Under the pieces are notes generated by a model. That model was given only the letters and a program-made list of their open reading frames with translations. It did not search any database and had not been told where the DNA came from. A stretch of 64,000 nt of DNA from Desulfoferula mesophila (GTDB lineage: Bacteria; Desulfobacterota; Desulfarculia; Desulfarculales; Desulfarculaceae), in NCBI RefSeq assembly GCF_037076455.1, contig NZ_AP028679.1, forward strand, positions 3,239,501-3,303,500, read 5' to 3'. Both the position numbers and the translations under genes were made by a program. Positions within the stretch are counted from its first letter, which is position 1, and each line of letters starts with the position of its first letter. This document shows, piece after piece, positions 1-64,000 of this stretch.

Positions 1-968
1 AGCAGCGAGCTCAAGCGCTCCGGTTCGATCTGCACAGGCTCCGAGCGGCCAAGGCGCTCTTCCAGTTGCTGTCGCAGTTGGCCGTGCACCGACAGGTTGC
101 GCATGCTCACCGCGCCGTCGATGGTGGGCGTGGGCTCCTGCAGCTCCATGGCGTCCTGGGAGGTCCACTTGCCGGTGCCCTTTTGCTTGGCCTGGTCCAG
201 AATCATGTCCACCAAGAAGTGATCCGACTGGGGGTCCTTGACCTCGAAGATGCGGGCGGTGATCTCCAGCAGGTAGGATCCCAGCTCACCCTGGCTCCAG
301 CCCCGGTAAATGGGCGCCAGTTGCTCGGGCCCCAGGCCGGCTCCCCGGTGCAGTAGATCGTAGGTCTCGGCGATCATCTCCATGAAGGCGTACTCGATGC
401 CGTTGTGCACCATCTTTACGTAGTGCCCGGCCGAGCCGCTTCCCAGAAAAGTTACGCAGGGCTCGCCGTCCACTTGGGCCGCCGCCTTCTCCAAGATGTA
501 GTGCACCCGGTCGTAGGCCTGCTTGTGGCCGCCGGGCATCAGGCTGGGGCCGTGGCGGGCCCCCTCTTCGCCGCCCGAGATGCCCATGCCCAAGTAACCC
601 AAGTCCAGCTTCTCCACCTTGGCGGCGCGCCAGTCGGTGTCGCTGAAATGGGAATTTCCGCCGTCGATGATCAAATCGCTCTCTCCCAACAAGGGCGTCA
701 GCTCGTCGATCACCGCGTCCACCGCCTTGCCGGCCGAGACGATGAGCAGCACCGAGCGCGGCGGCTCCAGCAGGTCCACGAACTCTCGCAAGGTGCGGCC
801 GGCCTGGATGGAGCGGCCGCCCGCTTCGTGGCTCATGAACTCATCGGTCTTTTCCGTAGTGCGGTTGTAGACCCCCACGGTGAAGCCCTTGTCCGCCAGG
901 TTGAGCACCAGGTTCCGGCCCATGTTGCCCAGGCCGATCACCCCTATGTCGCATTTGGGATCACTCAT
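1..968 (-). CDS. gnd: 6-phosphogluconate dehydrogenase (decarboxylating), C-terminus cut by window edge
   Basis: Cytosolic enzyme of the oxidative pentose phosphate pathway that converts 6-phosphogluconate to ribulose 5-phosphate, CO2 and NAD(P)H. About 322 residues are visible from the ATG at 968. The dinucleotide-binding GLGNMGRNL lies at residues 12-20, followed by the substrate-binding GGNSHFSDTDWR, the catalytic-lysine segment GHYVKMVHNGIEY and the GTGKWT motif near residue 265. The family is normally about 300 (NAD type) or 470 residues; the C-terminal helical domain continues beyond base 1, so the subtype cannot be decided. It precedes tkt on the same strand, with the HAD gene between them, which fits a pentose phosphate cluster. 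Confidence 0.95.
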   Translation of the reverse strand, partial: MSDPKCDIGVIGLGNMGRNLVLNLADKGFTVGVYNRTTEKTDEFMSHEAGGRSIQAGRTLREFVDLLEPPRSVLLIVSAGKAVDAVIDELTPLLGESDLIIDGGNSHFSDTDWRAAKVEKLDLGYLGMGISGGEEGARHGPSLMPGGHKQAYDRVHYILEKAAAQVDGEPCVTFLGSGSAGHYVKMVHNGIEYAFMEMIAETYDLLHRGAGLGPEQLAPIYRGWSQGELGSYLLEITARIFEVKDPQSDHFLVDMILDQAKQKGTGKWTSQDAMELQEPTPTIDGAVSMRNLSVHGQLRQQLEERLGRSEPVQIEPERLSSL

Positions 969-986
969 GTTTTCCGTCCCGCCTCA

Positions 987-1601
987 TTATTCCAGCCCCA
1001 GCTCGGCCAGCCGGTCTCGGGTGGATTCGTAACCAATATGGTGGAGCCCGTTGATGCCCAGGGTTTCGGCGACCTGCACGAACATCAGGCGGTCGTCTAT
1101 GTAGATCGATTCCTCGGCCTTGCTCTGCACCCCGTCCAGGGCCAGGCGATACATGTCCTCGTCCGGCTTGCGATAGTGCACAAAACAGGAGCTGACGAAA
1201 AAGTCGAAGATCTCGTGCAGGCGAAAAGTGGCGATGCGATGCTCGGTCAGCTCGCGCCCCTCGTTGCTCACCGCCACCACGTGCAGGCCGTGGCGCTTTT
1301 TAAGGCCGCGCACCAAGTCCAGCATGTCCTGCTTGGCCTGGCTTTGGGCATACATGAACTGCTTGAACTCCTCGCGCGCGAAAGAGCGTTCCTGATGAAA
1401 CACCACCCGGTCCAGGTATTGGTCCAGGGTCAGCTTGCCCTCCTCGTAGGTGTCAAAGGTGAGGTGGTGCCGCTCGTCCATGTCCTCGTGATCGAGCCCA
1501 TACTTTTCGGCGGCCTTGCGGCGGCTGTGCCGATCCCAACCGTTGGTCAGCACCACGCCCCCTATGTCCAAAAGCAGGGTATCTATGCGCGGCTCGGGCA
1601 T
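987..1601 (-). CDS. HAD-family hydrolase
   Basis: A 204-residue haloacid-dehalogenase-superfamily protein. Motif I reads LLLDIGGVV near residue 10, so the usual second aspartate of DxD is glycine, as in several YihX-like HAD members. Motif II is probably VAVSNEG near residue 115, motif III is the lysine in YRKPDEDMY and motif IV is IYIDDR near residue 170. A helical cap lies between motifs I and II. It is probably a small-molecule phosphatase; the substrate cannot be read from sequence. It sits 9 bases downstream of tkt and 18 bases upstream of gnd, so it is probably co-transcribed and could dephosphorylate a sugar phosphate of that pathway. Confidence 0.85.
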   Translation of the reverse strand: MPEPRIDTLLLDIGGVVLTNGWDRHSRRKAAEKYGLDHEDMDERHHLTFDTYEEGKLTLDQYLDRVVFHQERSFAREEFKQFMYAQSQAKQDMLDLVRGLKKRHGLHVVAVSNEGRELTEHRIATFRLHEIFDFFVSSCFVHYRKPDEDMYRLALDGVQSKAEESIYIDDRLMFVQVAETLGINGLHHIGYESTRDRLAELGLE

Positions 1602-1610
1602 ATCACCTCC

Positions 1611-3674
1611 TCATTTAGCGGATTGTTTGGTCCGCCCCACCAAATCCAGCGCCTTGCGGCACACGTTGTCCAGGCTGAAGCCGTAGTGGGCCATCACCTC
1701 CCCGCCGGGAGCCGAGGCTCCGAAGGTGTCCACGCTCACCGTGTCCACCAGGGGATCGGGCCGCAGGTAAGGCTGCCAACCCAGGCTCACCCCGGCCTCG
1801 AGGATGAGAAGCGGCAGCCCCTCGGGCAACACCTGGCGACGGTACTCCTCGGGTTGCTGGCGGAACAGATGCCAGGCCGGCAGGCTCACCACCCTGGCGG
1901 CCACGCCCTGCTCGGCCAGCTGGGCCCGGGCGGCCAGGGCCAGGGACACCTCCGAGCCGGTGGCCACCAGGGCCAGGGCCTCCGGGCCCTCGGCGGCCGG
2001 GCTGAGCACGTAGCCGCCCTTGGCCACGCCCGCGGCCAGGCTGGGATAGCGCCCCATGTCCAGGATGGGCAGCTTCTGCCGGCTCAGGACCAGAACCACC
2101 GGCCCGCCCTGGTGCTCCAGGGCCACGCGCCAGGCGGCGACGGTCTCGTTGGCGTCGGCCGGGCGCAGCAGGAGCACGCCCGGCACCGAACGCAAGCCCA
2201 GGAGCTGTTCCACCGGTTGGTGGGTGGGGCCGTCCTCGCCCAGGCCGATGCTGTCGTGGGTGAACACCAGGATGATCTTCAGCTCGCTCAAGGCGGCCAG
2301 GCGCAGGGAGGGCCGTAGATAGTCGCTGAAGATGAGGAAGGTGGCTCCATAGGGGATCAGGCCCTGGTGCAGGGCCATGCCGTTGAGCACCGCGGTCATG
2401 GCGTGCTCGCGCACCCCGAAGTGCAGGTTGCGCCCGGCCGGGCTGTCCGGCTGGAAGGCTCCCCCTTCGCTGACCAGGGTGTTGGTGCTGGGGGCCAGAT
2501 CGGCCGAGCCGCCCATCAGCTCGGGCACGTGCGGCGCCAGGGCGTTGATGACCTTGCCGCTGGCCTTGCGGGTGGCCAGGGGGCCGTCTTCCGGCTGGAA
2601 CACCGGCAGGTCGCGATCCCAGCCCTGGGCCAATTCCCCCCGCTGGGTCCGCCGGAACTCGGCGGCCAGGTCGGGAAACTCCTTCTCGTAGGCGGCAAAG
2701 GCCTCTTCCCACTGCTTTTGCCAAGCCTCCCCGCGCCCCACGGCCCGTCCCATGTACTCGCGCACCTCGTCGGGGATCAGGAAAGCGGGCTCCAGGGGCC
2801 AGCCAAGGTTGCGCTTGGTCAGCTCCACTTCCTCCGGCCCCAGGGGCGAGCCGTGGGCATCGGGAGAATCCTGCTTGTGGGGGCTGCCAAAGCCGATGTG
2901 GGTGCGCACGTGAATGAAGGAGGGCCTTTCGCCGTCCTCCCTGGCGGCCTGCAGGGCGGCGGCCACGGCCTGCACGTTGTTGCCCTCGGGCACGCCCAGC
3001 ACCTGCCAGCCGTAGGCCTCGAAGCGGGCGGCGCGGTCCTCGGTAAAGGCTATGGCCGTGTCGCCCTCGATGGAGATGTGGTTGTCGTCGTACATGACGA
3101 TGAGTTTGCCCAGCTTCAGATGCCCGGCCAGGGAGGCGGCCTCGCTGGCCACCCCCTCCATGAGGTCGCCGTCGCTGGCGTCCACGTAGGTGAAGTGCTC
3201 CACCACCGTATGCCCCGGCCGGTTGAAGCGCGCGGCCAGGGCCCTTTCGGCCAGGGCCATGCCCACCGCGTTGCTAATGCCCTGGCCCAGCGGTCCGGTG
3301 GTGGCCTCCACTCCCGGGGTGTGGGGGTGTTCCGGGTGGCCGGGAGTCAGGCTGTGCCACTGGCGGAAGTTCTCGATCTGCTCCAGGGGCAGGTCGTAGC
3401 CGGTCAGGTGCAGCAGGGCGTAAAGCAGCATGGAACCGTGCCCGGCCGAAAGCACGTAGCGGTCACGGTTGGGCCAGGCGGGGTCGCGGGGGTTGAAGCG
3501 CAGAAAACGGTCCCACAGGGTGAAGGTCTTGGCCGCGCTGCCCATGGGCATGCCCGGGTGGCCCGAGTTGGCCTTTTGCACCGCGTCCACCGCCAAAAAG
3601 CGGATGGTGTTGATACAGCTCTGGTCCAGCTCCGAGGCGGGCCGGAGAAAATCGTCTTGATTGTTGCTAGCCAT
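1611..3674 (-). CDS. tkt: Transketolase
   Basis: Thiamine-diphosphate enzyme that moves two-carbon ketol units between sugar phosphates in the non-oxidative pentose phosphate pathway. At 687 residues it has the full family length. Visible landmarks are the N-terminal [20 protein letters not shown], the TPP/Mg segment with SDGDLMEG near residue 170, the pyrimidine-binding GVREHAM near residue 423, and [12 protein letters not shown] near 478. It is probably first in a tkt-HAD-gnd minus-strand operon. A start at the ATG at 3674 places the conserved N-terminus correctly. Confidence 0.96.
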
Positions 3675-3706
3675 GGATAGCCTTGTTCTCTAGAGTTTGG
3701 TGAAGA

Positions 3707-4810
3707 TCAATAGCCCGGCGCGCCCAACACGAGGCTGAGCAGAACCAGGGTGAGCATGGCCAGGGGATAACAGCTGGCCCGGTTGAACAGGCGCGTCGCC
3801 TGGATGCCGGCCTTGTCGCGCCACAGATTCCAGGCCGGAACCAAGAGAAAATACAGACCCGCCACCCAGGCGGCGATGGCCACCCCCCAGGGAACGTACA
3901 GCGGGGCCACGGCCAGGACCACCAGGCTCAAGATAACCGTGAGGCTCAGGCTGAGGAAGACTATGCCCCCGGCCCGGTGCAGCCCGTAAACCACCGGCAT
4001 GGTCCGGGCGCCGGAGTTGTGGTCTTCCTGCAGGTCGTGCCAGTCGGCGGGGAGGTTCTGCCCGCCGATCTCCCAACAAAAAAGCCAGGCCCATAACAAA
4101 AATAAAAACCAGGGCGAGGGGTTGGGGTCCACCGCGAACACCGCGGCCATGCCTCCGGTGGTTTTCACTATCCCGCTGACCAGGGTGCGCAAGTGGCTGA
4201 TCCTGAGCAGCAGGCAGTAAATCACCTCCAGGCCGGCCCCGGCCAAAAAGAGCGCCAGGCAAACCGGGTTGAGCAGATAGGCTCCCACCATGGCCACGGC
4301 CGACCACAACAGGAACCAGATAAGGGCGGCGGGCAGGCTGAGCAGGCCCTGGGCCACGGGATGGTGCACCACCACCGCGTCCAAGTAACCTCCCTGCTTT
4401 TCGTCTTGGCGTTCGTCGGCCGCCATCTGGGCCTTGTCGTTGGCCACGTCCACCAGATCGTTGAGGGCATACACCGCGGTGTAACCGGCAAAGGCGGTGA
4501 GCAGGCCCAACAAGGTGGTGGCCAGCGGAGGGAAGGCTCCCAGCCACAGCAAGGCGGCCACGGCCGGGGTGGCCAGATCCAAAATCCCGTGAGGGGTGCG
4601 CGACAGGGCAAAAAACAGGCCCAACCACCGATACCAGGCGGCAATGTTGCGAGCGCCGGTTATCCTCACGTTGTCCGTGGAAATAAGACCACCCCCAGAC
4701 GTGGAAGAAGGCTGGATCAAATGGGGAACGACCCAAGGCGGGCCCAAACCCCCATTGCTGACCTTATTATAAGGACTGAACCAGGCCCGGATGCAAGCAA
4801 CCCGGCTCAT
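3707..4810 (-). CDS. UbiA-family prenyltransferase
   Basis: Integral membrane prenyltransferase of the UbiA superfamily, with many hydrophobic segments. The first Mg-prenyl-diphosphate motif is NDLVDVANDKAQ and the second is the DWHDLQEDHNSGARTMP segment. Such enzymes attach polyprenyl chains to aromatic or other acceptors in quinone, heme or lipid synthesis; the acceptor is not evident here. The start is uncertain. ATG 4810 directly follows AGGAGGG with almost no spacer, and a GTG at 4669 would remove a hydrophilic leader and leave a family-typical 320 residues. It lies next to the divergent nuo operon, so a role in respiratory quinone synthesis is possible but unproven. Confidence 0.75.
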   Translation of the reverse strand: MSRVACIRAWFSPYNKVSNGGLGPPWVVPHLIQPSSTSGGGLISTDNVRITGARNIAAWYRWLGLFFALSRTPHGILDLATPAVAALLWLGAFPPLATTLLGLLTAFAGYTAVYALNDLVDVANDKAQMAADERQDEKQGGYLDAVVVHHPVAQGLLSLPAALIWFLLWSAVAMVGAYLLNPVCLALFLAGAGLEVIYCLLLRISHLRTLVSGIVKTTGGMAAVFAVDPNPSPWFLFLLWAWLFCWEIGGQNLPADWHDLQEDHNSGARTMPVVYGLHRAGGIVFLSLSLTVILSLVVLAVAPLYVPWGVAIAAWVAGLYFLLVPAWNLWRDKAGIQATRLFNRASCYPLAMLTLVLLSLVLGAPGY

Positions 4811-5119
4811 CCCTCCTGAATATCTTGATGCTTTTAGATAGTTGGCTGGAGCGGCCCCAGGTTTTCGGCCGTTGCCCCTCATGCGCCGCCGGGCTTGGCC
4901 GACGGTATCGGGACGCTTCCCGTCCTCGTTCGCCGTCGTGTGGCTCGGTCCAATTTTTCCAACGACAGCCACATGTTGCGTGTCACGGGTGCTCCATTGG
5001 CGGCTTCCCTAACCGGCAAAGTTGACAACCACCCAACCAAAGCGCCTACACTAAGTACAAACCTTCCATGGGGAAATGGCGATACGAAATTGGACCCGGC
5101 TGTATTCAAACCTTGGGAA
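4811..5119. other. Divergent intergenic region, UbiA-like gene / nuo operon
   Basis: About 310 bases separate the two divergent transcription units. The region is less GC-biased than the flanks. Open frames reading into nuoA from here lack any family similarity and the NuoA homology starts only at 5120, so this is treated as noncoding promoter space. No tRNA, riboswitch or repeat was recognised. Confidence 0.5.
5022..5052 (+). promoter_or_regulatory. Possible promoter of the nuo operon
   Basis: A perfect -35 hexamer TTGACA (5022-5027) is followed after 19 bases by TACACT (5047-5052), about 70 bases upstream of the nuoA start. The spacer is longer than the ideal 17, so this is only a weak candidate; position and strand fit. 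Confidence 0.3.
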
Positions 5120-5497
5120 ATGGAGCTTTTGGGCTGGCTCATCTATGTGGGGATGGTGCTGGGCCTGCTGGCTGCCTTTTTGTTCATGGCCTGGTGGCTG
5201 GGCGAAAAACGCCAGGCCAGGGACAAGGACATGCCCTATGAATGCGGCATCGTGCCCACCGGCTCGGCCCGCTTCGCCTTCCCCGCGGTGTTCTATCTAG
5301 TCGCGGTGTTCTTCCTGGTGTTCGACATAGAGGGCGTGTTCATCTTCACCTGGGCGGTGGCGGCCAAGGACCTGGGCTTTCTCGGCTGGTTGCGGATGAG
5401 CTTGTTCATCTTCGTGTTGCTCTTGAGTTTGTTCTACATCTGGTCCAAAGGAGGTTTGACTTGGGGAAGACGATCCCCCGGCAACCCCGCGGACTGA
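5120..5497 (+). CDS. nuoA: NADH-quinone oxidoreductase subunit A
   Basis: Membrane subunit of complex I, 125 residues with three hydrophobic segments. The conserved loop [18 protein letters not shown] and the acidic [13 protein letters not shown] segment are diagnostic. The open frame extends upstream, but family similarity begins at MELLGWLIY, so ATG 5120 was chosen; it has only a weak GGGA ribosome site. The 3' end overlaps the start of the fused nuoBCD gene by 37 bases, and the ribosome binding site of that gene lies inside nuoA. Confidence 0.95.
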
Positions 5498-7854
5498 CCA
5501 ATCTGGCCCTGGGGGGGATGGACGCGGTAATCAACTGGGCCCGCAGCTACAGCCTGTGGCCCCTGTTCTTCGGGCTTAGCTGCTGTTTCGTGGAGGAGGC
5601 AACCGCCTTCACCTCCCGTTACGACCTGTCCCGCTTCGGCGCCGAGGTCTTTCGCGGCTCGCCGCGCCAGGCGGACCTGCTCATCGTTTCGGGCACCATC
5701 TTCAAAAAAATCGCTCCGGTGGTGCTTCGGCTCTACAACCAGATGCCCGAGCCCAAGTGGGTCATCTCCATGGGCTCCTGCTGCAATTCCGGCGGCATGT
5801 ACGACGTCTACAGCGTGGTGCAGGGCCTGGACCAGATCCTGCCGGTGGACGTGTACATACCCGGCTGCCCTCCCCGGCCCGAAGCGGTTCTGGAAGGCCT
5901 GGTGCTCTTGCAGGAAAAGATCAAGCTGGAGCGCCCCACCCGCCGGATTTTGCATCTCGCCGGAGGAAGCCAGGGGGGCCGCCGGGACCACCTGCGCCTG
6001 GGTGTGGACAAGGACCGCGATCCCCGAGGGCCGGGCTACCAGCAGGTGCCGGTGCGCGGCAGCTCGGTAAGCCCGCCCGGTTTTGAGGATAGCCGCGCCC
6101 GCAACATGTGGACCCCGCCGGCCCCAACCGTGGAGTTCACCCCGGTGGACCGCTCCCTCATCGGTCAGTTGCACCAGCGCTTTGGCGATGAGGTGCGTGT
6201 GCAGGCCGCCAGCAACGACCACCTCACGGTGCACGCGGATTCGGCCCAGGTGCCCGAGGTGATGAGGTTCCTGAAGGAGCAGAGCGAGCCCCGGCATCAG
6301 CGCCTGGAGGACCTCACCGCCATCGATGAATCGGCCCGCCGGGCGGCCCAGGACCGCGCCGGCTACAGCCTGGTCTACCAGGCGATGTCCTTTGACAACG
6401 CCAGCCGGGTGCGGGTCAAGGCCCTGGTGGATGCCCGCCGCCCCCAGGCGCCGAGCCTCACGGACCTTTGGCCCTCGGCCAACTGGTACGAGCGCGAGAC
6501 CTACGACCTGTTCGGCATAGAGTTCGAGGGCCACCCGGACCTCAGGCGCATTCTGCTGCCCCACGACTGGGAGGGACACCCCCTGCGCAAGGGCTACGAG
6601 GGGCGGGCCACCCGGATGCCGCCCTACACCCAGACCGACGCCCTGAACCGCCAGCCCCTGGACGGCGGCGCCCTGGTGGACTCCCGGGGCGGCGAGCTGA
6701 TGGTGCTTAACGTGGGGCCCCACCACTACAGCACCCACGGCCTCCTCAGGGTGGTGGTGGCCCTGGACGGCGAGACCATCGAGGACATAGCCCTGGACAT
6801 AGGCTTTCACCACCGGGGGGTGGAGAAGATGGGCGAACGCCAGTCCTGGCACCAGTTCATCCCCTACACCGACCGGGTGGACTACCTGTCCGGCGCGGGC
6901 AACAACCTGGCCTATCTGTGCGCGGTGGAGGCCCTGGCCGGCATCGAGGTGCCCCCACGGGCCCAGTTCATCCGGGTGATGCTCACCGAGCTTTACCGCA
7001 TCAGCAACCACCTGGTCTATTACGGCACCTTTGTGCAGGACCTGGGGGCCATGAGCCCCATCTTCTATCAGTTCCGGGAACGCGAAATGATCATGGACAT
7101 CGCGGAGCTGATCACCGGGGGACGCCTGCACCCCTCCTGGTTCCGGCTGGGCGGGGTGGCCATGGACCTGCCCGACGGCTGGCGCGAGGCGGTGAAGCGT
7201 TTCGTCGAGGTATTCGAAGAACGCCTGGAAGAATACGAGAAGCTGGTGCGCCAAAACCCAATCTTCCGCAAACGGACCGAAGGGGTGGGCGTGCTGGGGT
7301 TGAACCAGGCGATCGAATGGGGCGTGAGCGGGCCCAGCCTGCGGGCCTGCGGCCTGGAATGGGACCTGCGCAAGAAAATGCCCTATGCGGGCTATGACAA
7401 GTTTTACTTCGAGGTGCCCACCGCCACGGGCGGCGACTGCTTCGCGCGCTACCTGGTGCGGGTGGCCGAGATGCGTCAAAGCCTGGAGATCGTCAAGCAG
7501 GCCATGGAGGGCATGCCCCAGGGGCGCTACCTGAGCGACGACTACCGCTATCACCTGCCCGAGAAAAAGGACACCCTCCAGGACATCGAGAGCCTGATCC
7601 ACCATTTCATCAACGCCACCCGCGGCCCCAGGATTCCCCAGGGCGAGTTCTACCACGCCGTGGAGACCCCCCGGGGCGAGCAGGGCTACTACGTGGTCAG
7701 CGACGGAGGCAATGCGGCTTACCGGCTGCGCATCCGGGCCCCCGGCTTTGCCAACATGCAGGTCTTGCCCGGCATATGCCGGGGACTCACCCTGCCCGAC
7801 CTGGTGGCGGTGCTGGGCTCGTGGGACTTCATCCTGCCGGACATCGATCGCTAG
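5461..7854 (+). CDS. nuoBCD: NADH-quinone oxidoreductase, fused subunits B-C-D
   Basis: A single 797-residue reading frame joins three complex I subunits of the peripheral arm. The NuoB part (about 1-165) carries the N2 cluster cysteines: Cys41-Cys42, Cys107 in MGSC and Cys136 in PGCPPRP. The NuoC part (about 215-395) includes [26 protein letters not shown] split over two conserved stretches. The NuoD part (about 410-797) has [14 protein letters not shown] and the quinone-site FHHRGVEK. The start chosen is TTG at 5461, with a perfect AAAGGAGG six bases upstream; longer in-frame starts lie inside nuoA. CD fusions are common in bacteria and BCD fusions are known but rarer. Confidence 0.93.
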
Positions 7855-7864
7855 GGTACTTAGC

Positions 7865-8386
7865 ATGCTGCCTGCGAAGCTGAAAAAGACGCTCAAGAGG
7901 GACATCAAGCAAAGCGGCCACCCCCGCGAAAAGGCCGTGGACGTAATGTACGCCGTGCAAAGCCACTACGGCTATCTCTCCGACGAGGGCCTGGCCGAGG
8001 CGGCCGAGCTGTTGGGCATGAGCGAGCTGGAGTTGGAGGAGCTGGCCACCTTTTACGACTACATCTACCGCCGCCCGGTGGGCAAGTACGTGCTGCACGT
8101 TTGCGACGGGGTGGTGTGCTGGATGTGCCACGAGGGCTGGGAGTGCGTGGGCGAGGAGGAGAGCATCGTCACCTACCTGTGCGCCCGCCTGGGGGTGGAG
8201 GTGGGCGAGACCACCCCGGACGGCTTGTTCACCGTGCTGCCTTCCGCCTGCATCGGCTATTGCGAAAACGCCCCGGCCATGCTGGTCAACGGCAAGCCCT
8301 ACGGCCCGCTGACTCCGGCCTCGCTGGACGAGGTGCTGGAAGAGTTGAGGAATCAGCCGCCCGAGGAAATGGTAGTGGACCGCTGA
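7865..8386 (+). CDS. nuoE: NADH-quinone oxidoreductase subunit E
   Basis: A 173-residue thioredoxin-like [2Fe-2S] subunit (cluster N1a) of the NADH dehydrogenase module. Ligand cysteines are in HVCDGVVC (C-x4-C) and SACIGYC (C-x3-C). The N-terminal helical region, with a VMYAVQSHYGYLSDEGL stretch, is typical. The start at 7865 lies 10 bases after nuoBCD; the open frame continues upstream inside nuoD but without NuoE similarity. It is followed two bases later by nuoF. Confidence 0.94.
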   Translation: MLPAKLKKTLKRDIKQSGHPREKAVDVMYAVQSHYGYLSDEGLAEAAELLGMSELELEELATFYDYIYRRPVGKYVLHVCDGVVCWMCHEGWECVGEEESIVTYLCARLGVEVGETTPDGLFTVLPSACIGYCENAPAMLVNGKPYGPLTPASLDEVLEELRNQPPEEMVVDR

Positions 8387-8388
8387 TC

Positions 8389-9657
8389 GTGAGCGAGCAA
8401 GTTCTACTGCAAAATCGCCGGCCCGACCGGCCCGCCACCCTGGAGGAATACCGGGCCTCCGGTGGTTACGAGGCCCTGGCCAAGGTGCTGGGCAAGGCCA
8501 AGCCCCGCGATCTGACCAAGATGGTGCTGGACTCCGGCCTCAAGGGCCGGGGGGGCGCGGGCTTCCCCACGGGCCGCAAGTGGAGCTTTTTGCGGGAGGA
8601 CGCTCCGCATCCGCGCTATGTGATCCCCAACACCGACGAGATGGAGCCAGGCACCTTCAAGGACCGCATCCTTGTGGGGGCGGACCCGCACCAGATCATC
8701 GAGGGGACCATCTTGGCGGGCTACGCCAACCAGGCCCAACGGGCGGTCATCTTCATCCGCCCCTCCTACGAGCTGGAGGCGGAGATATTGGAGGGCGAGT
8801 TCGCCAAGCTGCGCGAAGCCAACCTGCTGGGGACCGACATCCTGGGCAGCGGCTTCGACTTTGACATCACCCTGCACCGCAGCGCCGGGCGCTACATCTG
8901 CGGCGAAGCCTCGGCCCAGGTAAAGGCCATCCAGGGCGAGCGGCCCCGCCCGGACAAGGAAAGCCACATGACCGATAGCGGTCTCTGGGGCCGGCCCACC
9001 ATCGTCAACAACGTGGAGACCCTGGCCTGCCTGCCCCACATCTTGCGCCACGGGGCGGAGTGGTTCAAGGGCCTGGCCCTGACCCCCGGCGGCGACGGCA
9101 CCAAGCTTTTCGGGGTGAGCGGCATGGTGAACAAGCCCGACTGCTACGAAACGCCCATGGGCACGCCGCTGAGGGAGATCATCTTCGAGCACGCCGGGGG
9201 CATGAAAGGCGGCCGCGAGTTCAAGGCCTGCCTCACCGGCGGGGCTTCCACCAAACTCTTGCCCGCCCAGCATTTGGACGTGGCCATGGATTTCGAGTCG
9301 TTGGCCAAGATAGGCCACCGCCTGGGCACCGGAGCCATCATCGTCTTCGACCAGGGGGCCTGCCTGGTTTCGGCCTGCCTGAACCTGCTCACCTTCTTTG
9401 CCCGGGAGTCCTGCGGCTGGTGCACGCCCTGCCGGGAAGGGCTGCCCTACATGCGCCATCTGCTGCTCAGGATCGAGCTGGGCGACGCCGACGAGGGCTG
9501 CGTAAAAAGGCTGCGGGAGATGGCCCACTACATAGACCATTCCTACTGCGCCTTTGCCCCCGGGGCCGCCGCCCCGGTACTGGGCTTGCTGGAATATTTC
9601 GAGGACGAAGTGCTGGAGCATATTTCCCAGGGTTGTTGCCCCTACAAGGGCGTTTGA
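8389..9657 (+). CDS. nuoF: NADH-quinone oxidoreductase subunit F (NADH-binding)
   Basis: The 422-residue flavoprotein subunit that accepts hydride from NADH on FMN and passes electrons to cluster N3. The glycine-rich FMN/NADH motif KGRGGAGFPTGRKW lies near residue 50. The N3 cysteines are ESCGWCTPCREG near residue 345 plus a later cysteine in YCAFAPGA. Start GTG 8389 is placed because NuoF-type sequence begins there; a longer frame reaches back into nuoE. It is translationally close to nuoE (2-base gap). Confidence 0.94.
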   Translation: MSEQVLLQNRRPDRPATLEEYRASGGYEALAKVLGKAKPRDLTKMVLDSGLKGRGGAGFPTGRKWSFLREDAPHPRYVIPNTDEMEPGTFKDRILVGADPHQIIEGTILAGYANQAQRAVIFIRPSYELEAEILEGEFAKLREANLLGTDILGSGFDFDITLHRSAGRYICGEASAQVKAIQGERPRPDKESHMTDSGLWGRPTIVNNVETLACLPHILRHGAEWFKGLALTPGGDGTKLFGVSGMVNKPDCYETPMGTPLREIIFEHAGGMKGGREFKACLTGGASTKLLPAQHLDVAMDFESLAKIGHRLGTGAIIVFDQGACLVSACLNLLTFFARESCGWCTPCREGLPYMRHLLLRIELGDADEGCVKRLREMAHYIDHSYCAFAPGAAAPVLGLLEYFEDEVLEHISQGCCPYKGV

Positions 9658-9670
9658 GGTTATTGCCATA

Positions 9671-12169
9671 ATGCCGCGCTTGACCATAGACCACCGCGCC
9701 ATCGAGGTTCCCAAGGGAACCAAGGTGATCCAGGCAGCGGAGCAATTGGGGATTTACATCCCCCGCTTTTGCTTCCACGAGGCCCTGGGCGCGGTGGGGG
9801 CTTGCCGCATGTGCGCGGTGATGTTCCTGGACGGCCCGGTCAAGGGGCTGGAGATGAGCTGCATGACCGAGGCCAGGGAAGGCATGGTGGTTTCCACCGA
9901 CCATCCCGAGGCCCAGGACTTCCGCCGTCAGGTCATCGAGTGGCTCATGCTCAACCACCCCCACGACTGCCCGGTGTGCGACGAGGGCGGCCAGTGCCTG
10001 CTGCAGGACATGACCGTGTCCAGCGGGCACGGCATAAGGCGCTACGAAGGCGACAAGCGCACCTTCCGGGACCAGGACCTGGGACCTTTCGTGTCTCACG
10101 AGATGAACCGCTGCATCCACTGCTGGCGCTGCCGCCGCTTTTACCAGGAGTATGCCGGCTACCGCGACCTGGGAGCCATGCAGATCGGCCGGCGCACCTA
10201 TTTCGGCCGCCAGCGCAGCGGGCGTCTGGAGAGCCCCTTTGCGGGCAACATCGTGGACCTATGCCCCACCGGCGTGTACACCGACAAGCCCTCGCGCTTC
10301 CAGGGCCGCTACTGGGACTTTTCCCGCGCCGCCTCGGTGTGCCCCCATTGCTCCCTGGGCTGCGCCGTCACGGTGAACACCCGCTACCGCAAGGTGGTGC
10401 GCCTCGAGGCCCGAGAAAGCCCGGAGGTCAACGGCCACTTCATCTGCGACCGCGGCCGCTATGGCTATGCCTTTGCCAACCACTCCCAGCGCCCCCGCCA
10501 GGCTCTGGTGCAAAACCGGGAGGCCGAACTCCACCTGGCCTTGGCCGAGACGACCCGGCGCCTTGCGCAGATCACCCGGGAATACGGACCCGCCGCCGTG
10601 GCCGGCCTGGGTTCGACCCGCATGGGCCTGGAGGCCCAAATCGCCCTGCAACGGCTTTGCGCCGAGCAAGGATGGGCCGGAGCCCGCTTCTTTTCGGAGC
10701 CGGACCTGGCCGCGCGGGTGAGCGCCGCCGCCCAGGGCCTGACCCCGGAGCTGGCCGTGTCCCAGTCCGATCTGGCCAAGGCGGACTTCATCGCGGTGGT
10801 CGGGGTGGAGCCCCTGGGCGAGGCGCCCCTGCTGGCCCTGGCCCTGCGCCAGGCCTGGCGGGCCGGGGCCACGGTGGCCCTACTGGACCCCCGCCCCATG
10901 ACCCTGCAACTGGAAGTCAAGCACCTGCCCTTGGCTCCGGGCGTTTTGGACAGCGCCTTGGCCTGGCTGGTCAAGCAAAGCTTTGGGGCCAAAAAGCGCC
11001 GGGCACTGCAAGAGGAGCATCCTCATCTCATGGGCCCGGACGATCATCTGGGCTTGAGCAAGAAAGAGCTGCGCGAGCTCAAGCGGATGGCGCGCGCCCT
11101 GGCCAAAAGCGAACGGCCGGTGCTGGTGTGCGGCACGGACCTGGTCTCCCAGGGCCTGCCGGGCCGCGCCGCCGGGTTGGCCGCCCTGCTGCGCGGGCAA
11201 GGCCAGGCGGCCGGCCTGTTCTACGTGTTTCCCGGCGCCAACGCCCTGGGCGCGGCCTTGGTCAACCCGGACGAGGCCGCTTCGGACAGTCTGCTGGAGT
11301 CCATGGAGCAGGGCGGGGTCAAGGCGCTCCTGGCGGTGGAGAGCGATCCGCTTTTCAATTGCTCCGACCGGGCCCGCATGACCCGCGCCCTGGAGAAGTT
11401 GCATCTGCTGGTGGTGCTGGATCACCTGCCCAGCGCGATCAAGGAGCTGGCCGACGTATTCATCCCCATCGCCAATCTGTACGAGAGCGCTGGCTTCAGC
11501 TTGGTCAACCAGGAGGGCCGCCTGCAACAGGCCCTGCCCGCCGGAGAGATGGGCACGCCTCTGGATCAGATCGCGGGCGGCGGTCATCCGCCCCGAGTCT
11601 ACTCCCTGGAGGCGCCGGGAGGAGACCTGCTGACCTCGCACGAGATTCTGGATACAGCCGCCCGCGAGCTGCTTGGCGCCGATCCCGAGCCGCCCCGGCA
11701 GAATGGCTGGGAATGGCTGGCCGAAAAGCATTCGCCTCTGGCCCCGCTTTTCGCCCAGGGAAGGCCGGAGTTCGGCCGCCGCCTGTTGCCCGTGGCCAGC
11801 GGCGAGGGGTCCGTCTCGGCAGACCCCCTGCCCGCCTTGCCGGACGAGGATCAGTTGGAAATCCTGGTGAGCCCGGCTTTTGCGCCGGGAGAGGAGCTGG
11901 CCTCCTACTCCCAGTTGCTCAGCGAAACGGCGAGCCAAACACTGCTCTGGATACACGCGGACACCGCCAAGGCGCTGGGCCTGCAGGGACAGGCCCGGAT
12001 CAGGCTGCGGCTGGGGCAAGGCGAGCTTGAACTGCCCCTGAGCACCACCATGGACATGCACCCGCGCGTCGCGGTGCTGGTCCCCGGCCCGGACCACGGC
12101 TGGCAGATGCTGCAAGGCCGCCGCCAGGTGATCGCGCTTGACCGGATCACGGCGGGAGGAGAGTCATGA
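9671..12169 (+). CDS. nuoG: NADH-quinone oxidoreductase subunit G
   Basis: An 832-residue iron-sulfur subunit of complex I. The N-terminal [2Fe-2S] cluster uses FCFHEALGAVGACRMC plus SCMTE. The next cluster has the His ligand pattern HPHDCPVCDEGGQC, and the third uses RCIHCWRC with DLCPTG. A further CPHCSLGC followed by a distant Cys corresponds to the optional N7 cluster present in E. coli NuoG. The C-terminal two-thirds is molybdopterin-oxidoreductase-like but degenerate, as usual for NuoG. ATG 9671 starts MPRLTIDHRAIEVP. The gene overlaps nuoH by 4 bases (ATGA). Confidence 0.93.
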   Translation: MPRLTIDHRAIEVPKGTKVIQAAEQLGIYIPRFCFHEALGAVGACRMCAVMFLDGPVKGLEMSCMTEAREGMVVSTDHPEAQDFRRQVIEWLMLNHPHDCPVCDEGGQCLLQDMTVSSGHGIRRYEGDKRTFRDQDLGPFVSHEMNRCIHCWRCRRFYQEYAGYRDLGAMQIGRRTYFGRQRSGRLESPFAGNIVDLCPTGVYTDKPSRFQGRYWDFSRAASVCPHCSLGCAVTVNTRYRKVVRLEARESPEVNGHFICDRGRYGYAFANHSQRPRQALVQNREAELHLALAETTRRLAQITREYGPAAVAGLGSTRMGLEAQIALQRLCAEQGWAGARFFSEPDLAARVSAAAQGLTPELAVSQSDLAKADFIAVVGVEPLGEAPLLALALRQAWRAGATVALLDPRPMTLQLEVKHLPLAPGVLDSALAWLVKQSFGAKKRRALQEEHPHLMGPDDHLGLSKKELRELKRMARALAKSERPVLVCGTDLVSQGLPGRAAGLAALLRGQGQAAGLFYVFPGANALGAALVNPDEAASDSLLESMEQGGVKALLAVESDPLFNCSDRARMTRALEKLHLLVVLDHLPSAIKELADVFIPIANLYESAGFSLVNQEGRLQQALPAGEMGTPLDQIAGGGHPPRVYSLEAPGGDLLTSHEILDTAARELLGADPEPPRQNGWEWLAEKHSPLAPLFAQGRPEFGRRLLPVASGEGSVSADPLPALPDEDQLEILVSPAFAPGEELASYSQLLSETASQTLLWIHADTAKALGLQGQARIRLRLGQGELELPLSTTMDMHPRVAVLVPGPDHGWQMLQGRRQVIALDRITAGGES

Positions 12170-13164
12170 TGATTCCCTCCTGGCTGATCGACGTGGGCCT
12201 GCTGGTCATCAAGCTGGCCGTCTCCCTGGTGGGACTGTTGATGATCGCGGCCTATCTGGTGCTGGCCGAGCGCAAGCTGCTGGGCCGCATGCAGATACGC
12301 CTGGGGCCCAACCGGGCGGGCTGGCACGGCGCGCTGCAACCCATCGCCGACGTCGTCAAGATGATCACCAAAGAGGACGCGCGGCCGCGAGGGGCTGATC
12401 TTTTCCTGTACTGGTTCGCCCCGGCCGTCACCGCCCTCACCGCCTTCCTGATCGCGGCGGTGGTGCCGTTCGGCCCGGCGCTCAACATCTTCGGCCATCG
12501 TTTCGAGCCCATGGTGCTGGACCTCAACGTGGGGGTGCTCTACGCCCTGGCCTTTTCCTCCATCGGGGTGTACGGGGTGTCCCTGGGCGGCTGGGCCAGC
12601 AACTCCAAGTACAGCCTGCTGGGCGCGGTGAGGGCGGCGGCCCAGATGATCTCCTACGAGCTTCCCCTGGCCCTTTCCCTGGTGCCCGCGGTGATGCTGG
12701 CCGGCTCCCTGCGGCTCACCGACATCGTCGAGGCCCAGGCCGGGTTGCCCTTTATCCTGGTGCAACCGGTGGCCTTCGCCATTTTCCTAATCGCCGCCTT
12801 TGCCGAGGCCAAGCGCATCCCCTTCGACCTGCCCGAGGCCGAGAACGAGCTCATGGCCGGTTTTCACACCGAGTACAGCGGCATGCGCTTCGGCCTTTAT
12901 TTCCTGGGCGAATACGTGAACATGATCGTGCTGGGCTCGCTGGTCACGGTGTTCTTCCTGGGGGGCTGGCACGGGCCCCTGCTGCCGCCGATGGTGTGGT
13001 TTTTGCTCAAGGTCTTCGCCCTGGTGTTCGTGATGATCTGGTCGCGGGGAACCCTGCCCCGCCTGCGCTGGGACCAACTGATGGGCTTCTGCTGGAAGGT
13101 GCTCACCCCCCTGGCCCTGGTGAACATCGTGGTCACCGCCGGAATCATGGTGCTGTTGTCATGA
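12166..13164 (+). CDS. nuoH: NADH-quinone oxidoreductase subunit H
   Basis: A 332-residue membrane subunit with about eight transmembrane helices, forming the quinone chamber with NuoB and NuoD. Conserved features are [18 protein letters not shown] near residue 35, the loop with [20 protein letters not shown] and the C-terminal [15 protein letters not shown]. It overlaps nuoG and nuoI by ATGA junctions, indicating translational coupling. Confidence 0.95.
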
Positions 13165-13742
13165 GCGATAAGCGCGCGCCAGAGCAGACGGGCCACGTCC
13201 GTCGGGAAACCACGGCGGGCCTGCGCCAGGCCTGGGGGCTGGTGCAGGGGTTCGCCATGACCCTGCGCCACGTTTTCCGCCGGCCCATCACCTTCCAGTA
13301 CCCCGAGGAGAAGCGCACCCTGCCCGCGCGCACCCGGGCCCGCATCGTGCTAACCCGGGACCCGGACGGCCAGGAGCGATGCGTGGCCTGCTATCTGTGC
13401 TCCGCCGCCTGTCCGGTGGACTGCATCTCCATGCAAAGTGAGGAGCGCCCCGACGGGCGGCGCTGGGCCCGCTGGTTCAGGATCAACTTCGCCCGCTGCA
13501 TCTTCTGCGGGCTGTGCGAGGAGGCCTGCCCCACCCTGGCCATCCAGCTCACCCCGGACTTCGAGATGGCCGAGCACGGCCTGCTCGATCTGGTGGCCGA
13601 AAAAGAGGATCTTTTGATCGATGGCGGGGGCAAGCATCCGGATTACAACTTCTACCGCCACGCCGGGGTGGCCGTGGCCGGTGACAAGGGCGAACACATC
13701 GGCGAAGACGAGCCGGTGGACGTCTTGAGCAATCATGTTTAG
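13161..13742 (+). CDS. nuoI: NADH-quinone oxidoreductase subunit I (2x[4Fe-4S])
   Basis: A 193-residue ferredoxin-like subunit holding clusters N6a and N6b. Two classic motifs are seen, [15 protein letters not shown] and [13 protein letters not shown]. The N-terminal segment with [14 protein letters not shown] is the usual NuoI membrane-associated stretch. ATG 13161 overlaps the nuoH stop by four bases; a longer in-frame extension into nuoH is not NuoI-like. Confidence 0.95.
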
Positions 13743-14271
13743 GAGCATGATGAGCATACCGGGCGCCATATTTTACGTTCTGGCCTTGCTGGTGCTGGTC
13801 GCCACCCTGCTGGCCGTGATCAGCCGCAATCTCATGCACGCGGTGGTGCATCTGGTCATCTCCTTCGTGGGCACCGCCATGCTGCTGTATCTGCTGGGCG
13901 CCCCCCTGCTGGCGGCCTTGGAGGTGATCATCTACGCCGGGGCCATCATGGTGCTGTTCGTCTTCATCGTGGTCACCCTGGCGGTTCCGGTAAGCGGCGG
14001 CGAGCGCTGGCGCTACGTGCGCCAATGGATACCGGCGGCCCTCCTGGGGCTGGCGCTGCTTATCATCATGGCCGCCCTCATCGCCAGCGACCCGGTGAGC
14101 GGCCAGGGGCTCAAGCTGGCCTCGGTGTCGCCCCGGGCCTTCGGAGGATTCATTTTCGAGAAATATTGGCTGGCGGTGGAAATCGTTTCGCTGCTGCTGT
14201 TCGTGGCCCTGGTGGGGGCGCTCTATCTGGGCCGCCACGCCTTTAGGAGCAAAAAGGGGGGCATATCATGA
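13735..14271 (+). CDS. nuoJ: NADH-quinone oxidoreductase subunit J
   Basis: A 178-residue antiporter-associated membrane subunit with five hydrophobic helices, including the conserved [20 protein letters not shown] (TM3, with a pi-bulge in the family). The start may be ATG 13735, overlapping nuoI by 8 bases, or ATG 13747/13750 just after an AGGAG at 13741-13745. The N-terminus therefore has a 4-5 residue uncertainty. Confidence 0.92.
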
Positions 14272-14573
14272 TCGCGCCCCTGGGACATGTGCTGGCCCTG
14301 GCCGCCCTGTTGTTCATCCTGGGCGCCGCCTGCGTGGTGGCCCGGCGCAATTTGTTCATGATCATCATCGGGGTGGAGGTGATGCTCAACGCCGCCGGGC
14401 TGGCCCTGGTGGCCGGCTCCCTGCGCTGGCAAAACCTGGACGGCCAGGCCCTGGTGCTGTTCATCTTCGCCATAGCGGCCGCCGAGGTTTCCGTGGGCCT
14501 GGCCCTGGCGACTTACGCCTGGTCCCGGCGGGGCAGTCTGGACCCGGACGATTACCGGATGCTGGGGAACTAG
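14268..14573 (+). CDS. nuoK: NADH-quinone oxidoreductase subunit K
   Basis: A 101-residue subunit with three transmembrane helices, full family length. The two buried glutamates expected for proton transfer are in IGVEVMLNAAGL (TM2) and IAAAEVSVGLAL (TM3). It overlaps nuoJ by an ATGA junction and is followed one base later by nuoL. Confidence 0.95.
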   Translation: MIAPLGHVLALAALLFILGAACVVARRNLFMIIIGVEVMLNAAGLALVAGSLRWQNLDGQALVLFIFAIAAAEVSVGLALATYAWSRRGSLDPDDYRMLGN

Positions 14574-14574
14574 C

Positions 14575-16452
14575 ATGCGGGCGCTGATTCTCATAATGCT
14601 TCTGGCGCCGCTTAGCGGCGCGCTGCTCAACGCCCTGGCCGGCAGGGCGCTCTCCCGCAAGGGGGTGAGCCTGGCCGCCTGCGCGGCGGTGCTGGTCTCC
14701 CTGGGCGCGGCGGTGGCCGCCCTGGCGCTGCGCGGCGCGGCGGCGCACGACCTGACGCTGTTCGCCTGGATCAAGCTCTGCCCGCTCCACGCCGCCATGG
14801 ACGTGCACTACGATTCCCTGGCCGCCCTCATGGCCCTGATGGTCACCTTCGTGGCCACCATCATCCACCTCTACTCCGCCAGCTTCATGCGCGACGACCC
14901 GGGCCTGGTGCGCTACTTCGTGTATCTGAACCTGTTCGTGTTCGCCATGCTGGTGGTCACTCTTTCCAACAGCCTGGTGTTCATGTACCTGGGCTGGGAG
15001 GGGGTGGGCTTTTGCTCCTACGCCCTCATCGGCTTCTGGTACGGTGAGGCGGCCAACGCCTCGGCCGGCCGCAAGGCCTTCCTTTTCACCCGGCTGGGCG
15101 ACATCGCTTTCGGGGTGCTCCTGGCCCTGTGCCTGGCCTGGCTGGGAGAGCTGTCCATCACCGGGATAAACGCCCAGGCCGCCACCCTGGGCTCCGGCGC
15201 GGCTCTGGTCCTGGGCCTGCTGCTTTTCTGGGCGGCGGCCGGCAAATCGGCCCAACTGCCGCTAAGCGTGTGGCTGCCCGACGCCATGGCCGGGCCCTCG
15301 CCGGTGTCGGCCCTGATCCACGCCGCAACCATGGTCACCGCCGGCGTCTACCTGCTCATGCGCCTGTTCCCGGTGCTGGCCGCCTCGCCGCCGGTGCTGT
15401 GGCTCATCGCCGGGGTGGGGGCGCTCACCGCCCTGTGGGCCGCCCTGGCCGCCCTGGCCCAGCGCGACATCAAGCGGGTGCTGGCCTACTCCACCATCAG
15501 CCAGGTGGGTTACATGTTCCTGGCGGTGGGGGCCTCGGACATCGTGGCCGGCATGTTCCACCTGCTCTCCCACGCCTTTTTCAAGTCGCTGCTGTTCTTG
15601 GCCGCCGGGTGCGTTATCAAGGCCCTGAACGAGGAGCACAACATCTTCAAGATGGGCAACCTGCGCCGGTTGATGCCCGGCGTCGCGACCCTGTTCCTCA
15701 TCGGCGCGCTGTGCCTCAGCGCCTTCCCCTTGCTGGGCGGCTACTTCTCCAAGGACCGCATCCTGCTGGCCGCCTTCGTGGCGCCGGGGCTGTCTTACAA
15801 GCTTTTTTGGGCCGCCGGGTTCTTGGCGGCCCTGCTCACCCCGCTCTACACCTTCCGCCTGTACTTCATCGCCTTTGGCGCGCGCGATGGCGGCCCCAGC
15901 GCCGACCAGGTGGGCAAGCTGCCGCGCCTGCTCACCTGGGTGCTGTGGCCCCTGGCCGCCCTGGCCCTGTTCGACGGGCTCTTGAACGTGCCCCTGGGGC
16001 CGGGCAAGCATTGGCTGGCCCGCTTCATGGCCTCGGTGCCCGGCGCGCGCCTGGAGGTGCCCGCCGCGAGTTCCGTCGAGGTGGGCATGGCCCTGGCCAG
16101 CGCCACCGGGGTGCTGGCCTCCCTGGCCCTGGCCTATTGGCTCTATCGCCGGGTGCAGGCAGAGCCGCCCGCGACCCCTTGGCGCGAAGCGCTGTTCAAC
16201 GCCTTCTACCTGGATCGCCTGTACCAGATCGCCTTGGTACGGCCCTACCGGGCCACGGCGGAGTTCCTGTGGAAGCAGTTCGACGACGGCGGCCTGGACC
16301 TGGGCTTCATGACCCTGGGCCAGGGGCTAAGCATTTTCTCCCGGGGGATGGCCGCGTGGAGCAGCGGCCGTCTGTCGCTGTATTTGCTCATGATGTTGGT
16401 GGCCCTGGTTTCCGTGCTGGGAATCCTGGCCTGGACCTGGTTCGCCTGGTGA
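14575..16452 (+). CDS. nuoL: NADH-quinone oxidoreductase subunit L
   Basis: A 625-residue antiporter-like proton-pumping subunit. Landmarks are [30 protein letters not shown] with the key glutamate near residue 143, the [20 protein letters not shown] loop and the [15 protein letters not shown] lysine segment. The C-terminal region includes the lateral helix and the final transmembrane helix. Confidence 0.95.
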
Positions 16453-16465
16453 GGATGCATTAAAC

Positions 16466-17974
16466 GTGTTTGCCGTACCGCTACTCAGCCTGCTGATCTT
16501 CCTCCCTCTGGGGGGAGGACTCTTGGCGTTGGCCTGCGGCGCGCGCGTCAGGGCGGCCAGGGGAACGGCCCTGGTGGTCTCCCTGGTGGAGCTGGGCCTG
16601 ACCTCGGGCCTGCTGGCCTTGGCCGGATCGCCCCAGGCGGGACAAGGCGCCTGGCTGTTGAGCGAAAGCCGGGCCTGGCTGCCCGCCCTGGGCATCCAAT
16701 ACGCCCTGGGCCTGGACGGGGTGAGCCTGCTGCTGGTATTGCTGACCGCCCTGTTGCAGGTGCTGTGCGTGCTGGTCTCTTGGCGGCAGATCGACGAGCG
16801 GCCCGGTCTGTACTATCTCCTGCTGCTGCTCATGCAGACCGGAGTGAACGGGCTGTTCCTGGCTCAGGACCTGTTCCTGTTCTACCTGTTCTGGGAGCTG
16901 CAGCTCATCCCCATGTTCTTCCTGGTGGGCATGTGGGGCCACGAGCGGCGGGTGTTCGCCTCCTTCAAGCTGGTGCTGTTCACCCTGGCGGGCAGCCTGA
17001 TGCTGCTGCTGGGCATCCTGGGCCTCTACGCGGCCCACGGCGCCCAGAGCGGGACCTACACCTTCTCGCTGGCGGCTCTGGCCGCCGCGCCCCCGGCGGC
17101 CAATATCCAAGGTTGGCTCATGGCGGCCATGCTCATCGGCTTCGCGGTCAAGGTGCCCTTGGTGCCCCTGCACACCTGGCTGCCCGAGGCCCACACCCAG
17201 GCCCCCACCGCGGGCAGCGTGCTCCTGGCCGGGGTGCTCCTCAAAACCGGGGCCTACGCCATCTTCCGGGTGGCCCTGCCGGTGCTGCCTTCGGCCGCCG
17301 CCCTGGCCGCGCCGGTGCTGGTGGGCCTGGCCCTGGCGGGTGTCTTCTACGCCGCCTGGATCGCCAGGGCCCAGCGGGATCTGAAACGCCTGGTGGCCTA
17401 CTCCAGCATCACCCACTTGGGGTTGGTGGTGCTGGGCCTGGCCGCCTGGAACCTGATGAGCGTCAGCGGCGCGGTGTTGCAGATGATCAACCATGGGCTG
17501 TCCACTTCCGCTTTGTTCATCCTGGCGGGCCTGCTGCAACAGCGCCTGGACTCCCGCAGCCTGGAGGACATGGGCGGCCTGTGGACGGCCATGCCCCGCT
17601 TCAGCGCCTTTTTCCTGTTTTTCGCCATGGCCTCTTTGGGCCTGCCGGGGCTCAACAATTTCGTGGGCGAGCTTTTGGTGTTGTTGGGCACCTACCGCGC
17701 CTACCCGGCGGCGGCGGTGGCCGGTTTCGTGGGCCTGGCGGTGGGGGTGATGTACGTGCTCAAGATGGTGCAGGCCACCATCTTCGGCCCCGCCCAACCG
17801 GGCCCGCCCCCCCCGGACCTGAACGGCAGGGAAGCGCTCATCTTGGGGGTGCTGGCCGTGGCGGTGCTGTTCATCGGGCTGCATCCCGGCCCGGTGCTGG
17901 AGTTGATCGAGGGGCCGGTTAAGGCCTTGATGAGCCCGGGCCAGCAAGTGGCCCTGGCGATTTTCCAACCGTGA
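16466..17974 (+). CDS. nuoM: NADH-quinone oxidoreductase subunit M
   Basis: A 502-residue antiporter-like subunit. Signature stretches are FLFYLFWELQLIPMFFLVG (with the functional Glu near residue 145), HTWLPEAHTQAPTAGSVLLA and KRLVAYSSITHLG. The start codon is GTG at 16466, preceded by GAGG 12 bases away. It lies 13 bases after nuoL and 24 bases before nuoN. Confidence 0.95.
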   Translation: MFAVPLLSLLIFLPLGGGLLALACGARVRAARGTALVVSLVELGLTSGLLALAGSPQAGQGAWLLSESRAWLPALGIQYALGLDGVSLLLVLLTALLQVLCVLVSWRQIDERPGLYYLLLLLMQTGVNGLFLAQDLFLFYLFWELQLIPMFFLVGMWGHERRVFASFKLVLFTLAGSLMLLLGILGLYAAHGAQSGTYTFSLAALAAAPPAANIQGWLMAAMLIGFAVKVPLVPLHTWLPEAHTQAPTAGSVLLAGVLLKTGAYAIFRVALPVLPSAAALAAPVLVGLALAGVFYAAWIARAQRDLKRLVAYSSITHLGLVVLGLAAWNLMSVSGAVLQMINHGLSTSALFILAGLLQQRLDSRSLEDMGGLWTAMPRFSAFFLFFAMASLGLPGLNNFVGELLVLLGTYRAYPAAAVAGFVGLAVGVMYVLKMVQATIFGPAQPGPPPPDLNGREALILGVLAVAVLFIGLHPGPVLELIEGPVKALMSPGQQVALAIFQP

Positions 17975-17998
17975 TCAAGGGAGACGGGCGAACGAGAC

Positions 17999-19441
17999 AT
18001 GCTTGAAGGTTGGCCGGTCATAGCGCCCCACGCCATCTTGGCCCTGTGCGGCGGGCTCATCTTCTGCCTGGGTGCCTTTTGGCAGAGGCGGCCCTCCGGT
18101 TTGCTTTGGTGGCTGGCCCTGGCCGCCAGCCTGGCCGCGGGCTTGGCCGCCCTGGGCGGGCCGGTTTCGGCCACCTACCAGGGCATGCTGGACGTGGGCC
18201 TCTACGGCCGCCTGTTCACCGCGCTCATCGCCCTGGTGTGCCTGCTGGCCTTGCTGCTTCTCAAGCGCTACGCCGCCCTGCGGGGCTTCGCGGGCGAGGA
18301 GCTATATGGCTTGATGCTCCTGGCCGGTCTGGGCATGGCGCTCACCGCCGGAGCGGCGCACTGGCTGATCTTTTTCCTGGGCCTGGAGCTGCTGTCCATC
18401 TGCTTGTACATCCTCTTGGCCATGCGCAAGGGCAGCAGCGAGTCCACCGAGGCCGGGCTCAAGTATTTCATCCTGGGCGCGGTGGCCTCCGCGCTGGTGG
18501 TCTTCGGCATAGCCCTGATCTACGCGGCCGGCGGTAGCATGCTGATCGCTCCCAGCCTGGCCGCCGCCAGTGGTACCGGGCACGGCGCCCTGACCCTGCT
18601 GGGCCTGGGTCTGGTCCTGACCGGCCTGGCCTTCAAGCTCTCCCTGGCACCACTGCACGTGTGGACCCCGGACGTGTACCAGGGGGCTCCCGCGCCCATC
18701 ACCGCCTTTTTGGCGGCCGGGTCCAAGGCTGCGGTGATGGCGGTGCTGGTGCGCCTGTGCGCCCTGATGCCGGGCAACCTGTGGACCTATTGGGTGCTGG
18801 CCCTGTGGGGGCTGGCCGCCCTCACCATGCTGGCCACCAACCTGAGCGCCCTGCGCGAGGAGCGGGTCAAACGCCTGCTGGCCTATTCCAGCGCCGCCCA
18901 GATGGGCTATCTGCTCATGGCCCTGGTGGGGGCGCGCTACGGCGGCCTGGTCTCCGCCCTGTTCTTTCTGTGCGCCTACGCCCTGATGGACCTGGGCGTC
19001 TTCGGCCTGGTGACGGTGCTCTCGCCCCACGATGGCGACCTCAACCGCCTGGATGAGCTGCGCGGCCTGTCCCGCCGCCATCCCTGGCTGGCCGCCTGCC
19101 TGGCGCTGTGTCTGCTCTCCCTGGCCGGGATGCCCCCCACCGGCGGCTTCGTGGGCAAGTTGTTTTTATTCACCTCCGTGCTCAAGGCCGGTTATCCGGT
19201 CCTGGCCCTGCTGGGCGCGCTGGCCGCGGCGATGGCCTTTTACTATTACTTCAAGCTGGTGGCGGTGATGTATATGGGCGAGCCGTCCGGCGAACCGGCC
19301 CCGTCCGGGCCAAAACCAGCCGCCGGAGCGGCCGAGGCGCTGGCCCTGGCCGTTATTGCGGTTGCCCTGCTGTGGCTGGGGGTCTTCCCGGCCTGGTTGC
19401 ACGGCCTGGCCGGCGCGGCGGTGGCCACCCTGGGCGGCTAA
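17999..19441 (+). CDS. nuoN: NADH-quinone oxidoreductase subunit N
   Basis: The 480-residue third antiporter-like subunit and last gene of the nuo operon. Family stretches are FLGLELLSICLYILLA (Glu near residue 133), LAPLHVWTPDVYQGAPAPIT and KRLLAYSSAAQMGYLL. The reading frame ends 19 bases before the convergent end of cydB, with only a GC-rich short spacer between. Confidence 0.95.
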   Translation: MLEGWPVIAPHAILALCGGLIFCLGAFWQRRPSGLLWWLALAASLAAGLAALGGPVSATYQGMLDVGLYGRLFTALIALVCLLALLLLKRYAALRGFAGEELYGLMLLAGLGMALTAGAAHWLIFFLGLELLSICLYILLAMRKGSSESTEAGLKYFILGAVASALVVFGIALIYAAGGSMLIAPSLAAASGTGHGALTLLGLGLVLTGLAFKLSLAPLHVWTPDVYQGAPAPITAFLAAGSKAAVMAVLVRLCALMPGNLWTYWVLALWGLAALTMLATNLSALREERVKRLLAYSSAAQMGYLLMALVGARYGGLVSALFFLCAYALMDLGVFGLVTVLSPHDGDLNRLDELRGLSRRHPWLAACLALCLLSLAGMPPTGGFVGKLFLFTSVLKAGYPVLALLGALAAAMAFYYYFKLVAVMYMGEPSGEPAPSGPKPAAGAAEALALAVIAVALLWLGVFPAWLHGLAGAAVATLGG

Positions 19442-19460
19442 GCCCGGCCCGGCCCCGGCC

Positions 19461-20459
19461 TCAGCCCTGGTCCACCTTTCCCCGGAACACCCAATACTGA
19501 TAGGCGTTGTAGGCCAGCATCAGGGGCAGCATGATCCCCACCCCCACCAGCATGAACTCCAAGTTGATGTCCGCGGCGGCGGCCTGGAATATGGTGAGTC
19601 CCGGCGGGACCACCACGGGGTAGATGCTGCCGGCCAGGGCGGCCAGAAGCAGCAGGTTGGTGAGCAGGGCCAGCCAGAAGCAGCCCGGATCCCAGCCCCG
19701 GGCCAGGCTGACCACCAGGCCCGCGAAGCACACCCCCGCCAGGGCCAGAGGCAGGGAGCTGACCAACAGGCCGGGCCAGGCCAGCCACTTGGCGGTGAGG
19801 AAGGGATGCATACCGCAGGACCAGATGATCAGGGCCGGGGCGGCGATGAGCAGAAAAAAGGCGCTGGCCCGCACCGCGCGCAAGGCCTTTTCCCGCACTG
19901 GGCCGCCGGTCTTGAGCACCAGCCAAGCAGCCCCGGATAGCACGAAGGAGCCCAATAGCCCCAAGGTGGCCGCGACGCTGAAGGGGCTCAGCCAGGCCCA
20001 GGAACCGCCGCTCACGCGCCCACCGTCCAGGGGCAACCCGGCCAGCAGGGCGCCCAAGCCCAGACCCAGGGCCACCGTGGCCGACAGGCTGCCCAGGCCG
20101 AAGGCCAGGCCCCACAACCGTTGGTTGTCGGCCTGGTCGTAGTATTCCGCGGACACCCCGCGCAAGATGAAGCCCAAGAGCATCAAGGCCACGGGAAGGT
20201 ACAGGGTGGAAAGGGCCAGCCCATAGACCACGGGGAAGGCCCCGAACAACAGCGCGCCCAGCACCACCAGCCAGGTCTGGTTGGCATGCCAGATGGTGGA
20301 CACGCTGGCCAACATGGTTCCGCGCTGTTCCTCCTGGTTAACGAATAGTGTCAGGACGCCCACCCCCAGGTCCAGGCCGTCCAACAGCAGCACCAGCAGC
20401 AGGACCAAGGCCAGCAGCAGGTACCACACCAGGGCCAGGTCAGAATGCAGCGCGCTCAT
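19461..20459 (-). CDS. cydB: Cytochrome bd ubiquinol oxidase subunit II
   Basis: A 332-residue membrane subunit of the high-affinity quinol oxidase, with eight or nine hydrophobic helices. The N-terminal LLLDGLDLGVGVL and the WHANQTWLVVLGALLFGAFP segments are CydB signatures. The start is ATG 20459, overlapping the cydA stop by four bases (ATGA); a longer frame that runs back into cydA is spurious. Confidence 0.94.
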   Translation of the reverse strand: MSALHSDLALVWYLLLALVLLLVLLLDGLDLGVGVLTLFVNQEEQRGTMLASVSTIWHANQTWLVVLGALLFGAFPVVYGLALSTLYLPVALMLLGFILRGVSAEYYDQADNQRLWGLAFGLGSLSATVALGLGLGALLAGLPLDGGRVSGGSWAWLSPFSVAATLGLLGSFVLSGAAWLVLKTGGPVREKALRAVRASAFFLLIAAPALIIWSCGMHPFLTAKWLAWPGLLVSSLPLALAGVCFAGLVVSLARGWDPGCFWLALLTNLLLLAALAGSIYPVVVPPGLTIFQAAAADINLEFMLVGVGIMLPLMLAYNAYQYWVFRGKVDQG

Positions 20460-21841
20460 GGCTTGCCCTCCCCATCGGCTTGGTAGTAGGGAGGCGTCAG
20501 GCTGAGATCCGGCCCCTTTTTTATCACCCGCCAGGCGAAAAACAAAAATACGCCCAGCAACGCGCCGTAGATGAGCAGATACATGGCCAGGGTGGCGGCC
20601 ACATGGCTGGCGGGCAGCAGGCTGGAGGCGTTCATGGTGCGCAGATGGCCGAAAATCACCCAGGGTTGGCGGCCCACCTCGCGGATGATCCAGCCGGTCT
20701 CCACCGCCGCGTAGGCGGCGGGTATGGCCAGGAGCCAGGCCCGCAGCAGCCACTTTTGGCCGGCCACCCGGGACAGCTTCAGACGCCCCTTGCGCCAGGC
20801 CCACAAGGTCCACAACATGAGCAAGACCAGGCCGAAGCCCGCTCCCAGCATCACCCGGAAGGCGAAGTAAGGGATGATCACCGGCGGCTGGTCCTGGCGG
20901 GGGAATTCCTTGAGCCCCTTTACCTGTCCGGTGAAGCTGCGGGTTATGAGCAGGCTCAGGCCGTAGGGGATGTCGATGGACCAGGCGTTGCGTTGCAGCT
21001 CGGGCTCGGGCCAGGCCAGGGCGTGCCAGGGCGCTCCCTCACCGGGCGGGTTGGTCTCCCAGGTGGACTCGATGGCCCCCAGCTTGGTGGGCTGATATTC
21101 AGCCACCGCGCGGCCCGAGCCGTCCCCCAGCCATACCTGGAAGGGGGCGATGAACACTGCCGCGAGCAGGGCCAGCTTGAAGCTCTTGAGGAAAAACTCC
21201 TGGTGCCGGCCGCGCAGCAGGTAATAGGCGCTGACCCCGCCAATCACGAAAAGGCTGGTCTCCAGGCAGGCCACCCACATGTGGCTGAATCCCCACGGCA
21301 GGTCCGGGTTGAAGATGGCCCGCCAATAGTCGGTGGTCACGAACTTGCCGTCCGCGAAATAGCCCCCGGCCGGGGTCTGCATCCAGGAGTTGGCCACCAT
21401 GATCCAAAAGGCGGAAAGAGAGGCGCCCAGGGCCACCATGCAGGTGGCGAACAGATGCGCCTTGGGGGGGAGACGCTTCCAGCCGAAAAGCATGAGATAG
21501 AGGAAGGCCGCCTCCAGCATGAAGGCCATGGTGGCCTCGAAGCCGAGGATGGAGCCGAAAAAGCCGCCCGTGGCCACGGAAAAGCGCTCCCAGTTGGCCC
21601 CGAACTGAAACTCCAGGGGAATGCCGCTGACCACGCCCACCGCGAAGTTCAGGAGAAACAGCAGGCTCCAAAAACGGAAGTGGTGGTAGTAGACGGGATT
21701 TTTGCTGCGCATCCACAGCACTTCCAGCACCACCAAAAAGATGCTCAGGCCAATGGACAACAGCGGCCAGAGGATGTGGAACATGGTGGTCAGGGCGAAC
21801 TGCAGGCGCGATAAGAAGGTGGCGTCAAAGACAAGGTCCAT
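20456..21841 (-). CDS. cydA: Cytochrome bd ubiquinol oxidase subunit I
   Basis: A 461-residue heme-bearing subunit. The b595 ligand histidine is in TTMFHILWPLLSIG near residue 20. GRQPWVIFGHLRT is the conserved quinol-oxidase motif, and the stretch from QPTKLGAIES onward is the Q-loop start. The Q-loop is short, as in the CIO/short-loop group rather than E. coli. Start ATG 21841 has GGGGAG about eight bases upstream. cydAB converges on nuoN, bringing an NADH-quinone reductase and a quinol oxidase side by side; the bd oxidase likely serves O2 scavenging or microaerobic respiration. Confidence 0.95.
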   Translation of the reverse strand: MDLVFDATFLSRLQFALTTMFHILWPLLSIGLSIFLVVLEVLWMRSKNPVYYHHFRFWSLLFLLNFAVGVVSGIPLEFQFGANWERFSVATGGFFGSILGFEATMAFMLEAAFLYLMLFGWKRLPPKAHLFATCMVALGASLSAFWIMVANSWMQTPAGGYFADGKFVTTDYWRAIFNPDLPWGFSHMWVACLETSLFVIGGVSAYYLLRGRHQEFFLKSFKLALLAAVFIAPFQVWLGDGSGRAVAEYQPTKLGAIESTWETNPPGEGAPWHALAWPEPELQRNAWSIDIPYGLSLLITRSFTGQVKGLKEFPRQDQPPVIIPYFAFRVMLGAGFGLVLLMLWTLWAWRKGRLKLSRVAGQKWLLRAWLLAIPAAYAAVETGWIIREVGRQPWVIFGHLRTMNASSLLPASHVAATLAMYLLIYGALLGVFLFFAWRVIKKGPDLSLTPPYYQADGEGKP

Positions 21842-22106
21842 GCGAACTTCTCCCCTGTGGGCAAGGGCCGGCGGCGTGCAAGCAACCAAAATTCAGCCGG
21901 AGATGGCCCTTGCCCTGCCACCTAGTATGAGCCAGCGCCACCGACGGCTACAAGCGATCGCGTGGAAATATTCCAGCCAGGGGGTTCGCGCCCGGCGCAG
22001 GAAACCGGGCAGCCCAAGGCCCCCGCGGCCAACCCGGGCGGAATCCCAAGGCGGATCGCTCGATGGCGCCCGGGTGCCTGGCGAACCGGGAAGGGAGATA
22101 TCCCGG

Positions 22107-23285
22107 TCAGCCCTCCAGAACCTTGGCCATACGCTCCAGACAGTCGGTCAGAATACTCCGGGGGCAGGCGGCGTTGATCCGTTCGAAGCCCTCGCCCTCG
22201 GGACCGAAGATGTAGCCTTGATCCAAGGCGATGTTGGCTTGCCCAAGTATCCTTTCTTCCAGCTCGGGCCCGGTCAACCCATAGCCGCGCAGATCGATCC
22301 AGGGCAGATAGGTTCCCTGGGGAATGGTGAAGGCGGCCTGGGGCAAGCGCTCGGCAATAAACTCGGCCATGAATTGCAGATTGGCGTCCAGGTAATCCAG
22401 GACCTGCTCCAGCCATTCCTCCCCCTGATTGTAGGCCGCCTGAGTGGCGGCGATGCCCATGGCGTTACCTCCGGAGAGCCCCATCCGGCCCCGCTGTTCG
22501 GCCTGCCATTCCTGCCTGATCTTTTCGCTGCTCACGATGCAGTTGCAGATGTGCAGCCCGGCCAGGTTGAAGGTCTTGCTGGCCGAGGTGCAGGTGATGA
22601 TCTGGTCGGAGTCGCTGAGCAATCTCGTGGGGATTTGGGTCACGCCCCGGCGGACCAGGTCGCAGTGAATCTCATCGGAGATCAGAACCACCTCGTGCTT
22701 TTGACAAATCTCGGCCGCGCGGATCAGCTCTTCCGGAGTCCAGACCCTGCCCACCGGGTTGTGAGGGCTGCACAGGATCATCATCGTGTTGGCCGGATCA
22801 GACGCCTTGGCCTCAAGGTCGGCGAAGTCCATGGCGTAGCGGCCGTCACTCAGGGACAGCGGGTTGTTGATCACCCGGCGGCCGTTGCCCGTAATCATGT
22901 TGGTGAAGGGATAGTAGACCGGCCGCTGGATGATTACGCCGTCGCCGGGCTGGGTCAGGATGCGCAGCAAGACGCCGATGGCCGGGACCACCCCGGGGGC
23001 GACGACAAGGTGCTCCGGATCGATAATCCAGTTGAAGCGCCTCTCAAACCAGCCGGTCACGGCGGATAAATACTCTTCGGTATAAGGGTCGCTGTAGCCG
23101 AAAATGAGCCGATCCACCCGGGCATGCAGGGCATCGATGATCGGCTGGGCGCAAGGGAAATCCATGTCCGCCACCCACAGCGGCAGGGTGTCGTCCCTGG
23201 CCCCGGCCACATGGTGTCCGACAAATTCCCACTTGACCGAATTGGTCCGGTCCCGGTTGATTACCTTGTTGAAATCATAAATCAT
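22107..23285 (-). CDS. MalY/PatB-family PLP-dependent aminotransferase or C-S lyase
   Basis: A 392-residue fold-type I PLP enzyme. The N-terminal LPLWVADMDFPCAQPI is typical of the MalY/PatB group, most members of which are cystathionine beta-lyases. CSPHNPVGRVW and DEIHCDL are PLP-pocket motifs, and the Schiff-base lysine is in SASKTFNLAGL near residue 235. It is a stand-alone gene on the minus strand. A C-S lyase (cysteine or cystathionine) is the best guess over an aminotransferase. It could link to the CyuA-like desulfidase at 39.2-40.5 kb only by function. Confidence 0.88.
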   Translation of the reverse strand: MIYDFNKVINRDRTNSVKWEFVGHHVAGARDDTLPLWVADMDFPCAQPIIDALHARVDRLIFGYSDPYTEEYLSAVTGWFERRFNWIIDPEHLVVAPGVVPAIGVLLRILTQPGDGVIIQRPVYYPFTNMITGNGRRVINNPLSLSDGRYAMDFADLEAKASDPANTMMILCSPHNPVGRVWTPEELIRAAEICQKHEVVLISDEIHCDLVRRGVTQIPTRLLSDSDQIITCTSASKTFNLAGLHICNCIVSSEKIRQEWQAEQRGRMGLSGGNAMGIAATQAAYNQGEEWLEQVLDYLDANLQFMAEFIAERLPQAAFTIPQGTYLPWIDLRGYGLTGPELEERILGQANIALDQGYIFGPEGEGFERINAACPRSILTDCLERMAKVLEG

Positions 23286-23613
23286 TGATCTTGCTCTCGC
23301 CTGAAATGGAGCCGTCTGCAGCGCAAAGGTGAGTTAGCCTGGTTCAAGTTCAGTTGGCCAAGTTTACATCAATATCAGAGTGGGGGGCCGGCTGCCCCCG
23401 ATCAATTTACCTGGACGGGTCAAACGCTCCAAGTGTCTGGGGGTCACCCCGAATCAAATTCGGCCGCGAGTCAGGGGGCGGCTATCTGGGGCGGTGCCAC
23501 GTCAAGACCGGTCTATAAATAAAAGGGGCCGGCCCCCATGAGCCAACCCCTTTGTCGTTCCAGGGAGACGGTGATATCTAAGCCGGTGTCTCCCAGCGTG
23601 AGCGGGCGACGGC
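23286..23613. other. Intergenic region between the MalY-like and DUF169 genes
   Basis: About 330 bases without a credible gene. It holds GC-rich inverted repeats, including a G6/C5 hairpin around 23382-23399, and the intrinsic terminator described separately. The promoter of the MalY-like gene must lie here, but no clear hexamers were seen. Confidence 0.5.
23522..23553 (-). terminator. Intrinsic terminator of the DUF169 gene
   Basis: Read on the minus strand, AAAGGGGTTGGC pairs (with two G-U pairs) with GCCGGCCCCTTT across an 8-base loop and is followed by T-rich TATTTATA. It lies about 60 bases after the DUF169 stop codon. Confidence 0.65.
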
Positions 23614-24459
23614 TTATCGTTCTTCTCCCCAGGCCCTGGCGCTGCGAGCCACCTTTTTGCGCACTTCCTTCCAGGCGCCGTCCACGTTGAACATGGATTC
23701 CGGCAAGGCGGCCAGCATCTTCTGATACAGGGACCAGGAGACCGTGAAGGTCATTTCGTCGGTCTTCATGAATTTCCTGGCCGAGGGATCAAGCCCGCCC
23801 AGCACCGCTTTCTCCAAGCCCTTTTCTTTGTAATAAAGCGGCCAGGCGATCATGTTGGTGCAGCCGGCGCCAAAGGGAGAGGCGACACAATCCACATCAC
23901 CCGTGGTGAAAGTCGTAAGGGTGAAGAGGCCGCACAACACCTCGGGCCGGGCGAAAAAGATGACAAACTCCGGCTCCTCGTCGCCCGTGAACAGGGACAG
24001 CGGCTTGAAGATGCAGTACTTGGCGGGAGCGTCGCGTGGCTCTACTTGGGCCAGGAATTTTTGCATGGCCTCGGGCGAAGGCAAATACCGCTCGCCGTGC
24101 ATGGGGGTGCCGGGAAAGCCCGTGGTCACATAGTGCTCAATGAACCTGAGGTTGGGCTTTATCATCGAGCAGTAGAACACCCCTCCCAGGCAGCCGTACT
24201 CTTCCGGGGAAATGAAGGCGGCGCGATGCTTTTTCCGGGCCAACCAAACGTTGCCCATGACGCAGGAAAACTCTTTGAAAACCTCCTGCATGTCCACCTG
24301 GCCCTGCTCCTCCAACTCGCGCGAGATAGGCGGGCCGGGCTTGGGCCCGAAAGCATTATCCGGTTTGGTGTCGGAGTAATACACTCCGAACGGTTCTTCG
24401 CTAAGGCCGAGGTGCTCCAGAAGGACCTTGGTTTCCTCGAGAACTGATTGCACGGTCAT
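23614..24459 (-). CDS. DUF169 domain protein
   Basis: A 281-residue soluble protein of the DUF169 (COG2043) family, function unknown, often found in anaerobic bacteria and archaea. Family-like stretches are LGLSEEPFGVYYSDTKP near the N-terminus, the Cys-containing CVMGNVWLARKK and ASPFGAGCTNMIAWPL. Several conserved cysteines suggest metal or cofactor binding, which is not proven. It is a single gene with its own terminator; an IS256 relic lies just upstream (24539-25321). Confidence 0.85.
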   Translation of the reverse strand: MTVQSVLEETKVLLEHLGLSEEPFGVYYSDTKPDNAFGPKPGPPISRELEEQGQVDMQEVFKEFSCVMGNVWLARKKHRAAFISPEEYGCLGGVFYCSMIKPNLRFIEHYVTTGFPGTPMHGERYLPSPEAMQKFLAQVEPRDAPAKYCIFKPLSLFTGDEEPEFVIFFARPEVLCGLFTLTTFTTGDVDCVASPFGAGCTNMIAWPLYYKEKGLEKAVLGGLDPSARKFMKTDEMTFTVSWSLYQKMLAALPESMFNVDGAWKEVRKKVARSARAWGEER

Positions 24460-24538
24460 GACTTTTCTTTCCTATGCGTTGATTGCTTATTTTTCCGGCA
24501 CCAAACAAACAAGGAAGGCCCCAATGCCGTTCGGTTTC

Positions 24539-25321
24539 GAGTCTGTCAGATTTTCTGTGTAAGAGCCATTCCGCCTGAAATTGGTTTTATCTCCACGCCG
24601 CCATTTGCAGGCGGTCTTCAAAGAGTATAGCAAATTGGTTTAGCACCATCTCCCAGCCGCTCTGGGGCATTCTCCACTTTGCGCCGACATTCCGGATCAC
24701 CAGGTAGAGCAGTTTTATGGCCGCATCGTCATTGGGGAAATGGCCCCGGTTCCTGACGTTCTTGCCCAGGCCGCGGTGTAGGCTCTCGATGGCCTTGGTG
24801 ATGTAAATCAGCTGGCGCACCTATGGGGGGGTAGGCCAGGAAGGGAGGGAGTGCCGCACCATGTGCACGATGCAGGCCTGGACCTGGGCCTCGGGGTAGA
24901 TGGCCGTGATGGCTTCGGGGAAGCCCTTGAGACCGTCCACCACCGCGATCAGGATGTCAGCCACTTTGGCCATGCCTTCGTCGCGAATCTTGATCCGCAG
25001 GGCGTCGAAGATCACTACGGGAAGAGGGGGTCCAGGGGACGGGCCTGCCACTCCCTGACCTCCTCCATGACCGCGTAGACATCCTTGAGAAGACCCTGAA
25101 TCTCACGGACCGCCATCCTTCGGGCGCACATGGATATGACCTTCTCGTCAAAGCCCTTGATGCGCCTCTGGCCTTTTTTGATCAGCTGGGGCTCGAAGGT
25201 GCCCTGGCGGTCACGGGGGACGGATATCTCGATCTGGCCGTCCTTGATAGCCATCGCGTGATCCTCCTCTGAGACAGAGTCCCCCACGGATGGCTACTTA
25301 CACAAAAGAAATGACACTCCC
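24539..25321 (-). mobile_element. Shrunken IS256-family element with both terminal inverted repeats
   Basis: Imperfect inverted repeats bound the element: about 24539-24573 (contains TTTTCTGTGTAA) and, in reverse complement, 25287-25321 (contains TTCTTTTGTGTAA). They match at 17 of the 24 outer positions, then share a CCAT-CCG stretch. Only about 780 bases lie between the ends, against roughly 1.3 kb for an intact element. The interior holds the broken transposase gene described separately. No target-site duplication is evident. Confidence 0.75.
24587..25287 (-). pseudogene. IS256-family transposase, internally deleted and frameshifted
   Basis: Three pieces in different frames spell a Mutator/IS256 transposase. 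The first (25287-25015) has IEISVPRDRQGTFEPQLIKK and REWQARPLDPLFP. The second (to 24821) has VVIFDALRIKIRDEG joined to ILIAVVDGLKGFPEAI. The third (24820-24587) has YITKAIESLHRGLGK and FPNDDAAIKLLYL. Compared with the family, stretches are missing between LLKDVYAV and EEVREWQ, after IRDEG, and after HMVRHSLPSW. The N-terminus is also short, so the product cannot be active. Confidence 0.85.
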
Positions 25322-25357
25322 TGTCCTGGTGGCTATGCCGAAATTGGTTTGCAAGTC

Positions 25358-27196
25358 CTAGCTTGCGTTCATTGAAGGCCTTGTCCCTCCGCCATAAACC
25401 TGCTCAATTTCCCCGGCGAACTTCTCATAAATGTTGGCCCGGCGCACCTTCATGGTCGCGGTGAGCTCGTCGTCGTCGTGGTCCAGCTCCTTGGTCAGCA
25501 GGAGGAACTTGCGCACGTTCTCCACCCGGGCGAACTGCTCGTTGACCCGGTCCACCCCGGCCTGGACCAGGCGGCTCACCTCCTGGTTTTGCGACAGGTT
25601 CTTGAAGTTGGTGTAGGCGATGTGGTTGTCGGTGGCCCACTTGCCCACGTTGTCAAAGTCGATCTGGATCAGGGCGGCAATGTAGTTGCGGCCCTCCCCG
25701 ATCACTATGGCCTCCTTGATGTAGGGGCTCACCTTGAGGGCGTTCTCGATCTCGCTGGGGGCGATGTTTTTGCCGCCGCTGGTGATAATGATGTCCTTCT
25801 TGCGGTCCACGATGGACAGGTGGCCGTGCTCGTCCATCTGCGCGATGTCGCCGGTGTGCAGCCAGCCGTCGATGATCGCCTGCCGGGTGGCTTCCTCGTT
25901 CTTGTAGTAGCCCACGAACACCGGGGCGCCTTTTTTGAGCAACTCGCCGTCCTCGGCGATGGCGAACTCTATGCCCTCGATAGGCTTGCCCACCGTGCCC
26001 ATGCGAATGTCGTCGTCCATGTGGATGAAACTCAAGCCGGTGGACTCGGTCATGCCGTAACCTTCCTTGACCCGGATGCCCAGGTCGTGGAAAAAGCGCA
26101 GAACATCGGGGCTCACCTTGGCCGCGGCGGAAAAGCAGAAACGCACCTTGCGCAGGCCCACGAAGTTTTGCAAGGCCCTGAGCATGAGCCAATAGGCCGC
26201 CCAATAGGCCATCCTTAAACCCAGGCCCGGTTGCCGCCCCTCCAGACGCTCGCCGGCCATGCGCCGACCCACCGCGTAGCAGCGTTTAAACAGCCACCGC
26301 TTCAGGCGGCTGGAGTCCTTGATGTTGATGTAAATGGCTGATTGCAGTTTTTCCCAGATGCGCGGCACCCCCAGGAAAACCGAGGGGGCGATCTCCCTGA
26401 GGTCGCTCTGGATGGTTGCTATGCTCTCGGCGAAGTTCACCGGGTAGCCCACGTACATGGGCAAAAACAGGCTGAAGATTTTTTCGGCCACGTGACACAG
26501 GGGCAGATAGGAAACCACCGAGTCCTGGTCCGTGGCCCCGATGGCCTCGATGGTGCCCAGGGTCATGGATTCGATGTTCACGTGGTTGATCATGGCCCCC
26601 TTGGGCTTGCCGGTGGTGCCGGAGGTGTAGACCATGATGCACACCTCATCGGCCTTGCCTTGGGCCACCCGTTGTTCGAACCAGCCGGGCCGCTCCCGCT
26701 CCAGTTCCCGGCCCATCTCCTCCACCGCTGCAAAGGATATGATGATGTCCTGGGGATAGTGCCTGAGGCCCTTCATGTCCTTGACGATGATTTTCTTGAC
26801 CAGGGGCAGGTCGTCCCACACCTCCAGAATCTTGTCGGTCTGCTCCTGGTCCTCGGCCACCACCAACCTGCTGTCCGAATGCTTGACCACGTAATGGACC
26901 TCGGGATAGGGGCTGGTGGGGTAGACCCCCACGGACACCCCGCCCAGGCAGATGGCCGCCAGGTCGGCATAGAGCCACTCCCGGCAGTTTTCGCTGATGA
27001 TGGCCAGTTGGTCGCCCCGGCCAAAGCCCAGGGCGGTGAGCCCCAGGGCAAAGTGCTTCACGTGGTCGCGGTAGCCGCTCCAGGTGACCTCTTGCCAGAT
27101 GCCGAAGTCCTTTTCCCTGAGCGCCACCTGCTCGCCGCGCCGGGCCACCTGCTCCAGAAAGAACTGGCCCAGGGTCTTGCCGCTCAGCTCAACCAC
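25358..27196 (-). CDS. Long-chain acyl-CoA synthetase (AMP-forming)
   Basis: A 612-residue member of the acyl-adenylate-forming family, which activates a carboxylic acid to its CoA thioester using ATP. The phosphate-binding motif is YTSGTTGKPKGAM near residue 190. GYGMTESTG and DGWLHTGDIAQ follow, with DRKKDIIITSGGKNIAPSEIE in the C-terminal hinge region. Start GTG 27196 was chosen because GGAGG lies five bases upstream and it overlaps the livF-like stop by 13 bases; the longer frame is a shadow of livF. As the last gene of a LIV-type ABC operon, it probably traps an imported or produced acid as CoA ester. The chain length or aromatic nature of the substrate is unknown. Confidence 0.92.
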   Translation of the reverse strand: MVELSGKTLGQFFLEQVARRGEQVALREKDFGIWQEVTWSGYRDHVKHFALGLTALGFGRGDQLAIISENCREWLYADLAAICLGGVSVGVYPTSPYPEVHYVVKHSDSRLVVAEDQEQTDKILEVWDDLPLVKKIIVKDMKGLRHYPQDIIISFAAVEEMGRELERERPGWFEQRVAQGKADEVCIMVYTSGTTGKPKGAMINHVNIESMTLGTIEAIGATDQDSVVSYLPLCHVAEKIFSLFLPMYVGYPVNFAESIATIQSDLREIAPSVFLGVPRIWEKLQSAIYINIKDSSRLKRWLFKRCYAVGRRMAGERLEGRQPGLGLRMAYWAAYWLMLRALQNFVGLRKVRFCFSAAAKVSPDVLRFFHDLGIRVKEGYGMTESTGLSFIHMDDDIRMGTVGKPIEGIEFAIAEDGELLKKGAPVFVGYYKNEEATRQAIIDGWLHTGDIAQMDEHGHLSIVDRKKDIIITSGGKNIAPSEIENALKVSPYIKEAIVIGEGRNYIAALIQIDFDNVGKWATDNHIAYTNFKNLSQNQEVSRLVQAGVDRVNEQFARVENVRKFLLLTKELDHDDDELTATMKVRRANIYEKFAGEIEQVYGGGTRPSMNAS

Positions 27197-28008
27197 CGCT
27201 TCCTCCGCTTGTAATGCTTGACCTCGCGATAGCTCTTGCGGCCCCCGCCCTGGCCCAGGCCCAGGTAAAACTCCTGCACGTCCTGGTCGGCCAAAAGGCG
27301 CTCCACCGGGCCGTCCAGCACCACCCGGCCGTTTTCCATGATGTAGCCGTAGGAGCTGACCCCTAGGGCGACCTGGGCGTTCTGCTCCACCAGGAGGATG
27401 CTGGTGCCTTCCTTTTGGTTGATCTCCTGGATGATCGCGAAGATCTCCTCCACCAACAGGGGGGCCAGGCCCAGGGAAGGCTCGTCGAGCATCATCAGCT
27501 TGGGCCGGGCCAACAGGGCCCGGCTGATGGCCAGCATCTGCTGCTCTCCGCCGCTCAGGTATCCGGCCAGGCGCCCCAGGCGATTTTTGAGCACCGGGAA
27601 GTAGGCAAAACACTTGTCCAGGTCGGCCTTGACCCCGGAACGGTCGCGGCGGGTGTAGGCCCCGCAGGTCAGGTTCTCCTCCACGGTGAGGTCCTCGAAG
27701 ATGCGCCGCCCTTCCATCACCTGGAAGATGCCCTTGCGCACCAGGACGTGGGGCAGATCCTGGGCCAGCTTCTCTCCGTTGAACTCGATCCACCCGTCGG
27801 TCATCTCGCCGTCTTCCAGGGGCAAAAGCCCGCTGATGGCCTTGAGGGTGGTGCTCTTGCCCGCCCCGTTGGAGCCCAGCAGGCTCACTATGCGGCCCTT
27901 GGGCACCACCAGGGACATGCCCTTGAGCACCAGCACCACGTGGTTGTAAACCACCTCTATGTTGTTGACCTTGAGGATGGCCTCCTGGTCCGCTTGCCGC
28001 TCTTGCAT
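27184..28008 (-). CDS. livF: Branched-chain amino acid-type ABC transporter ATP-binding protein (LivF-like)
   Basis: A 274-residue ATPase. The Walker A motif is GSNGAGKST near residue 45, the signature is YLSGGEQQMLAISRALL and Walker B is LMMLDEPSLGLAP, the LivF-type wording. A basic tail (KHYKRRKRWLS) extends past the usual end. The start at ATG 28008 follows a GAGG; the upstream extension is not conserved-looking. It pairs with the LivG-like ATPase at 31312-32091 but is separated from it by the permease and binding-protein genes. Confidence 0.9.
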   Translation of the reverse strand: MQERQADQEAILKVNNIEVVYNHVVLVLKGMSLVVPKGRIVSLLGSNGAGKSTTLKAISGLLPLEDGEMTDGWIEFNGEKLAQDLPHVLVRKGIFQVMEGRRIFEDLTVEENLTCGAYTRRDRSGVKADLDKCFAYFPVLKNRLGRLAGYLSGGEQQMLAISRALLARPKLMMLDEPSLGLAPLLVEEIFAIIQEINQKEGTSILLVEQNAQVALGVSSYGYIMENGRVVLDGPVERLLADQDVQEFYLGLGQGGGRKSYREVKHYKRRKRWLS

Positions 28009-28069
28009 GGCCTCGTCCGCGTGGAGGCCGGGGCAGCGCCGCTTAGGGCCCCGCCCCGGCCGCTGGGGG

Positions 28070-29251
28070 TTAATCCAGGTAGATCCAGTCGGAGGCGGGC
28101 ACGAACTTGCCGCCCTTGCCCACATAGACCTTGCCCACGGCGGTGGCGTTGCTGCTTTTGAAGCTCACCATGCCGGCAAAGCCCTGGGTGTCCCAGTCCT
28201 TGACCTGGGGAATCATGTCCTTGAGGTTGGGGCCGGTGATGGGCAGCCCCTTGGCCTTGCACATCTTGGCCAGCTTGACGAAGACCATGCCCGTGAACCA
28301 GCCCTGCATGTAACTGTTGGGGCGGTAGGCGACATCGGGGTGATGGCGCTTGTTGAAGTCCTGGATGATCTTAATCATGGGCACCTCGGTGTGATACCAG
28401 TAGGCATAGGGCATCACTCCCATGTAGCCCTCTCCATCGGCCCCCAGCTTGTCCAGGAGCATATTGGACATGGTCCAGAAGGTGCCCATGAAGGTGGTCT
28501 TGAGACCGAAATCCTTGGCACCCCGGATAATCGCCGGGATGGGCGGGACCACGTAGCCCTGGAAGATGCAGTAGTCGGGGTTGTGGCGCTTGAGGTCCAA
28601 CAGCTGGCTGGTGACGTCCACCGCGCCCACCGCGGTCACTTCCTCGGCCACCACTTCCACCCCCAGCTTCTTGGCCATCTCCCTGGCAAAGGGGATGGGG
28701 TCGCGGCCGAACTCGGTGTCGCTGTGGAAGAAGGCCACCGTGGGCTTCTTGCCCTTGGTCTTGGGGTTGGCCGCGATGTACTTGAGCAAAATGCCGAACT
28801 GCTGGGCATAGGTGGGTCCGGAAACGAAGATGTAGGGGTTCTTGGCCCGGTCGGCCAGCTCCTGGCTGAAGCTGGTGGAGCCGTAGACCACGTGGTAGCG
28901 GCTGTTGATCTCCGGGGACAGGGCCTTGCCCTGGCCGGTGGACTCGCCGTAGTCCATCACCGGGCTGTACTTGGCCATCATCTTCTTGAAGGCGGCCACG
29001 GCCCGCTTGAGGTCGTAGCCGGTGTCCTCGTAGATGTATTCCACCTTGATGCCGTCCACCCCGCCTTGTTCGTTGGCCCAGGCCAGGGAATCGGCCAGGC
29101 CTTGGTTGATGTGCTTGCCCGCGAAGGCGAAGCGCCCGGTAATGGGTTGCTGGGCGGTGATTTTTATGGTGTCGGCGGCCAACGCCGATCCGGCCCCCAG
29201 GAGCAGGCATAGGGCCAACAACAGACCCAAGGTAACCCGTAACGATTTCAT
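28070..29251 (-). CDS. ABC transporter substrate-binding protein, LIV type
   Basis: A 393-residue periplasmic binding protein. A signal peptide (MKSLRVTLGLLLALCLLLGAG then ALAADT) is followed by the peripla-BP-6 fold with QQPITGRFAFAGKHINQGL and the GVDGIKVEYIYEDTGYD stretch. Start ATG 29251 has GGAGG six bases upstream. Substrates of this family range from branched-chain amino acids to aromatic and aliphatic acids. The adjacent acyl-CoA synthetase favours an organic acid over an amino acid, by inference. Confidence 0.9.
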   Translation of the reverse strand: MKSLRVTLGLLLALCLLLGAGSALAADTIKITAQQPITGRFAFAGKHINQGLADSLAWANEQGGVDGIKVEYIYEDTGYDLKRAVAAFKKMMAKYSPVMDYGESTGQGKALSPEINSRYHVVYGSTSFSQELADRAKNPYIFVSGPTYAQQFGILLKYIAANPKTKGKKPTVAFFHSDTEFGRDPIPFAREMAKKLGVEVVAEEVTAVGAVDVTSQLLDLKRHNPDYCIFQGYVVPPIPAIIRGAKDFGLKTTFMGTFWTMSNMLLDKLGADGEGYMGVMPYAYWYHTEVPMIKIIQDFNKRHHPDVAYRPNSYMQGWFTGMVFVKLAKMCKAKGLPITGPNLKDMIPQVKDWDTQGFAGMVSFKSSNATAVGKVYVGKGGKFVPASDWIYLD

Positions 29252-29357
29252 CTGTCCCTCCTCGCCATCAGTGGAATCCAAGTCCGCCCGGTGCTCCCGC
29301 ATCCGGGCCGGACATCCCTCCGCTTATTTGCGCGGCCTTTGCCCATCCCCCAAGCCT

Positions 29358-30401
29358 CTAGTGCTCAAAGGGCCAAAGCCGGAAATAATCCTTTATCCGC
29401 CGCCAAATCTCGGCCAGTCCATGGGGCTCGAAGACCAAAAACCCCACGATCAGAAGGCCGAAAACCACGGTTTGCAACGGGAACAGGTAGCTCATCAACT
29501 TGTCGTCCAGGCCCTGGAAAAGGGCCAGGCCGCTTTGCAGGGCCTCGGGCACCATGGTCATGAAAATGGCCCCGAATATGGAGCCCAACACCGAACCCAA
29601 ACCGCCGACGATGATCATGGCCAGATAGCGGATGGATTCGTGCAGGGGGAAGTGCTCCGGAGTGACTATCTTGAGCAGATAGACCTGCAAGCAACCGGCG
29701 ACCCCGGCGAAGAAGCTGCTGGTGGCAAAGGCGTAAAGCTTGTACTGAAACAGGTTGATGCCCATCAGCTCGGCGGAGATGTCGCGGTCGCGGATGGCGA
29801 TGAAGGCCCGGCCCACCCGGGTGCGGAACAGGTTGCGGGCCGCGCTTACCGCCAGGATGACGATCGGCACGGTCACGAAGTAGAACTTGAACTCGGTGTC
29901 CAGCTTAAGGCCGAATATGTCCGGCGGAGGCACGTTGATTCCCCGGATGCCGCCGGTCACCGGGGTCCAGTGCACGAAGATGAAGTCAAAGATCACCTGG
30001 GCGGCCAGGGTGGCAATGCACAGGTACAGGCCCTTCATGCGCATGGAGGGCGCCCCCACGATGACCCCGAAAAAGGCCGCCGAAAGCCCGGAGAGGGGCA
30101 GGCAAACCAGGAAAGGCAGGCCCAGGCGGGTGGTCAGGATGGCGCTGGTGTAGGCGCCGATACCCACGAACGCGGCGTGGCCCAGGGATATTTGGCCGGC
30201 CGCCCCAATGAGGATGTTCAGGCCCACCGCGGCCACGATGGCCACGCCGGTCAGGTCGGCCATGTAGAGCAGGTAGGGCCCGGCCAGGAAGGGGAAGACG
30301 GCCAGGGCCGCGAAGAGCAGGGCCAGCCAAACCCGGACCGTGCCGCTGCGGAAGACCGCTTCGTCGGCGGCGTAGGACTGTTTGAAGTCGCCTATGCGCA
30401 T
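29358..30401 (-). CDS. livM: LIV-type ABC transporter permease (LivM-like)
   Basis: A 347-residue inner-membrane permease with about eight to ten helices. LNILIGAAGQISLGHAAFVGIGAY is the classic LivM/LivH signature (residues about 60-83), and RVGRAFIAIRDRDISAELMG is the cytoplasmic coupling loop. It lies 21 bases after the LivH-like gene. Confidence 0.92.
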   Translation of the reverse strand: MRIGDFKQSYAADEAVFRSGTVRVWLALLFAALAVFPFLAGPYLLYMADLTGVAIVAAVGLNILIGAAGQISLGHAAFVGIGAYTSAILTTRLGLPFLVCLPLSGLSAAFFGVIVGAPSMRMKGLYLCIATLAAQVIFDFIFVHWTPVTGGIRGINVPPPDIFGLKLDTEFKFYFVTVPIVILAVSAARNLFRTRVGRAFIAIRDRDISAELMGINLFQYKLYAFATSSFFAGVAGCLQVYLLKIVTPEHFPLHESIRYLAMIIVGGLGSVLGSIFGAIFMTMVPEALQSGLALFQGLDDKLMSYLFPLQTVVFGLLIVGFLVFEPHGLAEIWRRIKDYFRLWPFEH

Positions 30402-30422
30402 GGCCGTGCCGCTTACCTCCCG

Positions 30423-31307
30423 CTACAAGCGCTCGATGTCTTCTTTGCCGAAGAGCCCGTAGGGCTTTACCAACAGAATCAGGACCAAAACCACGAAAGG
30501 AGCCAAGTCCTTGACCCCGCCGCCCACGTAGGGGTCCAGATAGCCCCCGGCGATGTTTTCCACCAGCCCCACGATGAAGCCGCCCACCACCGCCCCGGCG
30601 ATGGAGTCCAGGCCCCCCAGGATGACCACCGGGAAGATCTTGAGGCCGATGCCGCCCAGGGTGGGCTGGATGCCGCCGATGTTGCCGATGATCACCCCGC
30701 CCAGGGCCGCGGCGATGGCCCCCAGGGACCAGGCCACGGTGAACATGCTGCGCACGTTGATGCCCATGGAAAAGGCGGCCATCTGATCGCCGGCGGTGGC
30801 CCGCATGGCGACCCCCACCTTGGCGTATTTGAACAGCAGGGCGAAAAGGATCACCGCGGCCATGGCCGCCACGAAGCCCCAGAACAGGTTGGAGCGCACG
30901 ATGATATCGCCGATGATTATGGGCGCCCGGGGGAACAGGGGCGGAAAGCTTTTGAAATCGGTGGACCAGATGATCTCGGCCAGGCCCATGAGGATGGAGC
31001 TGAGCCCGATGGTGACCATCACGATGCTGATGGTGGGCTGTCCCAGCATGTAGCGCAGGATGGCCCGCTCTATGAAAAGCCCCAGCAAGGCCGAGGAAAA
31101 CATGACCAGCAAAAAGGAGGGGATGGGCGGCAGGCCGATCATCACCATGAAGGTGTAGAAGAAGTAGGCCCCGATCATCATGAATTCGCCGGTGGCGAAG
31201 TTGATGATGCTGGTGGCCTTGTAAATCAGCACGAAGCCCAGGGCGATGAGGGCGTAGACCCCGCCCACCGCGATGCCGCTGACGATCAGTTGCAGCAGGA
31301 TGTCCAT
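30423..31307 (-). CDS. livH: LIV-type ABC transporter permease (LivH-like)
   Basis: A 294-residue inner-membrane permease. The N-terminal ISGIAVGGVYALIALGFVLI and NFATGEFMMIGAYF are LivH signatures. The conserved GGLDSIAGAVVGGFIVGLVEN stretch lies near residue 215. It sits 4 bases after livG and forms the heterodimeric channel with the LivM-like protein. Confidence 0.92.
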   Translation of the reverse strand: MDILLQLIVSGIAVGGVYALIALGFVLIYKATSIINFATGEFMMIGAYFFYTFMVMIGLPPIPSFLLVMFSSALLGLFIERAILRYMLGQPTISIVMVTIGLSSILMGLAEIIWSTDFKSFPPLFPRAPIIIGDIIVRSNLFWGFVAAMAAVILFALLFKYAKVGVAMRATAGDQMAAFSMGINVRSMFTVAWSLGAIAAALGGVIIGNIGGIQPTLGGIGLKIFPVVILGGLDSIAGAVVGGFIVGLVENIAGGYLDPYVGGGVKDLAPFVVLVLILLVKPYGLFGKEDIERL

Positions 31308-31311
31308 GGAC

Positions 31312-32091
31312 CTAGCCCTTCTTCTCGCCTAGGTAGGCCTTGATTACCTCGGGGTGGCTCTGCATCTGCTCCGGGGTGCCCTCGGCGATCTTCTGGCCGA
31401 AGTTGAGCACCATGACCCTGTCGCTGATGTCCATGATCACGTTCATGTCGTGCTCGATCAGCACGATGGTGATGCCCTGTTCCTCCTGGATGTCCAGGAT
31501 GAAGCGGGCCATGTCCTCGGTCTCCTCGGCGTTCATGCCCGCCACCGGCTCGTCCATCAAAAGGACCTTGGGCCGCATGGCCAGGGCCCGAGCCAACTCC
31601 ACCCGCTTTTGCAGGCCATAGGCCAACGAACCCACCGCCTGCTTGCGGATGGGCTCGATCTCCAGAAAGTCGATGATCTTCTTCTCCACCAGGTCGCGCA
31701 GGGCCATCTCTTCACGGTGGGCCGCCCCCCAATACATCAGGGCCGCCGGCAACCCGGTCTTGAGGTGGGCATGGGCCCCCAGTTTGATGTTGTCCAGCAC
31801 GGTCATGCCCCGAAACAGAGCGATGTTCTGGAAGGTGCGGGCCAGGCCCATGGCGGCCCGGCGGTCGGGGCTGGTGCGGGTTATCTCCTTGCCCTGAAAA
31901 AACATGCGCCCGGCCGAGGGGCGGTAAAAGCCGCCGATGCAGTTGAGTATGGAGGTCTTGCCCGCCCCGTTGGGACCGATGATGGCGAAAATCTCGCCGG
32001 GATTGACCTTGAAGCTAACCTCCGAAAGCACCGTGAGGCCCCCGAAGGAAAGGGAGACTTCCTCCATGCTGAGAATGGGCTGTTGCGCCAT
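31312..32091 (-). CDS. livG: LIV-type ABC transporter ATP-binding protein (LivG-like)
   Basis: A 259-residue ATPase with Walker A GPNGAGKTS near residue 39, the LivG-type LARTFQNIALFRGMTVLDN, a signature region reading GSLAYGLQKRVELARAL (Y-G-L in place of the usual S-G-G, common in LivG), and Walker B VLLMDEPVAGMN. Start ATG 32091 has AGGAGG three bases upstream. It is the first transporter gene, 68 bases after the TetR gene. Confidence 0.92.
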   Translation of the reverse strand: MAQQPILSMEEVSLSFGGLTVLSEVSFKVNPGEIFAIIGPNGAGKTSILNCIGGFYRPSAGRMFFQGKEITRTSPDRRAAMGLARTFQNIALFRGMTVLDNIKLGAHAHLKTGLPAALMYWGAAHREEMALRDLVEKKIIDFLEIEPIRKQAVGSLAYGLQKRVELARALAMRPKVLLMDEPVAGMNAEETEDMARFILDIQEEQGITIVLIEHDMNVIMDISDRVMVLNFGQKIAEGTPEQMQSHPEVIKAYLGEKKG

Positions 32092-32159
32092 GCGCCTCCT
32101 GCGGGCTGTATAGGGTGAGGGGCTGCCCCGCCGCTTTAACGGAGCCGCGGACCGGGGGG

Positions 32160-32789
32160 CTACTTGCTGATGCCCCGGGCCATGATTTCTATGGCCAACT
32201 CCAGGGTGCCCTGGAGATAGTCCTTTTCCGGCGCGAAGCCGCGCTTGCTTTCCTCCCAAAGCACCAGCCCGCAAAACACCGACCAGACCAAATCGGCCAG
32301 GGCCACGGGATGATAGGGCCTGAACCGCCCTTGCTGAATGCCTTGTTGGAAAATGCCGGCCATCAGCCGGAGCGCCTTGGCGGCCATGGAGTTGATCTCC
32401 TCCTTGAGCTCGGGCGACAGCTCCATGAGTTCCTGGCTGGCCTGCATGTGCAGCACGTTGACCAGAATGAGGGGATCAAAGGTATAGACGTCGTGCATGG
32501 CTTGGGCCAGGCGGCGCACCTTGTCGGCAGGGTCCAAGCCCTTTTGCCCGGCCACTTGCTCCACCCTTTGGCAGAGAAAGGCCAGCATCTTGACGTTGAG
32601 CGAAGCGTAGAGCTCGCTCTTGTTGTTGAAGTAGAGGTAAAGGGTGGCGGGACTGAGTTCGGCCCGGGCGGCTATCTCTTCCATGGTGGCGCCCTGGTAG
32701 CCCTTGCGAGAGAAGATTTCCTTGGCCGCGTCCAGGATGGCCACCCGGCGCTGCTCTTTCTCCCTGGCCCTGCGCTCAACTACACCCAT
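32160..32789 (-). CDS. TetR-family transcriptional regulator
   Basis: A 209-residue regulator. The N-terminal DNA-binding domain (about 15-65) reads RVAILDAAKEIFSRKGYQGA followed by TMEEIAARAELSPATLYLYF, and the rest is the helical ligand domain. Start ATG 32789 (MGVVERRAREKEQRR) is family-typical; the frame extends to 32882 without similarity. It heads the LIV/acyl-CoA synthetase operon on the same strand, so it probably controls that operon, perhaps in response to the acyl-CoA product as other fatty-acid TetR regulators do. Confidence 0.9.
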   Translation of the reverse strand: MGVVERRAREKEQRRVAILDAAKEIFSRKGYQGATMEEIAARAELSPATLYLYFNNKSELYASLNVKMLAFLCQRVEQVAGQKGLDPADKVRRLAQAMHDVYTFDPLILVNVLHMQASQELMELSPELKEEINSMAAKALRLMAGIFQQGIQQGRFRPYHPVALADLVWSVFCGLVLWEESKRGFAPEKDYLQGTLELAIEIMARGISK

Positions 32790-33225
32790 GGTCTTTTGCC
32801 GCAGCCTCCCGAAAAGGGGGGTCACTGAATGCAATTCATGGTGTGAATGCCATTTATAATCGATCCGCCCGTCTAAAGTCAACTATACCGCTGGGTATAT
32901 GCGTCTTTTCACAATCCGAACGCACCGAATCGCAAAGCATGTTCCCCTGGCGGGTTGCAAAAGCGGGGGGTTACTTGGCTCTCTCCCGTAGGTGGTCAAA
33001 GCCTTTGGGGGCGATTGCACTTTTTGCCGATAATCCCTTTCCCGATGGCCCCCTGGTCCGAGGCAAACCTCACCAATTAAAGGTATGGCCGGTATCTTCA
33101 AGCGATACCGGCCCATTAGAACCAATAAGAGAGATTGTCAGCGACGCTGCAAGGGCCAATCGAGACAGGAGCGAGGCGCACAACCGCGACATTTGGGTTG
33201 TACGGTGTAAGGGATCAGGGCCGGC
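32790..33225. other. Intergenic region upstream of the TetR gene
   Basis: About 435 bases with no convincing gene; short frames on both strands lack similarity and start signals. Near 32828-32860 it holds a short TGAAT-GCA-ATTCA inverted repeat and a second TGAATGCC copy, which could be TetR operator half-sites. It also contains the hairpin at 33087-33113. Confidence 0.45.
33087..33113 (-). terminator. Perfect 10-bp hairpin downstream of the GntR-type gene
   Basis: GGCCGGTATC and GATACCGGCC flank a 7-base loop. On the minus strand the hairpin lies about 110 bases after the GntR-family stop and is followed by ATACCTTTAATT, a poor T-run. It is probably a terminator or an mRNA 3' end; the function is uncertain. 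Confidence 0.4.
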
Positions 33226-33918
33226 CTAGGCTCCGCTGCCCTTTTTGGCTCGAAGGTGTTGCAGGTAAAGCTGCTGGGAATGCCCGAAGTGGTGTTCGGG
33301 CAAGGCCTCCAGCGTGGCCAAGTCCCCCGACTCCAGAGCCATGATGTACTGTTGGTGCTCGTCGAACAGGCGTTCCACCATCTCCGGGGACGACCAGGCG
33401 GTGGTGTTGAAGATGTGGCAGCGCTTCTTCAGCTCGAGGATCATTTTGAGCAAGGTCTTGTTGCCCGACAGGCCGGCGATGTAGTTGTGAAACTGCGCGT
33501 TGGCCGCGATGACACCGCTCAGGTCGCCGCGGCGGTAACAGCCGGTCAGTTGGTCATCGATCTCCCGCAGCCGGGTCAAATCCCGGGGGGAGACCCGTTG
33601 CGCGGCCAGGGCGTTGGCCATCTTCTCCAGCCCCACCCGCACCTGGAAAATCTCGTCAATTTCCTCCGGGCCCAAATCGCTGACCATGGCCCCCCGGTGA
33701 GGTTCCATCTTGACCAGGCCCTTGGTCTCCATGGCCTGCAGGGCGGTGCGCACCAGGTAGCTGCTTACGCCCAAGCGTTCGCTCAAGGCGCTGACGACCA
33801 GGCGCTCCCGTGGTTGTAACTCACCGGTAAAAATCATTTTTTCCAGAATATCCACCACCTCGTCCGGTCGCAAGGCAGCTTGTCCCTGGGTTGGTTCCAT
33901 GTGCTTAATTTTAGGCAA
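33226..33918 (-). CDS. GntR-family (FCD domain) transcriptional regulator
   Basis: A 230-residue regulator. A winged helix-turn-helix occupies about 18-85 (MIFTGELQPRERLVVSALSE, then the helix with VSSYLVRTALQAMETKGLV). An FCD ligand domain follows (about 95-220), with the histidines of FHNYIAGLSGN and HHFGHSQQLY that usually bind a metal. FCD regulators sense small organic acids. It is divergent from the RidA/TRAP/lyase operon, and the intergenic palindrome at 34025-34036 is a likely operator, so it probably controls that operon. Confidence 0.9.
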   Translation of the reverse strand: MPKIKHMEPTQGQAALRPDEVVDILEKMIFTGELQPRERLVVSALSERLGVSSYLVRTALQAMETKGLVKMEPHRGAMVSDLGPEEIDEIFQVRVGLEKMANALAAQRVSPRDLTRLREIDDQLTGCYRRGDLSGVIAANAQFHNYIAGLSGNKTLLKMILELKKRCHIFNTTAWSSPEMVERLFDEHQQYIMALESGDLATLEALPEHHFGHSQQLYLQHLRAKKGSGA

Positions 33919-34024
33919 TCGGCGACTTCCCTTTCACCGCCCGGGCCCAATCCCCTCTTGGAATAAGACCCCAGGCATTACTGGACAAAAATATAGCACA
34001 ACGTTCTGATAATTTGGATATAAA

Positions 34025-34036
34025 ATTTGCGCAAAT
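34025..34036. promoter_or_regulatory. Candidate operator palindrome ATTTGCGCAAAT
   Basis: A perfect 12-bp palindrome lies 28 bases upstream of the -35 element of the RidA operon, in an AT-rich divergent spacer. A degenerate second copy, AATTGCGCTATT, follows at about 34049-34060, close to the -35. The arrangement fits binding by the divergent GntR/FCD regulator. Confidence 0.5.
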
Positions 34037-34063
34037 CTTTTTTAAAATAATTGCGCTATTTTC

Positions 34064-34093
34064 TTGACACCAGTAGACTCTCTTTTCTAGGAT
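34064..34093 (+). promoter_or_regulatory. Sigma70-type promoter of the RidA/TRAP operon
   Basis: TTGACA at 34064-34069, an 18-base spacer and TAGGAT at 34088-34093, about 75 bases before the first start codon. Confidence 0.6.
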
Positions 34094-34167
34094 ATGTCGT
34101 CATCTGTAAATCTATTTGACTTTGGTCCGGGCCGAACCGGCCCGCCAATGCCGGAAGGATCGGCCCA

Positions 34168-34554
34168 GTGAGCAAACAAATCATCTCAAGCCCCCTGGCT
34201 CCCGACGCCATCGGACCCTATTCCCATGCGGTAAAGGCCGGTGAGTTTTTGTTCGTCTCGGGCCAGGTCGGCGTGGACCCGGCAACCGGCGAGTTCGCCG
34301 GGCCGGATACCGCCGACCAGACCGAGCAGTGTCTCAAAAATCTGTCCGCCATCCTGAGCGAGGCCGGCGCCGGCCTGGAGCAGGTATTCAAGACCACCGT
34401 TTTTTTGGCCGACCTGGATGATTTCCAGGTCATGAACCAGGTGTATTCCCGATTTTTCTCCGCCGACCCGCCGGCCCGGGCCTGCGTAAAGGTGGCCAGG
34501 CTGCCCCGCGGGGCCCGGGTGGAGATAGAGCTGGTGGCCCACCTAGCCGCCTGA
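34168..34554 (+). CDS. RidA-family enamine/imine deaminase
   Basis: A 128-residue trimeric RidA/YjgF-family protein that hydrolyses reactive enamines and imines released by PLP enzymes. The conserved stretches APDAIGPYSHAVKAG, FVSGQVGVDPATGEF and the C-terminal RACVKVARLPRGARVEIEL (with the substrate-binding Arg) are present. The start is GTG 34168, with GGAAGGA upstream. As first gene of an operon ending in a cysteine desulfidase-like enzyme, it probably removes 2-aminoacrylate-type intermediates. Confidence 0.92.
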   Translation: MSKQIISSPLAPDAIGPYSHAVKAGEFLFVSGQVGVDPATGEFAGPDTADQTEQCLKNLSAILSEAGAGLEQVFKTTVFLADLDDFQVMNQVYSRFFSADPPARACVKVARLPRGARVEIELVAHLAA

Positions 34555-34632
34555 ACCGGCAGACGCACCTTTTGATTGGCCCGCACAAGGGCCGGCACCG
34601 GTAATTCCTATATTTTGACAAGGAGAGAGCCC

Positions 34633-35607
34633 ATGTCCCTGCGTAAGCTATTCACCACAACCGCCCTGGCTTTATGCGGCCTGATGATGGCCCTTCCCGC
34701 CTCGGCCAAAGTCAACTCCTTCACCATAACCGCGGGCCCCATGGGCGGTGATTGGTACTCCATAGGCGGAGCCATGGGCGAGATGGCCAAGCAGGTCTTC
34801 CCCGGGGCCATCGTGACCGTGACCACCGGCGGGGCCCTGGCCAACGTGGCCAAGGTCAACGCGGGCAAGGCCGACGTGGGGCTCTCCATGGCCAAGCTCT
34901 ACGCCGAGGCCCTGGCGGGCAAAGGCAAGTACGAGGGCAAGAAGCAGGAAAACCTCAGAGCGGTGGCCTTTTTGGCCTACATCCCCATGAGCTACTTCCT
35001 GGTCAAGGCCGACAACCCCCTGACCTCCATCGAGGAGATCAAGGCCAAGAAGCTGCCCATCCGCCTGCTCACCTCCAAGAAGGGTTCCTCGCCCTCCCTG
35101 GCCGCCGAGCTTATGCTGGCCCAATACGGCATCTCCTTTGACGACATCAAGAGCTGGGGCGGCTCGGTATCCTTCGTGTCCTACGCCGAGGCTTCCAACC
35201 TGATCAAGGATGGCCACGCCGACGCCTGGGTGGGCCCCATGGTTTCCTCCATCGTGGAGCTGACCACCACCACCAAGATGAAGCAACTCACCATCAAGCC
35301 GGCCTTCCTGGACAAGCTCAAGAAGGATTTCAACTACGCCGAGGTGATGCTGCCCAAGGGCAAATACTATTTCGTCACCCAGGACACCCCCCAGATGGCC
35401 GAGGCGGTCATCGTCATCACCCAGAAGAAGCTGAGCACCGACGAGGTCTACCAGTTCACTTCCTCGCTGATGAAAAACGCCGCTCGCATCCAGGGCATCC
35501 ACAAGACCTACAGCGGATTCGACCCGGCCACCGCCTGGCAGAACGTAGGCGGCCCCCTGCATCCCGGCGCCGAAAAGTACTACAAGGAAAAGGGTTACCT
35601 AAAGTAA
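34633..35607 (+). CDS. TRAP transporter solute-binding protein, TAXI family
   Basis: A 324-residue periplasmic binding protein. The signal peptide is MSLRKLFTTTALALCGLMMA ending at PASAKV. The mature protein opens with FTITAGPMGGDWYSIGGAM, typical of TAXI proteins, and contains TVTTGGALANVAKVNAGKAD. Start ATG 34633 follows AGGAGAG. It delivers a substrate, probably a carboxylate or amino acid, to the fused permease encoded next; the ligand is unknown. Confidence 0.92.
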   Translation: MSLRKLFTTTALALCGLMMALPASAKVNSFTITAGPMGGDWYSIGGAMGEMAKQVFPGAIVTVTTGGALANVAKVNAGKADVGLSMAKLYAEALAGKGKYEGKKQENLRAVAFLAYIPMSYFLVKADNPLTSIEEIKAKKLPIRLLTSKKGSSPSLAAELMLAQYGISFDDIKSWGGSVSFVSYAEASNLIKDGHADAWVGPMVSSIVELTTTTKMKQLTIKPAFLDKLKKDFNYAEVMLPKGKYYFVTQDTPQMAEAVIVITQKKLSTDEVYQFTSSLMKNAARIQGIHKTYSGFDPATAWQNVGGPLHPGAEKYYKEKGYLK

Positions 35608-35622
35608 GGACGGGAACGGCCC

Positions 35623-37527
35623 ATGGCCCAGACTGCTTCATCTAAGACCGCTTCATCCGTGTATCGGTGGATCACCGGGGCGTGCTTCGTGGCCTTCTCC
35701 GGCTACCATCTGTGGACTACCGCCTTCGGCATGCCGGTGGCCTATCTTCACCGCCCGGTGTTCCTCACCTTTGCCATGCCCCTGGGCTTTTTGATCTACT
35801 CTATCAAGGGCAAGAAGCACCTGGACCGTGGCAGTTGGATGGACATGGCCTTGGCGGTGGTGGCCCTGATCTGTTTCGCCACCATCGCCTTTTCCTTTGA
35901 AAGCAACTCCGAACGCATGTCTCTGGTGGACCCCCTGACCACCTGGCAGTTGATAGCCGGAGGCGTGTGCATCCTGCTGGTGCTGGAGCTGACCCGCCGC
36001 ACCGTGGGTCTGGTGTTGTCCCTGGTGGCCGTGGCCGCCCTGGCCTACGCCTTTTTCGGCACCTATATGCCCGCCATGCTGGCCCACCAGGATTTCTCAC
36101 TGGTGGAGGTCATCGACTACCTCAACTACGGCCTGGACGGAATCTACTCCGTACCGGTGGGGGTGGCCTCCACCTACATCGTGGTCTTCATCATCTTCGG
36201 CACCTTTTTGGAAAAATCCGGCGCCGGCGACGTGATGATGGACCTGGGCCGGGCCCTGGCCGGGCACCACCGGGGCGGCCCGGCCAAGATCGGGGTCATC
36301 ACCAGCGCCTTCTTCGGCAGCATCTCCGGCTCGGCGGCGGCCAACGTCTACGCCACCGGCACCTTCACCATCCCCATGATGAAGCGCATCGGCTACTCGC
36401 CGGCCTTTGCCGGAGCCGTGGAGGCTTCATCCAGCACCGGCGGCCAACTGGTGCCGCCGGTCATGGGCGCGGCCGCCTTTCTCATGGCCGACATCCTGGG
36501 AGTGCCCTACCTCAAGATCTGCGCCGCCGCCCTGATCCCCTCGGTGCTCTACTTTTTGTCCCTGCTGCTCATGATCGACTTCGAGGCCGCCCGCAAGGGC
36601 CTCCAGGGCATGGACAAGGAGAACCAGCCCAGCCTGCGCGAGACCCTCAAGCGCAGCTACCTGCTGCTGCCCATCCTGGTGCTGCTGGTGGTCATGCTCA
36701 TGGGCTACACCCCCTTCCGGGCGGCCTTCGCGGGCACCCTGGCCGCGGTGTTGGTCACCATGTTCTCCAAGGAACACCGCATGGGCCCCCGCAAGATCAT
36801 CGAGGCACTGGAGATCAGCGCCCAGCGCACCATCCTCATCGCCTCGGCCTGCGCCGCGGCGGGCATCATCATCGGGGTGGTGACCCTCACCGGCATCGGC
36901 CTGAACATCAGCTCGGTGATCATCACCTCCTCGGGCGGCTACTCCCTGGTGGCCCTGGCCCTGGTCATGGTGGCCTCCATCATCATGGGCATGGGCACGC
37001 CCACCACCGTGGCCTACATCATCGTGGCCACCCTGGGGGTGCCCTCGCTGATCAAGCTGGGCTTCGCCGAGCTGCCTTCCCACTTTTTCGTGTTCTACTT
37101 CGGGGTGCTGTCCATGGTAACCCCGCCGGTGGCCGTGGCCGCCTATGCCGCGGCCGAGATCGCCAAGGCCAACATGATGAAGATCGGCTTCACCGCGGTA
37201 AAGCTGTGCTTCGTGGCCTTCTTGATCCCCTACGTGTTCATCTACGACAACAGCCTGCTGATGCAGGGCCCCTGGAGCGCCATCATCAGTGAATTTTTCA
37301 CCGCCGTGGCGGGGGTGGTGGCCTTGGCCGCCGCCTTCCAGGGATGGTTCCTGATCAAGCTTCGCTGGCAGATAAGAGCCACCATGTTCGTGGCGGCCAT
37401 CTCCCTGATCCTACCGGGCATATCCAGCAACCTGGCCGGCTTGGCCCTGTTCGCCGGACTGGTGGTCTATGCCTTTTTCATGCAAAAGAAACAACGCGCC
37501 GCCCAAGAGGCGACCCAGCCTGCCTGA
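35623..37527 (+). CDS. TRAP transporter fused permease (DctQM type)
   Basis: A 634-residue inner-membrane protein joining the small 4-helix DctQ-like part (N-terminal about 170 residues) and the large 12-helix DctM part. This fusion is usual for TAXI systems. FGSISGSAAANVYATGTFTIPMM is split over the typical DctM motif near residue 230, and GMGTPTTVAYIIVATLG lies near 450. Transport is driven by ion gradients. The gene lies 15 bases after the binding-protein gene. Confidence 0.93.
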   Translation: MAQTASSKTASSVYRWITGACFVAFSGYHLWTTAFGMPVAYLHRPVFLTFAMPLGFLIYSIKGKKHLDRGSWMDMALAVVALICFATIAFSFESNSERMSLVDPLTTWQLIAGGVCILLVLELTRRTVGLVLSLVAVAALAYAFFGTYMPAMLAHQDFSLVEVIDYLNYGLDGIYSVPVGVASTYIVVFIIFGTFLEKSGAGDVMMDLGRALAGHHRGGPAKIGVITSAFFGSISGSAAANVYATGTFTIPMMKRIGYSPAFAGAVEASSSTGGQLVPPVMGAAAFLMADILGVPYLKICAAALIPSVLYFLSLLLMIDFEAARKGLQGMDKENQPSLRETLKRSYLLLPILVLLVVMLMGYTPFRAAFAGTLAAVLVTMFSKEHRMGPRKIIEALEISAQRTILIASACAAAGIIIGVVTLTGIGLNISSVIITSSGGYSLVALALVMVASIIMGMGTPTTVAYIIVATLGVPSLIKLGFAELPSHFFVFYFGVLSMVTPPVAVAAYAAAEIAKANMMKIGFTAVKLCFVAFLIPYVFIYDNSLLMQGPWSAIISEFFTAVAGVVALAAAFQGWFLIKLRWQIRATMFVAAISLILPGISSNLAGLALFAGLVVYAFFMQKKQRAAQEATQPA

Positions 37528-37552
37528 TGAGGCTGTAGGAGGAAACACTAAA

Positions 37553-38479
37553 ATGACTAAAGAACTGTATCGCCCCCAAGGTTCCTGGGTGGCCCTGATC
37601 ACCCCCTTCACCCCCGACGGGCAGGTGGACCTGGACGGCTACAAGACCCTAATCGACTTCCATGTAGCCAACCATACCTCGGCCCTGCTGATAATGGGCT
37701 CCACCGGCGAGCCCACCACCCTCAGCCTGGCGGAGCGCAAGGAGATCATCAAGAACCTGGGGCCCTATTGCCAGGGCAAGATACCGGTATTCTTCGGCGT
37801 GACCCTGGGCACCACCCAGGACACCATCGACCTGGCCCGCTATGCCCAGCACAACGGAGCCGACGGCGTGGTCCTGGTGGCTCCGGCCTACATCGCCCCG
37901 CCCCAGGAGGCGGTGTTCAACTTCCTCAAGGCGGTGTGCGACTCCATCGACATCGCGGTGGGCCTGTACAACAACCCCGCCCGGGTGGTGGTCAACCTGG
38001 CCCCCAGCACCATCGTCCGCCTGTCCCAGGAATGCCCCAACCTGGTGGCCGACAAGGAAGCGGTGCCGGACGTGGCCCAGCTGGCCAGCGTGATGGACGG
38101 CACCAGCGGCCGCATCCGCCTGCTCACCTGCGACTCCCCGGCCTACGCCATGATCCTGCCCACCCTGGCCATGGGCGGCCACGGAACGGCCAACGTGACC
38201 GGCAACGTGGCCCCGCGCGAGATCGCCGAGATGTCCCAGCCCTGGACCAACTGGGAGCAGGCAAAGCGCAGCCGGGAGCTTTACTTCGAGCTGCTACCCT
38301 TGATGGAGGCGGTCTACTCCGCCCCCAACCCCATCGCCACCAAGGCCATGGTGCGCCTGCTGGGCCTGCCGGCCGGTTACTGCCGCCTGCCCCTGCCGGA
38401 CGTGCCGCCCAGGACCCTGCGGGCCATGGAGGCCGTCATCGAGCGCTTCGACCTCAAGGCCAAGTACGGACTCAAGTAG
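37553..38479 (+). CDS. DapA/NanA-family aldolase (dihydrodipicolinate synthase family)
   Basis: A 308-residue (beta/alpha)8 class I aldolase. GSTGEPTTLSLAERKEI near residue 45 is the family carboxylate-binding loop. GLYNNPARVVVNL holds the catalytic tyrosine, and the Schiff-base lysine is in NLVADKEAVPD near residue 166. A good GGAGGAAA site precedes ATG 37553. The operon context (TRAP importer, RidA, desulfidase-like protein) suggests a catabolic 2-oxo-acid lyase rather than the lysine-pathway DapA. The exact reaction is unknown. Confidence 0.88.
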   Translation: MTKELYRPQGSWVALITPFTPDGQVDLDGYKTLIDFHVANHTSALLIMGSTGEPTTLSLAERKEIIKNLGPYCQGKIPVFFGVTLGTTQDTIDLARYAQHNGADGVVLVAPAYIAPPQEAVFNFLKAVCDSIDIAVGLYNNPARVVVNLAPSTIVRLSQECPNLVADKEAVPDVAQLASVMDGTSGRIRLLTCDSPAYAMILPTLAMGGHGTANVTGNVAPREIAEMSQPWTNWEQAKRSRELYFELLPLMEAVYSAPNPIATKAMVRLLGLPAGYCRLPLPDVPPRTLRAMEAVIERFDLKAKYGLK

Positions 38480-38488
38480 GGCCGGGAC

Positions 38489-38872
38489 ATGCAGATTAAA
38501 AACATCGACGGATTGCGCTGGTACCACCTGACCCTGGACGCCGGGGCCATGCTGCATCAATCCCTGCGCGATTTCCTGGTCCGCGAAGACCTCAAGCACG
38601 CCTTCGTGCTCTCATGCATCGGCTCCTGCACCAAGGTGGTGGCGGTGTTCCCCCTTACCAGGGAGATCCCGCCCGAGCTGGGGCGAATGGAGTTCGAAGG
38701 CCTGTTCGAAATGAACGGCATCGCCGGTGACGTGCGCCGCCTGGAAAACGAGATCAAGGTGCATCTGCACGGCTCGCTTACCAAGGAAGGCCGCGAGGTC
38801 TTTGGCGGGGCCATCCAGGAAGGAACCCAGATTTTTAAAACCGCCGAGCTGGTTATCGCCGGCCTGGCTTGA
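38489..38872 (+). CDS. PPC/DUF296 domain protein
   Basis: A 127-residue protein matching the PPC (plants and prokaryotes conserved, DUF296) domain. HAFVLSCIGSCTKVVAVF and the IKVHLHGSLTKEGREVFGG stretch give the fold, and GTQIFKTAELVIAGLA ends it. The H-x-H in VHLHGS resembles the metal-binding positions of this trimeric family. The biochemical role is unknown; it is co-transcribed with the aldolase gene (9-base gap). Confidence 0.8.
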   Translation: MQIKNIDGLRWYHLTLDAGAMLHQSLRDFLVREDLKHAFVLSCIGSCTKVVAVFPLTREIPPELGRMEFEGLFEMNGIAGDVRRLENEIKVHLHGSLTKEGREVFGGAIQEGTQIFKTAELVIAGLA

Positions 38873-38894
38873 TTGTTTAGAAAGAGATAGACCC

Positions 38895-39101
38895 ATGCCT
38901 TTATACAGCTTTTCGTGCAACAACTGCGGCCAGGAGGTGGATTTGTTCCTCAGCCTGGGCGAACTGAACCGTGGCGTGGCCCAGTGCCCCTATTGCCAAA
39001 GCAGGGACTTGAAGGGCCCTGGGCAAGACCAGATGGCCGCGGCGGGGGCCTCCCCTTCCCCGGCGGGCAGCCGTCCTTCCTGCGTAATAGGCCAGAAATA
39101 G
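38895..39101 (+). CDS. Small FmdB-type zinc-ribbon protein
   Basis: A 68-residue protein starting MPLYSFSCNNCGQEVDLFL with a second CPYC, the four cysteines of a zinc ribbon of the FmdB regulatory family. The C-terminal half is low complexity (Ala/Ser/Pro). Start ATG 38895 gives the standard FmdB N-terminus. Function unknown. Confidence 0.75.
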   Translation: MPLYSFSCNNCGQEVDLFLSLGELNRGVAQCPYCQSRDLKGPGQDQMAAAGASPSPAGSRPSCVIGQK

Positions 39102-39162
39102 GCTGAACCCATTCCCCCGGCGGCTGGCGATTGCTGAATTATCCATCACGTGAAGAGCAACT

Positions 39163-40491
39163 ATGGCTGATTACACCATAAAAGATATCCTGCGCCTGGA
39201 AGTGGCCCCGGCCCTGGGCTGCACCGAACCGGTGGCCGTGGCCCTGGCATCCGCGGCCGCCGCCCGCTTGCTGGGCAACACCGAGCCGGAATCGGTGCGG
39301 GTGTGGGTGGACCCCAACATCTACAAGAACGGCATGTCGGTGCTTATTCCCGGCACCGGCGGGCTCTTCGGCCTGGACCTGGCCGCCGCCCTGGGCGCGG
39401 TGGGCGGCGACCCGGCCCGCCGCCTGGAGGTCCTGGACTCGGTGGATGAGAAGGTAGTGGCCAAGGCCCGAGGGCTCATCGACGCCCAACGGGTCACGGT
39501 GGACATGTATGAAGAACACGGCCTGAAAATCACCGCCCAGGTGAGCGGCGGCGGCCAAACCGGGGAGGCGGTCATCACCGGCTCCCACGACAACATCTCC
39601 TCGCTCAAACTCAACGACCGCGAGGTGGCGGAAGACCTGCCCACGGAAAAGGAAGCCGACACCCCCTCCGTCAACCTGGCCGCCTTGGAGCAGTGGTTGG
39701 CCGGACGCACCCTTGAGGAAATGATCGAGCTGCTGGACGCCTTGGAACAGGAAGACCTGGACTTTCTGGAACGAGGGGTGCAGTACAACCTGCGTCTGGC
39801 CGAGCACGGGCTGAAATTCGGCCCCGGCCTCGGCCTGGGCAAGTGCCTGGAGAGCTTGATGCGCCAGGGCCTGATGTGCAAGGACATGGCCGCCGCCGCC
39901 CGCATCCTGACCTCGGCCGCGGCGGACGCGCGCATGGCTGGGGTGAAGCTGCCGGCCATGTCCAGCGCCGGCAGCGGCAACCACGGGCTGACCGCCACCC
40001 TGCCCATCTGGGCGGCCAAGGATTTCGCCAAGTGCCCGCACGAGGAGGTGTTGCGCGCCGTGGCCCTGAGCCACGTGATCACCGCCTACGTGAAGACCCA
40101 CACCGGCAGGCTCTCGGCGGTGTGCGGCTGTTCCGTGGCCGCCGGTGCCGGAGCCACCGCCGGTTTGACCTACCTGCTGGGTGGCAGCGCCCGCCACATC
40201 GCCGGCGCGGTGAACAACCTGATCCAGGACTTGGCCGGGATCATCTGCGACGGGGCCAAGACCAGTTGCGCCTTCAAGCTGGCCACCGCCGCGGGCAGCG
40301 CGGTCCAGTCGGCTCTGTTGGCCCTGCAGGGCCTGGAGGTCAACCAATGCGAGGGCATTGTGGGTCAGCGCATGGAAAACACGGCCCAAAACCTGGGGCT
40401 GCTCAGCGTGGAGGGCATGCGCTACACCGACCAGACCATCCTGCGGATACTGGCCAACAAATTTTTGCCGGCCGAGGTGCGGGGCGCATAG
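39163..40491 (+). CDS. CyuA/UPF0597-family L-cysteine desulfidase-like protein
   Basis: A 442-residue member of the UPF0597 (serine dehydratase alpha-like, CyuA/YhaM) family, some of which are iron-sulfur L-cysteine desulfidases. Candidate cluster cysteines are in LGCTEPVAVALA near residue 19, SAVCGCSV near 325 and CDGAKTSCAFK near 362. The SSAGSGNHGLTATLP stretch resembles the serine-dehydratase loop. Such enzymes release H2S, ammonia and pyruvate via aminoacrylate, which fits the RidA gene at the head of the operon. The native substrate may instead be another beta-substituted amino acid. Confidence 0.85.
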   Translation: MADYTIKDILRLEVAPALGCTEPVAVALASAAAARLLGNTEPESVRVWVDPNIYKNGMSVLIPGTGGLFGLDLAAALGAVGGDPARRLEVLDSVDEKVVAKARGLIDAQRVTVDMYEEHGLKITAQVSGGGQTGEAVITGSHDNISSLKLNDREVAEDLPTEKEADTPSVNLAALEQWLAGRTLEEMIELLDALEQEDLDFLERGVQYNLRLAEHGLKFGPGLGLGKCLESLMRQGLMCKDMAAAARILTSAAADARMAGVKLPAMSSAGSGNHGLTATLPIWAAKDFAKCPHEEVLRAVALSHVITAYVKTHTGRLSAVCGCSVAAGAGATAGLTYLLGGSARHIAGAVNNLIQDLAGIICDGAKTSCAFKLATAAGSAVQSALLALQGLEVNQCEGIVGQRMENTAQNLGLLSVEGMRYTDQTILRILANKFLPAEVRGA

Positions 40492-40520
40492 GCCCCGCAC
40501 CCCTCCGATGCGGGATACGT

Positions 40521-40715
40521 TTAGGTCTGCCCGGTGATGCCAAGAGCACGGCTGACTTGCCCCACCGTCTGACCCTTGGCCAAAAGTATCTCCGCCTCGC
40601 GAGGCTTGCCGAGGATCTGCTCGGCCGAATAGCGCTTCCTGGCCATCATCGCCCCCCCTCTCTCGGCCCAAAATCCTAACTTAAAATCTGGACCGGGTTA
40701 AAGGGGGGCAGGTCA
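40521..40715 (-). mobile_element. IS3-family relic: inverted repeat end plus OrfA N-terminus
   Basis: On the minus strand a 41-codon frame (40646-40521) encodes MARKRYSAEQILGKPREAE followed by ILLAKGQTVGQVSRALGITG, the OrfA start of IS3-family transposases, then a stop. Upstream of it the terminal sequence TGACCTGCCCCCC (outer end at base 40715, read on minus) and TCTGGACC are typical of this family's left end. The remainder of the element is absent to the left. Confidence 0.75.
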
Positions 40716-41024
40716 GCTTGTTTCGCCGCTTCACTTCGCTCCATTTCACAGGAGGGAAGGCCGAAGCATGTTTTGGCGGTTCGCCTGGCCAGCACTCTAA
40801 TAGAGAATTAAATTATGCCTTCGTCCTTCAATCCAGCAGTGCAGGCTTGTAGGCATCTGAAGAAACAACTTGGTTAAGATAATTTTTATGTGAATCAAAC
40901 AGTGCCCTCACGGGAACACACTAATTGACGCCTCAGAGGATAACTTGTATAAGAAGCCAACCGCTTGCCCGAAGGCAGCGTCCTCAACAAAATTTTTTAC
41001 AACTTACTACGGCCATGAAGGCTT
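40716..41024. other. Intergenic region upstream of the ABC importer operon
   Basis: About 310 bases, more AT-rich from 40800 on, starting directly at the IS3 end. No gene or RNA family was recognised. It contains the promoter described at 40925-40953. Confidence 0.5.
40925..40953 (+). promoter_or_regulatory. Sigma70-type promoter of the ABC importer operon
   Basis: TTGACG (40925-40930), a 17-base spacer and TATAAG (40948-40953) lie about 70 bases upstream of the first start codon. Confidence 0.6.
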
Positions 41025-42629
41025 ATGCTCACAGGTGCGACTATGCTCCTTCATGGTTCAGTTTATCGGCACTCTCCCGGCAGCGGTTTGCGGCTGCCCT
41101 ACCTGCTCCTAGCGGCCCTGCTGTGTGCCTTGCTGGCCGCGCCTACGGCCCTGGCCGGCGACCGGCCCCTGGTGATCGGCTGCGGTGCGGACCGCTACTC
41201 CAAGGCCAAGCACTACCTCTCCTTTGCCAAGATGGCCCCCAACGTGTGGATCACCGAGCCCCTAGTCTATCGTGGCGACGACTACCGCCCCCGCCCCGGC
41301 CTGGTGGAGAGCTGGGAGCGCCGGGGGCACAAGTATCGCCTGCACACCCGACCGGGCGTACGCTTTCACAACGGGGCCGAGTGGAATGCGGCCGCGCTCA
41401 AGCGCGCCCTGGAGATCAACGCCTACAACCGCTCCGAGACCCTGCGCATCAAGCCCGATAGCTACCGCATCATCGACCAGCACACCCTGGAGTTGGAGAC
41501 GGCCCACCCCACAGTGCACTTCGCGGGTTTTCTCAGTCACCCCTTTGTGGCCGCCTACGCCCCTGGTACCGACTTCATCAACCACCCTGTGGGGACCGGA
41601 CCTTTTGTGTTCGAGGAATACAAACGGGGCCGCTATATCAAGGTGCGGCGCAACGATAACTATTGGGGAGAGAAGCCGCCCAACGAGCAGGTGATCTACC
41701 GATTTTTACCCGACCCCCAGACCAGGCTCCTGGCCCTATTGAACGGCGAATGCGACATCATCTTTCCGGTGGACCCCCAGATGCTGGCCTCCTTGCCGCC
41801 GGGCGGGCCTTACAAGAAAGTCGCCACTCCTCTGCGCTCCTATGTGGTCATGTCGGTGAACTGGCACGGCCAGGCGCCCTTTGATCTGCTACAGGACGAA
41901 CGCTTACGCCGGGCGGTGGCTTACGCCATCGACCGCCAGGTTATCGCCGACACGGTGTATCAGGGCCTCGCCCGCCCGGCCAAGAGCATACTGGCCCCCT
42001 GGTTCTGGGACCAGGGCGAGGACTTTCTCCAGGGTTATGATCACGACCCGGCCCAGGCCAGGCGCCTGCTGAAACAAGCCGGCTGGCAACCCGGTCCGGA
42101 CGGCATAAGAGTCAAGGACGGCCGCCGCCTAAAACTCCGCTTGGTCTCGGGCTTCCCCACCGGCGCGGAGCTCAAGCCCCTTCCCGAACTGATGCAGCAG
42201 ATGCTTCTGGCCGTGGGCATCGAGGTGGAAGTGATCCAGACCGACGACATGGGCATGTACTACGGCTCTTACATGGCCCCGGGCCAGGGGGACCTGTTCC
42301 TGGAGAAGTCGGGCAACACCTCGCCCACCCCGGCGTGGCTGCTCTATTTGCTCTATCACAGTGATTCGCCATGGGTGGACTCGGGCTATAAATGGGTTCT
42401 ACCCGGTCCCAAGTTCGACAAGGCGGTGGAGCGGGCCCAACACAGCGACGACCCAGCCACGGTGCGCGCGGCCATCCAGGAGGCCCAGCGGGTGTTGGTG
42501 GACGAGACCTGCGCGGTCATCCCCCTGCTGTTCGTGGCCAACGTGTACCTCACCCGGCCAGGGGTGAAGTTGGACCCGCGTCCCCGGGGCGGCTACGAGC
42601 GCTTCGGTTACGCCCGTCTGCCGCGCTAG
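41025..42629 (+). CDS. Nickel/dipeptide-type ABC transporter substrate-binding protein
   Basis: A 534-residue SBP-family-5 protein (NikA/DppA/OppA group) with an N-terminal hydrophobic export segment ending near ALAGDRP. NVWITEPLVYRGDDYRPRPG and VRFHNGAEWNAAALKRAL are the family's early motifs, and HPVGTGPFVFEEYKRGRYI is the mid-domain one. The start is ATG 41025 or ATG 41043, the latter preceded by AGGTG. Family ligands include nickel complexes, peptides, opine-type metallophores and heme, and sequence alone does not decide. It heads a five-gene importer operon convergent with a TonB receptor. Confidence 0.9.
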   Translation: MLTGATMLLHGSVYRHSPGSGLRLPYLLLAALLCALLAAPTALAGDRPLVIGCGADRYSKAKHYLSFAKMAPNVWITEPLVYRGDDYRPRPGLVESWERRGHKYRLHTRPGVRFHNGAEWNAAALKRALEINAYNRSETLRIKPDSYRIIDQHTLELETAHPTVHFAGFLSHPFVAAYAPGTDFINHPVGTGPFVFEEYKRGRYIKVRRNDNYWGEKPPNEQVIYRFLPDPQTRLLALLNGECDIIFPVDPQMLASLPPGGPYKKVATPLRSYVVMSVNWHGQAPFDLLQDERLRRAVAYAIDRQVIADTVYQGLARPAKSILAPWFWDQGEDFLQGYDHDPAQARRLLKQAGWQPGPDGIRVKDGRRLKLRLVSGFPTGAELKPLPELMQQMLLAVGIEVEVIQTDDMGMYYGSYMAPGQGDLFLEKSGNTSPTPAWLLYLLYHSDSPWVDSGYKWVLPGPKFDKAVERAQHSDDPATVRAAIQEAQRVLVDETCAVIPLLFVANVYLTRPGVKLDPRPRGGYERFGYARLPR

Positions 42630-42638
42630 GGAGCGGCC

Positions 42639-43589
42639 GTGCTCAAACTGATCGTCCGGCGGCTGGCCTGGCTGGCCTTCACCCTGCTGGGGGTGTCGTT
42701 CCTTTGCTTCTGCCTGTCCCATCTCTCGCCCGGCGAGACCGGAGACATGCTGCTGCGCCAATCCGGCGGGGTGACTTCCTCGGAATCAGCCCAGCGCTTC
42801 CGCCAGAGCCTGGGCCTGGACGATCCCCTGTTGGTGCGCTACGGGCGCTGGTTGAGCCACGCGGCGCGCCTGGACTTCGGCGAGTCCTTCGCCACCGGCG
42901 AGCCGGTCGGCCGCGAGATGCTCCGTCGCTTGCCCGCTACCCTCAAGCTCACCGTGGCCGCGTTTAGCCTCATGCTGGTGCTCAGCCTGGTAATTGGGGT
43001 GACCTCGGGCCTTCGTCCGGGTGGGATTTTTGACCATGCCACCCGAATGGTGTGCACCATCCTGGTGGCCCTGCCCAATTACTGGCTGGGCATGCTGCTG
43101 TTGTTTTTGTTCGCCGTGCACTGGAAGGTCTTCTCCGTGGTGGGCGGCACGGGGCTCAAGGATCTGGTGCTTCCCGCCATAACCCTTGCCCTTGGCATGA
43201 GCGCCTTTTACGGCCGCATGGTACGCGAGCGCCTGCTGGAGGTGATGAGCCAGGACTACATCCGCACCGCCCAGGCCAAAGGCCTTCCCCTGGGGGTGGT
43301 GCTCTACCGCCACGCCCTGCTCAACGCGATCATCCCCTTGTTGAACCTGTGGGGCATGAGCTTCGGCTTCCTGTTGGGCGGCTCGCTCCTGGTGGAGACG
43401 ATCTTCTCCTGGCCCGGAGTGGCCAGCTTCGCGGTGCAAGCCGTACTCAGCCGGGACTACCCGGTGACCCAATGCTACGTGGTGTTCATGGCCGTGATCT
43501 TCACGGGCAGCAACCTGGTGGTGGACCTGTTGCAGACCCTGGCCGACCCCAAGCTGCGGCGCAGGGCCGTCCAAGAAGGCGGGGCCTAG
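42639..43589 (+). CDS. ABC transporter permease, NikB/DppB type
   Basis: A 316-residue inner-membrane permease with about six helices. The N-terminal LSHLSPGETGDMLL region and FRQSLGLDDPLLVRYGRWL are typical of the B-type subunit. The EAA-like coupling loop is YIRTAQAKGLPLGVVLYRHAL, followed by LLVETIFSWPGVASFAV. It starts 9 bases after the binding-protein gene. Confidence 0.92.
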   Translation: MLKLIVRRLAWLAFTLLGVSFLCFCLSHLSPGETGDMLLRQSGGVTSSESAQRFRQSLGLDDPLLVRYGRWLSHAARLDFGESFATGEPVGREMLRRLPATLKLTVAAFSLMLVLSLVIGVTSGLRPGGIFDHATRMVCTILVALPNYWLGMLLLFLFAVHWKVFSVVGGTGLKDLVLPAITLALGMSAFYGRMVRERLLEVMSQDYIRTAQAKGLPLGVVLYRHALLNAIIPLLNLWGMSFGFLLGGSLLVETIFSWPGVASFAVQAVLSRDYPVTQCYVVFMAVIFTGSNLVVDLLQTLADPKLRRRAVQEGGA

Positions 43590-43590
43590 C

Positions 43591-44412
43591 ATGGCCACTG
43601 CGCGGCGCAACCTGAGCCTGTGGCTGGGCTCCGGGCTGGTAATCCTGCTCTTGCTCACCGCCTTGGCCGGGCCCTGGCTGGCACCGCATGATCCTCTGCG
43701 CATCAATCTTTCCGCCCGCCTGGCCCCGCCCAGCTGGGACTACCCCTTGGGGACCGACCCCCTGGGTCGCTGCGTGTTCTCCCGCCTACTCCATGGATGC
43801 CGCGCCTCCCTGGCCGTAGGGCTTTTGGTCTCGGCAGGGGTGATGCTGTTGGGCCTGTCCCTGGGCCTGGCCGCCGGTCTCTCGGGCAAACAAGGCGATT
43901 TCTGGCTCATGCGCCTGGTGGACATCGTGTTGGCCTTTCCCTCCCTGGTGCTCACCCTGGCGGTGATCGGCCTGCTGGGGCCCAGTCTGCCCGCCGCCGC
44001 ACTGGCCCTGTGTCTGAGTTGGTGGCCGGTCTACGCCCGCCTGGTGCGGGGCTTGGTGCTTTCGGCCAAGGAGCGCGAGTTCGTCTTGGCCGCCCGCCTA
44101 GTGGGCACCCGGGGTCCGGCCCTGGTGCGCCGCCACATCCTGCCCTCGGTGATGCCTCCGGTGATGGTCCTGGCCAGTTTGGAAACCGGCACCATGGTGC
44201 TGGTGCTGGCGGGCCTGAGCTTCCTGGGCCTGGGGGCCCAACCGCCGCTGCCCGAGTGGGGGGCCATGCTCAACGAGGCGCGCTCCTACATCTACACCGC
44301 GCCCCATCTGTTGGTGGCGCCGGGGGTGGCCATTTTTCTCACCGTGCTGGGCTTCAACCTGCTGGGCGAGGGCCTGCGCGATGCCCTGCGCATCAAAGAG
44401 ACGGTGCGCTGA
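43591..44412 (+). CDS. ABC transporter permease, NikC/DppC type
   Basis: A 273-residue C-type permease partner. LAPPSWDYPLGTDPLGRCVF is the hallmark N-terminal motif. The coupling loop is EFVLAARLVGTRGPALVRRH, and GLSFLGLGAQPPLPEWGAML follows. The gene is one base after the B-type permease gene and overlaps the next gene by one base. Confidence 0.93.
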   Translation: MATARRNLSLWLGSGLVILLLLTALAGPWLAPHDPLRINLSARLAPPSWDYPLGTDPLGRCVFSRLLHGCRASLAVGLLVSAGVMLLGLSLGLAAGLSGKQGDFWLMRLVDIVLAFPSLVLTLAVIGLLGPSLPAAALALCLSWWPVYARLVRGLVLSAKEREFVLAARLVGTRGPALVRRHILPSVMPPVMVLASLETGTMVLVLAGLSFLGLGAQPPLPEWGAMLNEARSYIYTAPHLLVAPGVAIFLTVLGFNLLGEGLRDALRIKETVR

Positions 44413-45206
44413 TGAGTCTCCTGTCCATCGAGGATCTGCACATCAGCTTCCCCGGCCGCCCCACGCCCAGCCGGCCGGTGCGCGGCCTCAGCCTGTGCCT
44501 GGAACGGGGCTCGGTGCTGGGCCTGGTGGGCCAGAGCGGCTCTGGCAAGAGCCTCAGCGCTCTAGCCATGATGGGCATGGTGCCCCGGCCGGGACGCATC
44601 AGCGGAGGCCGGATACTGCTGGATGGCGTGGATCTGACCCGCTTGAGCCCAGCCCAGTATCGCCACGTGCGGGGCCGCCAGATGTTTTTGATCTTCCAGG
44701 GCAGCGCGGCGGCGCTCAACCCCGCGCTCACCGTGGGCAAGCAGCTGGCCGAAGTGATGGTGCATCTGCGTGAGGCCTCCTGGCGCAAGGCCCGGGTCGG
44801 GGCGGGCGAACTACTGGAGCAGGTGCGGGTGGACCCGCGCCATCTGAACTCCTACCCCTTTGAGCTCAGCGGCGGCATGCGCCAGAGGGTGCTGGTGGCC
44901 ATGGCCCTGGCCATGGAGCCCCAGCTCATCATCGCCGACGAGCCCACCACCGGCCTGGACGTGGTGACCCAGGGAGAAATCCTGGACCTGTTCGCGGACC
45001 TCAGGCGGCGCATCCCCGGCGGCATGATCCTCATCTCCCACGACCTTAGGGTGGTGGCCAGCTTGGCCGATCAAATCGCGGTGATGCACCAGGGGCGCAT
45101 CGTGGATCAATCCCCCACCCGCCTGCTGCCCACCCAGGCCCACCATCCCCATACCCGTGAGCTGCTGGCAGCTAGCCGCGCCTTTTCCCTGAGGGAGCCA
45201 TGCTAA
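44412..45206 (+). CDS. ABC transporter ATP-binding protein, NikD/DppD type
   Basis: A 264-residue ATPase with Walker A GQSGSGKSL near residue 40, signature ELSGGMRQRVLVAMALA and Walker B LIIADEPTTGLDV. Start ATG 44412 shares its A with the upstream TGA stop; the longer frame inside the permease gene is a shadow. It overlaps the next ATPase gene by 7 bases. Confidence 0.93.
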   Translation: MSLLSIEDLHISFPGRPTPSRPVRGLSLCLERGSVLGLVGQSGSGKSLSALAMMGMVPRPGRISGGRILLDGVDLTRLSPAQYRHVRGRQMFLIFQGSAAALNPALTVGKQLAEVMVHLREASWRKARVGAGELLEQVRVDPRHLNSYPFELSGGMRQRVLVAMALAMEPQLIIADEPTTGLDVVTQGEILDLFADLRRRIPGGMILISHDLRVVASLADQIAVMHQGRIVDQSPTRLLPTQAHHPHTRELLAASRAFSLREPC

Positions 45207-45961
45207 GGGTGGAGGAGCTCAGCAAGTCCTTTGCCGCGCCAGGCGGGGAGCTCAAGGCCCTGGACCGCGTCTCCCTGGAGCTGGAGGTGGGCCAATGCGT
45301 GGGCGTGGTGGGCGAGAGCGGGGCGGGCAAGAGCACTCTGGCCCGTTGTATTCTCGGCGTCGAGCGGCCCAGCGGGGGGCGGGTATTGTTCGAAGGGCAC
45401 GAGGTGGCCGCCCTGGACCGGCGGGAGCGGCGGTGTCTGTGGCAACGAGCCCAGATAATCTGGCAGGAGCCAGGCCTGGTATTGAACCCGCACCAAAAGG
45501 TGGGGCGTATCGTGGCCGAGCCCCTAAGCAACCTGACTTCCTTATCCCGGCGAGAGCGGCGGGTTCGGGTGGGCGAGCTCTTGGAGCAGGTGGAGCTGGA
45601 ACCCGCCCTGGCGACGCGCTTCCCCCACCAGCTCAGCGGCGGCCAGGCTCAGCGGGTGTGTATCGCCCGGGCTCTGGCCCCCGGTCCCCGTCTGCTCATC
45701 TGCGACGAGCCGGTCTCGGCCCTGGACCTACCCTTGCAACTCAAAGTGATGGAGCTCCTGGACAGCCTGCGCCGCGAGCTGGGCCTGGGCTTGCTCCTGA
45801 TCACCCACGACCTGGGCATCGCCCGCCGTTACTGCGCGCGGGTGAGCATCATGCTCAAGGGCCAGGTGGTGGAGCAGGGTCCGGCGGCCGAGTTGCTGAA
45901 CCATCCCCGCCATGCCTACGCCCGTCAGTTGCTGGCCGCCACTCTCCGCCTGCCCTGGTAG
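45200..45961 (+). CDS. ABC transporter ATP-binding protein, NikE/DppF type
   Basis: A 253-residue ATPase. Walker A is GESGAGKST near residue 40, the signature is HQLSGGQAQRVCIARAL and Walker B is LLICDEPVSALD. It lacks the long C-terminal extension of OppF and ends near VEQGPAAELLNHPRHAY. It is the last gene of the importer operon. Confidence 0.92.
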   Translation: MLRVEELSKSFAAPGGELKALDRVSLELEVGQCVGVVGESGAGKSTLARCILGVERPSGGRVLFEGHEVAALDRRERRCLWQRAQIIWQEPGLVLNPHQKVGRIVAEPLSNLTSLSRRERRVRVGELLEQVELEPALATRFPHQLSGGQAQRVCIARALAPGPRLLICDEPVSALDLPLQLKVMELLDSLRRELGLGLLLITHDLGIARRYCARVSIMLKGQVVEQGPAAELLNHPRHAYARQLLAATLRLPW

Positions 45962-45972
45962 CCTTTCGCCCC

Positions 45973-46009
45973 AAAAAACCGGACGGCCCTCCCTGGGGAG
46001 AGCCGTCCG
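45973..46009 (-). terminator. Intrinsic terminator between convergent operons
   Basis: GGACGGC (45981-45987) pairs with GCCGTCC (46002-46008) around a GC-rich loop. On the minus strand it is followed by a TTTTTT run (45973-45978), so it terminates the TonB-cupin transcript and may also act on the plus strand. Confidence 0.75.
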
Positions 46010-46028
46010 AATCAACGGGCACCGCCTT

Positions 46029-46424
46029 CTAAACGGAAGCCTTGTCCAGCATGGCCACGAACTCCTCGCGGGTGCGCACCGTGGGGGCCACCATCACCAG
46101 AATTTGGCAGGGCTCGGGGCCGTGTATCTCCTGGCCAATCTCGGCATTGGGCGGGACCAAGGCCACGCTGCCCGGGTTCATCACCCCGCGCACCGAACCA
46201 TCGCCCTGGAAGATGTCGCAGCTGCCCTTCACACAGATGATCAGCAACTCCATGGGGTGTGAGTGGGGAGGATAAAAACCTGGCGGAATGATCATGGCAT
46301 GGCTGCTCAGATGCTCACCGTGCAGCATGGGGGCCAGGTCGCCCTCCACCCCGGTGGGGTAATACTTGAGGGCGTCGTAATTGTCGATGAGCTGCATGGT
46401 GCCCACGCTTTTTATCTCTGACAT
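46029..46424 (-). CDS. Small cupin-domain protein
   Basis: A 131-residue single cupin. Metal ligands are visible in YPPHSHPMELLIICVKG (H-x-H, then Glu), and motif 2 region reads GSVALVPPNAEIGQEIHGPEP with a later His. Start ATG 46424 is preceded by AAGGAGAAGG. It lies 25 bases after the TonB receptor gene on the same strand. A role in binding or processing the transported ligand is possible; no specific function is evident. Confidence 0.8.
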   Translation of the reverse strand: MSEIKSVGTMQLIDNYDALKYYPTGVEGDLAPMLHGEHLSSHAMIIPPGFYPPHSHPMELLIICVKGSCDIFQGDGSVRGVMNPGSVALVPPNAEIGQEIHGPEPCQILVMVAPTVRTREEFVAMLDKASV

Positions 46425-46449
46425 TTCCTTCTCCTTGGTTGGTGCCGAT

Positions 46450-48465
46450 CTAGAACCAGGCATTGATGCCCACCATCATGTTGAAGCCGGGATAAGGATA
46501 GATGGACTCACTGCCCGGGTTCCCCCCGGCGCTGCCGTAGGCCTGTTGGTCGAAGATGTTGTTGGCCACCACGAACAGCTCCACCCCTGGTTTCCAGTCG
46601 TCGAAGCGCTTGATGTAGCGCGCGTTGAGCACCCAGAAGCCGTCCTCCTCCACGGTGTTGGCGTAGTTGAAGTAGCGCTTGCCGGTGTAGACCGGGTTCA
46701 GAGAGATATCGCCCCAAACGTTGTTGCGGTAGCCGGCGTAGAGGGCGAACATCACGTCCGGCACCCCGTTCAACTGATTGCCGTCATAGTTGACGCCTTC
46801 GCTGGTGAAGTCCACGAACTCGGCTTGCTGATAGGTGAAACTACCCGTGGCGTAAAGGCCGTTGGCCCAGCGGGCGTTTAGGCCCAGCTCCACGCCCCGG
46901 GAGCGGGTCTTGCCCGCGTTCTCATACTGGGAGCCCGGGGTGGGGTCGGGCCTGACGAACTTGTCCTCGACGTCGTTCCAGTAGAGGGCCAGGTTGTAGT
47001 CCAGCCAGGAAAGAGGCTGGCCGCGCATGCCCACCTCGTAGGCGTAGATGCGCTCGGGGTCCAGGTTCCCGCTGGTGGCCGCGGCCGGCACCCGGGCCGG
47101 GCTCTTGAAGCCGGTGTTGTAGCCGGCAAAGAGGTTGATGGCCTCGTTGATGGTGTAGGTGGCTCCGATCTTGGGGCTGAAGTTGCTGTTGGATTGGTTC
47201 CAGGTGTTGGGTCCGGGGTTGACGTAGCCCACCTGGTCCTGCTCGTAATTGTCGTAGCGAACACCGGCGGTGACGGTGAAGGCCTCGGTGATGCCCAGCT
47301 CGTCCTGCACATAGCCCGACCAGGTGGTGTCCTCGCGGTCGCGGTCGCCGGTGAGCTGGCCGATGTTGTGGCCATCGGCCTGGTTGAGGGTGGTGTGGAT
47401 GGTATGGTAGCGGTACTCACCGCCCACCACCAGCTTGTTGGCCATGCCCCAGATATTGTGGTTCATGGTGAAATTGATCTCCGGGTGGGCCTCCCACTCG
47501 TCGTAGCGGTGCCAGCCGTACCAGAACATCTCGGTGAGCTCGTCCTTAAACTCCACCTTGGCCCTGAGTACGTGAGGGCCGAAGTTCTGGTCATAGGTCA
47601 AGGCGACCAGCTTTTCGGTTTCTTGCAGGGTGTTGTCCGCCCCGGGGTTCTGCTCGGGGTTGGCCTGCCACTGGGCCTTGGTCAGGCTGTTGGCGTAGTT
47701 GGCGTCGGTGTCGAAGTAGGAGCCGTGAAAGGCCACGGTGGCATCGAAGGGCAGATTGTAGGCCACCCTGGCGTAGACGTTGTTGTCGCGCATGTAGGTG
47801 CGCTCCTGATAGGCGTCCTGCCGCCTCAAGGAGGCGTCCACCAGGTACTCCCAATTGCCCTGTGAGCCGTTGAGCACCGCGTAACCGTTGCCACCGCCAA
47901 AGCTGCTGAAGGCCACCCCCGCCTTGCCCTCGACCGGCTTATCAGCCACCCGGGTGATGATGTTGATCACCCCGCCGATGGCCTGGTCGCCGTACTCGGC
48001 CGAGGGAGTCTTGATCACCTCGATGCGTTCCACGTCGTGCAGGGCCAGACGCGGCGGCACTATGTAGCCGTTGCCCTTGTTGAACTCCACGCCGTTGACC
48101 AATACGCGCATGGCCCAGGCGCTCACCTCGCCGCCTCGGGAGGACATCAGGCCGTCCTCGTCGATGCCATAGGCACCGGCCGGGATGTAAATGCCCGGAA
48201 TGTTCACCTCGCGCAGGACGTCGAACACGCTGTAGTTGCCCGGATAGCGCTCGATCTGCTCGCGGGAGATAATTGCCACGTTGGTGGGCGTCTTATCCAC
48301 CTCGGTGGATATCTTGGAGGCGGTCACGATGACGTCGCCGGGGTTGGTCACCGTGTCTTTGGCCCCGGCGGGCAGGGCCAGGGCCAGGATCATCCCGGCG
48401 GCCAGGCACAGCGCGGCCCAGGGCCGCCGGACCTTGAGAGTTTGGGTTTGTTTTTCAAGCAGCAA
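46450..48465 (-). CDS. TonB-dependent outer-membrane receptor
   Basis: A 671-residue receptor. An export signal (about 1-36) precedes the TonB box DVIVTASK and a plug domain with NVAIISREQIERYPG, LVNGVEFNKG and VERIEVIKTPSAEYGDQAIG followed by GVINIIT. A 22-strand-type barrel ends in the expected aromatic residue (INAWF). The start is TTG at 48465 with GGAGAG about nine bases upstream. The ligand is unknown. The convergent NikA/DppA-type ABC operon could complete a two-membrane import route for a metal chelate, cobamide or peptide-like ligand. Confidence 0.92.
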   Translation of the reverse strand: MLLEKQTQTLKVRRPWAALCLAAGMILALALPAGAKDTVTNPGDVIVTASKISTEVDKTPTNVAIISREQIERYPGNYSVFDVLREVNIPGIYIPAGAYGIDEDGLMSSRGGEVSAWAMRVLVNGVEFNKGNGYIVPPRLALHDVERIEVIKTPSAEYGDQAIGGVINIITRVADKPVEGKAGVAFSSFGGGNGYAVLNGSQGNWEYLVDASLRRQDAYQERTYMRDNNVYARVAYNLPFDATVAFHGSYFDTDANYANSLTKAQWQANPEQNPGADNTLQETEKLVALTYDQNFGPHVLRAKVEFKDELTEMFWYGWHRYDEWEAHPEINFTMNHNIWGMANKLVVGGEYRYHTIHTTLNQADGHNIGQLTGDRDREDTTWSGYVQDELGITEAFTVTAGVRYDNYEQDQVGYVNPGPNTWNQSNSNFSPKIGATYTINEAINLFAGYNTGFKSPARVPAAATSGNLDPERIYAYEVGMRGQPLSWLDYNLALYWNDVEDKFVRPDPTPGSQYENAGKTRSRGVELGLNARWANGLYATGSFTYQQAEFVDFTSEGVNYDGNQLNGVPDVMFALYAGYRNNVWGDISLNPVYTGKRYFNYANTVEEDGFWVLNARYIKRFDDWKPGVELFVVANNIFDQQAYGSAGGNPGSESIYPYPGFNMMVGINAWF

Positions 48466-48565
48466 TTTCTAGCTCTCTCCTTTGGGTTGAATTAGGGCGC
48501 TTTGGTCCCTGGGCGGAGAGAGCCTTTGGTCGCATTGACACCACGGCCGGCGCGGCGCTATACAT
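48455..48565 (-). CDS. Possible 36-codon leader ORF overlapping the TonB receptor start
   Basis: ATG 48565 follows AAGGAG by 11 bases and the frame MYSAAPAVVSMRPKALSAQG and onward ends at 48455, eleven bases inside the receptor gene. This overlap would allow translational coupling to the TTG start at 48465. No homologue was recognised; it may be fortuitous. Confidence 0.3.
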   Translation of the reverse strand: MYSAAPAVVSMRPKALSAQGPKRPNSTQRRELEIAA

Positions 48566-48604
48566 GAATAAGGATCTCCTTCGCCTAGAGGGACGATTCA
48601 CACC

Positions 48605-48644
48605 GAAGGCAGCCCGACGACTTGCCAGGAGACGGGCTGCCTTC
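48605..48644 (-). promoter_or_regulatory. Perfect 12-bp hairpin in the TonB receptor leader
   Basis: GAAGGCAGCCCG and CGGGCTGCCTTC form a perfect stem with a 16-base loop. There is no T-run, so it is not a simple terminator. It lies between the terminator-like hairpin and the leader ORF. Confidence 0.55.
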
Positions 48645-48650
48645 ATCACT

Positions 48651-48764
48651 AAAAAAGCCAAGGAGCCGGTGGGGACTACAGTCCCTGCCGGGCCTCCTTG
48701 GCTTCAGCTAATACGGCTTATTTTTTCGAAGCTACGCGCGTCGCTTCTTGCGACGCTTTCGCGC
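48651..48764 (-). ncRNA. Predicted short structured leader RNA or sRNA
   Basis: The promoter at 48770-48798 would start a minus-strand RNA near 48764. The RNA first forms a small hairpin (GCGTCGC-loop-GCGACGC). It then forms a long terminator-like hairpin with the outer stem GCCAAGGAG/CTCCTTGGC and inner stem GGGACT/AGTCCC (48657-48702), followed by TTTTTT (48651-48656). The product would be about 110 nt. It could be an attenuated 5' leader (riboswitch-like) for the TonB gene or an independent sRNA. No known riboswitch family was recognised. Confidence 0.45.
48657..48702 (-). terminator. Strong terminator-like hairpin in the TonB receptor leader
   Basis: A multi-part stem (GCCAAGGAG pairing with CTCCTTGGC, inner GGGACT with AGTCCC), directly followed on the minus strand by six Ts. 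It lies about 190 bases upstream of the receptor start, so it either ends a small RNA or acts as an attenuator. Confidence 0.7.
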
Positions 48765-48769
48765 TCTAC

Positions 48770-48798
48770 TTTCTAGCTTGACGGCAAAATGATGTCAA
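48770..48798 (-). promoter_or_regulatory. Sigma70-type promoter for the TonB receptor leader
   Basis: On the minus strand TTGACA (48798-48793), a 17-base spacer and TAGAAA (48775-48770). Confidence 0.6.
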
Positions 48799-49011
48799 GC
48801 AAAAGCAGACGGTTGATTCCATGCCTCCTGGACCGAGGGAGTTAACGGATTCTAGCGGGAACCAAGGTAGTCAAGCTGGCTAACGCACGCATCCGGCGAT
48901 TGGTTACTGAACGAGCTAAATACCTTCCACTCTTATAAAGGCCGCTGCCCCCCCTGGCCTCGGGCCCAAAGACGCTCACCGCTGCCCTGGCTCAGCGCCC
49001 CTTTGGGCTAC

Positions 49012-49173
49012 TGGCCTACCCCCGATCAATGTACCTCTTCTTGAGTCAGGCCCTCTTTGTTTTTGAGGTTAAGAAGACCTGGGAAGGTACCCTAGCCGCC
49101 CTTGGGCAGGATGGCCTCCGGCGCCGGCGGCTGGTAGCCCAGGGACATGTGGGGCCGGAAGGTATTGTACTCC
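49012..49173 (-). mobile_element. IS3-family relic: transposase C-terminus plus inverted repeat end
   Basis: On the minus strand, 49173-49092 encodes EYNTFRPHMSLGYQPPAPEA and then ILPKGG-stop, the hallmark C-terminus of IS3-family OrfB. Downstream comes the typical end sequence (CCTGACTCAAGAAGAGGTAC), finishing at the terminal repeat, which reads on the plus strand TGGCCTACCCCC from base 49012. This matches the terminal repeat at 40715 at 10 of 12 positions. The rest of the element, expected to the right, is lost. Confidence 0.8.
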
Positions 49174-49794
49174 CCCCCTCCCCCACCTAGTCCGCTCCCT
49201 CCTCGGGCCTGGGCCCAACACGGCCGAAGCCGGCCTGTAGGCCGAGTTCAAAGCCATCGCCTCACCGGCCACCGACCAGAGTCGGCCTACGGGCTCTCTC
49301 CAAGATTAGGGCCGGGAGGCGTGTTCCAAGTCCAGGGGCATGGGGTACCAAGAGCGGTGGGGTTTAGCGGATACGTGTGGGTAAGGGGTAGTCTAAAGAG
49401 TGATGCTTTAAAATACAGGCAGCAACATGGCGAAAGCGGCCGGATTTAACTTGTAGCCAATATCCTAGGAATGAGCACATGGCCAATAGAGTTTGCATTT
49501 AATGCGTGACGACCAACAAAAGGCTATCCGGCCAGGGTGGCAAATTTTAGCAAGATCTTAAATTATTATACGAATATAACTATGTGATTTTTAAAATATC
49601 TTTTGACAATTTGGCTGGTCGCATATGCGATATGGATTAATAATATTTGCAACAAGCGTGAAACTTGCACCTGTGAAACTAAAGAAATGTGGTCCTTTGG
49701 CATTATTGTTGCCAGGTTTATTTTGTGGCAGCCTAGATTGGTATATTGGAATAATTTGAGCATTGATTAACCATTAGCCTCGAATGGTGTAAGC
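49174..49794. other. Noncoding region between the IS3 relic and the curli locus
   Basis: About 620 bases. The first part is GC-rich and the part after about 49450 is distinctly AT-rich, unlike the rest of the window. Short frames here lack support. It must hold the promoter of the DsbA-like gene; no clear hexamers were chosen. Confidence 0.45.
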
Positions 49795-50583
49795 ATGGCT
49801 CGCAAAGGATTAATGTTGGTATTCGGCTTGCTGGCCTTGAGCTTCGCGGGCGCCACCGTTTCAGCCGCCCAACCGGATGCGCAGGCAATCAAGACTTACT
49901 TGATGGCGCATCCCGAGGTGATTTTAGAGGCCTTGGAGAAGCAGAAGGTAGCCCTGTACGACATGGTCGTGGCCGGTCAGCAGATCAAGCAGCGCATCGC
50001 TTGGCGGGAAAACATAAAGCGTAGCCTGGCCAACCCGTTGAAGCCCGCCATTAACCCCGAACGGCCCCGGTTGGGTAATCCCCAAGCGCCAACGCTGGTC
50101 GTGGAGTACACCAACTTCATGTGTTCCACCTGCCGCAAGGGCGCGGTCGCCCTGGAAGACCTTTTGGGCAAATATCCTATAAAATATCAGGCATTAATCA
50201 AGCACGTGCCCAACGACGACATATCCCGTCAAATCGCGCTGTACTACGAGGCCATTGCCCGCCAAAGTACCGGCAAGGCATATGTTTTTTACCACCAGGT
50301 ATTTGAGCGCCAGCCCGAGCTGACCAAGAATGGATTGCTTCCCGTTCTGGATATTGTGAAGGGCCTCAAGCTCGACCAAGCCCGTTTGGCCCGCGACCTG
50401 TCCGATCCCATCCTGGCCCAGCGCATCAAGGACGATACCGCGGAGAGCAAGGCATTCAACTTGGGTGGCACCCCGGCCTTTATAGTGGCCGGCGTTTTGC
50501 TGCGCGGCCCGGCCCCGGTGGCCGCGTTCGAGGACATTTGGTATTTAAGCAAGGGCAAACAGCCGCCAACTTCCAACAATTAA
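49795..50583 (+). CDS. DsbA-family thiol:disulfide oxidoreductase
   Basis: A 262-residue exported thioredoxin-fold protein. The signal peptide (about 1-25, ending VSAAQP) is followed by a helical region, then the active site FMCSTCRKGA (Cys110, Cys113) and the cis-proline loop GGTPAFIVAG near residue 225. It resembles BdbD/ScsC-type DsbA proteins. It stands at the start of the curli region, where one curlin-repeat protein carries several cysteines, suggesting disulfide formation or quality control there; this is inference. Confidence 0.88.
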   Translation: MARKGLMLVFGLLALSFAGATVSAAQPDAQAIKTYLMAHPEVILEALEKQKVALYDMVVAGQQIKQRIAWRENIKRSLANPLKPAINPERPRLGNPQAPTLVVEYTNFMCSTCRKGAVALEDLLGKYPIKYQALIKHVPNDDISRQIALYYEAIARQSTGKAYVFYHQVFERQPELTKNGLLPVLDIVKGLKLDQARLARDLSDPILAQRIKDDTAESKAFNLGGTPAFIVAGVLLRGPAPVAAFEDIWYLSKGKQPPTSNN

Positions 50584-50868
50584 TACACCATAAAATCGCG
50601 CACCCTAGGCTATGCCTATTAAGCCTCTAGCCGCGTTTGGTCGCTCCATATCGGGTCACTCCGCTCTCGTCGCCGTATGCCTATTTGTTGGCAGTTACAA
50701 ATTTCAAAAGACATTTATATACAACAATTATTTAAATAATCTAAAAGCACTAAAATGCCTAAAGATTACGTTTTTGCCCGTATTTGATCCGCACCCTATG
50801 ATATAAAATAAATTTTAGAGGGTATCGTGTTGCATTGTCTATCATCCTATTTTGCAGGGAGGACTGCG

Positions 50869-51219
50869 TTGAGCCGGGTGCCAAAGTGGAACAGTCTAAA
50901 CCGTAAAATGCTCCTGAAGATGATCAAGGAAGGCAAGACGGAACGCGAAATCAGGAAAGTCATGGCCGGCAAGGATAAAAGGATGACTTCCATTGAATTC
51001 GCGCACCAACTGAAGATGGCCTTGGTCGAAGACGGCACGATTAAAACGAAGACGCCTAAAAGCCAGGGCGAGACAGCGCCCGAAAGCTACAAAATCACGC
51101 CAAAGGGACGCCTGGTGATAACCGATTTTTCCGAAAAAGTTGGAGCAGAGCAAGGCGCCTCTTTTATCCTGGAAAAGCCCAGGGGCGGATCCAAGGCTTG
51201 GCGTTTGGTGCCCGCCTAA
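50869..51219 (+). CDS. Small basic protein of unknown function
   Basis: A 116-residue basic protein. Start TTG 50869 is chosen because GGGAGGA lies six bases upstream; the frame continues back to 50827 without a ribosome site. An N-terminal helical stretch, MLLKMIKEGKTEREIRKVMA, could be helix-turn-helix-like, and KITPKGRLVITDFSEKVG might be a wing. A DNA-binding regulator is possible but not shown. It lies between the DsbA-like gene and a curlin gene. Confidence 0.6.
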   Translation: MSRVPKWNSLNRKMLLKMIKEGKTEREIRKVMAGKDKRMTSIEFAHQLKMALVEDGTIKTKTPKSQGETAPESYKITPKGRLVITDFSEKVGAEQGASFILEKPRGGSKAWRLVPA

Positions 51220-51493
51220 TCGTTTCCGCCCAGGCGTCTTCAGCGAGGTCATCACCGCCCCTGATCAAGCAGGAGGCGTCCGGACAGAGGCGCCATGCCC
51301 TCCAGATCAGCTCCGCCCCGTCCCATCCCCATGGCCTAACGGCCTAATTTTATCCGTAATCCCGCGCAATTACCCAATCGCCAAGCGGCTCATCCCCCCC
51401 ATGCCGTCAAAATAGTCCTTATGGCTGATAGCCTATCCCCCGTGATCCGTCTAAAGTATTAGCAAATAACCCTAACCATAAGGGGTGACTATC

Positions 51494-51904
51494 ATGTCCA
51501 AACAGTTGACCGCGTTGGTGGCCGTTTTGCTTTTCATGGCCTGGGCCCTGCCGGCAATGGCCCTCACCAATATTCTGACCTTGGACCCCGACGGATTGGG
51601 CAACTTGGCCACCATCTCGGTAAGTCAGGCGGACACGGCGGACCTGTACGCCGAGATCCAGCAGATCGGCGTGTCCAATATGGCTAACATATCCCAGGAG
51701 GGGAGCGCCCTAAGGGCGGTCATCGGTCAGAACGGCAGCGGCAACTTCGCAGAAATATTCCAGGCCGGCAGCAACCTGCAGGCCTACATCACCCAGGTGG
51801 GAACCAACAATTACGCCAGCACCACCCAGACGGGCAGCAACCAATTTTCCTATATCTACCAGAACGGCACCGGAAACCGGGCCACCGTGGTCCAGTCCAA
51901 CTAA
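51494..51904 (+). CDS. Curlin-repeat protein (CsgA/CsgB-like), short
   Basis: A 136-residue secreted amyloid-type protein. The signal peptide (MSKQLTALVAVLLFMAWALP then AMA) is followed by about five curlin repeats of the form S/A-x-I-x-Q-x-G-x-x-N-x-A, for example NISQEGSALRAVIGQNGSG and YIYQNGTGNRATVVQ. The size matches E. coli CsgA/CsgB (about 151). Start ATG 51494 has AAGGGG about eight bases upstream. It is separated from csgEFG by the oppositely oriented four-gene cassette. It could be the nucleator (CsgB role) or a minor subunit. Confidence 0.85.
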   Translation: MSKQLTALVAVLLFMAWALPAMALTNILTLDPDGLGNLATISVSQADTADLYAEIQQIGVSNMANISQEGSALRAVIGQNGSGNFAEIFQAGSNLQAYITQVGTNNYASTTQTGSNQFSYIYQNGTGNRATVVQSN

Positions 51905-51962
51905 CTCCGTTGGGCTCTCTCTGGGGATGCCTACGCCCGCATGACGAGACGGGACGACCGGC

Positions 51963-54083
51963 TTAACCACCGAAGGTGATTTGGGCTATATAAGGTTCGA
52001 TCAGGGCCTTGATCGGCTCGCTTATGGCCGTCGGGCATTTCAGGGCGCCGTCAAAAAATCCGCAGCCATACTCATTCAGTAGACACATACCCATCAGGTG
52101 ATCTATGGCGCCGTTGACGCCGTGGCGCGCCTCGGCTCCCAGCCGAACCAACAGCCTGCGGTGCAGCCAGGCGGCATTGGGCACCACACCCGCCATGGCC
52201 AACATCGCGCCCAGATCATCGGTCTCCGGCTCACCGGCCAACCGGGCCATCACCTCCTGGTCCACCTCCAAGGCTTCGCATCCCCCAACGCCATGCGGCG
52301 AAGCCAGTACCCAGTCCCGCGCCTGGGCGGCCTCCAAACCCATCAGGCGCAAGGCATAGTAATAAGCGCAGGTGGTGGCCAGGGCAGGGTCGTCCGGGCC
52401 GGGCCCGTCACTGTCCTCGGCCATAACCTCGCGTATCAAAAGGTAAAAATAGCAGCACAAGAGCATCTGCAATTGCTGATCGGCCAGGAATTGCTCACGG
52501 TATATCAGGCAGGCGGCGCGTATCAGCCCCAGGTGCACCGCGTGGACGCAGTCGGCGATATTTTGGGCCTCGCCGGTCTCCGGATCAATGCCCAGGGTGA
52601 CGGCATTGAGCGATATGGCCACCACCCGGTCCTCCTCCGAAAAGAACACCCGGGCCGATATGTTGTCATCCCGCATGATGGGCAGGTGGATGTATATCAA
52701 CTGGGCTTCCAGAGCCCGCGCGATCACGGCCTGGGTGGGGCAGGCGGGCATTTTGGCCAGGCAGCGCCGGAATGCTTCGTCAAACTTGCGGTAGCAGTGG
52801 CTGAACTCCTCGGTGCGGTAAAACACATACAGTTTGTTGCCGAACTGGCGCAGAACCCTCTTGGCTAAATCGTCCCAGTGCCTGATCCGGTGCAACTGCC
52901 GCTCTTGCCGGGCCATGGAAACCAGGGTGCGGCACCAGTTGGAGACCATGAGGGCGTGTTGACTGGAGCGGCTGGCCAAGCCCATGAGATCAGCTTCGCT
53001 AAACAGCAAGGTCATGAGCTTCTGGTGCTCCGGGGTCATTTCGGGGTCGTTTAGCTTGGCCGAGAGCTTGGCGAAACCATCGGGCAGTTGCGCGATGTCC
53101 CGCAGGGGCGCCAGCATGCCGCGTTCCGCGGCCCACTCCAGCACCTCGGACGGGATTTGATGGAAGTTGTCCAGCAGCAGTCCGGGGTCCTGCAGGCAGG
53201 AATGATACAGCCGGAAATTGGATATGGTGGGCAGGCCCAGGGCCATCAGTTGGGCGAAGGTCATGGCCTGGCTCAGGCTCTTCACCGGCAAGGCCGGTAT
53301 GGGCCAGTTGTCGAAATCTATGGTCTCCTCGTCGGGGTACAAAAACAGCTTGGCACCGAACTCCGTGGCCGCCATGACCTTGGCGATCAAGCCGCCCACC
53401 GCATGCACCCGGAAATGCTCGTCAACCCCCCCGGTGGCCATCAGAGAGCGGGGCCACTCGATCCCCTGGGCCAACAGGCCCACCGCCATGGCAAAGGGCA
53501 GCCCCAGGGAATCGCCCCGGACCGAGGGCCCGGAGGGATTGAGCAGTGGCCAGACATAGAAGGCCCGCGATCCACCGTCCACCAGGCCGGAGTCGGTGGC
53601 CGCCTCGAAAGCCATTTCAATGGTCTGCAGGCAGTCTGGTCCCAGGCAGTCCCGAGCCCACCCCGGCATCTCCAGGCCGGAACCGCCGGCCATGGGGGCG
53701 AGCAGCAACTGGAACAAACAACCCTGGTTGTTGACACTCACCAGCGGTATGGGCACCGAGGTCCAGGGCATGGCCAGGGCCTCCAGCCAGGTCAGTCCCG
53801 GCAGCACCGCCTCGACGCTGTGGTTGTCCGCCAGCCACTGGATCAGCCAGGCGGGGGCGGGGTCTTCTTCTTTGGCGATCAAGACCCCGGCGATGGTGTG
53901 CAGGAGGAATATCTCCTCGAGGCCCTGGCGGCTGGCCATATCCATGGCTTGGTTGAGCTGGGCCAGATCCTGGGGCCAAGGCCCGCCCACCTTTTCCAGG
54001 CGGTGGCAGGCCAGCTCCAGGGAATGGGAGTCAGCCATATAGACCAGCAGATCATCCCACTCTTCGGTCAGGGTCACGGCCAT
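51963..54083 (-). CDS. Lon-type Ser-Lys protease-domain protein without AAA+ ATPase
   Basis: A 706-residue cytosolic protein with no membrane segments. Residues about 130-290 resemble the Lon (S16) proteolytic domain. Ser192 sits in VRGDSLGLPFAMAVGLLAQG (Lon consensus G-P-S-A-G) and Lys235 in HAVGGLIAKVMAAT (Lon G-G-L-x-x-K). Their spacing of 43 residues equals that of the E. coli Lon dyad, and MATGGVDEHFRVHAVGG mirrors the Lon MTGEI-x-LRG-x-V-x-P-IGG stretch. No Walker motifs are present. The remaining 400 C-terminal residues, mostly helical, were not recognised and may be a sensor. The start overlaps the upstream stop as TAATG, so it is coupled to the zinc-motif anti-sigma-like gene. Confidence 0.7.
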   Translation of the reverse strand: MAVTLTEEWDDLLVYMADSHSLELACHRLEKVGGPWPQDLAQLNQAMDMASRQGLEEIFLLHTIAGVLIAKEEDPAPAWLIQWLADNHSVEAVLPGLTWLEALAMPWTSVPIPLVSVNNQGCLFQLLLAPMAGGSGLEMPGWARDCLGPDCLQTIEMAFEAATDSGLVDGGSRAFYVWPLLNPSGPSVRGDSLGLPFAMAVGLLAQGIEWPRSLMATGGVDEHFRVHAVGGLIAKVMAATEFGAKLFLYPDEETIDFDNWPIPALPVKSLSQAMTFAQLMALGLPTISNFRLYHSCLQDPGLLLDNFHQIPSEVLEWAAERGMLAPLRDIAQLPDGFAKLSAKLNDPEMTPEHQKLMTLLFSEADLMGLASRSSQHALMVSNWCRTLVSMARQERQLHRIRHWDDLAKRVLRQFGNKLYVFYRTEEFSHCYRKFDEAFRRCLAKMPACPTQAVIARALEAQLIYIHLPIMRDDNISARVFFSEEDRVVAISLNAVTLGIDPETGEAQNIADCVHAVHLGLIRAACLIYREQFLADQQLQMLLCCYFYLLIREVMAEDSDGPGPDDPALATTCAYYYALRLMGLEAAQARDWVLASPHGVGGCEALEVDQEVMARLAGEPETDDLGAMLAMAGVVPNAAWLHRRLLVRLGAEARHGVNGAIDHLMGMCLLNEYGCGFFDGALKCPTAISEPIKALIEPYIAQITFGG

Positions 54084-55312
54084 TACCTCTGCTTGCTGAA
54101 CAACCGGGCGTAAAGGCGGCGGTGAAGCTCGGGCTGCCCCTCGCTCTCGCCCTCCGGGAACACCGCCCAGAAGCGAATGGATTCGGTATCAGTCGGCCCC
54201 AGATGGCCGTTCAGACTTTTGAGCAGTTTGCCTTGGGCGTCCAACCAGCGGAACTCTGCCTGCCAGTGCTCCCCTTCCGGCAGAGGACCCAGGATCCTGC
54301 CTCCCACCGCCACCTTGGGCTGACTCAGGAAGTCGGTGACGTGCGCTTGGAGGAAATGGCAGGCGACCGGCCGTCCTCGGCGGATCTGGAAGGCCAGCAC
54401 CGGCACGCGCCAGCCCTTGTCCGCGGTGGCCGCGGCTTTTAATAGATGTTGTTCGCCGGGGCTGGCGTGGAAGTACAGGTCCGCCGGAGTCAGGCCGGCG
54501 GCCAGCGGCAGTTCCACCTTCAAGCCCAAATCCCGCAGATCCTCGATCAGCCGGGTGGGAGCCTCCGTCTCATCCACGATATCCGAGGCCGTCCGCGGCG
54601 CGGCCTCCGGCTTCTCCGCTCCCTGCGGGGCGTCCATCACCTGGCGGTCCTCCACGGCCGCTTCGTACTCGGCCATCAGCTGTTGGGCCGCGGAAAAGGA
54701 AAAATAGCACCCCAGCTCGATTTCCATCTGCTGGAATACGTGGCCCAGGGACCAGGGGGCCAGGTGAGGGAAAGGCTTTTGGCTGGCTTCACGGACCAAA
54801 GCGGCGGCCGCTGGGTTGGATGGGGCGCATAGCTCGAACAGGTTGCGGCGGTGCAAGGTGTAGACGTTCCACGGCTGGGCGAAACGGCTCTCGTCCAAAA
54901 GCACATCCTGGCTGGAGGCAAAGGTAGGGTCATAGTGGGTCTGCGCCACCAAGACGGCGTTGGCGAGGTTGGGGCCGGTGTCCAGCACCAGCACTAGGGG
55001 TGGCCGATAATAGCGGTGCTTGGGCCCCCAGCCCGCCAAGGCCGGATCCAGGCGCCACACCTGCCCCGGTTCCGGGGACTCATCGGAAGTTTCATGGTGG
55101 CCGTGCCAGGGCTCCGGAGCCAATTGCTGCCAGGGGGGCTCAATGATTTCGGCTGTCCGGCGTCTTTGGCAAAGCAGGCATGCCTCCAGATGGGCCGCCG
55201 CCTCGGGGGTGAGCTCCTGGCCAATGACTTCCTCCAGAGGAGGACAAAACCGCATTTGCCAGGCCAGCTCCCAGGCCTGAAAAATTTGCCATTTCTCAAA
55301 ATAGTCATTCAT
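54083..55312 (-). CDS. Putative cytosolic anti-sigma factor with HxxxCxxC zinc motif
   Basis: A 409-residue protein. The N-terminal 60 residues carry Cys23 and AAHLEACLLCQRR (His41, Cys45, Cys48), the H-x3-C-x2-C signature of zinc-binding anti-sigma domains. Residues about 75-175 (GQVWRLDPALAGW, then YRPPLVLVLDTGPNLANAV) faintly resemble a MazF/PemK-like SH3 barrel. The C-terminal half is unrecognised. No transmembrane helix is seen, unlike most ECF anti-sigmas. ATG 55312 was chosen; ATG 55351, with a GGAG upstream and only 2 bases from the sigma gene, is an alternative. It lies between a sigma-like and a Lon-like gene. Confidence 0.6.
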   Translation of the reverse strand: MNDYFEKWQIFQAWELAWQMRFCPPLEEVIGQELTPEAAAHLEACLLCQRRRTAEIIEPPWQQLAPEPWHGHHETSDESPEPGQVWRLDPALAGWGPKHRYYRPPLVLVLDTGPNLANAVLVAQTHYDPTFASSQDVLLDESRFAQPWNVYTLHRRNLFELCAPSNPAAAALVREASQKPFPHLAPWSLGHVFQQMEIELGCYFSFSAAQQLMAEYEAAVEDRQVMDAPQGAEKPEAAPRTASDIVDETEAPTRLIEDLRDLGLKVELPLAAGLTPADLYFHASPGEQHLLKAAATADKGWRVPVLAFQIRRGRPVACHFLQAHVTDFLSQPKVAVGGRILGPLPEGEHWQAEFRWLDAQGKLLKSLNGHLGPTDTESIRFWAVFPEGESEGQPELHRRLYARLFSKQR

Positions 55313-55353
55313 GGGTGGGGGCCTTTCTTGTGTGTGTGAGCATCCACCCATCT

Positions 55354-56415
55354 CTAACGGTCTCCAAAGTCCTTTTTGCAAGTTTCAGCGATGTAAAGCA
55401 AAAATTTGGTCCAAAATGACCTTTCGCGCGCGGCCGGGGCGACTCCAGGCCAACTTTCAAAAACCAGGGCCAGATCGTCGCAGGCGCGGTCCAGTTGATA
55501 TTTGACGTGGCTCGGCCCGGACAGGCCGGTCATCTGGGCGATCTGCTCCAACGTCAAGTTGCCTGGGTCCAGGGTGAGCTGGAAGACCTTGCGGCGCTTG
55601 GAGCTCCACAGGGAGGCCACCTGCCAGGCCAGGATTTCCAGACCGTCCTGATCGGAGACGTTGTGCGCCGCCAACCCCTCATGGGCCAGGGCCTGGTCGG
55701 ACAACTGTCTCTGTTGAGGGTCGCGCAGGTGCTCATAGTGAGCCACCAGGAAATCAACCAGGCTCCTTATCGGCAGGAAGGCCGGCCGGCCCAGGCGCTC
55801 CACCGCCTGGCGCCAGAAGAACTCGGCCAGGAGGTTCAGGTCCTTGGCCCGCAGGCGCTCCAGATCCTTCGGCCCCACCAGCCCGGCCGGAGAGGGCCAT
55901 TGCGCGTAGGATTCGCCGACCCTCGTCTCCAATGCGGCCTGCGGTTTGGCGCCGAGCTCAAGGCTGAAGAAACTTCCGCCTCCGATGGAGCGCGAATAGA
56001 ACTCCGGACCTTCGGCAATGGCCTGGCGCAGGCGTCGGTAGAGATAACGGTACTGGCTGATGTCCTTATGACGGGCCTGGTCGCGCAGATTTAGGAGAAA
56101 GCCGTTGCGCAGGTAGGCCGCGGTCGTCCTGCCCGGCCGGCCTTGGCTGTCCGAGGTTTCCAACGGAGGAGCCATCCCCTTGGCCAGGAAGTTTTGCAGA
56201 TACAGCCAGAATTCATGGGCCACGTCTTCGATGTTTTGGTCCATCTCCTGGGGGGAGGTCCCGCGGGGGGCAGGAAAGGGCCATAACTTGGCGGGAAGAT
56301 CCAGCGAGGCGGCCCGCGACATAATGATGCGGGCCTCCTGCCGCAGCCAAGGCAGGCACTCGTCGGAGAACAGGTACTGCGCCAAGGATTGGACGTTATC
56401 GGATGCCGGCTTCAT
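55354..56415 (-). CDS. Sigma-70-family-like transcription factor
   Basis: A 353-residue protein. Residues about 60-125 look like sigma region 2 (NIEDVAHEFWLYLQNFL, then AAYLRNGFLLNLRDQARHKD). Residues about 275-320 resemble region 4 with a helix-turn-helix (RKVFQLTLDPGNLTLEQIAQ and SGPSHVKYQLDRACDDL). The long linker makes it larger than a standard ECF factor (about 190 residues). The start ATG 56415 directly abuts the upstream stop. The following gene has a ZAS-type motif, supporting a sigma/anti-sigma pair. Homology is by eye only. Confidence 0.6.
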   Translation of the reverse strand: MKPASDNVQSLAQYLFSDECLPWLRQEARIIMSRAASLDLPAKLWPFPAPRGTSPQEMDQNIEDVAHEFWLYLQNFLAKGMAPPLETSDSQGRPGRTTAAYLRNGFLLNLRDQARHKDISQYRYLYRRLRQAIAEGPEFYSRSIGGGSFFSLELGAKPQAALETRVGESYAQWPSPAGLVGPKDLERLRAKDLNLLAEFFWRQAVERLGRPAFLPIRSLVDFLVAHYEHLRDPQQRQLSDQALAHEGLAAHNVSDQDGLEILAWQVASLWSSKRRKVFQLTLDPGNLTLEQIAQMTGLSGPSHVKYQLDRACDDLALVFESWPGVAPAARERSFWTKFLLYIAETCKKDFGDR

Positions 56416-56973
56416 TCAGGAACCGTCCCGCAGGCAATTTTCAGGCACGCGACCCCAGTAGCGCAGACTCCACAGGAAACCAGGGTCGCTGGGCACTTGA
56501 AAGACGCACTCTTCCACCAGATAGGTCCGCCGTGCAATGACATAGGAGGTGTGCTCCAGACGGCATCCCTGTTCAATGTAACGCTGGTTGTGCAGCCGCT
56601 TACTGGAGCAGGGGCAGAGGCGGTGCCCGGCGTTGCCTATGCGCTGCAACACGAATATTGGATGGGTCTTGCCGGAGCTTGCTGCTTGAGAGGCGAACTC
56701 TCCCCGGGTCAGATGGCGCAGGGCGTTATCCTTGGCGCCCACGAAAAGGCAGCGTTCCTCCCACAAGTTGGGCGGGATAAATCTGATGCCCCGGGCGAAC
56801 TTGCCCCGGGACTGGTTCAGCTTATCCATCACCTGCTTGGAACCCGAGGTCTCCGCATCGCGAAGATGGTGCGCAGGTTGTTTCTTGCCGCGTTTCATAC
56901 GAGAACCCGGGGCGCGGCTGGGCGGCTTGCCCGTCGCCTCCCAGAAAAGAGGAGTATTCGTACCGCGTTTCAT
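56416..56973 (-). CDS. Small basic protein heading the sigma/Lon-like cassette
   Basis: A 185-residue protein whose stop codon directly abuts the sigma-like start codon. Start ATG 56973 has GAGG seven bases upstream; ATG 56898 (also MKRG) is possible. The N-terminus is basic and low complexity. The C-terminal 110 residues look folded, with THPIFVLQRIGNAGHRLCPC and YVIARRTYLVEECVFQV, and faintly recall a MazF/PemK-like barrel. Function unknown; co-translation implies a role with the sigma factor. Confidence 0.55.
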   Translation of the reverse strand: MKRGTNTPLFWEATGKPPSRAPGSRMKRGKKQPAHHLRDAETSGSKQVMDKLNQSRGKFARGIRFIPPNLWEERCLFVGAKDNALRHLTRGEFASQAASSGKTHPIFVLQRIGNAGHRLCPCSSKRLHNQRYIEQGCRLEHTSYVIARRTYLVEECVFQVPSDPGFLWSLRYWGRVPENCLRDGS

Positions 56974-57373
56974 TATGAGCCTCGGACGTAACCTCACGCA
57001 ACCACCCGTGCGGCCTCCCGGAATTACCTTGAGTGCACAAGCGCATCCATCCGACTCCAAACGCCGGGCAACTCCCGCGGCTTGCCTCCCAATCCCCTGT
57101 TTTGTGCGAGCCGCCGCTTTAACCATTTCTAGTTCCCCTAACAATTACCTTTAATTCTCTTAGCTCTATCACCCCTCGGGACTAGCCATCTTTACTAGGC
57201 TGCTTATTATTTTTGGTTAGGCCTTAAATTCTCATTCTATTAATTATAACTAGCCATTTTAATGCCCCCTGAATATTGATAGCCATCTCTATTTCCACCT
57301 ATGCTGGATGTAAATCATCGTAGATTTGACGAGGGTGTTATCAATGCTAACTGATTCGCGAGACGTCTGAGAA
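56974..57373. other. Divergent intergenic region, cassette / csgEFG
   Basis: About 400 bases. From 57130 on it is strongly AT-rich compared with the window. It must hold divergent promoters for the sigma/Lon-like cassette (minus) and csgE (plus). No hexamer pair stood out, and no operator repeat was recognised. Confidence 0.45.
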
Positions 57374-57853
57374 ATGAAATACATTATTGGCCATATTAAC
57401 GCAAGCCATTTAGGGGTGCGTGCCGTCTTTTTGGCCACATTTATATCTTTTGTACTAATTGCATCGGTTTTAAATGCTCACGCTAATGCTGACAACAAAG
57501 CATCGGACAATGGAAAATATGATGAACTGATTAGTTCCGGCCTGGTGATGGATAAAACCATCACGCCCATAGGCCGCCACTTCTATAAAGAGTTCATGGC
57601 TTATTGGACCGCCCCCAGAGGATTATCCGACTACACCATTACCATTATTGAACGCTTTAACCCTCAGTGGGGCAGTATCGCTTGGATCTCCGTGGACGAC
57701 GACATCATCTACCAACAGCTCATTAGTTCGCGCAGGCTCATCATGGAGGATTTGGCCAAGGACGCGGTGCGCCAAGTGCTGCAATTCATGGTCAAAAGGG
57801 AAATTATCAAGCGATACAAGGGCAGTATGGATCTCGAAGGCGACGGGTATTAA
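57374..57853 (+). CDS. csgE: Curli production assembly/transport protein CsgE
   Basis: A 159-residue periplasmic adaptor that caps the CsgG pore and delivers curlin subunits. A hydrophobic signal (about 17-36, ending NAHANA) precedes the diagnostic GLVMDKTITPIGRHFYKEF and YTITIIERFNPQWGSIAWI stretches and DAVRQVLQFM near the end. Codon use is more AT-rich at the 5' end than its neighbours. It is the first gene of csgE-csgF-csgG. Confidence 0.9.
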   Translation: MKYIIGHINASHLGVRAVFLATFISFVLIASVLNAHANADNKASDNGKYDELISSGLVMDKTITPIGRHFYKEFMAYWTAPRGLSDYTITIIERFNPQWGSIAWISVDDDIIYQQLISSRRLIMEDLAKDAVRQVLQFMVKREIIKRYKGSMDLEGDGY

Positions 57854-57869
57854 GAAAGGAAGGCTTCAG

Positions 57870-58292
57870 ATGACCACGATCAAACCGAGCTTGTTCACGT
57901 TAATTTTTGCCGCGGCCCTGCTGGCTATGGCGACCACCGCCTCGGCAACGGAACTAGTTTGGGCACCGATCAATCCCAACTTTGTTGGTGGAAACCCTCT
58001 AATGGCCAATGCACTTTTGGCCAACGCTCAATCGCAGGATAACAACAAAGACCCAGACTTGGATTCAGCTCAGAGCCGCCTTGACGATTTCACCGACAAC
58101 TTGAACCGGAGCATTTTATCGCTCCTGTCAGCCAGAATTGTTGAGCGTGCTTTCGGGACCGACAGTCTGCCAAACGGCACTTTTACTATTGGTGATTACA
58201 CCGTTGTTATCTCCGATACTCTCGGATCATTGAACGTCAATGTATCGGATACCGGTGGCAACAATACTCATATATCCATCCCGACCTTTTAA
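57870..58292 (+). CDS. csgF: Curli production assembly/transport protein CsgF
   Basis: A 140-residue protein with a signal peptide (to about residue 26, TASATE) followed by the conserved CsgF segment LVWAPINPNFVGGNPLMANA, which inserts into the CsgG channel and forms its second constriction. The C-terminus, YTVVISDTLGSLNVNVSD, is typical. Start ATG 57870 follows AAGGAAGG; the longer frame inside csgE is a shadow. CsgF couples secretion to nucleation at the cell surface. Confidence 0.92.
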   Translation: MTTIKPSLFTLIFAAALLAMATTASATELVWAPINPNFVGGNPLMANALLANAQSQDNNKDPDLDSAQSRLDDFTDNLNRSILSLLSARIVERAFGTDSLPNGTFTIGDYTVVISDTLGSLNVNVSDTGGNNTHISIPTF

Positions 58293-58331
58293 GGAAATAT
58301 TCCTGCTGAGGGGAAACGGAGAGGACCTGAA

Positions 58332-60128
58332 ATGCTGATCTATCTTAAACGGTTCGGGGTTATGATCCTGCTCACCATGGTATCCGCATGCAGCATTCCC
58401 ATGCATGAATTCGATATCATGCCGCCTCATGTGAGTAGGATAAGTCACACCTATAAAGACCTGGTCTCTCTTCCTTCCCCCAAAGGAAAAATACGAGTCA
58501 GCGTGTACTCCTTCCGGGACATGACCGGGCAGTACAAGCCCCAGCCCAACGTGAGCTCCTTCTCCACGGCGGTGACCCAGGGTGCGGTGAACATCCTGCT
58601 CGAGGCGCTCAAGCGCTCCAAGTGGTTCATCCCGGTGGAGCGTGACGGCCTGCAGAGCCTGCTCACCGAGCGCAAGATCATCGCCGCCGCAAACCGCAAA
58701 AATGGCGCTGGCGAAGCGCAGTTGCCGGCCTTGGAGTTTGCCAACGTGCTGCTGCAGGGCGGCATCACCGCCTATGAGACCAACACCCTCACCGGTGGCT
58801 TCGGGGCGCGCTATTTCGGCATCGGGGGTTCCACCCAGTACCGCATGGACCAAGTCACGGTGCACCTGAGGGCGGTTGACGTTAATTCCGGGCGCATCCT
58901 GAAATCCATCTCCACCACCAAGACCATCTTCTCCTATGAGGTCGACGCCGGAGTCTTCCAGTTCATCTCCTACAAGAAGCTTCTGGAGATCGAGGCGGGC
59001 TTCAGCCAGAACGAGCCCGTGCAGATGTGCGTGGCCGCTGCCATCGAGAAGGCGGTAATCGCCATGGTCATCGAGGGCGTGCAGGACGGCCTCTGGGCCC
59101 TGAAGGACCCCGAGCAGATCAACAGCCCCGTCTTCAAGGACTATGAGGAAGAGTCCCAGCGCCTGGCCACCGAAGCCGAGTTGAAGAGGGTCGAGGCCAA
59201 GGCGGCCGCGGTGCGCAAGGCCAAGTACGACTCCGCGGCTCTGGAGAAGTTCCAGGCCGAGCAGGCCGAGAAGCAGCGGATAGAAGCCGAGGCCAAGGCC
59301 GAGCAGGAAGCCAAGCAGCGGATGGAAGCCGAAGCCAAGGCCGAGGAGCAAGCGAAGCAGCGCATGGAAGCCGAAGCCAAGGCCGAGCAGGAAGCGAAGC
59401 AGCGGATGGAAGCCGAAGCCAAGGCCGAGCAGGAAGCGAAGCTGCGCATGGAAGCCGCGGCCAAGGCCGAGCAGGAAGAGAAGCAGCGGATAGAAGCCGA
59501 GGCCAAGGCCGAGCAGGAAGCGAAGCAGCGCATGGAAGCCGAAGCCAAGGCCGAGCAGGAAGAGAAGCTGCGCATGGAAGCCGCGGCCAAGGCCGAGCAG
59601 GAAGAGAAGCTGCGCATGGAAGCCGCGGCCAAGGCCGAGCAGGAAGAGAAGCTGCGCATGGAAGCCGCGGCCAAGGCCGAGCAGGCCGAGAAGCAGCGGA
59701 TAGAAGCCGAGGCCAAGGCCGAGCAGGCCTCCGCCGAGGCGCAGGACCAGCCTCAGATCAAGAAGTGGACTACCCCCACGCAAGACGGTGATGCGCTCCC
59801 CACCCCCCAGGCCACTCCGGCCAGGGAGGCGGATGTGGAAGGCCGTCGGGGAGTCGGCAAGGCCGGCCAAACCTTGTCCCGAATCGACCAGCCCCAGGCC
59901 GCGCCCCCGCGGGCGCTACCTGGGAGCGAGGCGGCTGCGTCCCTGCCCGCGCAGGAAGCTCCGTCCGCTGCTGGGGCCGAGACCGATCAGGGCGGCGCTC
60001 CCGCCGCGCCCGCGAGCGTAGAGCGCCAGGAGAGCCACAACGCTGCGTCCATCCGGCTGGCCAGCTGGATGCCCTTAAATATCACCCCTCAAGCGGCCCA
60101 GGTGCGGCTGAGCGGCTTGGGAATTTAA
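58332..60128 (+). CDS. csgG: Curli secretion channel CsgG with long repetitive C-terminal extension
   Basis: Outer-membrane lipoprotein pore for curlin secretion. The signal ends in a lipobox (MVSAC, Cys20). The CsgG domain (about 30-285) shows VSVYSFRDMTGQYKPQPNVS, SFSTAVTQGAVNILLEALKR and FANVLLQGGITAYETNTLTG, and the barrel hairpins. E. coli CsgG ends near 277 residues. Here 598 are encoded: a charged helix of eleven 14-residue repeats (310-463) and then a Pro/Ala-rich tail ending in SLPAQEAPSAAG, and IRLASWMPLNITPQ. In known CsgG the C-terminus faces the periplasm, so the extension would project there, perhaps toward the wall or inner membrane. Confidence 0.92.
   Translation: MLIYLKRFGVMILLTMVSACSIPMHEFDIMPPHVSRISHTYKDLVSLPSPKGKIRVSVYSFRDMTGQYKPQPNVSSFSTAVTQGAVNILLEALKRSKWFIPVERDGLQSLLTERKIIAAANRKNGAGEAQLPALEFANVLLQGGITAYETNTLTGGFGARYFGIGGSTQYRMDQVTVHLRAVDVNSGRILKSISTTKTIFSYEVDAGVFQFISYKKLLEIEAGFSQNEPVQMCVAAAIEKAVIAMVIEGVQDGLWALKDPEQINSPVFKDYEEESQRLATEAELKRVEAKAAAVRKAKYDSAALEKFQAEQAEKQRIEAEAKAEQEAKQRMEAEAKAEEQAKQRMEAEAKAEQEAKQRMEAEAKAEQEAKLRMEAAAKAEQEEKQRIEAEAKAEQEAKQRMEAEAKAEQEEKLRMEAAAKAEQEEKLRMEAAAKAEQEEKLRMEAAAKAEQAEKQRIEAEAKAEQASAEAQDQPQIKKWTTPTQDGDALPTPQATPAREADVEGRRGVGKAGQTLSRIDQPQAAPPRALPGSEAAASLPAQEAPSAAGAETDQGGAPAAPASVERQESHNAASIRLASWMPLNITPQAAQVRLSGLGI
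59259..59720 (+). repeat. Eleven 42-bp in-frame tandem repeats in csgG
   Basis: Eleven units of exactly 42 bases encode variants of EQEAKQRMEAEAKA, with R-I or R-M, E-A or A-A and Q or L variations. A partial twelfth unit (EQAS) follows. Fourteen residues equal two heptads, giving a long coiled coil or single alpha-helix. Unit sequences group in patches, as expected from slippage or unequal crossing-over. Confidence 0.93.
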
Positions 60129-60160
60129 TCCGTCACGGCTTGGGATAAGGAGCCTGTGCT

Positions 60161-60994
60161 ATGAACCAATCCACCTCAATCAAAAGGATCTTGGCGGCGA
60201 TGCTGCTGACCCTGTCTCTGGCCGTCTTGGGCGCCGGGCTCACCCCGCCCGCCCTGGCGGCCGGGGGCCAGATCGATGCCCGCTCCAACCAGTCCTACAT
60301 CTATCAAAGCGGGCCTAGCGCCCTGGCTTATGTCGACCAGGTCGGCCAGGGCAACTTCTCGCGGGTGGAGCAGGAGCGTGGCAGCAGCCTGTCTCGGGTC
60401 CGGCAGCTGGGCGAAGAAAACTACTCGGAGATCAAGCAGTACGGCTGGACCACCTTGCAGAACTCGGCCGAGGTGCTGCAACTGGGCCGCCACAACAAAG
60501 CCGTCGTCGAGCAGAACGGCTCGGGCAACCGGGCCGCGATCTCCCAGGCCAGTGCCGGCATCTGGGGCAGCTCCTATGGTGAGTATCTCAACGTGGCCGA
60601 AATCACCCAGTGGGGCACGGGCAACTGGGCCAATATCGACCAGGTGGGCAGCCACAAGGCGACCATCGTCCAGGGTAGCCCCTGTCAGTTGGCCATCGGC
60701 AACCGCGCCTCCATTTACCAGCTCGTCGGCACGGGCAGTGAGGCCTCCATCAGCCAGATGGGATCCCTGAACAGCGCGGCCATCAGCCAAATGGTCGGGG
60801 GCGGCGAGGCCTCCATCACCCAGACCGGCTATTACAACAACGCCACGATCGTCCAGTGGGCGGCCAACGCCCCGGTCAACATCACTCAAAGCGGCAATCG
60901 CAACGTGGCCAATGTGGTCCAGAACGTGGGACTGCCCGTGGAAGTGACCCAGACCGGCCACATGGTCACCAACATCGTCGTGGGAACAAGGTAG
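60161..60994 (+). CDS. Curlin-repeat protein, 277 residues
   Basis: A secreted curli subunit homologue about twice the size of E. coli CsgA. The signal peptide ends around ALAAGG. Roughly ten curlin-like repeats follow, such as YVDQVGQGNFSRVEQ, AVVEQNGSGNRAAISQA and ASITQTGYYNNATIVQ. One cysteine (GSPCQLAIG) interrupts the series. AAGGAG lies nine bases before ATG 60161. It follows csgG by 32 bases. It could serve as major subunit or nucleator; the last repeats lack the regular N, which is reminiscent of CsgB. Confidence 0.88.
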   Translation: MNQSTSIKRILAAMLLTLSLAVLGAGLTPPALAAGGQIDARSNQSYIYQSGPSALAYVDQVGQGNFSRVEQERGSSLSRVRQLGEENYSEIKQYGWTTLQNSAEVLQLGRHNKAVVEQNGSGNRAAISQASAGIWGSSYGEYLNVAEITQWGTGNWANIDQVGSHKATIVQGSPCQLAIGNRASIYQLVGTGSEASISQMGSLNSAAISQMVGGGEASITQTGYYNNATIVQWAANAPVNITQSGNRNVANVVQNVGLPVEVTQTGHMVTNIVVGTR

Positions 60995-61010
60995 GCAACT
61001 CAAATACACC

Positions 61011-61032
61011 AAAGGAGGTGATGCCGATGTAG
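61011..61032 (+). promoter_or_regulatory. Extended perfect Shine-Dalgarno with a minimal ORF
   Basis: AAAGGAGGTGAT (61011-61022) is fully complementary to the canonical 3' end of 16S rRNA. It runs straight into ATG CCG ATG TAG: the second ATG (61027) lies at ideal spacing and is followed at once by a stop. It sits just after the upstream curlin gene in the spacer before the next one. Confidence 0.5.
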
Positions 61033-61162
61033 GAACAGGAGAAGCCCCGAGGAATCAACCTGAGCTTAGCCGAGCGGACCCGGCTAACCCCCAACCAAAC
61101 AAGAACCGTAAGAACCGAGAACCGACAAAGAGACCAAAAACCGAAAGACAAGGAGCAATACA

Positions 61163-61987
61163 GTGAAGAAAATACTATTGGGCTTGCTGGGAGTGTGCCT
61201 GCTTTCCAGTGTTGCCATGGCTGGCGGCATCGACATCGTTAACCAGCCCTACGACTTCCGCAACCAGAGCTATATCACCCAGTCCGGCGACTTCTCCTGG
61301 GCCATGGTGAACCAGTATGGCGACCAGAGCGTTTCTACCATCTCGCAGACCGGCACCTTTGACAAGGCCTACGTGTCCCAGAGCTCCAACTGCTGCTTCA
61401 AGGTTGTCAAGAGCTGGGGCGGCCATCACAACTGGTTCAATAACTACAAGCTGGTGGCCCTGTTCACCGGTGACTTCTGGCAGAACGCTTCTTACATCAG
61501 CCAAAGTGGCAGGGGCTTCCACGACGCTTACGTGAACCAGAACGGCGACGGCAACTGGAGCGTGGTGGTGCAGAAGGGCAAGAAGGACGGCGCCCACGTC
61601 ACGCAGAACGGCAACTTCAACCTGAGCCAGATCAAGCAGGATGGCTGGGGCGTTAACAACGCCTTGGTGGACCAGTCCGGCGACGGCAACGTCAGCTTTA
61701 TCGACCAGACCGGTGGCGGCGTCAACCTGGCCATGGTTGATCAGCACGGCTACGGGAACTTCAGCGATATCAACCAGGGTGGGAACAAGTTCTCCCTGTA
61801 CGGCGGCTTCCATTGCCCCATCAATGGCGGCAGCGGCATCAACACCGCCGTGGTGAACCAGCTCGGCTACATGAACTACAGCGAGATCACCCAGACCGGC
61901 CGCGGCACGCACACCGCCTTCGTGAACCAGGCCAACTTCTGCTACACCGCCAGCCTTCCCGGCTGCCCGGGCGGAAGATGCAACTAG
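61163..61987 (+). CDS. Cysteine-containing curlin-repeat protein, 274 residues
   Basis: A secreted curlin homologue. The signal peptide ends near AMAGG. Repeats include YITQSGDFSWAMVNQYG, AYVNQNGDGNWSVVVQKG and ALVDQSGDGNVSFIDQTG. Two insertions break the repeat rhythm, around residues 75-105 and 210-225. It has six cysteines (NCCFK, FHCPI, NFCYT, PGCPGGRC), unusual because enterobacterial CsgA and CsgB lack cysteine in the mature part. Start GTG 61163 has AAGGAG seven bases upstream. A strong hairpin follows the gene. It is a probable major or specialised fibre subunit. Confidence 0.87.
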   Translation: MKKILLGLLGVCLLSSVAMAGGIDIVNQPYDFRNQSYITQSGDFSWAMVNQYGDQSVSTISQTGTFDKAYVSQSSNCCFKVVKSWGGHHNWFNNYKLVALFTGDFWQNASYISQSGRGFHDAYVNQNGDGNWSVVVQKGKKDGAHVTQNGNFNLSQIKQDGWGVNNALVDQSGDGNVSFIDQTGGGVNLAMVDQHGYGNFSDINQGGNKFSLYGGFHCPINGGSGINTAVVNQLGYMNYSEITQTGRGTHTAFVNQANFCYTASLPGCPGGRCN

Positions 61988-62003
61988 TTAGTTAACCTTC
62001 TAC

Positions 62004-62045
62004 CAGGGGTGGGCCCGTATGAGCCTACCGGCGGGCCCACCCCTG
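62004..62045 (+). terminator. Strong 14-bp hairpin after the cysteine-rich curlin gene
   Basis: CAGGGGTGGGCCCG pairs perfectly with CGGGCCCACCCCTG around a 14-base loop, 17 bases after the stop codon. No T-run follows, so it may act as an mRNA 3' stabiliser or partial terminator that keeps curlin expression above the downstream genes. Confidence 0.55.
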
Positions 62046-62108
62046 CCCACCCATTGAAAATCAGACGGCAGGCGCTGAAACGACCGGCAAGAGAACGAGA
62101 GGGATCAA

Positions 62109-62789
62109 GTGAAGATGCAGTCCACGGCCATAGCGATTGTCTTGGGGTTGCTGCTGATTTGCCTGCCCCACTTGGCCCGAAGCGAACAAGGACCGGACAA
62201 GCCCCCTCCCCAGGTTGATCTGAACGGTGACGGCAAGGTCAGCCTTGAGGAGCACTTGGCCTGGGAAAAGCGCATGTTCGCCAGCTACGACACCAACGGC
62301 GACGGCTACCTTGAAGTTGACGAGGTGGCCAAACAGTCCGAAACCATTACCTTGCCCGACGTTGCATCCAACGAAAAAAAACCGGACGGCGATTTGGCCC
62401 TGAAGGAACAGGAACCCACTATATATAAGTTCAGTCCCGATTTGGACCAGGACGGAGACAACCGGCTAAGCCTGAAGGAACATTTGGATTACCAGACCAA
62501 AAAATTCAACAGCAATGACTTGAACGGCGACGGCCAATTGACCATGCAGGAAATCAGGGACAAGGCGCGAATGGCCCAGGCAGAAGCCATGGCCAAGCTG
62601 AAGATCATGCAGGAGCAGTGGCAGCTGGATAGCAAGAACACTCCTGGTCCTTTGCCCCAGGTCGAAGCGGACAACAAAACCGCCAGCATTGCCCAAGTGC
62701 CAGCGGCACCCCCCAGGAAATTCACATTTCAAGAACAGCCATCATCGGGGAAAGGTTCTTTAACTCTAGAAAAATCTACTCTCAAGTGA
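62109..62789 (+). CDS. Exported protein with four EF-hand loops
   Basis: A 226-residue protein with an N-terminal signal (about 1-25, LARSEQG). Four canonical calcium loops are visible: DLNGDGKVSLEE, DTNGDGYLEVDE, DQDGDNRLSLKE and DLNGDGQLTMQE, as two pairs separated by an acidic linker. A helical segment rich in Met, Ala and Lys and a Pro-rich tail follow. The start is GTG 62109. It is probably a periplasmic or surface calcium-binding protein; its place among curli genes suggests a calcium-linked role in fibre assembly, which is inference. Confidence 0.85.
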   Translation: MKMQSTAIAIVLGLLLICLPHLARSEQGPDKPPPQVDLNGDGKVSLEEHLAWEKRMFASYDTNGDGYLEVDEVAKQSETITLPDVASNEKKPDGDLALKEQEPTIYKFSPDLDQDGDNRLSLKEHLDYQTKKFNSNDLNGDGQLTMQEIRDKARMAQAEAMAKLKIMQEQWQLDSKNTPGPLPQVEADNKTASIAQVPAAPPRKFTFQEQPSSGKGSLTLEKSTLK

Positions 62790-62886
62790 ATAAGCGTAGT
62801 ATTATGAATTCACATGTTAAAACTCTAGGATTTTCCCCTGTGACCTGCCAGGCGTGTGCTGCCCACGCGCGCTATGGAGTACAGCG

Positions 62887-63576
62887 ATGAACTTGGTAAT
62901 GAAAAACCGCGAGGACACCAGCCAAAGGAACCTCAAGGTGCACGTGGCGGGTGGGCAGCGCCTAACCAACAAGTTGGTTTGCGGCCTGCTTTCAGCCAAT
63001 GAAGGCATGATCCCCTCCGAAGGCCCCCTGGATGACCTTCCTTTGCTCATCGACGGGGGCGAGGACCAGAAGCCCGACGTGGTCCTTCTGGACTACTTCA
63101 CGCCTGAGGTACAGGAGCGCCTCCACGAGGATGGCCTAAACCTGCTGGTCAGCCTGAAGGGCACCCCGACCATCGTGTTCAACTTCGGCCAGGAGACCCA
63201 TTCCAAAAAGTGGATCGTCAACGGCGTGCGCGGCGTGGTCTATGCCGAGGAGAAGCCCGAGATCATCGTCAAGGCGGTGATGGTAGTCTCCATGGGGCAC
63301 ATGTGGTTCCCCCGGGAAGCCATGTCCAAATGCCTGAGCAACAGCTGGGACGACAAGCCCAAGCAGAAGCGGGAAGAAGGCGACCTCACCAACCGGGAAA
63401 AAGAGGTGCTTTCCTTGGCGGCGGAAGGCTTCAGCAACGCGGCCATCGCCGACAAGCTGTTCATAAGCGCCTACACCGTGAAAGTTCATATGCAAAACAT
63501 CTATAGAAAGATCGGTGTTCCCAATCGTGTGACGGCATCCATTTGGGCCCGAAAGCACTTGGACCTCGAAGCATAG
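62887..63576 (+). CDS. CsgD-like LuxR-family transcriptional regulator
   Basis: A 229-residue regulator. The C-terminal LuxR/GerE helix-turn-helix (about 165-225) reads LTNREKEVLSLAAEGFSNAA, then IADKLFISAYTVKVHMQNIY. The N-terminal domain is receiver-like (PDVVLLDYFTPEVQERL with a possible phospho-Asp) but atypical, as in CsgD. Start ATG 62887 was chosen over the upstream in-frame ATG 62854 for lack of conservation there. Its position in the curli locus suggests it controls curli expression. Confidence 0.85.
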   Translation: MNLVMKNREDTSQRNLKVHVAGGQRLTNKLVCGLLSANEGMIPSEGPLDDLPLLIDGGEDQKPDVVLLDYFTPEVQERLHEDGLNLLVSLKGTPTIVFNFGQETHSKKWIVNGVRGVVYAEEKPEIIVKAVMVVSMGHMWFPREAMSKCLSNSWDDKPKQKREEGDLTNREKEVLSLAAEGFSNAAIADKLFISAYTVKVHMQNIYRKIGVPNRVTASIWARKHLDLEA

Positions 63577-63623
63577 AAAGTGGCGTTTTGCAACGGAGCG
63601 AACGGCATAGGCCAGGAGGATGC

Positions 63624-64000
63624 ATGGCGGCGAAAGCCATTGTTTTGGCGGCGATATTCATGGGGCTCGGCATGACCATGCCGGCTCCGGCCGCTGCCAT
63701 GGTCAAACCCGAGGTCAAGTTATGGCTCTCGGTGGAGCGTGGCGCCAACAACATGGTGACGCTCCAGCCCATGTGCCGCTCCCATGAGCGCCAACAAGTC
63801 GATTACACCCTCTTGGTGATCAAGCAGGGAGCAAATGGGTCCAGCACCAACAAACAGGGCGGCAAGGCGGTTTTGATACCCGACCACAATACCCCGCTTT
63901 GCCGGATCAGCCTTAATCTGTCCGACAACGACGACTGCTGGGCCAAAATAGTGGTGAGAGACAAAAAAGGCATATTGGCCGAAAAAACCATCAAGCTCAC
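63624..64000 (+). CDS. CsgH-like curli assembly protein, C-terminus cut by window edge
   Basis: At least 125 residues. A signal peptide (MAAKAIVLAAIFMGLGMTMP then APAAAM) precedes a small beta-sandwich-like domain. VKLWLSVERGANNMVTLQP, STNKQGGKAVLIPD and AKIVVRDKKGILAEKTIKL match the pattern of CsgH, the CsgC-like inhibitor of premature curlin aggregation found outside enterobacteria. Three cysteines are present. AGGAGG lies just upstream of ATG 63624. It is close to complete, since CsgH proteins are short. Confidence 0.7.
   Translation, partial: MAAKAIVLAAIFMGLGMTMPAPAAAMVKPEVKLWLSVERGANNMVTLQPMCRSHERQQVDYTLLVIKQGANGSSTNKQGGKAVLIPDHNTPLCRISLNLSDNDDCWAKIVVRDKKGILAEKTIKL

Follow-up and report, generated by a model that had tools for sequence, protein, structure and literature searches.

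A Lon-like protease and sigma-like gene cassette lies head to head with the curli genes of Desulfarculia and has relatives in type III CRISPR loci

Release of sigma factors by proteases is a recent theme of CRISPR immunity, and the targets of the freed sigma factors are largely unknown. In the type III CRISPR system of Sulfurihydrogenibium, the gene of CalpL, a Ser-Lys protease of the Lon family, lies beside anti-sigma and sigma genes (CalpT and CalpS); CalpL has a C-terminal SAVED domain that binds cA4, and its substrate CalpT is a MazF-like anti-sigma factor (PMC11417357, PMC12751052). The type III-E CASP system of Desulfonema ishimotonii consists of Csx29, Csx30, Csx31 and CASP-sigma (PMC10028731).

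The window studied here is a 64,000-nucleotide stretch of the Desulfoferula mesophila contig NZ_AP028679.1, and it contains four closely spaced minus-strand genes (51963-56973) which encode, in order of transcription, a small protein (56416..56973; at most 185 aa, with an ATG at 56898 as possible start), a sigma-like protein (55354..56415; 353 aa), a zinc-motif protein that is the putative anti-sigma factor and protease substrate (54083..55312; 409 aa) and a Lon-like protease (51963..54083; 706 aa). Their junctions are, in the same order, TGA directly followed by ATG, a 41-nt gap and an overlapping TAATG. All four genes occur in identical order in Desulfocarbo indianensis and in the metagenome-assembled genome WY2.bin153 at 40-54% identity, and hence the four open reading frames represent real genes; the four-gene unit described in the earlier note is thereby confirmed.

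Like CalpL/CalpT/CalpS, the cassette family combines a Lon-type Ser-Lys protease with putative anti-sigma and sigma-like genes and has relatives in type III CRISPR loci. It differs in having an additional conserved small protein, a zinc motif in the putative anti-sigma factor, and no SAVED or CARF domain detectable by sequence in the protease C-terminus. Moreover, the copy in the window lies at curli genes in a genome without Cas10, and the CRISPR setting holds for its relatives only. Type III-E CASP likewise combines a protease, an anti-sigma substrate, a sigma factor and a small conserved protein in a CRISPR locus of Desulfobacterota, and the cassette family has putative counterparts of each; however, Csx29 is a TPR-CHAT protein whereas the cassette protease is of Lon type. 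The CASP effector is Cas7-11; the cassette relatives carry Cas10-type loci. By analogy, the cassette resembles both systems in its presumed working, but we assign it to neither.

The proteolytic domain of the Lon-like protease comprises residues 106-285 (53229..53768, minus strand). Both dyad residues, Ser192 (53508-53510) and Lys235 (53379-53381), are invariant among the 15 aligned homologues, and the family profile (A6) matches LonB-type proteolytic domains (4.8e-16) and, over the Lon domain, CalpL (8.5e-4), so that the proposed Lon-type dyad protein is supported. The protease shares the Ser-Lys dyad and the domain profile with Lon and LonB of family S16; unlike these, it has no detected AAA+ ATPase domain, and the regions on either side of its proteolytic domain are unrelated to theirs.

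Residues 286-706 of the protease (51966..53228, minus strand) form a putative input domain that is altered in the clade of curli-associated copies. The Lon domain scores 84-98 bits between the curli and CRISPR clades, and that of the CRISPR outlier L069 scores 87.5 bits. When the C-terminal region was compared with the CRISPR-clade profile, L069 reached 297 bits whereas the curli copies reached only 9-21 bits, confined to the first ~150 residues; over the final ~260 residues the match to the CRISPR versions is lost. The small, sigma-like and zinc-motif proteins each retain 138-216 bits between the clades. It thus appears that the curli clade has a putatively altered input region next to a conserved Lon domain and three other conserved proteins, and this selective divergence lends some support to the suggestion that the C-terminus acts as a sensor. 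No known fold was matched by this region in the curli clade or, apart from weak TPR matches, in the CRISPR clade, and the search for SAVED or CARF domains gave no sequence match in curli or CRISPR members.

A sigma region 4-like helix-turn-helix was located at residues 250-325 of the sigma-like protein (55441..55668, minus strand) by structure alignment and hhalign. The family profile (A8) matches region 4 of FliA (1.2e-4), Sigma70_r4 is found in 10 of 15 family members, and the helix-turn-helix aligns with region 4 of SigD (VIA-align; Z = 7.4, rmsd = 1.9-2.3) and with ECF-size sigma factors (hhalign; P = 2.5e-10). A Foldseek search with the model returned nothing below an E-value of 0.001, and in the structural comparisons region 4 emerged only with VIA. 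Neither hhalign nor a PDB profile search detected sigma region 2 in the N-terminal 230 residues; therefore the 353-residue protein may be less than a full sigma factor, and the sigma-70-like identity proposed earlier is supported by region 4, with region 2 undetected. With region 4 as the sole detectable sigma part, and an N-terminal part matching neither a sigma profile nor a PDB chain, the protein might instead be a non-sigma DNA-binding regulator carrying a sigma-type helix-turn-helix, in which case the protease would remove its partner or the regulator itself and the system would operate as a repressor or activator switch. We consider this fairly improbable: the partner of the protein is ZAS-like and carries a zinc motif, a pairing known from sigma factors, and Arg, Tyr and Phe positions conserved across the 15 homologues leave room for a highly diverged region 2 in the N-terminal part.

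Anti-sigma factors of the ZAS type, RsrA among them, carry an upstream Cys and an H-x3-C-x2-C motif close to the N-terminus. The zinc-motif protein has the same arrangement (C23 ... H41-x3-C45-x2-C48; 55169..55246, minus strand), and in an alignment of 15 homologues Cys23, His41 and Cys45 are present in all and Cys48 in 14, which bears out the motif first noticed in the window and extends it by the upstream Cys. Unlike RsrA-type proteins, it continues after the motif for ~350 residues without a known fold, and no ZAS-type profile matched it above threshold. The protein scores 181-209 bits between the curli and CRISPR clades; its AF2 model, built from a three-sequence input, has a pLDDT of 43, too low to show an anti-sigma fold. 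Homologues of the small protein in the two other genera are ~51% identical, and its profile recovers the cassette throughout the phylum, but it has no match in Pfam, NCBIfam, PADLOC or PDB and belongs to no known family. Single hhalign comparisons with MazF homologues gave the expected register, though no significance, for both the small protein (P = 0.024) and the zinc-motif protein (P = 0.29), and we do not claim a MazF-like fold for either.

A neighbourhood survey of Desulfobacterota identified 28 further cassette loci outside Desulfarculia, so the cassette does recur away from curli genes. Type III CRISPR parts or arrays are found near 21 of them (17 with Cas10), and the remaining seven lie on contigs that are short or end close by; hence we place this putative relay family with type III CRISPR, in line with the CalpL/T/S-like logic proposed for the window. 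No relatives were found in phages or plasmids. The complete genome of the window has no Cas10, and the curli-branch genomes have no full Cas10 protein. Weak Cas10 matches in two of the latter, G010 and G018, were rejected: among those examined, three have the GGEEF motif that marks diguanylate cyclases, and no full Cas10 is present. The earlier description of the relay as CRISPR-independent is accordingly valid for the curli branch but not for the whole cassette family.

The curli copies constitute one clade beyond the type III CRISPR setting (support 100/100). The tree was built without an outgroup, so the direction of transfer is deduced from midpoint rooting, which places the root among the CRISPR copies, and from the counts. 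The unrooted topology would also accommodate the reverse history, where the ancestor was a curli-type chromosomal regulator that type III CRISPR later took up, adding its own input domain. This seems very improbable, since the curli copies are a tight clade of three within one class while the CRISPR copies come from many families and account for the deep diversity, with the midpoint root among them.

The curli setting is confirmed by Pfam, which identifies CsgE, CsgF, CsgG and three curlin-repeat proteins. Divergent from the cassette, across a promoter region with three copies of TAGCCATYTYWA (56974..57373), are the plus-strand genes csgE (57374..57853; PF10627, 1.9e-23), csgF (57648..58292; PF10614, 1.6e-31; the listed frame, with the true start further in), csgG, extended at its C-terminal end by a long stretch rich in repeats (58332..60128; PF03783, 3.8e-74 over residues 46-257), and two csgB/csgA-like curlin-repeat genes (60161..61987; PF07012); a third curlin-repeat gene is found on the opposite flank (51485..51904, plus strand; PF07012, 6.5e-23). 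The head-to-head position with csgE-csgF-csgG is shared by all three Desulfarculia copies, each from a different genus. Among 63 genomes of the class, three have both cassette and CsgE, one has CsgE alone and none has the cassette alone (Fisher 1e-4).

We narrowly favour the interpretation that the cassette is a proteolytic transcription relay, usually situated in the type III CRISPR loci that Desulfobacterota carry, which moved to csgEFG in Desulfarculia with a changed input region. In such a relay, the zinc-motif protein would bind the sigma-like protein and keep it inactive until the protease C-terminal region senses a trigger; the Ser192-Lys235 site would then cleave the zinc-motif protein, and the freed sigma-like protein would initiate transcription. 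The cassette would have left CRISPR in the Desulfarculia lineage and settled head to head with csgEFG, its input region being replaced or rebuilt so that it now responds to a different signal. Its output would most probably be the divergently transcribed curli operon, and possibly the cassette's own genes as well. Several findings count against this interpretation: besides the undetected sigma region 2, one curli genome of the class has no cassette, the cassette is diverging faster than csgF and csgG, the three csgE/small-gene intergenic regions share no -35/-10 type dyad, and the curli loci of the window and of L016 also contain a LuxR-type regulator that could control curli. The cassette could also be a passenger, i.e. 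a still functional or decaying defence module that came to lie beside curli in a co-inherited gene block without controlling it. The CRISPR linkage of the family elsewhere, the possible spread of curli and cassette as a single block, the lack of such a shared promoter dyad, and the absence of both cassette and CsgE from most of the 63 genomes would agree with this. We nevertheless regard it as unlikely, given that the Cas10 trigger is absent, the four frames are open and catalytic residues retained at such sequence distance, the head-to-head arrangement persists in every copy, and the protease C-terminus appears rebuilt rather than lost.

The relay interpretation suggests, from sequence comparison, that an immune alarm circuit was transferred to a biofilm operon in three related bacteria. 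The curli copies tie a relay of the CRISPR kind to one identifiable operon in genomes without the CRISPR trigger, and make the csgE promoter a simple, testable target. The curli clade also represents a natural experiment in which the putative sensor was changed and the output module kept, and the 28 loci outside the class provide material for finding the targets of the sigma-like protein in defence. At two loci, the small, sigma-like and zinc-motif genes are joined with E1/E2 and helicase genes in place of Lon. We tentatively propose, at somewhat below even confidence, that a type III CRISPR immune relay was taken over for amyloid biofilm genes by a change of protease input with the other parts kept, and that the small, sigma-like and zinc-motif core is a plug-in output module shared with the E1/E2/helicase-type locus.

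The four minus-strand genes and the codon junctions claimed in an earlier note are all present in the window: they encode a small protein (56416-56973, for which homologues suggest that the ATG at 56898 may be the real start), a sigma-like protein (55354-56415), a zinc-motif protein (54083-55312) and a Lon-like protein (51963-54083), joined in this order by an abutting TGA-ATG, a gap of 41 nt and an overlapping TAATG. Such close junctions fit a single operon with coupled translation. Homologues of all four genes, in conserved order and with 40-54% identity, were identified by tblastn in two other genera of the same family, represented by Desulfocarbo indianensis (L016/L019) and the MAG WY2.bin153 (L017/L018). 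On the basis of these two genera, the window is assigned to Desulfarculia. The small protein matches no known family.

The profile of 15 Lon-like members matches LonB-type proteolytic domains (4.8e-16) and CalpL (8.5e-4), in both cases within the Lon domain alone, and the proposed dyad Ser192/Lys235 is invariant among homologues. The H-x3-C-x2-C motif noted earlier in the third protein is likewise conserved, as H41-x3-C45-x2-C48 together with C23, a pattern seen in ZAS anti-sigma factors such as RsrA; structure prediction yielded no usable fold for this protein. The second protein had been called sigma-70-like, and this holds for region 4: the profile matches FliA region 4 (1.2e-4), Sigma70_r4 was matched in 10 of 15 members, and hhalign against 15 ECF-size sigma proteins of relatives supports region 4 (P 2.5e-10). 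In the structural model (overall pLDDT 72), region 4 resembles that of SigD with Z 7.4 and rmsd 1.9-2.3; a Z below 8 may reflect a common arrangement, but nearly all of the best structural matches are to sigma region 4, in agreement with the results from sequence. Region 2 was not detected in the N-terminal 230 residues, and a rival reading is therefore a regulator having region 4 only.

The cassette also recurs outside curli loci, as the gene-neighbourhood survey proposed earlier reveals. Searching 395 genomes of the phylum with the small-protein profile gave 12 loci outside the class Desulfarculia, all with small, sigma-like and zinc genes and a fourth gene of 700-odd residues in the same order; class-level searches around three of these added 6, 10 and 0 loci, 28 in total (L125 and the Lon gene of L197 are truncated by contig ends, and the Lon frame is interrupted in L130 and L193). 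Type III CRISPR parts occur in the fetched stretches of 21 loci, with Cas10 within ~30 kb in 17 of them. Neighbours include TIGR02221 CARF proteins, Cas10/Cmr2, Cmr1 and Cas1 (NCBIfam), Cad1-like CARF-type adenosine deaminases, a primase (AEP-TOTE) and repeat arrays. The remaining seven (L059, L066, L068, L125, L132, L194 and L197) lie on contigs <12 kb or at contig edges, so that no locus has complete CRISPR-free flanks. No Cas10 was found in the window's complete genome, and the weak matches inspected in two curli-branch genomes (G010, G018) either represent diguanylate cyclases of the GGEEF type or fall well short of Cas10 scores. In the type III CRISPR loci L058 (14507-16675) and L063 (10904-13129), a protein having a CARF-like N-terminus followed by an adenosine deaminase domain (Cad1-like) adjoins the cassette. 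Partial small-protein homologues are present in L210 (4779-5126) and L211 (2-199), one at a contig end, with the other cassette genes absent from the fetched stretch.

Under midpoint rooting the curli copies form one clade (support 100/100) among the CRISPR copies; the rival to a move from CRISPR to curli is the reverse history. When curli copies were scored domain by domain against CRISPR-clade profiles, the Lon domain reached 84-98 bits, comparable to the CRISPR outlier L069 (87.5 bits), and the zinc, sigma-like and small proteins 138-216 bits, above or close to the L069 values. The protease C-terminal region, however, gave only 9-21 bits, with the profile-profile match limited to its first ~150 residues, against 297 bits over the full length for L069 and 231-338 bits for later-found Desulfobacteria copies. 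Judged from these sequence comparisons, replacement or rebuilding in the curli clade affected a single region, the ~260 residues at the C-terminal end of the protease. The corresponding end of CalpL is its sensor (PMC11417357).

The cassette is divergent from csgE-csgF-csgG in all three Desulfarculia genomes that carry it. Among 63 genomes of the class, CsgE is found in four, three of them with the cassette, and none has the cassette without CsgE (Fisher 1e-4, shared ancestry not corrected for); G008 possesses curli genes and lacks the cassette. Identities among the three genomes (CsgG 63-73%, CsgE 37-46%, cassette 40-54%) indicate that curli and cassette were kept together across long divergence; the rival reading is that the cassette is a mere passenger beside curli.

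Most likely, by analogy with CalpL/T/S and Csx29/Csx30/CASP-sigma, the sigma-like protein would be held by the zinc protein, which the Lon-like protease would cut when its C-terminus reads a signal; the freed sigma-like protein would then act on csgE and possibly on its own promoter. For these known relays, anti-sigma cleavage has been demonstrated (PMC10028731). The principle is not new. The cassette differs from CalpL/T/S in having a Lon protease without detectable SAVED/CARF, a partner with a zinc motif and an additional small protein. No earlier description of this family or its curli position was found in the literature searched, a scope outside which Shmakov 2018 and Shah 2019 fall.

Two further loci, L201 (2174-11212) and L207 (34-7865), have the small, sigma-like and zinc genes but no Lon gene. 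In both, ThiF (E1) is encoded upstream, and frames resembling helicases follow downstream; matches to Prok-E2, JAB and DEAD-helicase were confirmed in L201. The trio therefore seems to be an output module coupled to different inputs. The E2 (L201), ThiF/JAB and helicase neighbours constitute a second defence-like setting of this core.

Several further features were observed around the curli genes. TAGCCATYTYWA occurs three times in the divergent csgE/cassette promoter region (57183-57291), possibly as sites for a LuxR-type or other regulator. CsgG (58332-60128) carries ~340 additional C-terminal residues with KAEQEAKQRMEAEA-type repeats, and L016 CsgG has a comparable extension. A short ORF ahead of the third curlin gene (50827-51219) shows a weak helix-turn-helix match and no confident family. 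The stretch downstream of the curlin genes (62109-63576) encodes an EF-hand protein as well as a regulator of the LuxR/GerE type, with similar genes in the L016 curli locus.

Follow-up and report, generated by a model that had tools for sequence, protein, structure and literature searches.

Background

The question raised by this locus is why the curli secretion channel CsgG of Desulfoferula mesophila should continue beyond its core into a long C-terminal extension, and what such an extension might do. In CsgG structures the C-terminus lies on the periplasmic side. The periplasmic end of the channel is reported to be capped by CsgE (PMC7304575, PMC6957492, PMC4389571), and a survey published in 2012 describes the size of CsgG as unaffected by the size of CsgA (PMC3521004). 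In FapF, an amyloid-exporting outer membrane channel of Pseudomonas, a periplasmic coiled coil has been reported to be essential for secretion (PMC6173795), and has been proposed to span the periplasm, to recruit substrate or to anchor beneath the peptidoglycan (PMC6173795, PMC5557850). In this study, we analysed a 64,000-nucleotide stretch of the D. mesophila chromosome, referred to here as the window, which carries a csgG gene of unusual length within a curli locus. Among the open-licence papers searched, no title or opening part of an abstract reported a CsgG extension of this kind.

The curli locus and its csgG gene

The window csgG belongs to a complete csgE-csgF-csgG-curlin-curlin operon. 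The genes of the region are as follows:

51963-56415, minus strand: three divergent genes beside the curli locus, encoding proteins of 353, 432 and 706 aa
57374..57853, plus strand: csgE (Pfam CsgE, E 1.9e-23)
57870..58292, plus strand: csgF (Pfam CsgF, E 4.5e-32)
58332..60128, plus strand: csgG with C-terminal extension, a single open frame of 598 aa
60161..60994, plus strand: curlin 1 (Curlin_rpt, E 1.3e-25)
61163..61987, plus strand: curlin 2 (Curlin_rpt, E 1.5e-17)
62109..62789, plus strand: secreted-looking EF-hand protein adjoining the curlins, in the same place in genome G010
62854..63576, plus strand: LuxR-type regulator, its position matching that in G010

The order csgE, csgF, csgG, two curlin genes, EF-hand gene and LuxR gene is identical in the window and in G010, a genome of another genus in the same family, and the three divergent genes upstream are kept both in G010 and in a further genome, G018. 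Pfam gave only weak matches for the divergent genes, namely sigma-70 region 4 for the 353-aa protein (E 0.13) and Lon_C for the 706-aa protein (E 0.0044). The 706-aa protein, encoded by the farthest of the three, was present in three of 63 genomes of the class (the window genome, G010 and G018, all curli-positive) and absent from the curli-positive genome G008, whose CsgG has no extension; resting on four curli genomes, this co-occurrence with the type of curli locus is suggestive only. The three-gene block is a possible curli-linked regulatory cassette.

The 4.48-Mb single-contig genome carries one intact csgG, as determined by a whole-protein search (E up to 0.001). The first-pass annotation had named the product CsgG, and the results confirmed this. 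Pfam PF03783 (CsgG) matches residues 46-257 (E 3.8e-74; 249 bits against a curated cut-off of 20.8), sequence comparison with the PDB aligns residues 7-271 with the solved E. coli CsgG, and a Foldseek search with the predicted model matched solved CsgG structures (4uv3_C: E 1.0e-22, TM by target 0.77). Foldseek matches beyond CsgG, to FlgT, PelC and HpaA, were taken as likeness of the core fold, unrelated to the extension. The core is 51-77% identical to nine other CsgG cores. A lipoprotein signal is present by sequence, with Cys20 in the context VSAC, nearly invariant in alignment A1 and invariant in A2. The protein has in common with E. coli CsgG (3x2r, 4uv3, 6si7) its fold and family over residues 7-271, the lipobox Cys and the csgE/csgF/curlin operon. 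E. coli CsgG has a chain of 277 aa, and the window protein runs about 320 residues past the matched end, as a predicted helix and a disordered tail. The window protein (276.5 bits) and its G010 counterpart (270.5 bits) both fall below the cut-off of 505 of the NCBIfam equivalog NF011731, a limit that probably fits close E. coli-like CsgG; the window protein, homologous to CsgG and encoded within a curli operon, thus lies outside that named equivalog.

Anatomy of the extension

Beyond residue 272 the protein continues for 326 residues, where 290 had been estimated at first, and consists of a linker, a repeat array and a Pro/Ala-rich tail. Its features are listed below:

58332..59147, plus strand: CsgG core, residues 1-272, with lipobox Cys20 (Pfam CsgG at 46-257)
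59127..59732, plus strand: predicted uninterrupted helix, residues 266-467 (AlphaFold2, C-terminal fragment)
59148..59255, plus strand: linker, residues 273-308 (36 residues), homologous to that of the relative G010
59256..59717, plus strand: eleven 14-residue repeats, residues 309-462, as in-frame 42-bp units
59733..60125, plus strand: Pro/Ala-rich tail, predicted disordered (pLDDT about 29-48)
60057..60083, plus strand: LASWMPLNI, a C-terminal motif whose counterpart LKKWEPVNI lies close to the end of the G010 CsgG

Eleven exact repeats of 42 bp had been described by the first-pass annotation; their number and length were upheld, but the units are not exact, since they comprise eight distinct DNA forms and six distinct protein forms, with 4 of 55 pairs identical and a mean pairwise identity of 90% (91% according to TRF). 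The period of 14 exceeds chance expectation by a wide margin: at a lag of 14 residues identity was 0.65, and none of 500 shuffles gave more than 0.29. Between units, pN was 0.086 and pS 0.161, and this roughly two-fold synonymous excess suggests mild constraint. The Pro/Ala tail that had been placed after the repeats is indeed there, at 20% Ala and 11% Pro. A Pfam scan of all 598 residues (E up to 0.001) returned CsgG as the sole family. Two candidate relatives of the array were rejected: the window genome held no other whole-protein match (E up to 0.001) that could serve as a paralogous source of the repeats, and a PDB match of the repeats to 9hcj_V0 (E 1.4e-8) was judged low-complexity helix likeness and was not used.

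Relatives within the class

At a threshold of E up to 1e-15, a curli CsgG was found in 4 of the 63 class genomes, all in the family of the window genome and each from a different genus. The curli locus (57374-63576) is patchy: none of seven other genomes from the genus of the window genome has it, and three further genera in the family do. A short CsgG-like protein in G015 (37% over 95 residues) is not a curli CsgG and was left out of the counts, and matches covering mainly the repeats in other class genomes (e.g. G033, G043), with weak E-values, were taken as generic charged helices.

The first-pass annotation had called for a search for extended homologues, and had named their complete absence as a ground for refutation; this ground falls away, as one was found in G010. 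The G010 CsgG has 572 residues, a core 77% identical to that of the window, a helix-like run of 14-residue repeats with the same period, and a Pro-containing tail. The two linkers align with a local score of 102 (shuffle mean 32.5), which none of 2000 shuffles equalled, and both C-termini carry LxxWxPxNI, a motif known from these two sequences, with an alignment score that 3 of 2000 shuffles reached. Between the repeat units of the two proteins there is no significant likeness (775 of 5000 shuffled units score as well). As linker and end are homologous and the repeat units show no significant likeness, the extension as a whole was probably inherited while the array turned over. Judged from these comparisons, the extension did not arise as a sequencing artefact, since G010 agrees with it in design, in a homologous linker and in the C-terminal motif. 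The reading frame through it is likewise supported, with third-position GC coding-like throughout (0.79-0.92) and the start and end of the extension homologous in frame to those of G010.

The extension is absent, as assembled, from the other two curli-positive genomes, G008 and G018. The G008 CsgG has a tail of 20 residues. That of G018 stops 28 residues past the core; as just 6 bases separate its stop codon from the end of a low-coverage contig (1.43x), it is uncertain whether a long extension is truly missing there. The G008 locus (L045:10664-12019, minus strand) also shows CsgF and CsgG in one uninterrupted frame, a possible fusion or a stop lost in the draft assembly.

Survey of CsgG tails

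A set of 27 loci was surveyed, consisting of L017 (the G018 contig sequence) and 26 loci from beta- or gammaproteobacteria; apart from L043, which is cut inside the core, and wherever ends are present, tails measure 8-78 residues and none is repetitive. Larger samples overlap slightly with each other, and for those of their frames that were not read one by one, the limit on a tail is set by frame length alone. In the phylum sample, CsgG was found in 9 of 395 genomes and the helix in two only, the window genome and G010; when the tails of the other seven were read the repeat was not seen, and the longest, in G177, has about 128 residues. That tail (L060) bears the motif KPFWxVFWP twice. The gammaproteobacterial sample gave CsgG in 6 of 369 genomes, with open frames of at most 336 aa. 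CsgG is frequent in the family of a Shewanella locus (84/116), where frames reach at most 308 aa except for one of 453 aa in G924, whose surplus length lies upstream of the core. The order of a Pollutimonas locus yielded 7 of 300, with frames of at most 381 aa and tails of about 50 and about 22 residues in the two longest, and the class of G264 yielded 2 of 17, both counted in other samples.

Among plasmid records, 54 had a CsgG match and the tails of nine were read; Bacteroidota CsgG is covered here through plasmids. Four alphaproteobacterial plasmid proteins have 11-114 extra residues. Five from Spirosoma, Hymenobacter and Salinibacter likewise combine a core with extra C-terminal residues (178-195), but these extensions differ from that of the window in being non-repetitive and low in charge (16-21%), and in having no helix stalk; the one scanned against Pfam matched CsgG alone at the cut-off. 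By eye, the extra C-termini of these five (L063, L069, L070, L071, L072) look strand-rich and beta-barrel-like. No such helix was seen in the other CsgGs surveyed, and the helix-bearing channel of the window and G010 looks like a genuine form of a familiar pore with a narrow distribution.

The predicted helix

The first-pass annotation had put the helix at 154 residues, the length of the array. Prediction agrees that the array is helical but makes the helix longer. An AlphaFold2 model of residues 256-598, built from the single sequence, has one continuous helix at 266-467 with pLDDT mostly 76-97 and disorder downstream; its 202 residues, at 0.15 nm each, would measure about 30 nm, in keeping with the expectation that the helix could reach across the periplasm. 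A full-length model, with an input alignment containing 17 other CsgGs, has helices at 266-358 and 368-470 separated by a low-confidence break at 357-368, which we read as uncertain because the fragment model does not have it.

Oppositely charged residues at i,i+4 are dense, with 61 pairs in the window protein against a shuffle mean of 21.9 (2.8x; 0/1000 shuffles) and 8 same-charge pairs; in G010 there are 39 against 17.3 (0/1000 shuffles). This density, together with the continuous predicted helix at 266-467, is what is expected of a single alpha-helix (SAH). The hydrophobic periodicity of 3.5 residues that marks heptad coiled coils was weak in both proteins: in a test of hydropathy periodicity, which is less than a full coiled-coil test, the heptad (14/4) harmonic was 31.9 in the window (strongest 530) and 7.1 in G010 (strongest 269). 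Bulky hydrophobic residues are scarce in the helix. Because charge pairs are dense and the heptad signal is weak, the predictions favour a charge-stabilised single helix over a nine-stranded coiled-coil bundle.

Possible roles of the extension

By homology to E. coli CsgG the extension would lie on the periplasmic side, where it had been placed by the first-pass annotation. The window CsgG is presumably a nonamer with nine stalks, which we take to be unbundled. The best explanation, although we give it rather less than an even chance, is that the extension acts as a periplasmic stalk or tether for capture of substrate or CsgE, for contact with the wall, or for both. In this reading the C-terminus of the curli channel would be drawn out into a rigid alpha-helix of about 200 residues (30 nm) that is stabilised by its charges, and a flexible tail rich in Pro and Ala would continue from it, with a short conserved motif at its end. 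Since the C-terminus would be periplasmic and CsgE caps the periplasmic end, nine stalks anchored at the outer membrane would hang from the vestibule rim around the pore entrance and the CsgE-binding site. They could serve as tethers reaching through the wall layer, where LxxWxPxNI in the tail would bind a partner close to the wall or to the inner membrane; such tethering would raise the concentration of curlins or CsgE around the pore, and it may also hold the pore to the wall.

The tether reading is supported by the CsgG fold and family, the predicted single helix, homology of the linker and C-terminal motif, synteny, the period of 14, the charge pairs, the precedent of FapF and the CsgE cap at the periplasmic end. 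Counted against it are the lack of significant likeness of the repeat units between two genera, the small basis of the motif (two sequences), the low-confidence break that the full-length model shows at 357-368 and the length of the helix. The usual depth of the periplasm is less than 30 nm. For the extension itself, neither a partner nor a domain for wall binding nor a site for CsgE was identified. Since E. coli-type CsgG works without the helix, and two of the four curli-positive class genomes lack it as assembled, secretion as such does not require it. Simple charge attraction, by which the helix might act as an electrostatic curlin chaperone, was unsupported, residues 272-475 having a net charge of -14 and the curlins also being negative (-2 and -3 after removal of 22 residues).

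FapF is likewise an outer membrane amyloid exporter; its periplasmic extension is helical, and it too has a disordered linker. It is, however, an unrelated 12-stranded trimeric barrel with a true trimeric coiled coil of 38 residues at its N-terminus, whereas the window protein has the CsgG fold and a C-terminal extension of about 200 helical residues, expected in nine copies and without clear heptads. A resemblance to TolA/TonB, suggested at first, holds for composition and for the long helical or Pro-rich segment spanning the periplasm (PMC12204202). It does not extend to architecture: TolA and TonB are described as having an N-terminal inner membrane TM anchor and a globular C-terminal domain (PMC12204202), whereas the window CsgG is outer membrane-anchored, begins with a lipoprotein signal and shows no TolA/TonB family domain in Pfam (E up to 0.001).

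The main rival to the tether, which is judged the most likely reading, is neutral repeat expansion, in which slippage would have extended a short charged linker into a long helix that the pore tolerates but that has no dedicated function. We consider this unlikely but by no means negligible. The array looks young and homogeneous, its units are weakly constrained and without significant likeness between the two genera, and the extension is missing as assembled from half of the curli-positive class genomes, all of which would suit such an origin. On the other hand, both genera retain the linker and the C-terminal end while the stretch between them turns over, and charge pattern, period and open frame have all survived in both the window and G010.

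The first-pass annotation had proposed a bundle of nine helices, and a nonameric coiled coil prolonging the channel or gating its periplasmic entrance has some attraction, given nine parallel copies tethered at one end, a 14-residue unit equal to two heptads, and the trimeric coiled coil of FapF. We nevertheless regard it as improbable, as the heptad harmonic is weak in both proteins, bulky hydrophobics are few and the i,i+4 salt-bridge pattern is strong, as is typical of a single helix; a bundle would also be expected to compete with the CsgE cap below the pore. Slightly less probable still is a pure cell-wall anchor fixing the pore to peptidoglycan with no handling of substrate, for although a long arm in the periplasm with a flexible tail at its end would suit this and the role has been suggested for FapF (PMC5557850), no wall-binding Pfam family was found in the 598 residues (E up to 0.001).

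A bolder form of the tether, which we hold to be a speculative and rather improbable one, is a self-spanning curli channel in which nine single-helix stalks of 30 nm let their flexible Trp-motif tails dock near the inner membrane, so that curlins leaving Sec would be guided to the pore. If true, evolution would have solved twice, and independently, the problem that FapF appears to solve by a coiled coil.

Conclusions

CsgG length does vary, as seen in the window and G010 proteins and in the plasmid CsgGs of Bacteroidota and Rhodothermota, against the statement on CsgG size in the 2012 survey (PMC3521004). The window CsgG also offers a parallel to FapF. A naturally tolerated periplasmic extension of 326 residues could be of practical use, given the employment of CsgG in nanopores. 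CsgG is a commercial nanopore scaffold. How unfolded curlins are maintained in the periplasm and directed across it is an unsettled question, and a CsgG with its own long periplasmic arm would be a natural, removable module for testing whether capture near the pore limits secretion.
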